NCBI GenBank assembly: GCA_009995365.1
Contig: JAACPR010000008.1
Span: 1-36,462, forward strand
Reading direction: 5' to 3'
Length of the DNA stretch: 36,462 nucleotides
Source: Candidatus Parcubacteria bacterium
Lineage (GTDB): Bacteria; Patescibacteriota; Minisyncoccia; Phycocordibacterales; JAACPR01
Shown: one piece after another, positions 1-36,462 of the stretch
Layout: the number at the start of each line of letters is the position of its first letter
How positions within the stretch are numbered: position 1 is the stretch's first letter
Notes under the pieces: generated by a model
What the model was told of the DNA's origin: nothing
The model's database searches: none
What the model saw: only the letters and a program-made list of their open reading frames with translations
Made by a program: the position numbers and the translations under genes

Positions 1-21
1 GTTGGATAATAGAATACATAA

Positions 22-60
22 AACAAAACCGACCAAAAAAATTTGGTCGGTTTTGTGTTT
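22..60 (+). terminator. Intrinsic terminator of an upstream gene
   Basis: A perfect 13-bp stem (23-35 with 44-56, core AAACCGACC/GGTCGGTTT) with an 8-nt loop is followed by a T-rich run. It probably ends a transcript entering from before the window and insulates lemA. Confidence 0.8.
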
Positions 61-63
61 TAG

Positions 64-72
64 TGGTATAAT
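64..72 (+). promoter_or_regulatory. Extended -10 promoter of lemA-htpX
   Basis: TGg followed by a perfect TATAAT (67-72), directly after the terminator. The ATG lies 29 nt downstream of the hexamer, so this mRNA has a short leader, unlike most genes in the window. No Shine-Dalgarno is visible. Confidence 0.7.
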
Positions 73-101
73 TTATGTACTTATTAAGTTAATTTAAAAA
101 C

Positions 102-662
102 ATGACATTAGTATATATTTTAATAGCGGTTGTTGCATTAGTAGTTATTTGGGTTATTGCTGCATACAACAAATTTATTCGCCTAAGAACTCGTGCACAA
201 GAAGCATGGTCAGATATCGATGTACAGTTAAAACGTCGTTATGATCTTATTCCAAACTTGATTGAGACTGTTAAAGGATATGTGACACACGAAAGAGAAA
301 CTCTAGAAGCTGTTACAAACGCCAGAACAGCTGCAATGGGAGCACAGACTGTTGAAGAGCAGGCTGGTGCAGAAAATATGCTGTCTGGCGCTTTGAAATC
401 ATTGTTCGCTGTCTCAGAAAATTATCCTGATTTGAAAGCCAATGAGAATTTCATGGAATTACAACGCGAATTAACTGATACTGAAAATAAAATCCAAGCC
501 GCTCGTAGATTCTACAACACAAACGTTCGCGATCTAAATATCGCTACAGAATCCTTCCCAACAAATATTGTTGCTGGAATGTTCAAGTTCGATAAGAGAG
601 AGTTCTTTGAACTTGCTGATGATGAACAAGATGCTAAAGATCCTGTAAAAGTCGACTTCTAA
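102..662 (+). CDS. lemA: LemA family membrane protein
   Basis: A 186-residue LemA family protein, the usual length for the family. It has one N-terminal TM helix (about residues 3-22), then an extracytoplasmic helical domain. Family signatures are visible: AWSDIDVQLKRRYDLIPNL at about 36-54 and a C-terminal block with FNTNVRDLN-like and FPTNIVAGMF motifs. The biochemical role of LemA is unsettled; it is often encoded beside HtpX-type proteases, as here, with the next gene starting 22 nt downstream and no promoter between. I infer a membrane-quality-control unit. Identification is firm; function is only family-level. Confidence 0.95.
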   Translation: MTLVYILIAVVALVVIWVIAAYNKFIRLRTRAQEAWSDIDVQLKRRYDLIPNLIETVKGYVTHERETLEAVTNARTAAMGAQTVEEQAGAENMLSGALKSLFAVSENYPDLKANENFMELQRELTDTENKIQAARRFYNTNVRDLNIATESFPTNIVAGMFKFDKREFFELADDEQDAKDPVKVDF

Positions 663-684
663 TTAAACTTTAAAAGTCATTTAA

Positions 685-1599
685 ATGGCAGCTAATCTTT
701 ATAAAAATCAATCAGAAAATATTACAAAAACATGGATTTTGATGTCTATGTTTTTTGTGCTTATTATGTTTCTCGGTTGGTTTGCTAGTTATTATTTCGG
801 CAATGCTTTGATCTTTTATTTTGCGCTTGCTTTTAGTGTGATTATGCCAATAATCAGCTACTGGAATTCAGCTTCTATTGTATTAAAAATTTCAGGGGCA
901 AAGCCTGCTTCAAAAGAAGAATACTATGATCTGTATACTTTGACTGAAAATTTGTCTATTACCGCTGGATTACCTATGCCGAAAATTTATGTAATGCATG
1001 ACCCCGTTCCGAATGCTTTTGCTACAGGTCGCAATAAAGAACACGGCGTAGTTGCTGTCACAACTGGACTATTAGAAATATTAGATCGAACTGAACTAGA
1101 GGGAGTTATCGCTCATGAATTGGCCCACATTGGTAATAGAGACATTTTACTGCAAACAGTCGTGGTGGTTTTGGTTGGACTCGTTACTTTATTGGCGGAC
1201 TTATTCATTAGAGCTACTTTTTTTGGAGGAAGTGATAATAAAGGGGGTAAAGCAGGTGGAATTTTATTAATCATCGGAATTATTTTGATGATCCTTTCAC
1301 CTATTATTGCTACTATTATCCAGTTAATGATTTCTCGCAAGCGTGAATATTTGGCTGACGCCACTGGAGCACTCCTTACTCGTTATCCGGAAGGATTAGC
1401 TAGTGCACTAGAGAAAATTTCTGGATATTCTGGTGGCCGAAAAATGAAAAAAGCAAATCATGCAACCGCTCATATGTTTTTTGCAAGTCCTTTCGGCGAG
1501 CACAGTAAAAAACACAAAGGTTTTATGAATAGTCTGTTTTCTACTCATCCACCTGTCGAGAAAAGAATTGAAAATCTTAGAGGTATTGAAATAAAGTAG
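685..1599 (+). CDS. htpX: M48 family zinc metalloprotease HtpX
   Basis: HtpX-type membrane metalloprotease of 304 residues. Two TM helices lie near the N terminus (about 15-37 and 40-60). The zinc motif HELAH is at residues 144-148 and the third ligand is probably E221 in the REYLADATGA block. A further hydrophobic pair lies between them (about 158-178 and 191-215). The family degrades misfolded or damaged membrane proteins at the cytoplasmic face. It is co-transcribed with lemA. The TM topology, HELAH and downstream glutamate are all intact, so the enzyme should be active. Confidence 0.95.
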   Translation: MAANLYKNQSENITKTWILMSMFFVLIMFLGWFASYYFGNALIFYFALAFSVIMPIISYWNSASIVLKISGAKPASKEEYYDLYTLTENLSITAGLPMPKIYVMHDPVPNAFATGRNKEHGVVAVTTGLLEILDRTELEGVIAHELAHIGNRDILLQTVVVVLVGLVTLLADLFIRATFFGGSDNKGGKAGGILLIIGIILMILSPIIATIIQLMISRKREYLADATGALLTRYPEGLASALEKISGYSGGRKMKKANHATAHMFFASPFGEHSKKHKGFMNSLFSTHPPVEKRIENLRGIEIK

Positions 1600-1653
1600 T
1601 CTATTTTTTTATGTAAAATTTAATATTTTTTTATTATTATTTTAGGTCTGTTT

Positions 1654-1662
1654 TGTTATGTT
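1654..1662 (+). promoter_or_regulatory. Possible weak extended -10 before murC-like gene
   Basis: TGt followed by TATGTT, 6 nt before the ATG at 1669. The hexamer is poor, but its position matches the leaderless promoters elsewhere in the window. Confidence 0.35.
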
Positions 1663-1668
1663 TTTGTT

Positions 1669-3036
1669 ATGAAAAAACAAAAAATATTTTTTATAGGAAT
1701 TGGAGGAAAAGGTTTAAATGGTATCGCTAAAATTTGCTTACAAAAAGGTTACGATGTTTACGGAGTAGACAAGGTAAAAAAGAGAGAAACAATATCTCTA
1801 GAAAAAGACGGAGCTAAAATTTTTTATAGACATTCATCTAAAAATATTGGAAAAGAGATTGATTTAGTTGTTTATTCTTCACTAGTTAAAAATTGCCCTG
1901 AAATAAAAACAGCAAAAAAATTAGGAATTAAAATAATGAAAAGGGCAGAATTTCTGGGCGAACTTACCAAAGATGATTATCGTATTTGTGTCTCTGGTAG
2001 TCACGGGAAAAGCACGACAACAGCGATCTTGGGCCTTAGTCTAATAAACTCTGGTATAGACGCCACGATTTATGGCGGAGCATATGCCAAAGAGTTTGAT
2101 GGTTATAATCATTTAGGAAAGACTAATTATTCAGTTTTAGAATCGTGTGAATTTGATCGATCTTTTTTCAATCTGGTTGGTCGTGCGACGATTTTAACTT
2201 CTGTTGAAAAGGGGCATTTAGAATATTATAAAGATGAAAATGAAATGAAGGAGGCTTTTAGCGATTATTTCCATATGCATAATAGCGATTCCTTGATTGT
2301 TGCAAATGGAGATGATTTAAATGTTCGGTTGGTCACTTTTCAATCTCAAGCAAGAAAAAAATATTTTGGATTTAATCAACAAAATGACTTTGTTATAAAA
2401 GTTCACCAACAAGATGAAAATGGTTCTGTATTTTCTATTTACGAAGGTTCTAATTTGATTTTGGGCAATATAAAAATTTACATTCCGGGAGAATATAATA
2501 TTAAAAACTTTGTAGCGGTGGCGGTTATGATGTATGAATTAGGGTTTCCTTTGGGTGGTATTTTAGAAACAGCCAAGACATTTAGCGGGGTTGGTCGCAG
2601 GTTCGAAACACACAAAGCTAGAACTGGTCAGATATTAATTGACGATTTCGCACACCATCCCAGTCAGGTTAAAAGTTTGTTTGATGGTGTTAGACAATTT
2701 TATCCAGATAAAAAAGTCTACGCTGTATTTGAACCAAGGCAATATAATTTAATCAAAAATTTCTTGAGAGAATATGGTAAAGCTTTTGAAAAAGTAGATG
2801 AAGTCATAATAACGGATATATTGCCGGCACTTAATGATGGTCAGCAGGATATCTCTAGTGTTAATGCAAAAGATGTAGAAAATTCAATTAAAGTTTACTC
2901 TAAAAAACCAGTTATCAAAATAAACGGTTATAATAATATCTACAAATATCTAAAACATCGAACAGATCAAGATTCAGTTATAACAACAATTGGAACAGGT
3001 GATATTTATAAAGTTAGGGATAAGTTTTTGGTTTAA
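1669..3036 (+). CDS. murC: Mur ligase, UDP-N-acetylmuramate-L-alanine ligase type (MurC or Mpl)
   Basis: ATP-dependent Mur ligase of 455 residues with all three domains: N-terminal Rossmann domain (GIGGKGLNG at 10-18), central ATPase domain with P-loop SGSHGKSTTT (109-118) and acidic motif ESCEFDRSF (158-166), and C-terminal domain with DDFAHHPS (325-332). MurC adds L-alanine to UDP-MurNAc in the cytoplasm, the first amino acid step of peptidoglycan synthesis. The FAHHP form of the last motif is typical of Mpl (the tripeptide-recycling ligase), whereas most MurC proteins have YGHHP or YAHHP. I prefer MurC because murD follows directly, but Mpl is a real alternative. Confidence 0.8.
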   Translation: MKKQKIFFIGIGGKGLNGIAKICLQKGYDVYGVDKVKKRETISLEKDGAKIFYRHSSKNIGKEIDLVVYSSLVKNCPEIKTAKKLGIKIMKRAEFLGELTKDDYRICVSGSHGKSTTTAILGLSLINSGIDATIYGGAYAKEFDGYNHLGKTNYSVLESCEFDRSFFNLVGRATILTSVEKGHLEYYKDENEMKEAFSDYFHMHNSDSLIVANGDDLNVRLVTFQSQARKKYFGFNQQNDFVIKVHQQDENGSVFSIYEGSNLILGNIKIYIPGEYNIKNFVAVAVMMYELGFPLGGILETAKTFSGVGRRFETHKARTGQILIDDFAHHPSQVKSLFDGVRQFYPDKKVYAVFEPRQYNLIKNFLREYGKAFEKVDEVIITDILPALNDGQQDISSVNAKDVENSIKVYSKKPVIKINGYNNIYKYLKHRTDQDSVITTIGTGDIYKVRDKFLV

Positions 3037-3041
3037 TATTT

Positions 3042-3050
3042 TGGTATAAT
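3042..3050 (+). promoter_or_regulatory. Extended -10 promoter of murD (leaderless type)
   Basis: TGg plus perfect TATAAT (3045-3050), lying in the 22-nt gap after the murC-like gene. The murD ATG begins 8 nt after the hexamer, so initiation would fall on or next to the start codon. Confidence 0.75.
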
Positions 3051-3058
3051 ATTTCGAA

Positions 3059-4495
3059 ATGAAAAACATAGCAATAATTGGGTTTGGGGTAACTGGGCAA
3101 GCAACATTAAGGTATTTTCTTGAGCAGGCTAAAAATAATAATGTTTCAGATTCACCTGATGGTATTTATAAAATCTCAGTATTTGATTCAAAAACAGAAA
3201 GTGATTTTGAAGATGTGTCGAAGGAAATTGATAAATATAAAACAGAAGGGGTTGAATTTAATTTTGAAAAAACTGATTTTGTCGAAGATGAATTTGATTT
3301 AATTATGGTAAGTCCTGGAGTTCCGTTGAACTTGCCTGTTTTATTGCGTGCAAAAGAAAAGAATATACCAATAAAAAATGATATAACTTTATTTATTGAA
3401 AATTGGCGTAATATTGGAGCTGGAAAAATTGTTGGGGTAACAGGATCGAACGGTAAAACAACCATTGTAAATTTACTTTATAAATATCTCCAAGATTCTC
3501 AAATAGATTCAATCATGGCTGGTAATATTGGAAATTCTCCTCTAGATATACTGGGCGGTTTTAAAAATAAAACAGATAATGAAAGCGATGTAATTGTAGT
3601 TTTAGAATTATCTAGTTTCCAATTAGAAGCTTTTCAACCCGAACATTATTTGGATGTTTGTCTTATTTCGAATCTAAGTTCAAATCATTTAGATAGATAC
3701 AATGGTAATATGCAAAAATATGCAGATGCCAAGATGAATGGTATCGATCCACAAAAAACCGATGTAGTTTTGTGTGCAGATGATGACGGAATTAAAAAAT
3801 ATGTTTTACCGAAAATAAAGAATAAAAAAGTCTCACTAATTTCTTTCGAAACTGCAATAGATCAAGTCGGCCAAAAAGGAATCTATATGGATTCAGAAAA
3901 TGATTTAGTTTCAAAAGACTCAGATCTTACCAAAAAAGTTTTTACCCGTATTAACGATAGAAGACTCTTGGGAATTCATAATCTGTATAATATTGCGATG
4001 GTTTATGGGGTTTTAGACTTTTTAGATGTTGATTTAAAAAATGATGAGACGATTAGAAATTTCAAAGGATTAGAACATCGTATCGAATTCGTTAGAGAAT
4101 TAGACAGTGTTAAATATATCAATGATTCAAAATCTTCCAGTCCGACAGCCACAAAGGTTGCAATTGAATCTTTGACAAAAGAAAAGAACATTATTTTGAT
4201 TTTAGGCGGAAATGATAAAGGCATGAATTTCGAAGTTTTGATTGAACCAGTTTCTGATTTTGTAGAGAAAATAATATTATTGCCTGGAGATATCGATAAA
4301 AAGATTATAAAAACTTTATCTGAAATTGTAGAGATAGAAAAGGTTGATAATTTAGTAGGTGCGGTAAAGTTGGCTCGAGAAATTGCACCAAAAAAAGGTT
4401 TTGTTTTGCTTTCACCCGCAGCAACTAGCTTTAAACTTTATAAAAATTACGAAGAAAGAGGAGAACACTTTAAAAATTTAATTAAAGGATTGTAG
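3059..4495 (+). CDS. murD: UDP-N-acetylmuramoylalanine-D-glutamate ligase
   Basis: MurD, the cytoplasmic ligase adding D-glutamate to UDP-MurNAc-L-Ala. At 478 residues it is slightly longer than typical MurD (about 440-460). Visible elements are the N-terminal Rossmann motif IAIIGFGVTGQA, the P-loop GVTGSNGKTT (126-135), the acidic ELSSFQLE block, NDSKSSSPTA, and the C-terminal LSPAATSFK with EERGEHF, which distinguish MurD from the other Mur ligases. It has its own promoter although it follows the murC-like gene by 22 nt. The Nudix gene starts immediately after its stop codon. Confidence 0.95.
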   Translation: MKNIAIIGFGVTGQATLRYFLEQAKNNNVSDSPDGIYKISVFDSKTESDFEDVSKEIDKYKTEGVEFNFEKTDFVEDEFDLIMVSPGVPLNLPVLLRAKEKNIPIKNDITLFIENWRNIGAGKIVGVTGSNGKTTIVNLLYKYLQDSQIDSIMAGNIGNSPLDILGGFKNKTDNESDVIVVLELSSFQLEAFQPEHYLDVCLISNLSSNHLDRYNGNMQKYADAKMNGIDPQKTDVVLCADDDGIKKYVLPKIKNKKVSLISFETAIDQVGQKGIYMDSENDLVSKDSDLTKKVFTRINDRRLLGIHNLYNIAMVYGVLDFLDVDLKNDETIRNFKGLEHRIEFVRELDSVKYINDSKSSSPTATKVAIESLTKEKNIILILGGNDKGMNFEVLIEPVSDFVEKIILLPGDIDKKIIKTLSEIVEIEKVDNLVGAVKLAREIAPKKGFVLLSPAATSFKLYKNYEERGEHFKNLIKGL

Positions 4496-5041
4496 ATGGT
4501 TGATAATATTAAGCGATTTATTTGGAAAATATTAAAATGGGGCAGAGTTTTTATTGTTTATAGATTTTTTAAAAAAACCACTTACGGTGTAAGAGTTTTA
4601 GTTATTGATAAAACGGAGGATCAATTTAGTGTAAGAAGCTTTAACAAAAGTCGCATCAGTCCAGAAAAAATTTTCTTAATAAAACACCCATACGATAATT
4701 TTTGGGTTTTACCAGGTGGAGGCAGAAAAAAGGAGGAATCAATTTCTAAAACAGCCAAGAGAGAATCGGAAGAAGAGGCGGGGCTTATTTTAGAGGGGGA
4801 TTTGAAAAAACTTGGTCGATATTTTAACAATAAAGAGTATAAAAATGATTATATAGATATTGTTGTTGCTCATTCATGGAAAGAATCTAACAAAAAACGA
4901 CGGTTAATAGATAAAATTGAGATCCAAAAGAGAGGCTGGTTTAATCTAAATCAATTGCCTACGATCTCTATCGCGACACAAAAGAGAATAAAAGAATATT
5001 TAAATAATGATTTCAGTGATGAAATAAGAAGCTGGTCTTGA
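4496..5041 (+). CDS. Nudix hydrolase
   Basis: A 181-residue protein with a complete Nudix box at residues 75-97: G75, E81, R89-E90, E93-E94, G96 and L97 fit GX5EX7REUXEEXGU exactly. The box glutamates bind Mg2+ and catalyse hydrolysis of a nucleoside diphosphate linked to another moiety; the substrate cannot be read from sequence. The N terminus is basic and moderately hydrophobic (residues 8-25) and may contact the membrane. The ATG directly abuts the murD stop, implying translational coupling. This is the only gene in the window that ends in TGA. Confidence 0.88.
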   Translation: MVDNIKRFIWKILKWGRVFIVYRFFKKTTYGVRVLVIDKTEDQFSVRSFNKSRISPEKIFLIKHPYDNFWVLPGGGRKKEESISKTAKRESEEEAGLILEGDLKKLGRYFNNKEYKNDYIDIVVAHSWKESNKKRRLIDKIEIQKRGWFNLNQLPTISIATQKRIKEYLNNDFSDEIRSWS

Positions 5042-5078
5042 TTTTTTAGTTAAACATACTCGTCATTTTTATAGATAA

Positions 5079-5087
5079 TGTTATATT
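5079..5087 (+). promoter_or_regulatory. Extended -10 promoter of GT4 gene (leaderless type)
   Basis: TGt plus TATATT (5082-5087), 6 nt before the ATG at 5094. No Shine-Dalgarno is present. Confidence 0.65.
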
Positions 5088-5093
5088 TTTTAT

Positions 5094-6287
5094 ATGAATA
5101 TTTTGCAAATTAGCACTACAGATAATAAAGGCGGAGCAGCTGGGATTGCTTGGTCTATAAAGAAATATCTAGATAAAAATGGAATCAAAAATTCTATGTT
5201 TGTGAGAGATAAGTATTCAGATGAACAAAATGTCTTTAAAATACCAAATAAATTTTTAACTTTATCCAAGATATTTAAATATATACTCTCAAATGATATT
5301 GAACACAGTAACTCAGATTGGATCTTAAAAACAAAAGAATACAAAGAAGCGGATATTATTCATTGTCATAATTTACATGGTTACTACTTTAATTTAGAGA
5401 CTCTCTACAAAATGTCCTTGGAGAAAAAAATTGTGTGGACTTTTCATGATATGTGGCCTATTACAAGTCATTGTGCATACACTTTTGATAGTAGAGAAGT
5501 AAAAAACGGTTTCTTTACCTGTCCTTCCAGAAAAATCTATCCACCCATCTTATTTAATAACGACGAAAATTTAATCAAGAAAAAAGAAGCTATTTATAAT
5601 AAGGCAAATTTTCACATTGTCTGTCCGTCAAAATGGATTTTAAATTCTGTTGATAGGACGGTCCTAAAATATAAAGAAAAGACTCTGATTTATAATGGTA
5701 TAAATCTATCAGAATTTCAAAAATACAATAAAGAGGAATCAAGAAAAAAATTAGAGTTGCCATTGGATAAAAAAATAATTTTGTTTATTGCATCCGGAGG
5801 TAAAAAAAATCCATTTAAAGGGAGCGAGTTTGTTGATGAGTTAGCTTCTGAATATAAAGATAATTCAGAAATTATATTTTTAGTAGCTGGTTCTAATAAT
5901 AAAAAGAGAAAAACTAAAAATAATATATTGTTTATGCCTAAAATTAAAGAAAAAGAATTGTTGTCTCGGCTGTATTCTTCTGCAGATGTTTTACTAAATC
6001 CAACACTTGCTGATAATCTGCCCACAGTTATTCTAGAAGCATTTGCATGTGGGTTACCGGTGGTGACATTTAATACTGGCGGAACTCCAGAAATTGTTAA
6101 GCATTCAGTAAATGGCTATATTGCCAAATATAAAAACATAAAACAATTAAAAGGATATATAGATATTTTTATTAAAATTCCACAAGATGAATATAATCAA
6201 TTTTCTGAAAATGCACTTCGTAAATCTTTTGAATTTAATCAAGAAAAAATGTTTAAATCCTATATAAATTTGTATAATGAAATGTAA
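5094..6287 (+). CDS. Glycosyltransferase family 4 (GT-B fold)
   Basis: A 397-residue retaining-type GT-B glycosyltransferase. The N-terminal acceptor domain has the GGAAG loop (about 14-18), an HCHNLHGYYFNL block and WTFHDMWPITSHC, typical of GT4 enzymes that build surface glycans. The C-terminal donor domain has the E-x7-E region within VILEAFACGLPVV and GGTPEIV (about 311-340). It should transfer an NDP-sugar residue at the cytoplasmic face for cell-surface polysaccharide or glycolipid. It overlaps or abuts the next glycosyltransferase, so the two probably act on the same glycan. Sugar and acceptor are not predictable. Confidence 0.88.
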   Translation: MNILQISTTDNKGGAAGIAWSIKKYLDKNGIKNSMFVRDKYSDEQNVFKIPNKFLTLSKIFKYILSNDIEHSNSDWILKTKEYKEADIIHCHNLHGYYFNLETLYKMSLEKKIVWTFHDMWPITSHCAYTFDSREVKNGFFTCPSRKIYPPILFNNDENLIKKKEAIYNKANFHIVCPSKWILNSVDRTVLKYKEKTLIYNGINLSEFQKYNKEESRKKLELPLDKKIILFIASGGKKNPFKGSEFVDELASEYKDNSEIIFLVAGSNNKKRKTKNNILFMPKIKEKELLSRLYSSADVLLNPTLADNLPTVILEAFACGLPVVTFNTGGTPEIVKHSVNGYIAKYKNIKQLKGYIDIFIKIPQDEYNQFSENALRKSFEFNQEKMFKSYINLYNEM

Positions 6288-6288
6288 T

Positions 6289-7041
6289 ATGAAAATCTCT
6301 ATAATCACACCTACATATAATAGTGAAGATACTATAAAGGAAACACTCCAATCTATTTCAAATCAAACTTATCGAAATATTGAACATATAGTTGTGGATG
6401 GTTTATCTAGCGACAATACTTGTCAGATTCTAAAAGAAAAAAGCCCACAATCTATATTAATATCAGAAAAGGATGACGGTCTTTATTATGCTATGAATAA
6501 AGGTATCAAGAGAGCAACAGGAGATGTTATTTCAATTTTAAATTCAGATGATGTTTATTATGAAGATAGTGTGTTGGATGTGGTTTCTGAAGAATTTAAA
6601 AATGCAGATATCGATGTTTTGTATGGGCATATATTATTTTTTGGCTCAAATGATAAAACTAAGATAGTAAGAATATGGAAGACTGGCCCAATACGAAGGG
6701 CGCTTGTCTTTTTGGGTTGGATTATGCCACACCCGGCAGTTTTTCTAAGAAAAAGAGTATACGAAGAGATCGGCCTTTTTGATACATCATTTAAGAATTC
6801 AGCAGATTATGATTTTTTGTTGCGTATTATTAGACTTAAAAAATATAAGATTAAATTCTGCGATAATTTTTTTGTGAAAATGAGAACCGGCGGCACAAGT
6901 GATTTGACATTTATCGAAAAAATAAAGGAATGGTGGGTCTTGATTAAGATATTTAATAAAAATTATGGTATCTACCCTGTATGGTTTTTTGTAACCAGAC
7001 CTACAATCAAGATACTGCAATTTTTCAAAACAAAATTTTAA
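6289..7041 (+). CDS. Glycosyltransferase family 2 (GT-A fold)
   Basis: Inverting GT2 glycosyltransferase of about 250 residues. The N terminus MKISIITPTYNSEDTI is the classical GT2 start, followed by VDGLSSDNT and the metal/nucleotide motif NSDD. A further block, HPAVFLRKRVYE with NSADYDFLLRI, is common in small surface-glycan GT2s. An ATG 12 nt upstream (6277) is in frame but would overlap the previous gene and add four residues before the conserved start, so I chose 6289, one base after the previous stop. The C-terminal region is basic and aromatic. It works with the GT4 upstream; the sugar is unknown. Confidence 0.88.
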   Translation: MKISIITPTYNSEDTIKETLQSISNQTYRNIEHIVVDGLSSDNTCQILKEKSPQSILISEKDDGLYYAMNKGIKRATGDVISILNSDDVYYEDSVLDVVSEEFKNADIDVLYGHILFFGSNDKTKIVRIWKTGPIRRALVFLGWIMPHPAVFLRKRVYEEIGLFDTSFKNSADYDFLLRIIRLKKYKIKFCDNFFVKMRTGGTSDLTFIEKIKEWWVLIKIFNKNYGIYPVWFFVTRPTIKILQFFKTKF

Positions 7042-7072
7042 GTAAAGCTATAGTTTAGATTTACCTTATAAA

Positions 7073-7081
7073 TGATACAAT
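7073..7081 (+). promoter_or_regulatory. Extended -10 promoter of nuclease gene (leaderless type)
   Basis: TGa plus TACAAT (7076-7081), 8 nt before the ATG at 7090. Confidence 0.65.
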
Positions 7082-7089
7082 GAAAGAAT

Positions 7090-7863
7090 ATGAGTAATTT
7101 TTATAAACCACACAGACACATAAATTGGAATTATGGAGGTTCAAATTGGAGACTTAGTCGTTCTAAAATAGATTTATTTATTGAGTGCCCTCGTTGTTTT
7201 TATATTGATAATAAATTAGGCACCGCTAGACCAAAAGGTTTTCCGATGAATCTTAATACCGCTGTAGATACACTTCTCAAGAAAGAGTTTGATTTTTATC
7301 GTGCCAAAAAACAACCGCACCCATTGATGGAAAAATTCGATGTAGATGCGATTCCATTAGAACATTCAAAGATGGATGTTTGGAGAGATAATTTTAAAGG
7401 GGTTGATTTTTATCATGAACCTACCGGCATGACAATTTGTGGCGCAGTTGATGATCTGTGGGTCAACAAGAGGGGAGAAGTATATGTAGTCGATTACAAG
7501 TCTACTTCAAAAGAAGAAAAAGTTACTTTGGATGCTGATTGGCAGATTGGATATAAAAGACAGATGGAAATTTATCAATGGCTACTTCGCAAAAATGATT
7601 TTAATGTTTCTCCAATAGGATATTTTGTGTATGCAAATGGAAAAACTGATGTAGATGCCTTCAATGCAAAAATAGAATTTGATATAGATGTAATTCCTTA
7701 TGAGGAACAAGGGCTTTTTAATGAAGATATTTTGTTCAAGATTAAAGAGACATTAGATGGAAACGAACTTCCTCCTGCTGGGCATGATTGCGATTATTGC
7801 GCTCATTTTAACGCAAGGTCTAAAATTGATAATGAGAGTGAGCCTGTTATTGATATCAATTAG
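7090..7863 (+). CDS. PD-(D/E)XK nuclease family protein with four paired cysteines
   Basis: A 257-residue protein related to the RecB/Cas4-type PD-(D/E)XK nucleases. An N-terminal SRSKIDLFIECPRCFY block (residues 23-38) matches the family start. The catalytic region is VDDLW followed by VYVVDYKSTS (about residues 130-139), giving the D...D-x-K triad. Cysteines C33 and C36 near the N terminus and C234 and C237 near the C terminus (CDYC) are placed as in Cas4 and AddB, where four cysteines hold a 4Fe-4S cluster. There is no cas gene nearby, so I infer a free-standing DNA repair or processing nuclease. It has its own promoter. Confidence 0.8.
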   Translation: MSNFYKPHRHINWNYGGSNWRLSRSKIDLFIECPRCFYIDNKLGTARPKGFPMNLNTAVDTLLKKEFDFYRAKKQPHPLMEKFDVDAIPLEHSKMDVWRDNFKGVDFYHEPTGMTICGAVDDLWVNKRGEVYVVDYKSTSKEEKVTLDADWQIGYKRQMEIYQWLLRKNDFNVSPIGYFVYANGKTDVDAFNAKIEFDIDVIPYEEQGLFNEDILFKIKETLDGNELPPAGHDCDYCAHFNARSKIDNESEPVIDIN

Positions 7864-7934
7864 TATTTAGTATTTTTTAGGGCATTTGTGAAAAAGCTTG
7901 TGTAAGAAAAACTTTACATATAGAATATAAATAT

Positions 7935-7940
7935 TATAAT
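7935..7940 (+). promoter_or_regulatory. -10 element of zwf-gnd operon
   Basis: A perfect TATAAT in the 94-nt gap before zwf, 17 nt upstream of the ATG. It lacks the TGn extension seen at other genes here. Confidence 0.5.
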
Positions 7941-7957
7941 AGATTTAAATTTAAATT

Positions 7958-9436
7958 ATGAAAGAAAAACACCCAATTACATTCACTATTTTCGGAGCTA
8001 CAGGCGATCTAGCACAAAGCAAAATAATTCCTGCTTTAATGGATTTATACTGTAAAGATTTGCTTCCAGATAATTTTAAAGTGATTGGATTTTCTAGAAA
8101 AGACTTGTCCGATGAAAATTATCGAGAGTTTGCTCGAAATTCTATTAGGGGTGTAGAAACAGATCAGAATTCTAAAAAAGGGAATTTTTGCTATACAGAT
8201 GAAAAAGTAGAGGAATTTCTACTGAATTTTCATTATAAACAAGGAGACTTAAATAATTTAGAAAGTTATAAATCACTAAAGACTTATTTAAATGAAATAG
8301 ATGGTGACCTAAATGATTGTTCAAATAAAATTTTTTACCTAGCGGTCCCACCAAATCTTTATAATTCTTCTTTTGAAAATCTTTCTAAATCAGGATTGGG
8401 TGATGTATGTGTTATTGAAGGAGAAAAGAGGTGGAGCAGGATATTGGTTGAAAAGCCTTTTGGTTCAGATCAGAGCGAGGCAATAAAATTGGATAAAACT
8501 CTTGGTAAATTATTTAATGAAGAACAGATTTTTAGGATTGATCATTATTTAGCGAAAGAGACTGTTCAAAACATTTTATCTTTTAGATTCGCAAATGCCA
8601 TTTTTGAGCCGATTTGGAATAATAAATATGTTGATAAGGTAGAACTTAATATTTATGAAACTGAGGATGTCTCTGGGAGAGCTTCTTTCTATGATGGAAT
8701 TGGTGCGCTTCGTGATGTTGGGCAAAATCATTTACTACAGATGATGGCGTTGGTTGCGATGGAAGATCCGATGTCTTTAAAAACTGAAGCTATTCGGGAA
8801 GCGAGAGGAAATGTTTTTTCTAATATTAAAGTTGATAAAAAAGACTTAAAAGAATTTAAGCGCGCTCAATATGAAGGATATCTAGACAGTGATCAAGTAG
8901 ATTCGAATTCTAAAACAGAAACTTACTTTAAAATTAAATTAGGAGTCAAGAATAAGAGGTGGGATGGCGTTCCTTTTTATTTAGAGAGTGGTAAAGCATT
9001 AGAAAAAAAGAAAACTGAAATCAAAATAATTTTCAAAGATAAGGAAAGTTCAGTTTGTCCTGTCGATGGAATTTGTCATTATAATAATACACTTACGATA
9101 AATATTCAGCCGGAGAAAACGATTTCAATCTGTTTTTGGACAAAAAAACCTGGATTGCAAATGGAGCTAGAAGAGAAAAAATTATCATTTGATTTTGATG
9201 AGAATCCGCTAGGGGTTAGTGATGCTTATGAAAAAGTTTTATATGATTGCATCAAGGGTGATCAGTCATTGTTTGCTAGCACTTATGAGATTGCTACACA
9301 ATGGGGAATTATTTCGGAAATTTTTAAATTATGGAAGAACATTCCGTTGGAGAAATATCCAAAGGGAAGTTCAGTCGACAAAATTTCAGGCGAGAAAGAT
9401 AATAAGAGCGGCGAAGATTTATTAGATAACAAATAA
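7958..9436 (+). CDS. zwf: Glucose-6-phosphate 1-dehydrogenase
   Basis: Zwf oxidises glucose-6-phosphate to 6-phosphogluconolactone with NAD(P)+, entering the oxidative pentose phosphate route. At 492 residues it is full length. Diagnostic motifs are the nucleotide-binding GATGDLAQSKI near the N terminus, VEKPFGSD, and the substrate/catalytic RIDHYLAKETVQN block. The fourth position after GATGDL is normally basic or alanine, so the dinucleotide preference is not obvious. gnd starts 4 nt after its stop. Products feed the phosphoketolase encoded at 18840-21197. No 6-phosphogluconolactonase gene is visible here; hydrolysis could be spontaneous or encoded elsewhere. Confidence 0.95.
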   Translation: MKEKHPITFTIFGATGDLAQSKIIPALMDLYCKDLLPDNFKVIGFSRKDLSDENYREFARNSIRGVETDQNSKKGNFCYTDEKVEEFLLNFHYKQGDLNNLESYKSLKTYLNEIDGDLNDCSNKIFYLAVPPNLYNSSFENLSKSGLGDVCVIEGEKRWSRILVEKPFGSDQSEAIKLDKTLGKLFNEEQIFRIDHYLAKETVQNILSFRFANAIFEPIWNNKYVDKVELNIYETEDVSGRASFYDGIGALRDVGQNHLLQMMALVAMEDPMSLKTEAIREARGNVFSNIKVDKKDLKEFKRAQYEGYLDSDQVDSNSKTETYFKIKLGVKNKRWDGVPFYLESGKALEKKKTEIKIIFKDKESSVCPVDGICHYNNTLTINIQPEKTISICFWTKKPGLQMELEEKKLSFDFDENPLGVSDAYEKVLYDCIKGDQSLFASTYEIATQWGIISEIFKLWKNIPLEKYPKGSSVDKISGEKDNKSGEDLLDNK

Positions 9437-9440
9437 AATT

Positions 9441-10376
9441 ATGAAATTAGGATACATTGGGTTAGGGAAAATGGGGTTTAACATGGTCGAGAGATTGATC
9501 GAAAAGGGGCACGAGGTTGTGGCGACAAATCGTTCGTCAGAATCAGTTGATAAGATAGCAGGAAAGGGGGCGGAGCCGGCTTACGCGCTTGGCGAGCTCG
9601 TCCAAAAACTCGGTCCGGCTCCGCGTCTGATCTGGCTGATGGTGCCACACAAAGCAGTTGATGATGTTTTGGCTGAACTGACGCCACTTTTACAAAATGG
9701 CGACACAATAATTGACGGAGGAAATTCTCCATACTTAGAGACAATTCGTCGCTCTAACGAGTTAGCAGAAAAAAATATTAATTTTCTGGATGTTGGTGTT
9801 TCTGGTGGTCCAGCAGGTGCCAGAAATGGAGCTTGCTTAATGATTGGGGGGAATCGTAATGATTTCGAAAAATACCAAGAACTTTTCAAAGATCTATCGG
9901 TTGAAAATCAGGCAGGCGAATCAGGGTATGGTTACATGGGAACGCATGGAGCAGGACATTTTGTCAAAATGGTTCACAATGGAATTGAATATGGAATGAT
10001 GCAGGCAATCGCAGAGGGATTTGAGGTAATGAAGAGAGCAGGCGAAGATCAAAATAACAAAGACTTTAATTTAGACTTACAAGAAATCACCAAAGTCTAC
10101 AACAACGGCTCTGTAATTGAATCTAGATTAGTTGGCTGGCTACAAAATGCTTTTTCAAAACATGGTCCAGATTTGTCGAATATCTCGGGTGAAGTTTCTC
10201 ATTCAGGCGAAGGGCAGTGGACGGTTGAGGCTGCAGAGCGTTTGAACGTTCCAGTAGAGATAATCGAAAAATCTCTACAATTCCGCAAAGACTCTCAAGG
10301 AAATCCAAGCTACACCGGACAAGTTGTCTCTGCGCTACGAAATGAATTTGGTGGGCATGATGTGGAAAAGAAATAG
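9441..10376 (+). CDS. gnd: 6-phosphogluconate dehydrogenase (decarboxylating), short form
   Basis: Gnd converts 6-phosphogluconate to ribulose-5-phosphate plus CO2 and NAD(P)H. At 311 residues it belongs to the short (about 300 aa) bacterial class. Motifs are GLGKMG (7-12), SGGPAGA (121-127), and the catalytic AGHFVKMVHNG with K176 and N180. It is co-transcribed with zwf (4-nt gap). The first 180 nt or so are clearly richer in G+C than neighbouring genes and contain a GC-rich inverted repeat (9570-9579 with 9615-9624), although the encoded protein segment has normal family length. Confidence 0.94.
   Translation: MKLGYIGLGKMGFNMVERLIEKGHEVVATNRSSESVDKIAGKGAEPAYALGELVQKLGPAPRLIWLMVPHKAVDDVLAELTPLLQNGDTIIDGGNSPYLETIRRSNELAEKNINFLDVGVSGGPAGARNGACLMIGGNRNDFEKYQELFKDLSVENQAGESGYGYMGTHGAGHFVKMVHNGIEYGMMQAIAEGFEVMKRAGEDQNNKDFNLDLQEITKVYNNGSVIESRLVGWLQNAFSKHGPDLSNISGEVSHSGEGQWTVEAAERLNVPVEIIEKSLQFRKDSQGNPSYTGQVVSALRNEFGGHDVEKK
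9570..9624. repeat. GC-rich inverted repeat inside gnd
   Basis: GCGGAGCCGG (9570-9579) and CCGGCTCCGC (9615-9624) are a perfect 10-bp inverted repeat around a 35-nt GC-rich centre, in an otherwise AT-rich genome. It lies in frame within the coding region (about residues 44-61). Confidence 0.7.
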
Positions 10377-10426
10377 CTTCCATAATTACCATTCAAAAAT
10401 TAGCTTTTAAAACTTAACATCAATCT

Positions 10427-11092
10427 ATGAAAATCTACGACATTTCAATCGAATTAAATAACGACGCAATAGTTTACCCAGGAAATGCTCCTGTTAAAAT
10501 TTCTGATTACGCTAGAATTCCTGACGCTAGTTCCAACCTCTCTAAAATTGAAATGGGTTCTCATACTGGAACTCATATTGACGCTCCGTTTCATGTTTCA
10601 AATGACGGAGAAAAATTAGGAAAATTTCCACTTGAATATATGGTCGGTCCAGCCAAAGTTTTTGATTTTTCTTATTTACAACCGGGCGATGCCATTAAAA
10701 TTGAAGACTTTGAAAAAGTTGCTGGTAGTCTAGGAGGAATTTTAAATGGAGATAGAATTTTAGTTAAGACTTCAAATTCTGAAAGAGGTTTCGGTGAATT
10801 TTACGAAGATTTTGTTTATTTAGATGGTGATTGTGCAGAATGGCTTGCATCCAAGGGAATTGTATTTTTTGCGATTGATTATCTTTCAATTAAACAAAAA
10901 GGTTCAAAAGATAATCGTCCGCATACTGAATTGCTCGACAAAAATATTCCAATTGCCGAGGGGGTTAATTTAAAATATGTTCCAGAAGGGCAATATCAAT
11001 TAGTATTTTTACCACTCAAAATTGCCGAAATCGATGGCGCTCCTGCTCGTGCTATTTTGATTGATGAAAATGATGATAAAATAGTAGGGTAG
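10427..11092 (+). CDS. Cyclase family protein (kynurenine formamidase-like metal hydrolase)
   Basis: A 221-residue member of the cyclase/KynB-like family (PF04199). The N-terminal strand YDISIELNNDAIVYPGN is followed by the family metal-binding signature HTGTHIDAPFH, with H46, H50, D52 and H56 as probable Zn/Mn ligands. Members hydrolyse formamides, cyclic amides or related small molecules. No tryptophan-degradation genes are nearby, so the kynurenine substrate should not be assumed. It sits 50 nt after gnd with no clear terminator between, and may share that transcript. Confidence 0.88.
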   Translation: MKIYDISIELNNDAIVYPGNAPVKISDYARIPDASSNLSKIEMGSHTGTHIDAPFHVSNDGEKLGKFPLEYMVGPAKVFDFSYLQPGDAIKIEDFEKVAGSLGGILNGDRILVKTSNSERGFGEFYEDFVYLDGDCAEWLASKGIVFFAIDYLSIKQKGSKDNRPHTELLDKNIPIAEGVNLKYVPEGQYQLVFLPLKIAEIDGAPARAILIDENDDKIVG

Positions 11093-11122
11093 TCGGATCA
11101 AATGAATCACATTTTGTTAATT

Positions 11123-11128
11123 TATAAT
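11123..11128 (+). promoter_or_regulatory. -10 element before isomerase gene
   Basis: A perfect TATAAT in the 62-nt gap before the sugar isomerase gene, 26 nt before its ATG. Confidence 0.5.
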
Positions 11129-11154
11129 CTAAAGCTTCAACTAAAATAATAACT

Positions 11155-12141
11155 ATGAAAGAATCAATATTAAATTTTACAAAACAATTTTCTTATCAAC
11201 CGGAAATCCAAAATGCTGAAAAAATTTCTGTTGTCGACGGACCTCTGTCTGAAAAATATGATAATTTTATTTTGGCCGGAATGGGTGGGTCACATTTAGC
11301 AGGTGGAATTTTGCACGCACATACTCCTGGGGTTAATTTATATATTCACCGCGATTATGGAATTCCTGCTTATGATGAACATTTTAACAAAAAAAGCCTT
11401 TTTATCGCTAGCTCTTATTCAGGAAACACGGAAGAAGTTCTAGATTTTGCTGACGAAGCTTATTCAAAGGGGTATGATTTAATGATTATTACAACAGGTG
11501 GAAAATTATTGGATTTCGCCAAAGAAAATTCTCTTGCTTATATTCAATTGCCAGGCGACGGTATTCAACCAAGACTTGCGATTGGATATTCTACTATTGC
11601 TCTCGCTTCTATTGTTAATCCGGTTGTTATACCAGAATTGCAACAACTACAAAATTCACTAAAGCCAGAAGAGATTGAAAAAGATGGTTTAGAAATGTCA
11701 GAAAATTTGTTCAATAAAATTCCGGTAATTTATACTTCAAATAAAAACCGCGCAATTGCTTATAATTGGAAAATTAAGATGAACGAAACAGGGAAGATCC
11801 CAGCTTTCTATAATGTTTTCCCAGAATTGAACCATAATGAGATGCAGGGATACGATTTTATCGATGATAATAGAGAGCTCTCAAAGAATTTTCATTTTAT
11901 ATTTATCAAGGACACCGACGAACATCCGCGCATCAGCAAAAGGATGGATATTTTAGAACAACAATTTCAAGAAAAAGGTTTTCAAGTAACTGTCCTAAGA
12001 TTAAATGGTGAAACTAGATTTGAAAAAATATTTAAATCATTAATGTTGGCTGATTGGACGGCGCTAGGACTTTCACAAAAATACCAAACTGAACCAGAAC
12101 AAGTTCCACTAATTGAGGATTTCAAAAAAAGAATTAAATAA
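11155..12141 (+). CDS. SIS-domain phosphoglucose/phosphomannose isomerase
   Basis: A 328-residue protein with two SIS folds, like the archaeal-type bifunctional PGI/PMI. Visible motifs are LAGMGGSHLAGG (phosphate loop, about 40-51), SSYSGNTEEV (about 86-95) and, in the second half, the conserved LNHNEMQG, which supplies catalytic glutamate/histidine residues. It interconverts glucose-6-P, fructose-6-P and possibly mannose-6-P in the cytoplasm. Placed next to zwf and gnd, it would connect glycolytic hexose phosphates to the oxidative pentose route. Bifunctionality is inferred from family only. Confidence 0.88.
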   Translation: MKESILNFTKQFSYQPEIQNAEKISVVDGPLSEKYDNFILAGMGGSHLAGGILHAHTPGVNLYIHRDYGIPAYDEHFNKKSLFIASSYSGNTEEVLDFADEAYSKGYDLMIITTGGKLLDFAKENSLAYIQLPGDGIQPRLAIGYSTIALASIVNPVVIPELQQLQNSLKPEEIEKDGLEMSENLFNKIPVIYTSNKNRAIAYNWKIKMNETGKIPAFYNVFPELNHNEMQGYDFIDDNRELSKNFHFIFIKDTDEHPRISKRMDILEQQFQEKGFQVTVLRLNGETRFEKIFKSLMLADWTALGLSQKYQTEPEQVPLIEDFKKRIK

Positions 12142-12145
12142 TTTG

Positions 12146-12154
12146 TGTTAGAAT
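12146..12154 (+). promoter_or_regulatory. Extended -10 promoter of DUF389 operon (leaderless type)
   Basis: TGt plus TAGAAT (12149-12154), immediately after the isomerase stop and 9 nt before the ATG at 12164. It heads the four-gene run to 17488. Confidence 0.65.
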
Positions 12155-12163
12155 ATTAAATAT

Positions 12164-12931
12164 ATGTCAGAAAATATTTGGAGTAATATCACAAAAAGTG
12201 ATCAATACAGAGCGGTTAATGATCTTATTATAGAGAGTAACCCAGGTAGTAATTATTATACTTTGTTAGTTTTGTCTTCCGTAATAATCGCTGCGGGATT
12301 GTTATTGGCGAATTCGGCAATTTTAATTGGAGGAATGCTTGTAACACCTCTTTTGACGCCTATTTTGTTAATCTCTCTAACTATGACACTAGGGAGACCT
12401 TTTCTGTTGAAAAAAACTTTTATGGTTATTATAAGGTCTGTTGTTGTTGTTTTTGCAGTTTCTTTTTTATTCGGATTAATTTTTGCGGTTCCAGAAGATA
12501 GAGAATTTTTTAGTTCGGTCGTTTTCAATAATACAATCTCATCTGCTTTTCTTTATTTTGTAGTTGCTTTTGCATCTGGTATAGCTGCCACTTTTGCTTG
12601 GGTTAGAAAAAAAGTAACCAATATGCTTCCAGGTATTTCAATTGCTGTATCTCTTGTTCCTCCGATTGCTTTGGTTGGTGTTTGGTTAGCTCAAATGGAT
12701 ATTGAAAATGCTAGATTTTTCTTAATGGTTTTTCTATTAAACTTTATAGGTATTACTATGGGGAGTATGATTGTTTTTTCTATGCTTAAGTTTTATAAAG
12801 TTGATGATGAGGTCACAGCTGACTTTAATACTTTAGAAAGACAAAAAAATCGAGAAGAAATTGAAAGAAATCTAGAAGAGAAAAAACTTGAACAAAAAGA
12901 ACAATATGAAAATATTGATAACATCAAATAA
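12164..12931 (+). CDS. DUF389 (TIGR00341-like) multi-pass membrane protein
   Basis: A 255-residue integral membrane protein of the DUF389 family. The signature ANSAILIGGMLVTPLLTPIL (about residues 48-67) matches the family AMIISPLMGPI-type loop, followed by about four more TM helices and an LVPPIAL motif. The C-terminal 40 residues form a charged, probably coiled-coil cytoplasmic tail rich in E, K and Q. The family has no established function. It leads a cluster with an antiporter and a Ca2+-type ATPase, so a role in ion or envelope homeostasis is plausible but inferred. Confidence 0.85.
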   Translation: MSENIWSNITKSDQYRAVNDLIIESNPGSNYYTLLVLSSVIIAAGLLLANSAILIGGMLVTPLLTPILLISLTMTLGRPFLLKKTFMVIIRSVVVVFAVSFLFGLIFAVPEDREFFSSVVFNNTISSAFLYFVVAFASGIAATFAWVRKKVTNMLPGISIAVSLVPPIALVGVWLAQMDIENARFFLMVFLLNFIGITMGSMIVFSMLKFYKVDDEVTADFNTLERQKNREEIERNLEEKKLEQKEQYENIDNIK

Positions 12932-13577
12932 AAAAATATTAAAATATTTCGTAATTTTCTTGGTAGGGGCTTTGTTAATTTTTATTGGGTATCAAAATTT
13001 AAAAGAAATAAATAAAAAAACTGGTGAGATAAAAATTTCAGAAGAAAATCCTAGTTGGAATACTTACACAAATTATGAATATGGTTTTGAAATTGATTTT
13101 CCTGCGGATTGGAAAATTTATGAAGATTTTGAAAATGTAAGTCCGATTATTAATATTTACATTCCTAATAATAATTTAAAGCCGCCATTTGATAATTTTG
13201 CTGATGTGAATAATGTCTCAATTTTTCCAAGAGGATTACAATCAGAGATTATAATAGGTCAATTTGAAGAATCAGAAATAGATGTAGATTTTGAATATGA
13301 TGAAATGATTAATTATCTTCTAGAAGACAACACCGTTTGGGCTACTTATATAAAACCAGAAGATTTAGGGGATCCATGGGAATCCTGGGGCTTTATATGG
13401 ACGAAAACCAGAATTAATAATATAGAATATAAATGTTTAGAGAATGAGGTTGAGGTATCGCTCGATGAGTGTAATCCTTTTGAAGGCGATGAATTTGTTA
13501 GAACTGGTCAAGTAGATTCTGAAATAAGAGAAATTCAAGAAGAGATCGTAAAAAGTTTTAAAGTGATAGAAAAATAA
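12906..13577 (+). CDS. Membrane-anchored extracytoplasmic protein, function unknown
   Basis: About 223 residues from the ATG at 12906, which overlaps the end of the DUF389 gene by 26 nt. An upstream TTG at 12888 is also in frame but unlikely. The protein has a basic start, one TM helix (about residues 11-29) and an exported domain that begins with YTNYEYGFEIDFPADWKIYE, a PsbP-like opening seen in many small anchored proteins. Two cysteines (in CLENEVEVSLDEC) could form a disulfide. I do not recognise a specific family. The ATG of the antiporter follows 2 nt after its stop. Confidence 0.75.
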   Translation: MKILITSNKKILKYFVIFLVGALLIFIGYQNLKEINKKTGEIKISEENPSWNTYTNYEYGFEIDFPADWKIYEDFENVSPIINIYIPNNNLKPPFDNFADVNNVSIFPRGLQSEIIIGQFEESEIDVDFEYDEMINYLLEDNTVWATYIKPEDLGDPWESWGFIWTKTRINNIEYKCLENEVEVSLDECNPFEGDEFVRTGQVDSEIREIQEEIVKSFKVIEK

Positions 13578-13579
13578 TT

Positions 13580-14767
13580 ATGGTCGAATTCCTACCTTTC
13601 TTTATAGTTTTATTAGTAAGTCTTTTCTTTTCTGAGCTCTTTTTTAGATTTCATTTCCCGTGGGTAATTACTCTTTTAATCGGAGGTATAATAATTGGCC
13701 CAAACGGGATTAATCTTTTCGAAACAAATTCAACAATTGAATTTCTAAGTCAAATTGGGCTAGTTTTCTTGATGTTTTTGGCAGGACTCGAGACGAATCT
13801 GTTTAAGCATGGTCAGGATTCTAAGTTCAAAAAGGTTGTGCCAGTGGCTGTTATAAACTCCATCATTCCATTTATGGTAGGATTTTGTTTTATTTATTTC
13901 TTGGGTTATGGATTCTTGGCTTCTACTCTAATAGGAATAATTTTTATATCATCCTCACTGGCTATTATTATTCCTTCACTCGATTCAAATAAAATTATTA
14001 CAAAACCAATCGGGCAAACTATTATTGCAACGGCAGTCATATTAGATATCGCTAGCTTGATTGCTTTGTCTGTTTTTATTCAATTTATTGAACCAACAAC
14101 TTCGCTGCCACTCCCAATCTTTTATGCGTTACTTTTCATTTTCCTATTATTCTTAAGATTTTCAATGCCAAAAGTTATCTGGTTCTTTAAAAATGAAGCA
14201 AAAAGGGAAGAGAAAGATGTCTTTCAGCAAGAATTAAGGTCAGTTTTTGTTCTTTTGATTGGAACGGTAATATTATTTGAATTAATCGGACTTCATCCTA
14301 TCATCGCTGGTTTCTTTACTGGACTTGTTTTGTCAGACTCGATAACTAGTAGTATTTTAAAAGCAAAAATAAGAGCCGTTGGTTACGGTATTTTTGTTCC
14401 AGCATTTTTTATATCTGTTGGTGCAAAAACGGATTTAAATATTTTTGTAGAGAATAAGGACATTCTCTGGTTCTCTTTTATGTTGGTAACAGTAAGTATT
14501 GTTGTTAAGTTTGCTGCAGGATATTTGGGTGCAAGATATTTAAAAATGAATAAGAATGATTCAAAAATATTTGCTAGTTCTTTGATTCCTCAACTATCAA
14601 CAACTCTCGCTGTTGCGACTATTGGTATGGAATTGAAAATACTTAGTTTGGAGATTTTTTCATCAGTGATTATGATTTCAATTATTACAGTTTTGGTTAG
14701 CCCATTACTTATAAAAATTTATGTTAAGAAAAGTGAGAAAAAAAATCTAGAATCTGTTAAAATTTAA
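13580..14767 (+). CDS. CPA2-type cation:proton antiporter
   Basis: A 395-residue membrane protein of the Na+/H+ (or K+/H+) exchanger superfamily, CPA2 branch. About 12 hydrophobic segments are visible. Signatures include GGIIIGPNGINL, LFLAGLETNL in the third or fourth segment, the acidic TM motif ATAVILDIASL that carries the ion-binding Asp, and AGFFTGLVLSD. It ends with a short basic tail without the RCK/TrkA-N domain of Kef channels. It should exchange monovalent cations for protons across the cytoplasmic membrane. It is packed between the anchored protein and the P-type ATPase in one operon. Confidence 0.9.
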   Translation: MVEFLPFFIVLLVSLFFSELFFRFHFPWVITLLIGGIIIGPNGINLFETNSTIEFLSQIGLVFLMFLAGLETNLFKHGQDSKFKKVVPVAVINSIIPFMVGFCFIYFLGYGFLASTLIGIIFISSSLAIIIPSLDSNKIITKPIGQTIIATAVILDIASLIALSVFIQFIEPTTSLPLPIFYALLFIFLLFLRFSMPKVIWFFKNEAKREEKDVFQQELRSVFVLLIGTVILFELIGLHPIIAGFFTGLVLSDSITSSILKAKIRAVGYGIFVPAFFISVGAKTDLNIFVENKDILWFSFMLVTVSIVVKFAAGYLGARYLKMNKNDSKIFASSLIPQLSTTLAVATIGMELKILSLEIFSSVIMISIITVLVSPLLIKIYVKKSEKKNLESVKI

Positions 14768-14773
14768 AAAATT

Positions 14774-17488
14774 ATGCAAAGAGAATGGTATCGTGAAAAT
14801 ATAAATAAAATTTTTGATCATTTCAACACTTCTGAAAGAGGTTTGACCGATTCTCGTGTAAAAGAAAATAAAGAAAGATTTGGTGAGAATGTTTTATCTG
14901 AGGGTGAAAAAAGAACTCTTTGGGATATATTTATTTCACAATTCAATAATCCTCTTATTTATGTTTTGATAGTTGCCGACGTGATTGTCTTCTTTCTGCA
15001 GCATTACATAGATGCCTTTATAATTCTTTTTATTATCATACTTAATGCGGTTATCGGAGTAGTTCAAGAAGGTAAGGCACAGGACACTTTGGCTGCTCTT
15101 AAAAAAATAGTTAAAACACATGCAAATGTTATTCGAGATGGTCGAGAAATAAGAGTAAATGATTATGAAATTGTCGCAGGAGATATTCTTGTTCTCAGAG
15201 ACGGTGATCCAGTCGCTGCTGATTGTAGAATTATCGAGGGGAATAATTTAAAAGTTAATGAAGCATCTCTAACAGGTGAGTCAGAATCTATTTTGAAACA
15301 ATCGATGTCTCTATCCGATTCCGATGTTAAAGTCTCAGATCAGACAAATATGGTTTTTAAAGGAACCCATATCACATCAGGACAAGCAAAAGCTGTTGTT
15401 GTAAATACGGGGATTAAAACAGTTATAGGTAAGATATCAAAACAATTGGTGGGACTTAAGATGGATGTTCCGCTAAAGAAAAATATTGCTAATCTATCAA
15501 AGTTAATTGTCGCAATTATTGTGGCAACTTCTTTGGTATTATTTTTCTACGGTCTTTACGATGGGTATGCTTTCGGAGAGATATTTATTGTCGTTGTTGC
15601 TATAACTGTCTCATCAATACCAGAGGGATTGCCGGTTGTCGTGACTCTTGTTTTATCTACTGGTGTTTGGAGAATGAGTAAGAAAAAAGTTCTTGTCAAA
15701 AAACTTCAAGCTGTCGAAGCACTTGGTCAAGCAAAAGTTGTCGCTGTAGATAAAACAGGAACAATAACTAAAAATCAAATGGTTGTGGATCAAATCTACA
15801 CTTTTGATAAATATATAAAAATTTCAGGTGACGGTTATTCACCAAAAGGATTTGCTAGTTTTGATGGTAAAAAAATTGATGTAACAAAAGATGAAAATCT
15901 GGACTTATTAATAAAATCATCAGTTTTCACCTCTGTATCAGAAGTTGCCTATTCTGATAGGAATAAAGAATGGGAATTAAAATACGGTGACCCAACCGAA
16001 GCTTCTTTGCTTGTTCTAGGAAGAAAATTCGGTTACGAAAAGGGAGTATTAGAAAAGGAACATAAAAATATTCTAGAATTACCTTTTGAATTGGAAACTA
16101 AACACCACTCAACTATAAATGAATTTGATGGTAAGAATATCCTATCTGTGGTTGGTAGTCCTGAAGTTATTTTGGATAAGGTAAACCAAGTATTAGTTGA
16201 TGGTAAAACCAAAAGAGCCAGCAAAGCCGATATGGAAAAAATTCAAGAAGCCTTGGATAAGTTTTCTAAAGAGGGTTACCGTGTTTTGGCGATTGGAGCT
16301 AATTTTAATCCTGGATTAGATATTGATGCGAGTGATTTACCAAACTTAACTTTTGTTGGATTTGTGGCGATATTAGACTCAATCAGGAGTGAAGTTTATG
16401 AATCAGTTAAATCTGTTAAAGGTGCTGGAATGAGAGTTGTAATGATAACCGGAGATCATGTTGGAACTGCGAAAGCTATAGCTAAAAAGGTCGGTATATA
16501 CGAAGATTCGGATAATGTCATTACAGGAAAAGATTTGATGGATTTAAAAGATGAAGAATTACTTGAGAAACTTGATAATACAACTGTTTTTGCTCGTGTT
16601 TCGCCAAAAGATAAACTACGCATAATCGAGCTATATAAAAAGAAAGGGGATACAATTGCCATGACCGGAGATGGCGTTAATGACGCCCTATCTCTCGTTT
16701 CAGCTGATTTAGGTATTGCTATGGGTAAGATTGGGACTGAGGTGGCAAAAGAGGCTTCTGATATCATCTTGTTGGATGATAATTTCGGTAATATTGTAGA
16801 AGCGGCAGAAGAAGGTAGAAATATCTATTGGAATATTAGAAAGTCGATTTTATTTTTGTTATCAACTAATGTTGTTGAAATTTTAATTATTAGCATTGCT
16901 TTGTTTGCAGGGTTGCCTTTACCGCTGGTTGCCGCCCAAATTATTTGGTTGAACCTTGTCACAGATAGTTTCCTTGTTATTGCTATGTCATTTGATCCAA
17001 AGGCAGAGAATTTATTAAAAGAGAAATTTAAAAAGCCTAGCAAATATCTAGTCGATTGGCCTATGGGGTTAAGGATGCTATTACTCAGTGGAACTATGAC
17101 AGTTGTTACATTAGTAGTATTTATAAGCTATCTAGACGGAGATATGGTTAAGGCAACAACAATAACTCTTGTCTTGCTGGCAATGTTTCAATGGTTCAAT
17201 GTATTGAATGTTCGCTCAAGAAGAGAAACTATTTTTACAAAAAAATTATTTAATAATAAGTATTTAATAGCATCACTGTCTTTTGTGTTTCTTCTGCAAT
17301 TATTTGCTATCTATAATCCGCTTATGCAAAAAATATTAAGCACAACTGCACTTAGTATTAAAGAATGGGTCTATATTTTAGTCCTAGGGTTTATAGTTAT
17401 TCTGGTCGAAGAGATTAGAAAATTTATTGTTAGAAATTTTGAGGTAAGAAATCTATTTTCTAAGAGAGTCTCTGATCTCGGTAAGTAG
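14774..17488 (+). CDS. P-type cation ATPase, Ca2+ (P2A/SERCA-like) type
   Basis: A complete 904-residue P-type ATPase. It has an N-terminal cation-ATPase domain, the actuator TGES motif, phosphorylation motif DKTGT (D326) and hinge [12 protein letters not shown]. Cation-site residues match Ca2+ pumps: IPEGLP in TM4, NVVE in TM5 (Asn and Glu as in SERCA N768/E771) and NLVTD in TM6 (as N796/D800). About ten TM helices are present. It should export Ca2+ or a similar divalent cation using ATP, although some such pumps carry Mn2+. It ends the operon and its 3' end overlaps the convergent mscL gene by 36 bp. Confidence 0.92.
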
Positions 17489-17857
17489 TTTTATATCTTG
17501 TGGGATTGGTGCGACTTTCTTTTCTTCTGGCGCCTCTTCTTCTCTTCTCCTTAGTCTGTTAATTTGTTTTATAACAATAAAGATTACAAAAGCAACTATG
17601 AAAAAATCAATTAAGTTATTTATAAATACACCGTAATTTAACGTTACTGCTGTAGCAGATTCAGTAGCATTTTTCAGAACTATCGCCTTGTCAGCAAAAT
17701 CAACGCTGCCTGTCATTATCCCAATTGGAGGCATAATAACGTCATTAACTAGAGAGGTGACGATCTTTCCAAAAGCACCACCGATTATGATACCGACTGC
17801 CATATCAGTCATATTGCCCTTGATAGCAAATTCTTTGAATTCGTTTATTATTTTCAT
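17453..17857 (-). CDS. mscL: Large-conductance mechanosensitive channel
   Basis: MscL of 134 residues, the usual length. The N-terminal amphipathic helix [16 protein letters not shown] leads into TM1 with the pore constriction sequence [16 protein letters not shown] and MPPIG. TM2 ([20 protein letters not shown]) follows, then the charged RRREEE cytoplasmic bundle ending in [10 protein letters not shown]. It forms a homopentameric emergency release valve opening on hypo-osmotic shock. It lies tail-to-tail with the ATPase gene, overlapping by 36 bp, so each shares 3' coding sequence with the other strand. Confidence 0.95.
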
Positions 17858-17875
17858 ATGATTTTATTTAATCAT

Positions 17876-17884
17876 ATTTTATCA
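17876..17884 (-). promoter_or_regulatory. Extended -10 promoter of mscL
   Basis: On the minus strand, TGa plus TAAAAT (17881-17876) lies 18 nt before the mscL ATG. A second, weaker TGaTTAAAT (17874-17866) sits 8 nt before the ATG, at the leaderless distance seen elsewhere. Confidence 0.5.
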
Positions 17885-17914
17885 AATTTTGAAATGTAGT
17901 TTTACTATTTTTGT

Positions 17915-18550
17915 TTAAGTTAGTTTAGGTTTTTTGATTACTTGTATAACCTTGCCATTTATCATAAAACTATCGTCCTCGTGGATATAAATAGGAGGAA
18001 TATCTTTTGTTGATTCAGATACTAATACTATTTGATTATTAGCTTCGTCCCAAACATATTTTTTGATATTTGCCATTTCATCAATAACAGATAAAACTAC
18101 GTCTCCATTAGATGGTGAAGTATCGCTACTATCAATAATAAGATAATCTCCGTCTTCGATTGTATTTCCGTTTATTATAGATTTGTTCATAGATAAACCT
18201 TGAGCTCTAATAGCAAAAATATTTTTACATTTTTTTAGAAGGTTTTTTGAAATTTTGATGTATCCCTCGATATTTTCATTCGCAAAAATAGTAGCAGGAC
18301 CACAATTGGCTGCACCAACAATTGGAATGTTAAGTATTCCTGATTTTAAACTAGTTGAATGAACCTTCTTTTCAATAGTTTTATTTTTTTTATCTACGAC
18401 TATAAAACCCTTTTTTTCTAATTGGTCTATATGGTGCTTAACTTTTTGGGGGAATGTCTCACCGATCAGGTCGCCAATCTCTCTCAGGGTTAAACCTCTT
18501 AAGTTTTTGTTATCTATTAAGCTTAGAATTTTTTCTTGAACTATGTGCAT
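17915..18550 (-). CDS. lexA: LexA-like self-cleaving transcriptional repressor (S24 family)
   Basis: A 211-residue LexA-type protein. The N-terminal winged-helix domain includes LTLREIGDLIG and VKHHIDQLEKKGFI (about 20-51), as in LexA. The C-terminal S24 domain has IPIVGAANCGPA, then ENIEGYI; a catalytic serine in GLSMNKS and a lysine in IDEMANIKKY. LexA normally cleaves an Ala-Gly bond; here the aligned pair is Cys-Gly, as in UmuD. The wHTH domain argues against UmuD itself. It probably represses DNA-damage genes and its own gene. It is divergent from xfp, separated by 289 nt. Confidence 0.85.
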   Translation of the reverse strand: MHIVQEKILSLIDNKNLRGLTLREIGDLIGETFPQKVKHHIDQLEKKGFIVVDKKNKTIEKKVHSTSLKSGILNIPIVGAANCGPATIFANENIEGYIKISKNLLKKCKNIFAIRAQGLSMNKSIINGNTIEDGDYLIIDSSDTSPSNGDVVLSVIDEMANIKKYVWDEANNQIVLVSESTKDIPPIYIHEDDSFMINGKVIQVIKKPKLT

Positions 18551-18592
18551 ATTTTTAATTTTGTTATTCCTTAATTGCTTACATTATTACAT

Positions 18593-18642
18593 TTTTCTAG
18601 TTTTTTTCAAGAAGTTATCCACAGTTATGTAAAACTAGAAAA
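18593..18642. repeat. 12-bp inverted repeat flanking a DnaA box
   Basis: TTTTCTAGTTTT (18593-18604) and AAAACTAGAAAA (18631-18642) are perfect inverted repeats separated by 26 nt, in the lexA upstream region. A perfect DnaA box lies in the spacer. This could be an operator pair, possibly for the LexA-like protein, or a cruciform-forming site. Confidence 0.6.
18615..18623 (+). promoter_or_regulatory. Consensus DnaA box
   Basis: TTATCCACA matches the DnaA 9-mer consensus exactly. It is the only perfect copy I noticed in this intergenic region, so it is more likely a regulatory or titration site than an origin. Confidence 0.5.
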
Positions 18643-18643
18643 G

Positions 18644-18676
18644 TTGACAAAAAATAATCTAGATATAAAATATAAT
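18644..18676 (+). promoter_or_regulatory. Putative promoter with TTGACA -35
   Basis: A perfect TTGACA (18644-18649) is followed at 16 bp by TAAAAT (18666-18671) and slightly further by TATAAT (18671-18676). It could serve the 39-codon ORF at 18678 or read on to xfp. Confidence 0.5.
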
Positions 18677-18677
18677 C

Positions 18678-18797
18678 ATGTATAAAGATTTTTTAACAAA
18701 AAAAGATAGATTAAAAATAAGTTCAAAATCTGAAAAGGTCTTTGGTAGGTTTATTAAATATCTAAAGACATCAAACAATTTCAAATTAATTATGTAA
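18678..18797 (+). CDS. Small ORF, 39 codons, uncertain
   Basis: ATG through TAA encodes 39 residues, beginning MYKDFLTKKDRLKIS, very rich in lysine, with no recognised domain. Two facts favour a real gene: a TATAAT ends one base before the ATG region and a TTGACA lies upstream. Against it: in AT-rich DNA a 39-codon ORF arises easily, and the -10 is too close for a standard transcript. It may be a leader peptide for phosphoketolase or just noise. It partly fills the 289-nt gap between lexA and xfp. Confidence 0.25.
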   Translation: MYKDFLTKKDRLKISSKSEKVFGRFIKYLKTSNNFKLIM

Positions 18798-18803
18798 TTT
18801 ATT

Positions 18804-18831
18804 TGGTAAAATGTTTTTTACTTGGTAAAAT
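18804..18831 (+). promoter_or_regulatory. Tandem extended -10 elements before xfp
   Basis: The 11-mer TTGGTAAAATG occurs twice (18803-18813 and 18822-18832), giving two TGgTAAAAT boxes 19 nt apart. The second hexamer (18826-18831) ends 8 nt before the ATG at 18840, the leaderless distance seen elsewhere, and this decides that start over the GTG at 18834. Confidence 0.65.
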
Positions 18832-18839
18832 GAGTGCAT

Positions 18840-21197
18840 ATGAATGAAATTGAGAACCTTAAAAAATATTTTAGAGCAGTTAATTATTTAAGTGCTACGC
18901 AGATTTTCTTACAAGATAACTTTTTATTAGAAGAACCATTAAAACCAGAGCATATTAAAAGAAGACTGCTCGGACACTGGGGAACCTGTCCCGGAATAAG
19001 CTTCGTGTATACTTTTTTGAATCAATTAGTCGTAAAAAAAGATGCAGACATTTTGTATGTTGTAGGTCCAGGTCATGGTTACCCTGCTGTTCAAGCTAAT
19101 TTATTTTTAGAAGGAACGCTTGGTGAATATTATCCTCAGGCAACTGTTGATAATAAAGGTATTTCTTATATCTCGAATCAGTTTAGTTGGCCATATGGTT
19201 TTCCTAGTCACTCTAGTCCACATACTCCGGGTGTTATCTTAGAAGGTGGAGAGCTAGGCTATTCTCTATCTACTTCTTATGGTGCTGTTTTAGATAATCC
19301 TGACTTAATAGTTGCTTGTTTGGTTGGTGATGGTGAGGCTGAAACAGGACCAATTGCTACAGCATGGCATGGTAATAAATTTATTAATCCAAAAACAGAT
19401 GGGGCAGTTTTGCCAATTCTTCATTTAAATGGATATAAAATTTCTGGACCAACTATTTTTGGAAGAATGTCTGATGAAGAGCTTCAAAAATTGTTCGAAG
19501 GTTATGGCTACAATGTTTATTTTGTTGATGGTGGAGAAAACGGAGACGGAGATGACAAAGGCGATGTCTTTGTTCAAATGGATAATGTTATGAATAAATG
19601 TCACGAAGAAATTTCAAATATACAAAAAAACGCCAGAGGAGGTAAAGAAACAGACAATCCAAAATGGCCTATGATTATCCTTAGGACACCAAAAGGCTGG
19701 ACCGGCATCGAAAGTGTTAAAGGAAAAAAAGTCGAAGGTAACCACTGGTCACACCAAGTCGTAACCAAAAACGCCAGAATTGATGAAGAAGAAAGAAAAG
19801 CATTAGAAAATTGGTTTAGATCTTATCAGTTTGAAGAATTATTTGATAAAGAAAATGGTTTTATCGATGAAGTTCTAAGTTGTATGCCAAAAGGAGAAAA
19901 AAGAATCGGTAAAAATAAACATGCCTTTGGTGGTCCACAAGTCTACAAAGAACTTAAACTCCCAGATCCAAGAGATTTCCAAGAAGATTCATCAAAACCT
20001 GGAACAATGGGTTCTAGCTCAATGCGTCGTCTCGGTGAGTATCTAAATGAGGTGATGAAAAATAATGATAATTTCAGACTTTTCTCGCCAGATGAAACTT
20101 ATTCAAATAAATTAGACAAAGTCTTTGAATCTACAAAAAGACAATTCCAAATGCCACTCAAAGATTGGGATGATGATTTAGCCAAAGAAGGAAAAGTTAT
20201 CGAGATGCTTTCAGAGCATACATTGCAAGGGATGGCTCAGGGGTATATTTTAACTGGTCGCCACGCTATCCTTACTTCTTACGAAGCCTTTATACAAATT
20301 GTCTCTTCAATGGCTGACCAATATGCAAAGTTCTTGAAACAAGCCAAAGAAGTCAGTTGGAGAGGGCAAATTCCTTCATTTACTTATATCTTAACTTCGT
20401 CAGGTTGGAGACAAGATCATAACGGATTCTCTCATCAAAACCCAGGCTTTATTGATAATATGCTTCAAAGACAGGGAGACTTTATCAATGTTTATCTACC
20501 AGGAGACGGTAGCACTACACTTGCAGTATTAGATAAATGTATGAAATCTTCTTATGGAGTCAATGTAATAGTTGCAGGAAAACAAGTTGAACCTAGATGG
20601 ATAAATGTCGATCAAGCAACAGAACAATTAGAGGATGGTATTGGAATATGGAAATTTGCCAGCGAAGAAGATCCAGATATTGTTATTTCTGGTGCCGGTG
20701 ATTATGTAACCAAAGAAGCATTATCCGGACTTGAATTAATCAAAAAAGAATTACCAGATGTGAAATGTCGTTTTGTTAATATCGTAACATTGTCACAATC
20801 AGGATTTGGATGCGCTGGAAATGTTGTATCTAGAGATGATTTTGATAATTACTTTACAAAAGACAAACCGGTCATAATTAACTATCATGGATACCCACAA
20901 ACAATCAAACAAATTCTATTCGATTACGCAGAAAATCCGAACAGATTTGAAGTAAATGGATATATCGAAAATGGTTCAACAACCACACCATTTGATATGC
21001 AGGTAAGAAATGGAACTAGTAGATATCATGTTGTCCAGGACGCTTGTAAGAAATTAGCAGAAACAGGAAAAATCACCAAAGAAAAATCTGAAGAAATTAT
21101 TAAAAAATATGACCAAAAATTCGAAGAACATATTGCACACATCAAAGAGCATGGCGTGGATATGGAGGAAATCGAAAATTGGCAATGGAATAGTTAA
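18840..21197 (+). CDS. xfp: Xylulose-5-phosphate/fructose-6-phosphate phosphoketolase
   Basis: A full-length TPP-dependent phosphoketolase of 785 residues (787 if the GTG at 18834 were used). It cleaves xylulose-5-P, and often fructose-6-P, with phosphate to acetyl-phosphate plus glyceraldehyde-3-P or erythrose-4-P. Visible family blocks include GHWGTCPGI, GPGHGYPAVQANLFLEGT, PSHSSPHTPG, VGDGEAETGP for TPP/Mg2+ binding, and HNGFSHQNPGF in the pyrimidine domain. The acetate kinase gene starts 2 nt after the stop, so acetyl-P is converted directly to ATP. This is likely a central energy route for an organism with limited glycolysis. Confidence 0.96.
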   Translation: MNEIENLKKYFRAVNYLSATQIFLQDNFLLEEPLKPEHIKRRLLGHWGTCPGISFVYTFLNQLVVKKDADILYVVGPGHGYPAVQANLFLEGTLGEYYPQATVDNKGISYISNQFSWPYGFPSHSSPHTPGVILEGGELGYSLSTSYGAVLDNPDLIVACLVGDGEAETGPIATAWHGNKFINPKTDGAVLPILHLNGYKISGPTIFGRMSDEELQKLFEGYGYNVYFVDGGENGDGDDKGDVFVQMDNVMNKCHEEISNIQKNARGGKETDNPKWPMIILRTPKGWTGIESVKGKKVEGNHWSHQVVTKNARIDEEERKALENWFRSYQFEELFDKENGFIDEVLSCMPKGEKRIGKNKHAFGGPQVYKELKLPDPRDFQEDSSKPGTMGSSSMRRLGEYLNEVMKNNDNFRLFSPDETYSNKLDKVFESTKRQFQMPLKDWDDDLAKEGKVIEMLSEHTLQGMAQGYILTGRHAILTSYEAFIQIVSSMADQYAKFLKQAKEVSWRGQIPSFTYILTSSGWRQDHNGFSHQNPGFIDNMLQRQGDFINVYLPGDGSTTLAVLDKCMKSSYGVNVIVAGKQVEPRWINVDQATEQLEDGIGIWKFASEEDPDIVISGAGDYVTKEALSGLELIKKELPDVKCRFVNIVTLSQSGFGCAGNVVSRDDFDNYFTKDKPVIINYHGYPQTIKQILFDYAENPNRFEVNGYIENGSTTTPFDMQVRNGTSRYHVVQDACKKLAETGKITKEKSEEIIKKYDQKFEEHIAHIKEHGVDMEEIENWQWNS

Positions 21198-21199
21198 TT

Positions 21200-22360
21200 A
21201 TGTTCAATCTTATAGTAAATAATGGTAGCGTTTCAAAAAAATATTCACTTTATAAAAAAAGCGAACTGTTTTTCAGTGCACATTATGAAAGGGAAGACGA
21301 TAATTATATAAAAACTGAAAAGATCAATAACAACAAAGAAGAGGTAGAAATTTCAGATGATAAATTCAAATATTCTTTTTCAGATTTTATAGACTCAATT
21401 AAAGATAGGAGAATTATTGCTTCAGAAGATGAAATTGAAAAAGTAGGGATTAGGGTTGTAGCGCCAGGAACTTTTTTCCAAGATCACAGAAAGATAGATA
21501 GTGTTTTCATGGAAGAACTAGAAGATAAAAAGAATTTGTCACCATTACATATAGAACCTGTCCAACAAGAGATAAACGAAGTATTAGACAAGCTTCCAAA
21601 AATGCCATTCTACGCTATTTCTGATAGTAATTTTCACAAAGATAAACCAGATTACGCCAGCATTTATTCTTATCCTCAAAAAATAACCAAAGAATTAGAC
21701 ATTTATAGATTTGGTTATCACGGGTTATCAGTCGCTTCTATAGTTGAAAGTTTTAAAGAAGAATTGCCAGAAAATTTAATTGTATGTCATCTAGGTGGTG
21801 GCTCTAGTATATCCGCTGTTAAAAATGGAGTAAGTATAGAAAACTCTATGGGTTATTCACCGATAGAAGGAGTCCCGATGGCTACTAGATCTGGTGATTT
21901 GGATCCAAATTCTATTTTTTCTATTATGGATTCTGAAAATTATGATACAAAAGAGATGCAAGATATTATCTATAAAGAATGTGGCATAAAGGGGATAAGC
22001 GGTCTATCTAGCGACACAAGAGTTATCTTATCTGAAGCAAACAAAGGGAATAAAGATGCTGATTTAGCTTTAAATTATTATGCTTATAAAATAAAAAAAC
22101 TCATAGGAGCATACAATGTTATCTTGGGAGGCTTGGACGCTATTGTATTTACAGGAACCATCGGAAATAGAGCAGCAGAAGTCAGAAGAAGGATTTGCGA
22201 TGGGTTGGAGCCGATAGGTTTAGAAATTGATCAGTCAAAAAATAAAATTCTAATAAAAGACGAAGGTGTAATTAGTAAAGAAAACTCAAAAATAAAAGCT
22301 TATGTTCTAGAGACAGCAGAGATGGATCAAATGAATCAGATTTTAGAAGAAATTATATAA
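21200..22360 (+). CDS. ackA: Acetate kinase
   Basis: AckA of 386 residues, slightly shorter than the usual 395-405. It transfers the phosphoryl group of acetyl-phosphate to ADP, giving acetate and ATP. Motifs of the acetokinase ASKHA fold are RFGYHGLSVASI (active-site His region), VCHLGGGSSISAVKNG (phosphate loop), ATRSGDLDPNSI, and FTGTIGNRAAEVR near the C terminus. The N terminus (FNLIVNNGSVSKKYSLY) matches the family NxGSSSxK strand, with VS in place of SS, a mild divergence. It is the second gene of the xfp operon and is followed by a strong terminator. Confidence 0.94.
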   Translation: MFNLIVNNGSVSKKYSLYKKSELFFSAHYEREDDNYIKTEKINNNKEEVEISDDKFKYSFSDFIDSIKDRRIIASEDEIEKVGIRVVAPGTFFQDHRKIDSVFMEELEDKKNLSPLHIEPVQQEINEVLDKLPKMPFYAISDSNFHKDKPDYASIYSYPQKITKELDIYRFGYHGLSVASIVESFKEELPENLIVCHLGGGSSISAVKNGVSIENSMGYSPIEGVPMATRSGDLDPNSIFSIMDSENYDTKEMQDIIYKECGIKGISGLSSDTRVILSEANKGNKDADLALNYYAYKIKKLIGAYNVILGGLDAIVFTGTIGNRAAEVRRRICDGLEPIGLEIDQSKNKILIKDEGVISKENSKIKAYVLETAEMDQMNQILEEII

Positions 22361-22372
22361 TAATTAAAAAAC

Positions 22373-22405
22373 AAACCGCCCAATTTGTTATGGGCGGTTT
22401 TTATT
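22373..22405. terminator. Bidirectional intrinsic terminator after ackA
   Basis: A perfect 10-bp stem AAACCGCCCA (22373-22382) and TGGGCGGTTT (22391-22400) with an 8-nt loop is followed by a T-run on the plus strand and, read backwards, by a T-run on the minus strand. It sits between the convergent ackA and the small minus-strand gene. Confidence 0.85.
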
Positions 22406-22406
22406 T

Positions 22407-22697
22407 TTAAAATTTGAGTTTTTTTATTTCAGCAATTTCTTCGTTATAAATAACAATTCTCTGTCTTTTGGATTCGTCCCTTATAATCATTAATTCTGAA
22501 TATATGGCAACTTTAAAATATCTATATTTGAAAATTTGGCCATCTTTTATCTTTTGGAATATTTCAGGACTGATTTCAATAGATTCAGATATGATTGTTT
22601 TGGTGCCTTTTTTGATTCTTTTTATTCTATAAAATCCTCCATAAAAAGTAACAATTAATTTACCATGTTTTATGCTGCAGTTTATTTCTTTTTTCAC
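22407..22697 (-). CDS. Small hypothetical protein
   Basis: A 96-residue, strongly basic protein with a GTG start (KKEINCSIKHGKLIVTFYGG at the N terminus). It seems to be mostly beta strands followed by a short helix; there is no TM segment or known motif. On the minus strand an AAAGG lies about 8 nt before the GTG, a weak Shine-Dalgarno. It is convergent with ackA across a bidirectional terminator, which supports it being transcribed. I do not recognise a family and assign no function. Confidence 0.6.
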   Translation of the reverse strand: MKKEINCSIKHGKLIVTFYGGFYRIKRIKKGTKTIISESIEISPEIFQKIKDGQIFKYRYFKVAIYSELMIIRDESKRQRIVIYNEEIAEIKKLKF

Positions 22698-22783
22698 TAA
22701 CTAACCTTTCTTTTTGTTGTTTTTTGTTCACCTCTTATTAAAGATTAAAATTAAATTCAACGAGAGTCAAATCTTTTATTAAA

Positions 22784-22792
22784 TGTTATAAT
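22784..22792 (+). promoter_or_regulatory. Extended -10 promoter of cyclophilin gene (leaderless type)
   Basis: TGt plus perfect TATAAT (22787-22792), 8 nt before the ATG at 22801, with only T/A bases between and no Shine-Dalgarno. The clearest example of the pattern. Confidence 0.75.
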
Positions 22793-22800
22793 TTTTTTAT

Positions 22801-23403
22801 ATGAAAAATATATACATACCAATTATTATTTTGGTAATATTTGGTTTATCATTTTGGTTATTAAAAAATAAAAATATTGAAGATAATAATATGACAACAG
22901 AAAATACAACAGAGAAAGAAATTGTTAATGTAACTTTAAATACTAGTTTAGGTGAGATTAAATTAGAAATGTATCCAGAAGAAGCACCTAAAACAGTTCA
23001 AAATTTTGTAAAATTATCAAAAGATGGTTTTTATGATGGAACAAAATTTCACAGAGTTATTTCTGATTTTATGATTCAAGGAGGTGATCCACTCTCAAGG
23101 GAAGAAATACAAAGACAAAACTGGGGAACTGGTGGTCCAGGATATACATTTGAAGATGAACCAAATAATATTGATTTAGTTAAAGGTGTTATCGCTATGG
23201 CTAATGCTGGCCCAAACACAAATGGGAGTCAATTTTTCATTATTACAGCACAAGCGACTCCTTGGTTGCAGGGTAAGCATACAGGTTTCGGTAAAGTTGT
23301 GTCAGGAATGGATATTGTAGAAAAGATTGGAAGTGTCGAAGTCGGCCCTACCGATCAACCTATTCAAGATATTGAGGTGAATTCAGTTGAAATTTCTCAA
23401 TAG
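22801..23403 (+). CDS. Membrane-anchored cyclophilin-type peptidyl-prolyl isomerase
   Basis: A 200-residue protein with a short N-terminal TM anchor (about residues 4-20), then a linker rich in N, T and E and a complete cyclophilin domain (about 43-198). Active-site motifs are [13 protein letters not shown], with the catalytic Arg, NGSQFFI, and [14 protein letters not shown]. It should isomerise X-Pro bonds and assist folding of exported proteins on the outer face of the membrane. No lipobox cysteine is present, so the anchor is a TM helix. The gene is single, with its own leaderless-type promoter, and ends 6 nt from the convergent reductase gene with no clear terminator. Confidence 0.92.
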
Positions 23404-23409
23404 AAAAAA

Positions 23410-24009
23410 TTAAATAACTCTCTTGGCAAATCGCTCCCCCTTTTTGAAACATTTTTTTAGAATTTTTGGATTCTGAAATGATTTGGTGTCGCCACTATAA
23501 AAAGCATTTAATTTAAAAGAACCGTAATACATAAATACAACTCTAAGCCAAAAAGGAGGAAATAAGAAAAACAATATTTTCTGAACTAATTTTGGTGACC
23601 CGCCTGATACTAGAAAAAACATTCGGTGTCTTTTAAATTTTCCGACAGGTTGCCCTAATACATTTTTCTTATCTAAATCCAAGGCAATAAATCTGATTCT
23701 ATCGACTAGATTTTTAAGACTGGCCGGAACTGAAAAATTATAAGTTGGTGTTGCAATTACAATTCCATCAGCTTTGTCCATTTTTAACGCTAAATTTTTA
23801 AAATCCACCTCTTTTTCTGTTGGTCCAAGTCTGTTTCCGTAATCATAATGATCTAAATATATATCATCTAAGTAGAATTTTTCTACAGAGATTAAATCTT
23901 TCCCGTAATTTTCCATACCAGAAATAAAATGATCAAGCATGGTATCAGAATTTCTACCTTTAGATGGTGAAGATGAGATTGCAACGATTTTTTTAACTTT
24001 ATTATCCAT
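23410..24009 (-). CDS. NAD(P)H-dependent FMN reductase-like flavoprotein
   Basis: A 199-residue flavodoxin-fold oxidoreductase. The N-terminal ISSSPSKGRNSDTML is the FMN phosphate-binding loop, and ATPTYNFSVPASLKNLVDR matches the conserved second FMN loop of NADPH-dependent FMN reductases and quinone reductases. The C-terminal region has a hydrophobic stretch (ILFFLFPPFWLRVVFMYYG), unusual for the family, that may bring it to the membrane. Physiological substrate unknown. It follows the DUF1295 gene by 21 nt; a TATAAT (24028-24023) on the minus strand lies 13 nt before its ATG. Confidence 0.85.
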   Translation of the reverse strand: MDNKVKKIVAISSSPSKGRNSDTMLDHFISGMENYGKDLISVEKFYLDDIYLDHYDYGNRLGPTEKEVDFKNLALKMDKADGIVIATPTYNFSVPASLKNLVDRIRFIALDLDKKNVLGQPVGKFKRHRMFFLVSGGSPKLVQKILFFLFPPFWLRVVFMYYGSFKLNAFYSGDTKSFQNPKILKKCFKKGERFAKRVI

Positions 24010-24030
24010 TGGGTTAATTGTAATTATACG

Positions 24031-24786
24031 CTATTTAAGTATCACAAGGTTAGTATTTTCTTTGTATTTTTTATATTCAGGGTCGTTTCCGTATTTTTCA
24101 TTATATCTTTTTTCTAAAATAGGAACTCCTGAGACAAACAAAAGTAAAATAATAATATAAATAGGGCTGATAATTTCAATTAATATATAAGGTAAAGTTG
24201 AATATATTGATGAGTATATAAAGATACCAACCCAAATAAGCATTTCCCCGAAATAATTAGGATGTCTAGATCTACTCCATAAACCTACATCTGTCCACTG
24301 ACCTCTATTTTCAGGATTATTCTTGAATTTGAATTTCTGGTAATCAGCAACACTTTCAATCAATAAACCTATAAACCAAACTGCTATACCCAAGATATGT
24401 ATTTTTGAAAATTGAATATCTGAAATTCCGAAGGAAACTGTAGATGCTAGCATTATTATCCAAACACTTACACCTTGTAATAGCCAAAAACTCAAAAATT
24501 TCCAGAAATTTTCACGCATCTCATCAAATCTGCTATCTTTTCCAGTTTTGCTAATTCTTATAAATAAATAAGTCCCAAGCCTTGTAGCCCACAATAAAAT
24601 CATAATCAAAAGAATTTGGTGGACAAGATTTTGATCAGAATTAATAAACAGAAAGATTGAAATCGCTATGAAAGTTAATGAATATGAAAAATCAGTTAGT
24701 TTGTCAGTTTTAAATAAATAGGCGGGGACAAACATCGCTAGATTGAAACCTACTGAAAACAATAATGTTGTAATTAATAATTCCAT
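24031..24786 (-). CDS. DUF1295 / steroid 5-alpha-reductase-like membrane protein
   Basis: A 251-residue integral membrane protein with about six or seven TM helices. The signature WSRSRHPNYFGEMLIW (about residues 187-202) is the NADPH-binding motif region of DUF1295 and 5-alpha-reductase/ICMT-like enzymes, and the C-terminal YNEKYGNDPEYKKYKE also matches. Members reduce double bonds of lipids or methylate prenylcysteines; bacterial substrates are unknown. The downstream flavoprotein (21-nt gap) could be a redox partner, which is an inference from adjacency only. Confidence 0.85.
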   Translation of the reverse strand: MELLITTLLFSVGFNLAMFVPAYLFKTDKLTDFSYSLTFIAISIFLFINSDQNLVHQILLIMILLWATRLGTYLFIRISKTGKDSRFDEMRENFWKFLSFWLLQGVSVWIIMLASTVSFGISDIQFSKIHILGIAVWFIGLLIESVADYQKFKFKNNPENRGQWTDVGLWSRSRHPNYFGEMLIWVGIFIYSSIYSTLPYILIEIISPIYIIILLLFVSGVPILEKRYNEKYGNDPEYKKYKENTNLVILK

Positions 24787-24795
24787 AATGATTTG

Positions 24796-24804
24796 ATTTT
24801 AACA
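24796..24804 (-). promoter_or_regulatory. Extended -10 promoter of DUF1295 gene (leaderless type)
   Basis: On the minus strand TGt plus TAAAAT (24801-24796) ends 9 nt before the ATG at 24786. Confidence 0.65.
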
Positions 24805-24829
24805 TTCTTTGCTGCTTTTTAAAATTTTT

Positions 24830-25741
24830 TTAATCAAATAATCCAGCTATGTATTCATTGATTTCTCTTTGTGATAAATCATAGAAATTTTTATTGTCGT
24901 CATGTAGGTCGTCGGCTAAATCTTTACCTACGAATCTCCAATGCCATGGCTCGAATTGGTAGTATTGATTATTTTCAGGGTATGAAAGGGTAAAGCCAAA
25001 ACGATGAGCGTTGTCTTGTAGCCATTCGTATGTTTCTGTTTGAGCAAACCCTGAGAAAGTTGCTCCGACTTCTGAATTAGTAAAATCTACTGTGGTTCCT
25101 AATTGATGTTCAGAATAACCTTGATCTGCAGAAAATTGGTTTGCTCCAACTCCATAACTAACAGTATAAGCGCCCTTGAGTTGTTCTTGTTCATCAAACG
25201 ACCTGTAGGCTGAAATAATTTGTAAATCGATATCGTCATCTTCTGCTTCTTCCAGTAAATCCATCAGAAACGGGTATACTTTTTCTTCAATTTCATATTC
25301 TCTATCTGGGTTATAAGTGTATTTTCTCGGGATGGTTTCTAAATCAGACGGTGTATAGTGCTCGTTCAAGAAATAAACCTTAGAATATTTTCTGAGAAGT
25401 TCAGGATCGGTCCGTGTTATCTTTTCAAGTTCGTCAACATTATCATTAACTCTATCAAACTGTCTTTCTAGATTTTCTATTATCTCACGATCACTTTGCA
25501 TAACTTCTTGAATATTCATATTCTGTTCTTGAATCAGAGAAATTAATTCCTCTAGTTCGTCAGTCCTTTCGGTTAGATTTGTTAAGTTGCTATCAATTTC
25601 CTTTGAGAATTGTTGCTGATTATTAATATTTATTTGTTGATAAGCCACAAAAACAATAAGAGCTACGACTATTAATGTCTGACTAGAATCTATAAAATTA
25701 ACTTTATAGTGGAATAATGTATTTAATATTTTACTTTTCAT
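24830..25741 (-). CDS. Membrane-anchored M15 D-alanyl-D-alanine carboxypeptidase (VanY-like)
   Basis: A 303-residue protein with a TM anchor (about residues 18-36), a coiled coil rich in L, E and N (about 40-105) and an M15B peptidase domain (about 150-300). Zinc and catalytic motifs are complete: SAYRSFDEQ, SEHQLGTTVDF with His and Asp ligands, and EPWHWRFVG with the catalytic Glu and third His ligand. It should trim the terminal D-Ala from peptidoglycan stem peptides outside the membrane. The long coiled coil may hold the enzyme at a set distance from the membrane. Divergently transcribed from the RimK-associated gene. Confidence 0.92.
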   Translation of the reverse strand: MKSKILNTLFHYKVNFIDSSQTLIVVALIVFVAYQQININNQQQFSKEIDSNLTNLTERTDELEELISLIQEQNMNIQEVMQSDREIIENLERQFDRVNDNVDELEKITRTDPELLRKYSKVYFLNEHYTPSDLETIPRKYTYNPDREYEIEEKVYPFLMDLLEEAEDDDIDLQIISAYRSFDEQEQLKGAYTVSYGVGANQFSADQGYSEHQLGTTVDFTNSEVGATFSGFAQTETYEWLQDNAHRFGFTLSYPENNQYYQFEPWHWRFVGKDLADDLHDDNKNFYDLSQREINEYIAGLFD

Positions 25742-25749
25742 TAGTTGCT

Positions 25750-25758
25750 ATTCTATCA
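25750..25758 (-). promoter_or_regulatory. Extended -10 promoter of VanY-like gene (leaderless type)
   Basis: On the minus strand TGa plus TAGAAT (25755-25750) ends 8 nt before the ATG at 25741. Confidence 0.7.
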
Positions 25759-25791
25759 GAAAAGAATATAAATTCCATTTTTATTTTTTTC

Positions 25792-25800
25792 TGCTAATAT
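25792..25800 (+). promoter_or_regulatory. Extended -10 promoter of RimK-associated gene (leaderless type)
   Basis: TGc plus TAATAT (25795-25800), 7 nt before the ATG at 25808. Confidence 0.55.
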
Positions 25801-25807
25801 TTTAAAT

Positions 25808-26236
25808 ATGTTTGGTTTTAATAAAAAAATTACTATAGGAAGGCTCGAAAAAGTTAATATACCAATTCTTGGTTTAAATAATGTCGACGCCAAAATAGAT
25901 ACCGGTGCTTATCGTGGCTCTATTCACGCTACCGAGATTAGAGAAGAAAAAGAAGATAATAAAAAAGTCCTAAAATTTAAAGTTTTTGATGAAAATCATC
26001 CAGAATATCAAGATAGAACTTATACTTTCAAAAAATATAAAAAGCGTAAATTTAAAAGCGCAAGATTTGAAGATCATTATAGATTTGTTATCTCTATAGA
26101 AATCGAAATTGCTGGGCAAAAAATTAAAGTAGAATTAAGTTTAACAAATAGATCAGATATGAGATATCCTATTTTGCTAGGTCGCAGGTCTCTGAAGAAA
26201 AAGTTTTTGGTGGATGTTGACCGAAAAAACATTTAG
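25808..26236 (+). CDS. RimK-associated ATP-dependent zinc protease / retropepsin-like protein (RimB type)
   Basis: A 142-residue protein of the PF05618 family, often called 'ATP-dependent zinc protease' and structurally a retropepsin-like aspartic fold. It has NVDAKIDTGAYRGSIHA (about 26-42), with the DTG motif, and PILLGRRSLKKKFLVDV near the C terminus, both family hallmarks. Members are frequently linked to RimK and implicated in handling glutamate tails. A RimK-like ligase is encoded in the same window (33026-34000), 7 kb away rather than adjacent. The gene has its own promoter; the region after it carries the cobalamin riboswitch. Confidence 0.85.
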   Translation: MFGFNKKITIGRLEKVNIPILGLNNVDAKIDTGAYRGSIHATEIREEKEDNKKVLKFKVFDENHPEYQDRTYTFKKYKKRKFKSARFEDHYRFVISIEIEIAGQKIKVELSLTNRSDMRYPILLGRRSLKKKFLVDVDRKNI

Positions 26237-26256
26237 TTTTTAAATTTTATTATTTG

Positions 26257-26285
26257 TGGACTTTTTATCTTTGGAGGACTATAAT
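26257..26285 (+). promoter_or_regulatory. Promoter of the cobalamin-controlled operon
   Basis: TGGACT (26257-26262; 4 of 6 matches to TTGACA), a 17-bp spacer and perfect TATAAT (26280-26285). The start of transcription would be near 26292, just before the first strand of riboswitch helix P1. Confidence 0.6.
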
Positions 26286-26293
26286 TAAAAATA

Positions 26294-26486
26294 GTTACTT
26301 ATCTGTCCTAAATATTTGGATGGAAAATACAATAAAAATTGTATTTAGGAAGTAAGGTGAAAATCCTTCGCTGTGCCGCAACGGTAATACTTTTAACTAA
26401 GTTAAGCCCGATCTTTAAGTAATGTTTAATTTCCGAGCAGAAACATTAATATAAGTGTATTGAACTTCTGCTCAAACCAGGAGATT
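26294..26486 (+). promoter_or_regulatory. Cobalamin riboswitch with SD-sequestering expression platform
   Basis: The B12 aptamer core is recognisable: AGGAAGTAAGGTGAAAATCC (26347-26366), then GCTGTGCCGCAACGGTAA (26371-26388) and AAGCCCGATC (26404-26413), matching the E. coli btuB leader order. Outer helix P1 can form from GTTACTTA (26294-26301) and TAAGTAAT (26416-26423, one G-U). Downstream, AATTTCC plus GAGCAGAA (26428-26442) can pair with TTCTGCTC (26466-26473) and GGAGATT (26480-26486), burying the Shine-Dalgarno AGGAG (26479-26483). An alternative hairpin TAATGTTT/AAACATTA (26420-26427/26441-26448) overlaps both P1 and this stem. I infer translational repression when cobalamin is bound. 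The aptamer call is firm; the switching model is inference. Confidence 0.9.
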
Positions 26487-26491
26487 TTTTT

Positions 26492-27052
26492 ATGTCAAAA
26501 TTAAATCAATCTAAAAAAATAGCTCTATTTTTCGCCCTTTTAGGTGTTGTCTTTATTTTTTTAAGTTATGTCAAAATTTCTTCACACAAAGATGAATCCT
26601 TGCCAGAATCTAATGGTAAGACTGTATACGAAGAAATTTATGAAGAAATAAAGGAGGATAAGGAGGTCGAAGATAAAATAGATAAAGAAACAGATCTTGA
26701 AAATGATTCAGAAGTAAAAGAAGAAATTAAAAGTTATTATGAAGTAGCAGGGGATAATAATTTTACCCTTGTAGTTGATGGCGACAATTTCCCAGCTTTA
26801 TTTGATGAGGGTGATTCGATATATGAAGCAATGTCAAAAATGAAAGACTTTGGTTTAATTTCTTTTGAAGAAAAAAGTTTCTCTGGTTTGGGTGTTTATA
26901 TTTATTCAATAAATAATATTTCTGAAAATAAGAGGGAAGGGAAATATTGGATTTATTATGTAAACGATGTTCAAGCAAATGTTGGTGTTTCTAATTATTA
27001 CCTTGATGAAGGTGATGAGATTAGATGGCAATTAGAAACTAACACTTATTAA
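26492..27052 (+). CDS. Membrane-anchored DUF4430 (transcobalamin beta-domain-like) protein
   Basis: A 186-residue protein with an N-terminal TM anchor (about 9-27), a K/E/D-rich stalk (about 31-85) and a DUF4430 domain (about 90-183). The domain shows FDEGDSIYEAM, SGLGVYIYSINN, the conserved aromatic block YWIYYVNDVQANVGVSNY (W143) and LDEGDEIRW (W179). DUF4430 is the fold family of the C-terminal beta domain of animal intrinsic factor and transcobalamin. Being first in an operon behind a cobalamin riboswitch, it most likely binds corrinoid outside the membrane. It has a strong AGGAG 8 nt before the ATG, unlike most genes here. Confidence 0.85.
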   Translation: MSKLNQSKKIALFFALLGVVFIFLSYVKISSHKDESLPESNGKTVYEEIYEEIKEDKEVEDKIDKETDLENDSEVKEEIKSYYEVAGDNNFTLVVDGDNFPALFDEGDSIYEAMSKMKDFGLISFEEKSFSGLGVYIYSINNISENKREGKYWIYYVNDVQANVGVSNYYLDEGDEIRWQLETNTY

Positions 27053-27053
27053 A

Positions 27054-29330
27054 ATGAAAAAAACGATTTTTATAATTTTATTATTGATTTTGGCTAGTCC
27101 TAATTTTTCCTTGGCGCAGGAGGCGACTTCGACAGCGACTACTACTGAAGAAGTAGAAAAAAAAGAAGATAACCAAGAAGAAAATCAAGAAGAGGAAGAT
27201 TATGCGGAAGAAGAATCAGAAGAAGATGTTCAATCTGCCACATCAACAGAAGATACAGCAACTTCTACCAAAGATCGTAGCGACAGTGAGAATAACGATA
27301 ATGATGAAGGTGATGCTGAAAAAGTTGAACTTTTTATAAAAAACGGGTCACAAGTTATTTTTTCAGGAGCATTAGAAATTAGTGATGATGAAATCCAGAT
27401 AATTGATACTGATTCTGTAGAACATGATATTGAAAAAAATAATGTTCTAGGTATTTTAGCTGAAGCTGATTCTAAAAATGATAATTTTGAAATTACAGAC
27501 ATAGCCTATTATTCATCTTTCAACTCTTTTATAATCGAGTGTCTAAAAATCGATTCAGAAAAACTTTGTGATAATTGGCAATATGTTGCTAATGATGAAT
27601 ATTCTAATGTTGGGGTTGATGCTAAAAAATTAAAAGATAGAGATGTAGTTTATTTTTATTTTGGTCAACCAAGGAAACTTGTCTTGCCAGATGAGGCAGT
27701 TCAAGATGTGGAATTTATAATTAAAGGAGAAGAATATAATTATCAGGATAATACTTGGGGTAAATTATCTGGTTATACAGTAGGAGTTTTTTCAGATGAC
27801 CCAGATGATCCTTGGTCACAAGATGTAATATCAACTGCCGAATTAATTGACGGCGAAGCTTCTTTTATAATTGAAGAATCTGGTAATTATAAAACTGGGA
27901 TAGAAGAAGATTATTATTATCCATTTTACGAGATTGAAATTTTAGCAACAAGCTCGACATCTACTTCAACCTCAACTGATGATTCAGAGATTGAAGACTC
28001 AGGCGGTGGATCGAATAATGGTAGTTCTGGCAATAATTCCGGTGGTTCGGGTAATGGCTCTGGTAATAATTCCATTAATGTTTTGTTTGATATAGAAACG
28101 GCCGTCGGCTTTTTGTTATCTGTTCAAAATGAGGACGGGGGATTCAATGCTAATTTGTATACCGATTGGGCTGTAATTGGTTTGGCTTCAGTGAATGAAA
28201 TAAATAATTCTCTAAAAGATAGTGTAAAAAATTCTTCTGTCAGTTCTGATTTGTATGATAAATTACGAAAAGCTATGGCACTCATGGCTCTCGATTTGGA
28301 TCCACAAGAGGATTACACAGAAAATCTTCTCGAAGAAATTCTATCCGAATTTGACGGTCAGCAATTTGGCGATCCATACTACTTCAATGATGATATTTTT
28401 GCTTTGATTGTTTTACAAAATTTTGGTTTTGATGAAGGTGACGAAGAAGTTTCAAAGACAATTGATTTTATTATTAGTAAACAGTCAGGTAGTGGCTCTT
28501 GGGAAGGGATTGATTTAACAGCAGCGGCTATACAGGCTTTGGTTGAATTTGATGATTATGACGAAGTTTCGAGTGCTGTATCAAAAGCAGAAAATTTTAT
28601 AAAAAATAGACAAAATCCTAATGGTGGTTGGTCAAATGTATATTCAACAGCATGGGCCATGATGGCAATGTCCGCCTTGAGTCATGACTTTGATGACTGG
28701 AGAGGTAATCCGCTGGAATATTTAGGAGAACTACAAAATGAAGATGGTGGACTTTTAAAAAATGATTCAGAAAATAACCGAATTTGGTCTACTTCTTACA
28801 GTATTGCTTCTGCATCTGGTAAAACTTGGATTGAAATATTGAACGATTTTTCTGTTAAAAACCGATCAGATAATAATGGTTCAGCGGAATCATCATCGCC
28901 AACCAGATCGTTATCTACATCCGAATCGGCTGATTCACCAGATGGAGATTTGGTTACTTCTAACACCAATTCACCAGATGCAGGTGATTCTGGAGCAAGT
29001 GAAAGATTTATTGAAAATTTAGATGAAATACTGGCATTTTTAGACCAACAGGAATTAGCTTTTAATCAGGATGAAATAGTGGCAGGTGTTGAAGAGAGTT
29101 ATGTCGAAGGCGATATTGAAAATAGTGATGGGGTTGAAATTATTCAAACTAACGAAGAAATAAGAAATCAAATATCTAACAATCGAGATAATAACCAAGA
29201 AGATCAAGAAGGTGATGATGCTTCACAAATAGCCGCTGTCTCAAATGCGTTGGATTTCAGTTGGTGGGTATATTTCTTATCCGCAATCGTAGCTTTATCA
29301 ATTTCTGTTATAATGTTTAAAATAAAATAA
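27054..29330 (+). CDS. Surface transcobalamin-like protein: DUF4430-like domain plus alpha/alpha toroid, C-terminal TM anchor
   Basis: A 758-residue exported protein starting one base after the previous stop. Order of parts: signal peptide (1-21); acidic spacer (22-90); DUF4430-like domain (about 90-205) with two cysteines (C163, C172) and a CDNWQYVAN block; a second beta domain (about 206-298); an S/T/G/N-rich linker (299-341); an alpha/alpha-toroid domain (about 342-610) with repeated QNEDGGF, GSGSWEG, QNPNGGWSN and QNEDGGLL turns; another acidic linker; and a TM helix (about 733-755) ending KIK. Intrinsic factor and transcobalamin pair the same two domain types in the opposite order. Under B12 riboswitch control, I infer surface cobalamin capture. 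Remote homology could mislead on ligand. Confidence 0.8.
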   Translation: MKKTIFIILLLILASPNFSLAQEATSTATTTEEVEKKEDNQEENQEEEDYAEEESEEDVQSATSTEDTATSTKDRSDSENNDNDEGDAEKVELFIKNGSQVIFSGALEISDDEIQIIDTDSVEHDIEKNNVLGILAEADSKNDNFEITDIAYYSSFNSFIIECLKIDSEKLCDNWQYVANDEYSNVGVDAKKLKDRDVVYFYFGQPRKLVLPDEAVQDVEFIIKGEEYNYQDNTWGKLSGYTVGVFSDDPDDPWSQDVISTAELIDGEASFIIEESGNYKTGIEEDYYYPFYEIEILATSSTSTSTSTDDSEIEDSGGGSNNGSSGNNSGGSGNGSGNNSINVLFDIETAVGFLLSVQNEDGGFNANLYTDWAVIGLASVNEINNSLKDSVKNSSVSSDLYDKLRKAMALMALDLDPQEDYTENLLEEILSEFDGQQFGDPYYFNDDIFALIVLQNFGFDEGDEEVSKTIDFIISKQSGSGSWEGIDLTAAAIQALVEFDDYDEVSSAVSKAENFIKNRQNPNGGWSNVYSTAWAMMAMSALSHDFDDWRGNPLEYLGELQNEDGGLLKNDSENNRIWSTSYSIASASGKTWIEILNDFSVKNRSDNNGSAESSSPTRSLSTSESADSPDGDLVTSNTNSPDAGDSGASERFIENLDEILAFLDQQELAFNQDEIVAGVEESYVEGDIENSDGVEIIQTNEEIRNQISNNRDNNQEDQEGDDASQIAAVSNALDFSWWVYFLSAIVALSISVIMFKIK

Positions 29331-29332
29331 TT

Positions 29333-29926
29333 ATGGAAAGAAAAATGACAACAAAAAATAAAATATTAATAGCTTTGGCATTGGTGGCACTGGCTGTTGT
29401 AACTAGGTTCATGCCACACCTTTGGAATTTTACAGCACTGACTGCAGTTGCTCTGTTTGCTGGTAACTACTTGGGTCCTAGATATGCAGTAGGTGTAGTT
29501 TTCTCTGCTATGGTTCTATCTGATTTTTTTATTGGATTCTATGATTGGAAATTAATGCTCATTGTTTATGGATCATTTGCTATGGTTGGATTTATTCCAT
29601 CTTTGATTGGTAGGGTTGGTCGTGGTAAAAATCAAAACAAAAAGCAAAATCTATATTCAAATACTACAAAAGTTTTCGGCATGTCTCTTTTAGGTTCAAT
29701 TTTGTTTTTCTTGGTTACAAACTGGGCGGTTTGGTTTTTTGGGGCTATGTATCCTGCCGATTTTTCAGGCTTGGTAAGTTCTTATGTAGCCGGCCTACCA
29801 TTTTTCCGGAACGCTATCCTGGGTGATTTATGGTATACAGGAGTCTTTTTCGGAGTTTATGAGTATTCGCTTTATTTAAAAGAAAAATGGGCTTTAAACA
29901 GAAAGATAGTTAAGGTAAACAATTAA
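29333..29926 (+). CDS. DUF6580 / ECF S-component-like membrane protein, candidate cobalamin permease
   Basis: A 197-residue integral membrane protein with about five or six TM helices. The N-terminal TRFMPHLWNFTALTAVALFAG (about residues 25-45) closely resembles the R-x-x-P-H-x-x-N-F-T block of DUF6580 putative transport proteins, which look like ECF-transporter substrate-binding (S) subunits. Third gene of the B12-riboswitch operon (2-nt gap), so cobalamin is its likely cargo. No ECF ATPase or EcfT gene is in the window; it may use a shared energising module encoded elsewhere or act alone as proposed for BtuM, though it has no cysteine for BtuM-type cobalt ligation. In-frame ATG choices at 29333 and 29345 are both possible. 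Confidence 0.8.
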   Translation: MERKMTTKNKILIALALVALAVVTRFMPHLWNFTALTAVALFAGNYLGPRYAVGVVFSAMVLSDFFIGFYDWKLMLIVYGSFAMVGFIPSLIGRVGRGKNQNKKQNLYSNTTKVFGMSLLGSILFFLVTNWAVWFFGAMYPADFSGLVSSYVAGLPFFRNAILGDLWYTGVFFGVYEYSLYLKEKWALNRKIVKVNN

Positions 29927-29984
29927 ATTTACTCAATTAAATTCGATTTAGGTAAATAGAAAAGAAAATCAAAAACAAAAAAAG

Positions 29985-30024
29985 AAAAAACGGTGAACTT
30001 GTAAAACAAGTCCACCGTTGTCTT
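29985..30024. terminator. Bidirectional intrinsic terminator of the cobalamin operon and convergent gene
   Basis: Stem 29989-30002 with 30006-30019 (AACGGTG-a-ACTTGT against ACAAGT-c-CACCGTT, one A/C mismatch). Read on the minus strand it is followed by a long T-rich run (29988-29975), on the plus strand by TCTTTT. It ends both the operon and the 30041-31360 gene. Confidence 0.85.
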
Positions 30025-30040
30025 TTGGTATTACCGAAAC

Positions 30041-31360
30041 CTAATAAATCTCAATAATCCTAAAGAAGTTTTTGCTTCCTTCTACCTGCTGGTCCAAGAT
30101 ACCGGCGCCTGATTTCCATTTGAACGGATACCAATTCTCGAGGTCCTGACTCTTTTGAACTTGAATCAAATCATTAGAATCAGCTCCTTCAAACCAAAGC
30201 CTCACATTCCATTTGTTGCTATTTTCGTCTGGCGAAATGTTGTCGACGGAAAGAAGTTGCTGATTAGAGTGGTTAATTTCCTTCGGTTTTTTGTAGAGGA
30301 TTTTCTCCTCCGTCACAAGGCCGGTCGTACCGTTAGAATATTTGAAAGGTATTTCAATTAAAAAACGAATACGGACTTTCCCATCGAGTAGCCAATTCTG
30401 AGCGTTATCAACTTTTACATATTCCGGAGGGTTATTTTGACCCTGCAATGTTATAGGTAAAAAGGTTACACCAGAAGAGCTAAAGATAAAGGACTGACTT
30501 TGAATTGAATTGTCAGAAATTTCCTCGTCGTCTTCTGTTCCTGGGGCTTCATCCTCGCCGTTTGAAAAAGATTGGGAAATTACACCCTGAGTGGTGGAAT
30601 CAGCTGTTTCTGAGCGAAATTCAATCCATTCTTGATTGTTGTGATCCCATCTCTCTGTGGAGATAGTCATACTGATATCCTCAGGAACAAAGGTTGAACC
30701 GAGATTTGCTTTGATCCACACTATTTCGTGCCAACTGTGACCTTTCTCATATGGATAAGCATTATCTTCGTCAAGAAACTTATTTTTCCAATATGGATTA
30801 ATTTCAGTTCCTAAAACGCCGAGATATTCATCAAGAGTGTATTCGATTTTCACTTCATCATTTGAAACAGAATCGAGGACAAACTTAACAACATCTCCCT
30901 GATTGATTACTTCCTCACTAGCTCCTTTGTTAGTCTCTTGATCGTTAACTAAAATAGACCAATAGACATTCTCTTCGGGGATATTTTCAATGCCATTTAT
31001 GGATTCAATAAAGAAACCTAATCCATCAAATTCTTTACCGGAAAAGCTAAAATCTCCTGTATCAGATTTAGAATCCATTAAATCCAATATGGTGCTACCG
31101 TCTATGATATCAGAAGTCAATTCTATGACTTCACCCGAATTATCGTATGTCGTTAAATTATTTTTAACGGCATGGACGACATTATTAGAATAATCTTCCC
31201 AAGAAATACTTGAGAAATTAGAGTCGTTGCGTGGTCCAGAAGAACCGCCAATCCAATCTATATCGATAGGTGAAGCTTCTGATCTTGGCCCGTGGGCAAA
31301 AAGCAATACAACTGTGGTGATGATCACCAACATAGGTAGTTTTTTAAAGAACTTTTTCAT
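30041..31360 (-). CDS. Secreted DUF4430-domain multi-domain protein
   Basis: A 439-residue exported protein with a signal peptide (about 1-29), a DUF4430 domain (about 83-163) showing DGSTILDLMDS, FDGLGFFIESINGI, YWSILVNDQETNKGAS (W134) and INQGDVVKFVL, then a long beta-rich region (about 165-370) and a C-terminal beta-sandwich-like domain with WYPFKWKSGAG and FFRIIEIY. No C-terminal anchor is evident, so it may be released or bound to the wall or to a partner. It is convergent with the cobalamin operon and has no B12 aptamer in its 129-nt upstream gap. I infer a related corrinoid- or ligand-binding role, less surely than for the riboswitch operon proteins. Confidence 0.75.
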   Translation of the reverse strand: MKKFFKKLPMLVIITTVVLLFAHGPRSEASPIDIDWIGGSSGPRNDSNFSSISWEDYSNNVVHAVKNNLTTYDNSGEVIELTSDIIDGSTILDLMDSKSDTGDFSFSGKEFDGLGFFIESINGIENIPEENVYWSILVNDQETNKGASEEVINQGDVVKFVLDSVSNDEVKIEYTLDEYLGVLGTEINPYWKNKFLDEDNAYPYEKGHSWHEIVWIKANLGSTFVPEDISMTISTERWDHNNQEWIEFRSETADSTTQGVISQSFSNGEDEAPGTEDDEEISDNSIQSQSFIFSSSGVTFLPITLQGQNNPPEYVKVDNAQNWLLDGKVRIRFLIEIPFKYSNGTTGLVTEEKILYKKPKEINHSNQQLLSVDNISPDENSNKWNVRLWFEGADSNDLIQVQKSQDLENWYPFKWKSGAGILDQQVEGSKNFFRIIEIY

Positions 31361-31470
31361 ATTTTTATCTTTCTTTCGGTGGTTATTGTCTAGAAATTTC
31401 AGAATGAAATCTGTGCTTATACTACGAAATATTAGTTAATAGTCAATTTATAAATATTTTAATATGTATA

Positions 31471-31479
31471 TGCTAAAAT
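31471..31479 (+). promoter_or_regulatory. Extended -10 promoter of photolyase gene (leaderless type)
   Basis: TGc plus TAAAAT (31474-31479), 10 nt before the ATG at 31490. Confidence 0.6.
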
Positions 31480-31489
31480 TAAGGTATAA

Positions 31490-32968
31490 ATGCATAAAAT
31501 AAATTACAACAGAGTAAGACTTTTAAATAAAAATAAAATCAAAGATTATGAATTTCCTATAGGTAGTTCAATTGCTGGGCCGGTCATATATTGGATGAAT
31601 AGGGAAATAAGAACGCGAGATAATTGGTCTTTAATTTTTGCCCAAAATTTAGCTGAAAAAAATAATCAATCACTATTAGTTGTTTATAATTTAATTCCAG
31701 GATTTTTAGGAGGACAAAATCGTCATTTAACTTTCAAAATTGGTGGCTTGAAAGATGTTGAAAAAGATTTAGCACAAAAAAATATTCCATTTGAAATAGT
31801 CGTCGATAAAAAAGGACAAGACGAAGAAAAAACAGAAAGTGCAAAGTTGATTTTAAATTATTGCAAAAAAAACAAAGTGGGCGCTTTGGTAACAGATTTC
31901 TATCCTTTGAATATTTCAAAAAAATGGGTTAATGAAATTTCTGGCAGTATAGAAGTTCCTTTTTTTGAAGTTGATTCTCATAATATTGTCCCCGCATGGA
32001 TTACTTCTAATAAAAAAGAATATGCAGCTTATACAATTCGACCGAAAATTCATAAAAATTTAAAAGAATATCTAGATAATTTCCCAAAGATTAAAAAACA
32101 GGACGAGACTTTTCTGAAAGATATTGAGAGCAAAATAGAAAAAAATGATTGGGATAAACTTTTGCCAAAAAAAACTGCAGAAGAAATGGATTGGATAAAG
32201 CCTGGTCAAAATCAGGCAGAAAAGATGCTTAAAAATTTTATAAAAAATAAATTAAAAAATTATGCGCTAGATCGAAATGACCCAAACAAAGACAACCAGT
32301 CAAATCTTTCTCCTTATTTGCATTACGGAATGATTTCATCACAAAGAGTTGCGCAAGATGTCGTAGGTTGGGCTAATCAATCAATCGAAAAAATAATTGA
32401 TGAAAAGAAAAATAAGGCAAAAGTTGATTTAGGTGTGGAACCAACAAAAACCACCAATGCCGGCGCCTTTTTAGAAGAGTTAATAGTTCGAAAAGAGCTT
32501 TCTGATAACTTCTGTTTATACGAAGAAAATTATGATAATCACAATGGTTTTCCTGATTGGGCTAAAAAGACCCTGAGAAGATCAGCAACTGATAAAAGGG
32601 AGTATGTTTATACAAAAACAGAATTTGAAAATTCAAAAACGCATGATGACCTCTGGAATGCTGCACAATTAGAGATGGTTAAGAGAGGAAAGATGGACGG
32701 CTACCTTAGAATGTATTGGGCAAAAAAGATTTTAGAATGGACCAATACTTCGCAATACGCTCAAGAGGTAGCAATTTATTTAAATGACAAGTATGAGCTG
32801 GATGGGCGCGATCCAAATGGCTATTCTGGTATTGCTTGGTCTATTGGAGGCGTGCATGATCGTCCATGGTTTGATAGACCAATTTTTGGGCAGATTCGTT
32901 ATATGGCACGCTCTGGGTGTGAGAAAAAATTCAATACGAAAGAATATATTAAAAAGTGGATAAGTTAA
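31490..32968 (+). CDS. phrB: Class II CPD photolyase
   Basis: A 492-residue deoxyribodipyrimidine photolyase. The N-terminal alpha/beta domain has GPVIYWMNREIRTRDNW and IPGFLGGQNRHLTFKIGGL, characteristic of class II rather than class I enzymes; the FAD domain has LSPYLHYGMIS, a WNAAQLEM block and LDGRDPNGYSGIAWSIGG with DRPIFGQIRYM. It repairs UV-induced cyclobutane pyrimidine dimers using reduced FAD and blue light. All main blocks are present. It implies that the organism meets sunlight. It is a single gene with its own leaderless-type promoter, followed by the RimK-like gene 57 nt on. Confidence 0.93.
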   Translation: MHKINYNRVRLLNKNKIKDYEFPIGSSIAGPVIYWMNREIRTRDNWSLIFAQNLAEKNNQSLLVVYNLIPGFLGGQNRHLTFKIGGLKDVEKDLAQKNIPFEIVVDKKGQDEEKTESAKLILNYCKKNKVGALVTDFYPLNISKKWVNEISGSIEVPFFEVDSHNIVPAWITSNKKEYAAYTIRPKIHKNLKEYLDNFPKIKKQDETFLKDIESKIEKNDWDKLLPKKTAEEMDWIKPGQNQAEKMLKNFIKNKLKNYALDRNDPNKDNQSNLSPYLHYGMISSQRVAQDVVGWANQSIEKIIDEKKNKAKVDLGVEPTKTTNAGAFLEELIVRKELSDNFCLYEENYDNHNGFPDWAKKTLRRSATDKREYVYTKTEFENSKTHDDLWNAAQLEMVKRGKMDGYLRMYWAKKILEWTNTSQYAQEVAIYLNDKYELDGRDPNGYSGIAWSIGGVHDRPWFDRPIFGQIRYMARSGCEKKFNTKEYIKKWIS

Positions 32969-32997
32969 CTATTTTTGTTGAAATAATACCTATTATA

Positions 32998-33005
32998 TGT
33001 ATAAT
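32998..33005 (+). promoter_or_regulatory. -10 element of rimK-like gene
   Basis: TG directly followed by perfect TATAAT (33000-33005), 20 nt before the ATG; no Shine-Dalgarno in the short leader. Confidence 0.55.
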
Positions 33006-33025
33006 AACCTAACTAATCATAAAAC

Positions 33026-34000
33026 ATGAAAATAGCCATCCTATCTAAAGGACCTAATCTTTATTCAACAAAAAGACTAGTTGAAGCGGGTCAAAAAAGA
33101 GGTCACGAAGTTGAAATTATTGACCATTCAAAATGTAGTTTAGTAATGGAAAAAGCTAAGCCTTGTATTTTGCTAAATGGTGAAAAAATAACTGATGTAG
33201 ACATCATTATTCCTCGAATAGGTGCTTCTCTTACCCAATACGGAGCTGCGGTCATTCAACATTTTGATATTCAAGGTGTTTCATCAATTTTGTCTTCGAT
33301 AGCTCTTATTCGTTCTAGAGACAAGCTTCGTAGTTTGCAATATCTTTCAAAATCTGGAATTGGTATTCCAAAAACTGTTTTTGCTCGTCATCCAAAAGCT
33401 GAAAATGTTAAGCGTCTGATAGATGAGATCGGTAAACCTCCTGTTATCTTAAAGCTATTAGAAAGCACCCATGGGAATGGGGTCATGAAGGCAGATTCAG
33501 TCTCTTCGGCAAAGTCTGCATTGGAAGCTTTTTCTGGTATTAAAAAAGACATCATTATTCAGGAATTTATCGAAGAAGCAAACGGAAAAGATCTAAGAGT
33601 AATTGTCGTAGATGGGAAAGTCGTTGCAGCGATGGAAAGGTCAGGAGCTGAAGGAGAGTTCAGATCGAATCTTCATCAAGGAGGAACATCAAAAGTGGTT
33701 GAATTAGATAAAAAAACAGAGATGGCAGCGATTGAATCAGCAAAGCTATTAGGGCTGACTGTTGCTGGTGTTGATCTTCTTGAATCTGAAAGAGGTCCAT
33801 TGGTTATTGAAGTTAATTCTTCACCTGGTCTACAAGGAATCGAAAAAGCAACAAAAATTGATGTTGCTGAAAAAATAATCGAAGCTGCTGAAAATAAATT
33901 CGAAAAGAAGCAAAAGAGAAAAGAAAAAACCAAAGCCAAGAAGAAAAAGAAAAAATTTAAAAAAAGCATTAAAAAACAAATTGAAAGACTAATGCTTTAG
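33026..34000 (+). CDS. rimK: RimK-type ATP-grasp ligase with lysine-rich C-terminal tail
   Basis: A 324-residue ATP-grasp enzyme of the RimK family. The N-terminal domain starts KIAILSKGPNLYSTKRLVEAG; the ATP-grasp part has RSRDKLRSLQYLSKSGI, PPVILKLLESTHGNGVM, QEFIEEANGKDLRVIVVDG and the Mg2+ motif VIEVNSSPGLQGIE. RimK adds glutamate residues to the C terminus of ribosomal protein S6 or makes poly-alpha-glutamate. After residue about 292 there is an added tail of some 30 residues made mainly of lysine, not part of the ATP-grasp core. It could bind RNA or anionic polyglutamate. A RimB-type partner is encoded at 25808-26236. Confidence 0.9.
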   Translation: MKIAILSKGPNLYSTKRLVEAGQKRGHEVEIIDHSKCSLVMEKAKPCILLNGEKITDVDIIIPRIGASLTQYGAAVIQHFDIQGVSSILSSIALIRSRDKLRSLQYLSKSGIGIPKTVFARHPKAENVKRLIDEIGKPPVILKLLESTHGNGVMKADSVSSAKSALEAFSGIKKDIIIQEFIEEANGKDLRVIVVDGKVVAAMERSGAEGEFRSNLHQGGTSKVVELDKKTEMAAIESAKLLGLTVAGVDLLESERGPLVIEVNSSPGLQGIEKATKIDVAEKIIEAAENKFEKKQKRKEKTKAKKKKKKFKKSIKKQIERLML

Positions 34001-34003
34001 ATG

Positions 34004-34012
34004 TGTTAAAAT
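34004..34012 (+). promoter_or_regulatory. Extended -10 promoter of adaptor/ABC operon (leaderless type)
   Basis: TGt plus TAAAAT (34007-34012), 8 nt before the ATG at 34021. It lies over the GTG at 34003, which therefore cannot be the start of this transcript's product and decides the start at 34021. Confidence 0.7.
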
Positions 34013-34020
34013 ATAATAAT

Positions 34021-35454
34021 ATGTTGAAAAATAAAATATTTGTATACTCGATTGGTGTGGTTTTTTTGGTAATTGTAATCCTAATTGTTTTTAATAAGAA
34101 TGGTGAATACCAAACTCATGTTGTAGAAAAAAGTGATTTTATAGAATCTGCTGAAATTGCTGGCAAAATAGTTCCCGCTCAAGAATTAGATTTAGCTTTT
34201 GAAGTGGTTGGTAAAGTTTCTAGAGTGTATGTTGATACGGGTAATAGTGTTCAAGCCGGCGATATCTTGGTGGAGTTAGATACATCAGAAATTTCTAGTG
34301 AGTTATCAGAGGTAATCGCTAATTTAGAAAAAGAGCAATCTCGTTTAGCAGGAGTTTCAGGTGAAGTTACTTCGCAAAATAAATTGCAAAATTCAGCAGA
34401 AAACCTACTTCAGACAATTGAAAAATCTTATGTCACATCTGATGATATTGTAAAAAATAGTGTAGATAAATTTTTCGATAATCCTAACAATAGATTTCCT
34501 GATTTTTCAAATTCATTAGGGGATTATTTTCTGAGACAAGAAATTAATGATCAGAGGTATGAGATTGGTGGACTACTGGAAGAATGGAAAATACAGATAG
34601 ATTCATTGGATCCATTAATAATTGATAATCAAGATGCTGATAATGCTATTTCCAATTTAAGAAAAATAGAGAGTTTTTTGGCCAAAATAACTTCAGATGT
34701 TGATAAATTTTCTCCAACAGGTTCAGTAACTCAAACTGAAATTGATTCGTATAATAATTCTATTAGTAGTGCTAGAAATAATGTTTCTTCACTTATTATT
34801 GAAGTTACAAGTGCTTATAATAATTTTCGAGATGTTCAAGCGGAATTACCTATTTTAGAATCGTCAATAAACAATGCTCGTGCATCAGTCGATAAACTTT
34901 CGGCTCGTAAACAAAAATATGTTTTGCGTGCACCGTTTGATGGAATTATTACAGAACAAGATATTGAATTAGGTCAAGTCGTATCAGCTAATGAAACAGT
35001 TTTATCTATGATTAGCGATGACGCTTTTGATGTGGAAGGTTTTATTCCTGAATTGAATATTATCGGTGTTGAGGTTGGCGATGAGGCAATATTGGCTTTG
35101 GATGCTTTCGGCGGAGATACTAAATTTAGATCTGAAATTTCCCATGTAGATCCAAGAGAAACAATCAAAGATGGAGTTACTACATATAGAGTTTTGTTGA
35201 ATCTTTTAGAGGGTAACGAACAAATTAGGTCTGGTATGACAGTTGATGTAGAGATAATAAAAGAAACAATTGAAGATCAGATAATTATTCCTAGGTATTT
35301 AATTCAGGAAAATGAAAATGGAAGTTATGTAGAAATATACACAGGTAACAAGGTAGAAGATAGACAAATAAAAGTTGGTAAAACAGATGGTAAAGGAGGT
35401 GTTGTTGTGCTTGAAGGTCTAGATGTTAACGAAGAAATAATCATTAGAAAATAA
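34021..35454 (+). CDS. HlyD/MacA-type periplasmic adaptor (membrane fusion) protein
   Basis: About 477 residues from the ATG at 34021 (a GTG at 34003 would add six). It has a TM anchor (about 5-24), a first half of the lipoyl/barrel-sandwich domain (GKIVPAQELDLAFEVVGKV... DTGNSVQAGDILVELD), a long helical hairpin with coiled-coil character (about 95-300), the second lipoyl half (RAPFDGIITEQDIELGQVV), and beta-barrel and membrane-proximal domains. It partners the permease gene that starts 3 nt after its stop. In a single-membrane cell it would work as an extracellular adaptor of a MacB-like ABC exporter. Substrate unknown. Confidence 0.9.
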   Translation: MLKNKIFVYSIGVVFLVIVILIVFNKNGEYQTHVVEKSDFIESAEIAGKIVPAQELDLAFEVVGKVSRVYVDTGNSVQAGDILVELDTSEISSELSEVIANLEKEQSRLAGVSGEVTSQNKLQNSAENLLQTIEKSYVTSDDIVKNSVDKFFDNPNNRFPDFSNSLGDYFLRQEINDQRYEIGGLLEEWKIQIDSLDPLIIDNQDADNAISNLRKIESFLAKITSDVDKFSPTGSVTQTEIDSYNNSISSARNNVSSLIIEVTSAYNNFRDVQAELPILESSINNARASVDKLSARKQKYVLRAPFDGIITEQDIELGQVVSANETVLSMISDDAFDVEGFIPELNIIGVEVGDEAILALDAFGGDTKFRSEISHVDPRETIKDGVTTYRVLLNLLEGNEQIRSGMTVDVEIIKETIEDQIIIPRYLIQENENGSYVEIYTGNKVEDRQIKVGKTDGKGGVVVLEGLDVNEEIIIRK

Positions 35455-35457
35455 ATT

Positions 35458-36462
35458 ATGTTTGATTTGAAATCAATAAAAGTTGGTTGGTTTCTTGGCT
35501 ACAGGCAATTAAAAAGGTCTTCTCTTTGGTCTAACTTGCTTATAGTTTTAATAATGATTTTAACTTTTTTGAATCTGGTTGTTATATCAGGTCTCTTGGT
35601 TGGTTTAATACAGGGTGCATCAAATGCAGTAAAGAATCATTATATTGGTGATATTATAATTTCAAGGCTTCCAGAAAATTCTTTTATAGAAAATACTCCT
35701 CAAATAATTAATACAATAGAAAATACTCCACAAATTAAATCTTACACCGCTAGATATTTATCGTCAGGTTCTTTAGAGTCAAATTATAAAGATAGATCAG
35801 ATTTTACAGAAAATCCTAAGAGAGTTTCTACCGTTATAGCTGGCATTAATCCCGATAAAGAGCACGAAGTAACTCAGATAAAAGATAAATTAATCGAAGG
35901 TGAATTTTTGGAGGGTGACGATTTTGATAAAATAGTTTTGGGGGCATTTTTACTAGAGAAATATTTACAAATTGATTCTCCGGGCTTTCTTGTCTTGAAA
36001 GATGTTGAGATCGGTTCAAAAGTAAGGGTCGATATCAATGGAAATACCAGAGAAATGATAGTTAAGGGTATTTTAAAAAGTAAGACTGATGAAATTGACC
36101 GCAGAGGTTTTATTGTTGATTCTCAGTTGCGTTCGATGATGGGGCGTGACGATAAAAATGTTGGAGAAATTTCTGTAAGAATTGCAGATGGTCAAAATCC
36201 AGATTTTGTTAAGTCGATTTTAGTTAGCAATGGATTTGAGCAATATGCAAAAGTTCAAACTTTTGAAGAGGGTAGACCGAAATTTTTAGATGATATAACT
36301 AATACTTTTAATTTATTAGGAACAATAATTAGTTCAATCGGTCTTGCTGTCGCTGCGATAACAGTTTTTATTGTTATTTTCATTAATGCAATAACCAGAA
36401 GAAAGTATATAGGAATAATGAAGGCTATAGGGGTCGACGGTAAAACATTAGAGTTATCTTAT
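35458..36462 (+). CDS. MacB/FtsX-type ABC transporter permease, 3' end beyond the window
   Basis: An open frame of 335 codons from the ATG at 35458 to the window edge with no stop. It begins MFDLKSIKVGWFLGYRQLKR, has a TM helix (about 25-50), then a large extracytoplasmic domain (about 51-275) and a second TM region (about 280-310) followed by a TRRKYIGIMKAIGV block, typical of FtsX-like permeases in MacB and LolC proteins. A short internal repeat, IENTPQI twice, lies near residue 77. It acts with the adaptor upstream; the ATPase subunit gene is expected downstream. Confidence 0.88.
   Translation, partial: MFDLKSIKVGWFLGYRQLKRSSLWSNLLIVLIMILTFLNLVVISGLLVGLIQGASNAVKNHYIGDIIISRLPENSFIENTPQIINTIENTPQIKSYTARYLSSGSLESNYKDRSDFTENPKRVSTVIAGINPDKEHEVTQIKDKLIEGEFLEGDDFDKIVLGAFLLEKYLQIDSPGFLVLKDVEIGSKVRVDINGNTREMIVKGILKSKTDEIDRRGFIVDSQLRSMMGRDDKNVGEISVRIADGQNPDFVKSILVSNGFEQYAKVQTFEEGRPKFLDDITNTFNLLGTIISSIGLAVAAITVFIVIFINAITRRKYIGIMKAIGVDGKTLELSY

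Follow-up and report, generated by a model that had tools for sequence, protein, structure and literature searches.

Judging from its sequence, the region 26257-29926 of contig JAACPR010000008.1, from a tiny-genome Patescibacteria bacterium, is very probably an operon for capturing and importing corrinoid (vitamin B12), controlled by an AdoCbl riboswitch. Within the window, i.e., the whole stretch of 36,462 nt that was analyzed, the riboswitch is followed on the forward strand by three genes: P0001 (26492-27052), coding for a membrane-anchored protein with a lone DUF4430, or transcobalamin-beta-like, domain; P0002 (27054-29330), coding for a secreted, C-terminally membrane-anchored protein with beta domains and an alpha/alpha toroid; and P0003 (29333-29926), coding for a DUF6580 membrane protein, an S-component-like putative B12 transporter. 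The riboswitch lies 15 nt ahead of the P0001 start, and the intergenic gaps amount to 1 nt (P0001/P0002) and 2 nt (P0002/P0003), which confirms the gene order of the original prediction, a cobalamin aptamer and then three genes 1-2 nt apart.

Riboswitch leader and neighboring features

A search of the whole window against 4227 Rfam families places an AdoCbl riboswitch aptamer (RF01482) at 26319-26476 on the forward strand, spanning the full model (1-149) with 56.3 bits, above the gathering score of 50 (E 6.7e-8 for the whole-window search); the aptamer that had been predicted is thereby recovered by Rfam itself. Upstream, a sigma-70-like promoter, TGGACT-17-TATAAT (26257-26285, forward strand), agrees with the consensus at 10 of 12 positions, a match alone, with putative function. 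Position 26257, at which the original prediction had begun, is the first position of this promoter-like match. In the likely expression platform (26435-26483, forward strand), the last aptamer hairpin directly abuts the Shine-Dalgarno sequence AGGAG (26479-26483). Sequence inspection gives the CTTCTG segment of the platform two possible pairing partners, GAGCAGAA or CAGGAG, with an alternative hairpin found, and the MFE fold has a z of -3.2. Such an arrangement would be consistent with translational OFF control of the operon.

Among 40 operon-bearing genomes, 21 AdoCbl-switch matches are found, 18 of which are placed at the operon start on the right strand (the numbered contig was assumed to be the locus contig, and the ORF as called overlaps the aptamer in 4 of the 18). 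In several loci, it is the toroid gene that stands directly behind the riboswitch. No match at threshold was obtained in 19 of the 40 genomes. Stretches longer than 1.5 kb flanks of the DUF6580 matches gave no riboswitch at the gathering threshold; flanks of 1.5 kb are too short for the riboswitches, which were revealed by whole-genome searches with the cobalamin models.

A second DUF4430 gene, P0005, which was missing from the original prediction, lies on the reverse strand at 30041-31360 and encodes a further secreted protein (Pfam DUF4430 E 2.1e-11). Three DUF4430 domains are detected in the whole genome, all inside one 5 kb comprising the operon and P0005. The Rfam search of the whole window assigned P0005 no riboswitch of its own; the protein is possibly an accessory corrinoid-binding protein. 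A plasmid search with P0003 as the query returned no match. Two additional Rfam matches, RefA9 (25-85) and L20_leader (29979-30093), score under their cut-offs and resemble terminator hairpins.

Domains and folds of the encoded proteins

P0001, with an N-terminal anchor recognized by inspection, carries its DUF4430 domain at residues 113-182 (Pfam E 5.4e-16), as expected for the anchored DUF4430 protein foreseen in the prediction. The only significant PDB matches of the DUF4430 family profile are haptocorrin (4e-6) and intrinsic factor (7e-6), TC-beta being weaker at 0.008, and hhalign aligns DUF4430 with transcobalamin at 96.4% (E 1e-9). Pfam, PDB and hhalign searches thus all place it with the beta domain of the transcobalamin/haptocorrin/intrinsic factor family, a kinship that had been claimed beforehand and is borne out here. 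TC-beta on its own is able to bind cobalamin and joins TC-alpha in a cobalamin-dependent way (PMC5599065).

For P0003, Pfam yields DUF6580 (E 4.7e-43) together with weak matches to ECF S-components, including the riboflavin S-component family, in line with the DUF6580/ECF-S-like membrane protein anticipated. As a single sequence against the PDB it gave nothing useful, CbrT not being found; the family profile was needed, and its single match is CbrT (6FNP, E 2.3e-5), from the solved structure of the B12 transporter ECF-CbrT (PMC5997447) of Lactobacillus delbrueckii. The S-component fold and a detectable sequence similarity are common to CbrT and DUF6580. The AF2 model (pLDDT 90.5) adopts the six-helix S-component fold, and its best fold match is BtuM, the solitary B12 transporter of Thiobacillus denitrificans, with cyanocobalamin (TM 0.61/0.66; Foldseek E only 0.055, probability 1.00); RibU and ThiT also match.

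No EcfT (PF02361) was matched in the own genome or in the 96 further genomes of its order, and 43 mostly operon-bearing genomes yielded no match above the cut-off; in 14 control genomes, the same profile detected EcfT in 10. A FecCD/BtuC-type permease was not found in the own genome either, and FecCD-type permeases are present in only a few of the order's 97 genomes. With neither partner found, the S-component appears to be solitary. The S-component reading is supported by the CbrT sequence match and the BtuM fold match; the EcfT search proposed beforehand found none. The AxxxA segment in TM1 of CbrT (ALLTA) has a role in EcfT contact; it occurs in only 4 of 43 DUF6580 TM1 segments. BtuM, which occurs without EcfT (PMC6072759), needs Cys80 for cobalt ligation and decyanation, whereas P0003 and 20 of the 43 DUF6580 sequences have no cysteine at all. 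CbrT without its ECF module gives no transport (PMC5997447). Since solitary CbrT does not transport and BtuM's essential cysteine is not conserved in DUF6580, uptake without an ECF module lacks a direct mechanistic precedent in this case.

P0002 comprises, by inspection, a signal peptide and a C-terminal membrane helix; between them lie N-terminal beta domains (one DUF4430-like, one other), a Ser/Gly linker and the alpha/alpha toroid (28080-28853, forward strand; residues about 343-600, helices 262-510 of the modelled part). The two domain types expected of this surface protein are evident in a partial DUF4430 at residues 168-204 (E 5.6e-6) and in SQHop_cyclase_C over the toroid (E 4.7e-12, the top Pfam match), both above cut-off. 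The transcobalamin-type alpha domain, as judged by Cobalamin_bind (PF01122), was not detected in P0002 at its cut-off of 25 (16.8 bits, E 0.0035), and aligning the toroid family to transcobalamin with hhalign gives only a low-probability local match (2.6%). In the fold search with the AF2 model of residues 86-605 (mean pLDDT 87.5), terpene cyclases and complement TED are the top matches of the toroid, with transcobalamin and intrinsic factor similar but lower in rank. By sequence profile, too, the toroid is closest to terpene cyclases. Because terpene cyclases and TED are matched at least as well, the toroid is transcobalamin-like at the fold level only, and the prediction of a transcobalamin-like toroid is upheld to that extent. 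D447, T489 and W534 are invariant across 40 homologues.

B12-dependent enzymes and recurrence of the gene set

The guess that a B12-dependent ribonucleotide reductase is encoded elsewhere in the genome proved correct: with a profile built from relatives' reductases, the enzyme scores 1307 bits, and its best model is TIGR02505 (AdoCbl-dependent; 4.5e-88, below the model's cut-off). In the same genome, neither a ribonucleotide reductase (PF02867) nor a B12-binding domain (PF02310) was detected with the Pfam models. The PF02867 negative is false, as reductases of this kind score poorly with the bare Pfam barrel model, and the idea of an operon without a client enzyme was dropped. A PduO-type corrinoid adenosyltransferase is also present (above cut-off). 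Most likely, the operon supplies the B12-dependent enzyme that makes DNA building blocks.

Across the 97 genomes of the order, DUF4430 occurs in all nine DUF6580 genomes and in 3 of the 88 without DUF6580 (Fisher 1.5e-10, p-values being indicative only because the genomes are related). A class II reductase is encoded in 62 of the 97, including all 12 DUF4430 genomes; DUF4430 is missing from 50 of these 62, so not every B12 user has the operon. Throughout Patescibacteria, DUF4430 or toroid genes stand at 68 of 80 DUF6580 loci, and a class II reductase and/or a corrinoid adenosyltransferase is physically linked at 24 of the 80.

Close gene sets are found in Bacillota. In Enterococcus raffinosus, an AdoCbl-switch match of 41 bits (below the cut-off of 50) precedes DUF4430 and a CbrT homologue (4.2e-29). 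The patescibacterial operon differs from this set and from ECF-CbrT in its DUF6580 transporter, a genome without detected EcfT, the extra toroid surface protein, and its occurrence in Patescibacteria. Latilactobacillus curvatus (CP117684.1) encodes an LPXTG surface protein related to the toroid family (tblastn 3e-6), DUF4430, EcfT, an ATPase and an S-component in a row; surface protein, DUF4430 and S-component are shared with the operon, whereas this locus has its own ECF module and no Rfam cobalamin riboswitch was found there. Since such sets, with a CbrT homologue or an ECF module, occur in Bacillota, the set is not peculiar to the Patescibacteria lineage, and the patescibacterial one is apparently an ECF-less version of a B12 uptake set of the Gram-positive type. 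BtuG and BtuH of Bacteroides belong to protein families other than those of this operon and to outer-membrane transport. As surface lipoproteins they capture B12 before the membrane transporter (PMC6143338 and PMC8941943), as is proposed here.

Proposed uptake route and its alternatives

At low intracellular AdoCbl, the transcript would be translated, a direction suggested by other uptake genes under AdoCbl riboswitches. P0001, through its lone beta-like domain, and P0002, through its surface-anchored toroid with DUF4430-like domains, would capture scavenged corrinoid outside the membrane, probably by clasping it between them as transcobalamin does with its alpha and beta domains. The corrinoid would then be handed to P0003, the DUF6580 relative of CbrT and BtuM with its six-helix S-component fold, for passage through the membrane, apparently with no ECF module involved. 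Inside the cell, the PduO-type adenosyltransferase would provide AdoCbl for the class II reductase; the genes of both enzymes lie elsewhere in the genome. Corrinoid binding, hand-off, transport direction and energetics are what we infer. The animal carriers offer a close analogy, with a homologous beta domain and an alpha/alpha toroid that occur here in one operon, or fused in some relatives, but the operon encodes two membrane-anchored bacterial proteins rather than one soluble chain, and the toroid resemblance is confined to the fold. The full version, in which P0001 (beta) and P0002 (toroid) form a split membrane-anchored transcobalamin that closes cobalamin-dependently and loads a solitary DUF6580 importer without ECF, is tentative, with a real but less than even chance of being correct.

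It is somewhat unlikely that P0003 is energized by an unrecognized, highly diverged ECF module: CbrT requires its module (PMC5997447), a comparable gene set in Latilactobacillus is accompanied by EcfT and an ATPase, and the absence of EcfT relies on one profile applied to draft genomes, but that profile was negative in 97 genomes and gave no match above cut-off in 43, while succeeding in most controls, and the CbrT-type AxxxA is rare in DUF6580. P0002 could also be a general surface protein (adhesin, TED-like or cell-wall) riding along while P0001 and P0003 take up B12 alone. The toroid's best matches, terpene cyclases and TED, would suit such a bystander, and no toroid gene was found nearby at about half of the DUF6580 loci; we nevertheless consider it unlikely, given that about 30 loci have the toroid gene flanked by DUF4430 and DUF6580, that several have it immediately after the riboswitch, that five homologues checked (L046, L049, L050, L066, L089) fuse toroid and DUF4430 in the transcobalamin order, toroid then DUF4430, and that the related Latilactobacillus LPXTG protein adjoins DUF4430 and an ECF module.

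That something other than cobalamin is transported, whether cobinamide or a different corrinoid precursor, dimethylbenzimidazole, or an unrelated vitamin (e.g., riboflavin), appears improbable. Weak similarity links P0003 to the riboflavin S-component family, more than one corrinoid can act on cobalamin riboswitches (PMC9600662), and ECF-CbrT also carries cobinamide (PMC5997447); against this, CbrT is the sole sequence match in the PDB, BtuM ranks first by fold, and the genomic linkage is to class II reductase and adenosyltransferase. Even with cobinamide salvage, the operon would still be a corrinoid uptake system. A reading of the toroid as a catalytically active class II terpene cyclase, with the operon making a surface lipid, is extremely improbable, despite SQHop_cyclase_C being the top Pfam match of P0002. 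This candidate was rejected as the catalytic DxDD motif is not conserved, occurring in only 2 of 40 homologues; P0002 is, moreover, exported and fused to beta domains, and a cyclase would leave the riboswitch and the reductase linkage without explanation.

The literature search found no paper naming DUF6580, and the titles and abstracts of the six papers naming DUF4430 contain no bacterial B12 uptake. The corrinoid uptake reading offers a likely substrate and function for these two families of unknown function, for DUF4430 in the operon context, and establishes a sequence link between surface proteins of bacteria and the beta domain of the human B12 carriers. Many Patescibacteria possess an AdoCbl-dependent reductase (62 of 97 genomes in the order) with EcfT in none of the 97 and few FecCD-type permeases; for part of them, the operon is a testable answer, and it provides a test case for B12 import by an S-component without an ECF module. 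If the split-transcobalamin proposal is true, it would represent a B12 uptake mode common to many Patescibacteria, with a beta domain homologous to that of the animal carriers.

Operon layout and probable riboswitch control

The cobalamin aptamer anticipated ahead of the operon is an AdoCbl riboswitch (RF01482, 26319-26476, 56.3 bits vs a gathering score of 50), with a promoter-like site at 26257-26285. Its final hairpin directly abuts the Shine-Dalgarno sequence, and translational control is therefore plausible. Fresh annotation also bears out the three closely spaced genes, all on the plus strand with intergenic gaps of 1 and 2 nt: P0001 (26492-27052, 186 aa), an anchored DUF4430 protein; P0002 (27054-29330, 758 aa), with a partial DUF4430, an alpha/alpha toroid and a C-terminal membrane helix; and P0003 (29333-29926, 197 aa), a DUF6580 protein. 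A second secreted DUF4430 protein (P0005, 30041-31360, minus strand) is convergent with the operon, the two being separated by a strong terminator-like hairpin of 14 pairs (29989-30019). No riboswitch of its own was found for this gene in the window; together with the operon, it accounts for every DUF4430 domain found in the genome. Next to the locus lies a plus-strand gene (31490-32968) whose product matches a DNA photolyase domain at its N terminus (1.4e-23).

Of 40 operon-bearing genomes, 21 give an AdoCbl switch match at E 0.1, six of these over the gathering score. Taking the search-numbered contig as the locus contig, 18 of the 21 lie at the operon start on the right strand and the remaining three elsewhere; 18 chance agreements are very unlikely. 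Fourteen of the 18 sit 25 to 160 nt ahead of the first gene, and in four a called open reading frame overlaps the aptamer, most simply a frame called from an early start codon. At two loci, a riboswitch match (L035, 6502-9019; weak at L044, 5167-8392) is followed by DUF4430 and toroid genes with no DUF6580, possibly a capture pair lacking an adjacent S-component. At locus L041 (genome G005), the genes for class I NrdB and NrdA (6004-9004) are closely preceded by a weak cobalamin riboswitch match (5797-5933, 17.4 bits, E 0.009), an arrangement resembling known switches between B12-dependent and B12-independent reductases. At L040 (2980-4171, genome G093), a weak match lies beside an open reading frame whose start resembles CbiB/CobD by eye, hinting at partial corrinoid salvage.

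Putative capture proteins and membrane component

The proposed kinship of DUF4430 to the transcobalamin-type beta domain is upheld by profile comparison. The best PDB matches of a 28-sequence profile are haptocorrin (4e-6) and intrinsic factor (7e-6), followed more weakly by transcobalamin-2 (0.008 and above), and hhalign pairs DUF4430 with transcobalamin (sequence in agreement with 2BB5) at 96.4%, E 1e-9. Human TC-beta is able to bind cobalamin on its own and assembles with TC-alpha in a cobalamin-dependent manner (PMC5599065); the isolated domain offers a precedent for the lone anchored beta domain of P0001.

In the AlphaFold model of P0002 (residues 86-605, mean pLDDT 87.5), beta domains accompany a toroid built of about 12 helices. 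Terpene cyclases are the top fold matches, ahead of complement TED domains, transcobalamin and intrinsic factor, and PF01122 stays below cut-off on P0002; the assignment of the toroid therefore goes no further than its fold. The DxDD motif is not conserved in the toroid homologues. Toroid and DUF4430 are fused in five relatives (L046, L049, L050, L066, L089) in the transcobalamin order, the reverse of that in P0002.

The only PDB match of the DUF6580 profile (43 sequences) is the S-component CbrT (6FNP, 2.3e-5; PMC5997447). The P0003 model (pLDDT 90.5) best matches BtuM with cyanocobalamin in Foldseek (TM 0.61/0.66), followed by RibU and ThiT; the E-value is modest (0.055), yet the probability is 1.00. 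CbrT is inactive without its ECF module (PMC5997447), and BtuM functions without one (PMC6072759). Unlike BtuM, DUF6580 has no conserved BtuM-like cysteine, and 39 of the 43 sequences miss the AxxxA segment in TM1, both of which bear on how the protein would be energised.

Probable client enzyme and genomic association

The original prediction tentatively placed a B12-dependent ribonucleotide reductase elsewhere in the genome (758 kb, 95.9% complete; the window is the whole of contig C20), and one is indeed present. Plain Pfam searches with PF02867 and PF02310 were negative; a profile built from five relatives' reductases recovers a 789-aa class II enzyme (C18:35115-37364, 1307 bits) with an ATP cone and the B12-dependent insertion domain PF21995 (over cut-off). 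Among NCBIfam models it best matches the one for AdoCbl-dependent ribonucleoside-triphosphate reductase (TIGR02505, E 4.5e-88), although its 296 bits fall short of the model cut-off of 340. A PduO-type corrinoid adenosyltransferase lies at C3:244-744. Neither a FecCD (BtuC-type) permease nor EcfT was found in this draft genome, absences that are provisional; the operon is therefore, provisionally, its sole recognised B12 import candidate.

Across 97 genomes of the order, related by descent so that p values are indicative, all nine with DUF6580 fall among the 12 with DUF4430 (Fisher 1.5e-10), and class II reductase occurs in 12/12 DUF4430 genomes vs 62/97 overall (p 0.003). DUF4430 is absent from 50 of those 62; EcfT is found in none of the 97, and FecCD in only a few.

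Scanning 84,980 species genomes turned up 465 DUF6580 relatives; the best 80 of these, nearly all Patescibacteria, were examined (one tally adds the window as locus 81). In 68/80, a DUF4430 or toroid gene is found no more than 6 kb from DUF6580, and in 24/80 a class II reductase and/or adenosyltransferase gene, many loci being cut by contig ends. The more distant of the reductase neighbours are AdoCbl-dependent NrdJ (NCBIfam). Enlarged class II reductases of 1187-1305 aa adjoin the operon at L066 (2033-5596, with an intein bearing LAGLIDADG domains by Pfam), L078 (3637-7554) and L110 (5811-9446). Some Bdellovibrionales and Bacteroidales MAGs (L102, L108, L119) carry DUF6580 too, with no DUF4430 nearby.

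Proposed uptake cycle and Bacillota parallels

Comparable gene sets occur in Bacillota. In Enterococcus raffinosus, an AdoCbl-switch match (41 bits, below cut-off) is followed by DUF4430 and a CbrT homologue (4.2e-29). In Latilactobacillus curvatus, consecutive genes encode an LPXTG protein, DUF4430, EcfT, an ATPase and an S-component; the LPXTG protein was picked up through similarity to the toroid protein, Pfam calls no toroid in it, and no cobalamin riboswitch was found at the locus. These gene sets suggest that the patescibacterial operon is one version of a broader, Gram-positive-type set, apparently minus the ECF module. In the likely cycle, P0001 and P0002 would capture corrinoid and hand it to P0003, PduO would adenosylate the imported corrinoid, and NrdJ would use the product; that the proteins bind corrinoid, close on it from two sides and pass it on is inferred, as is the energy source.
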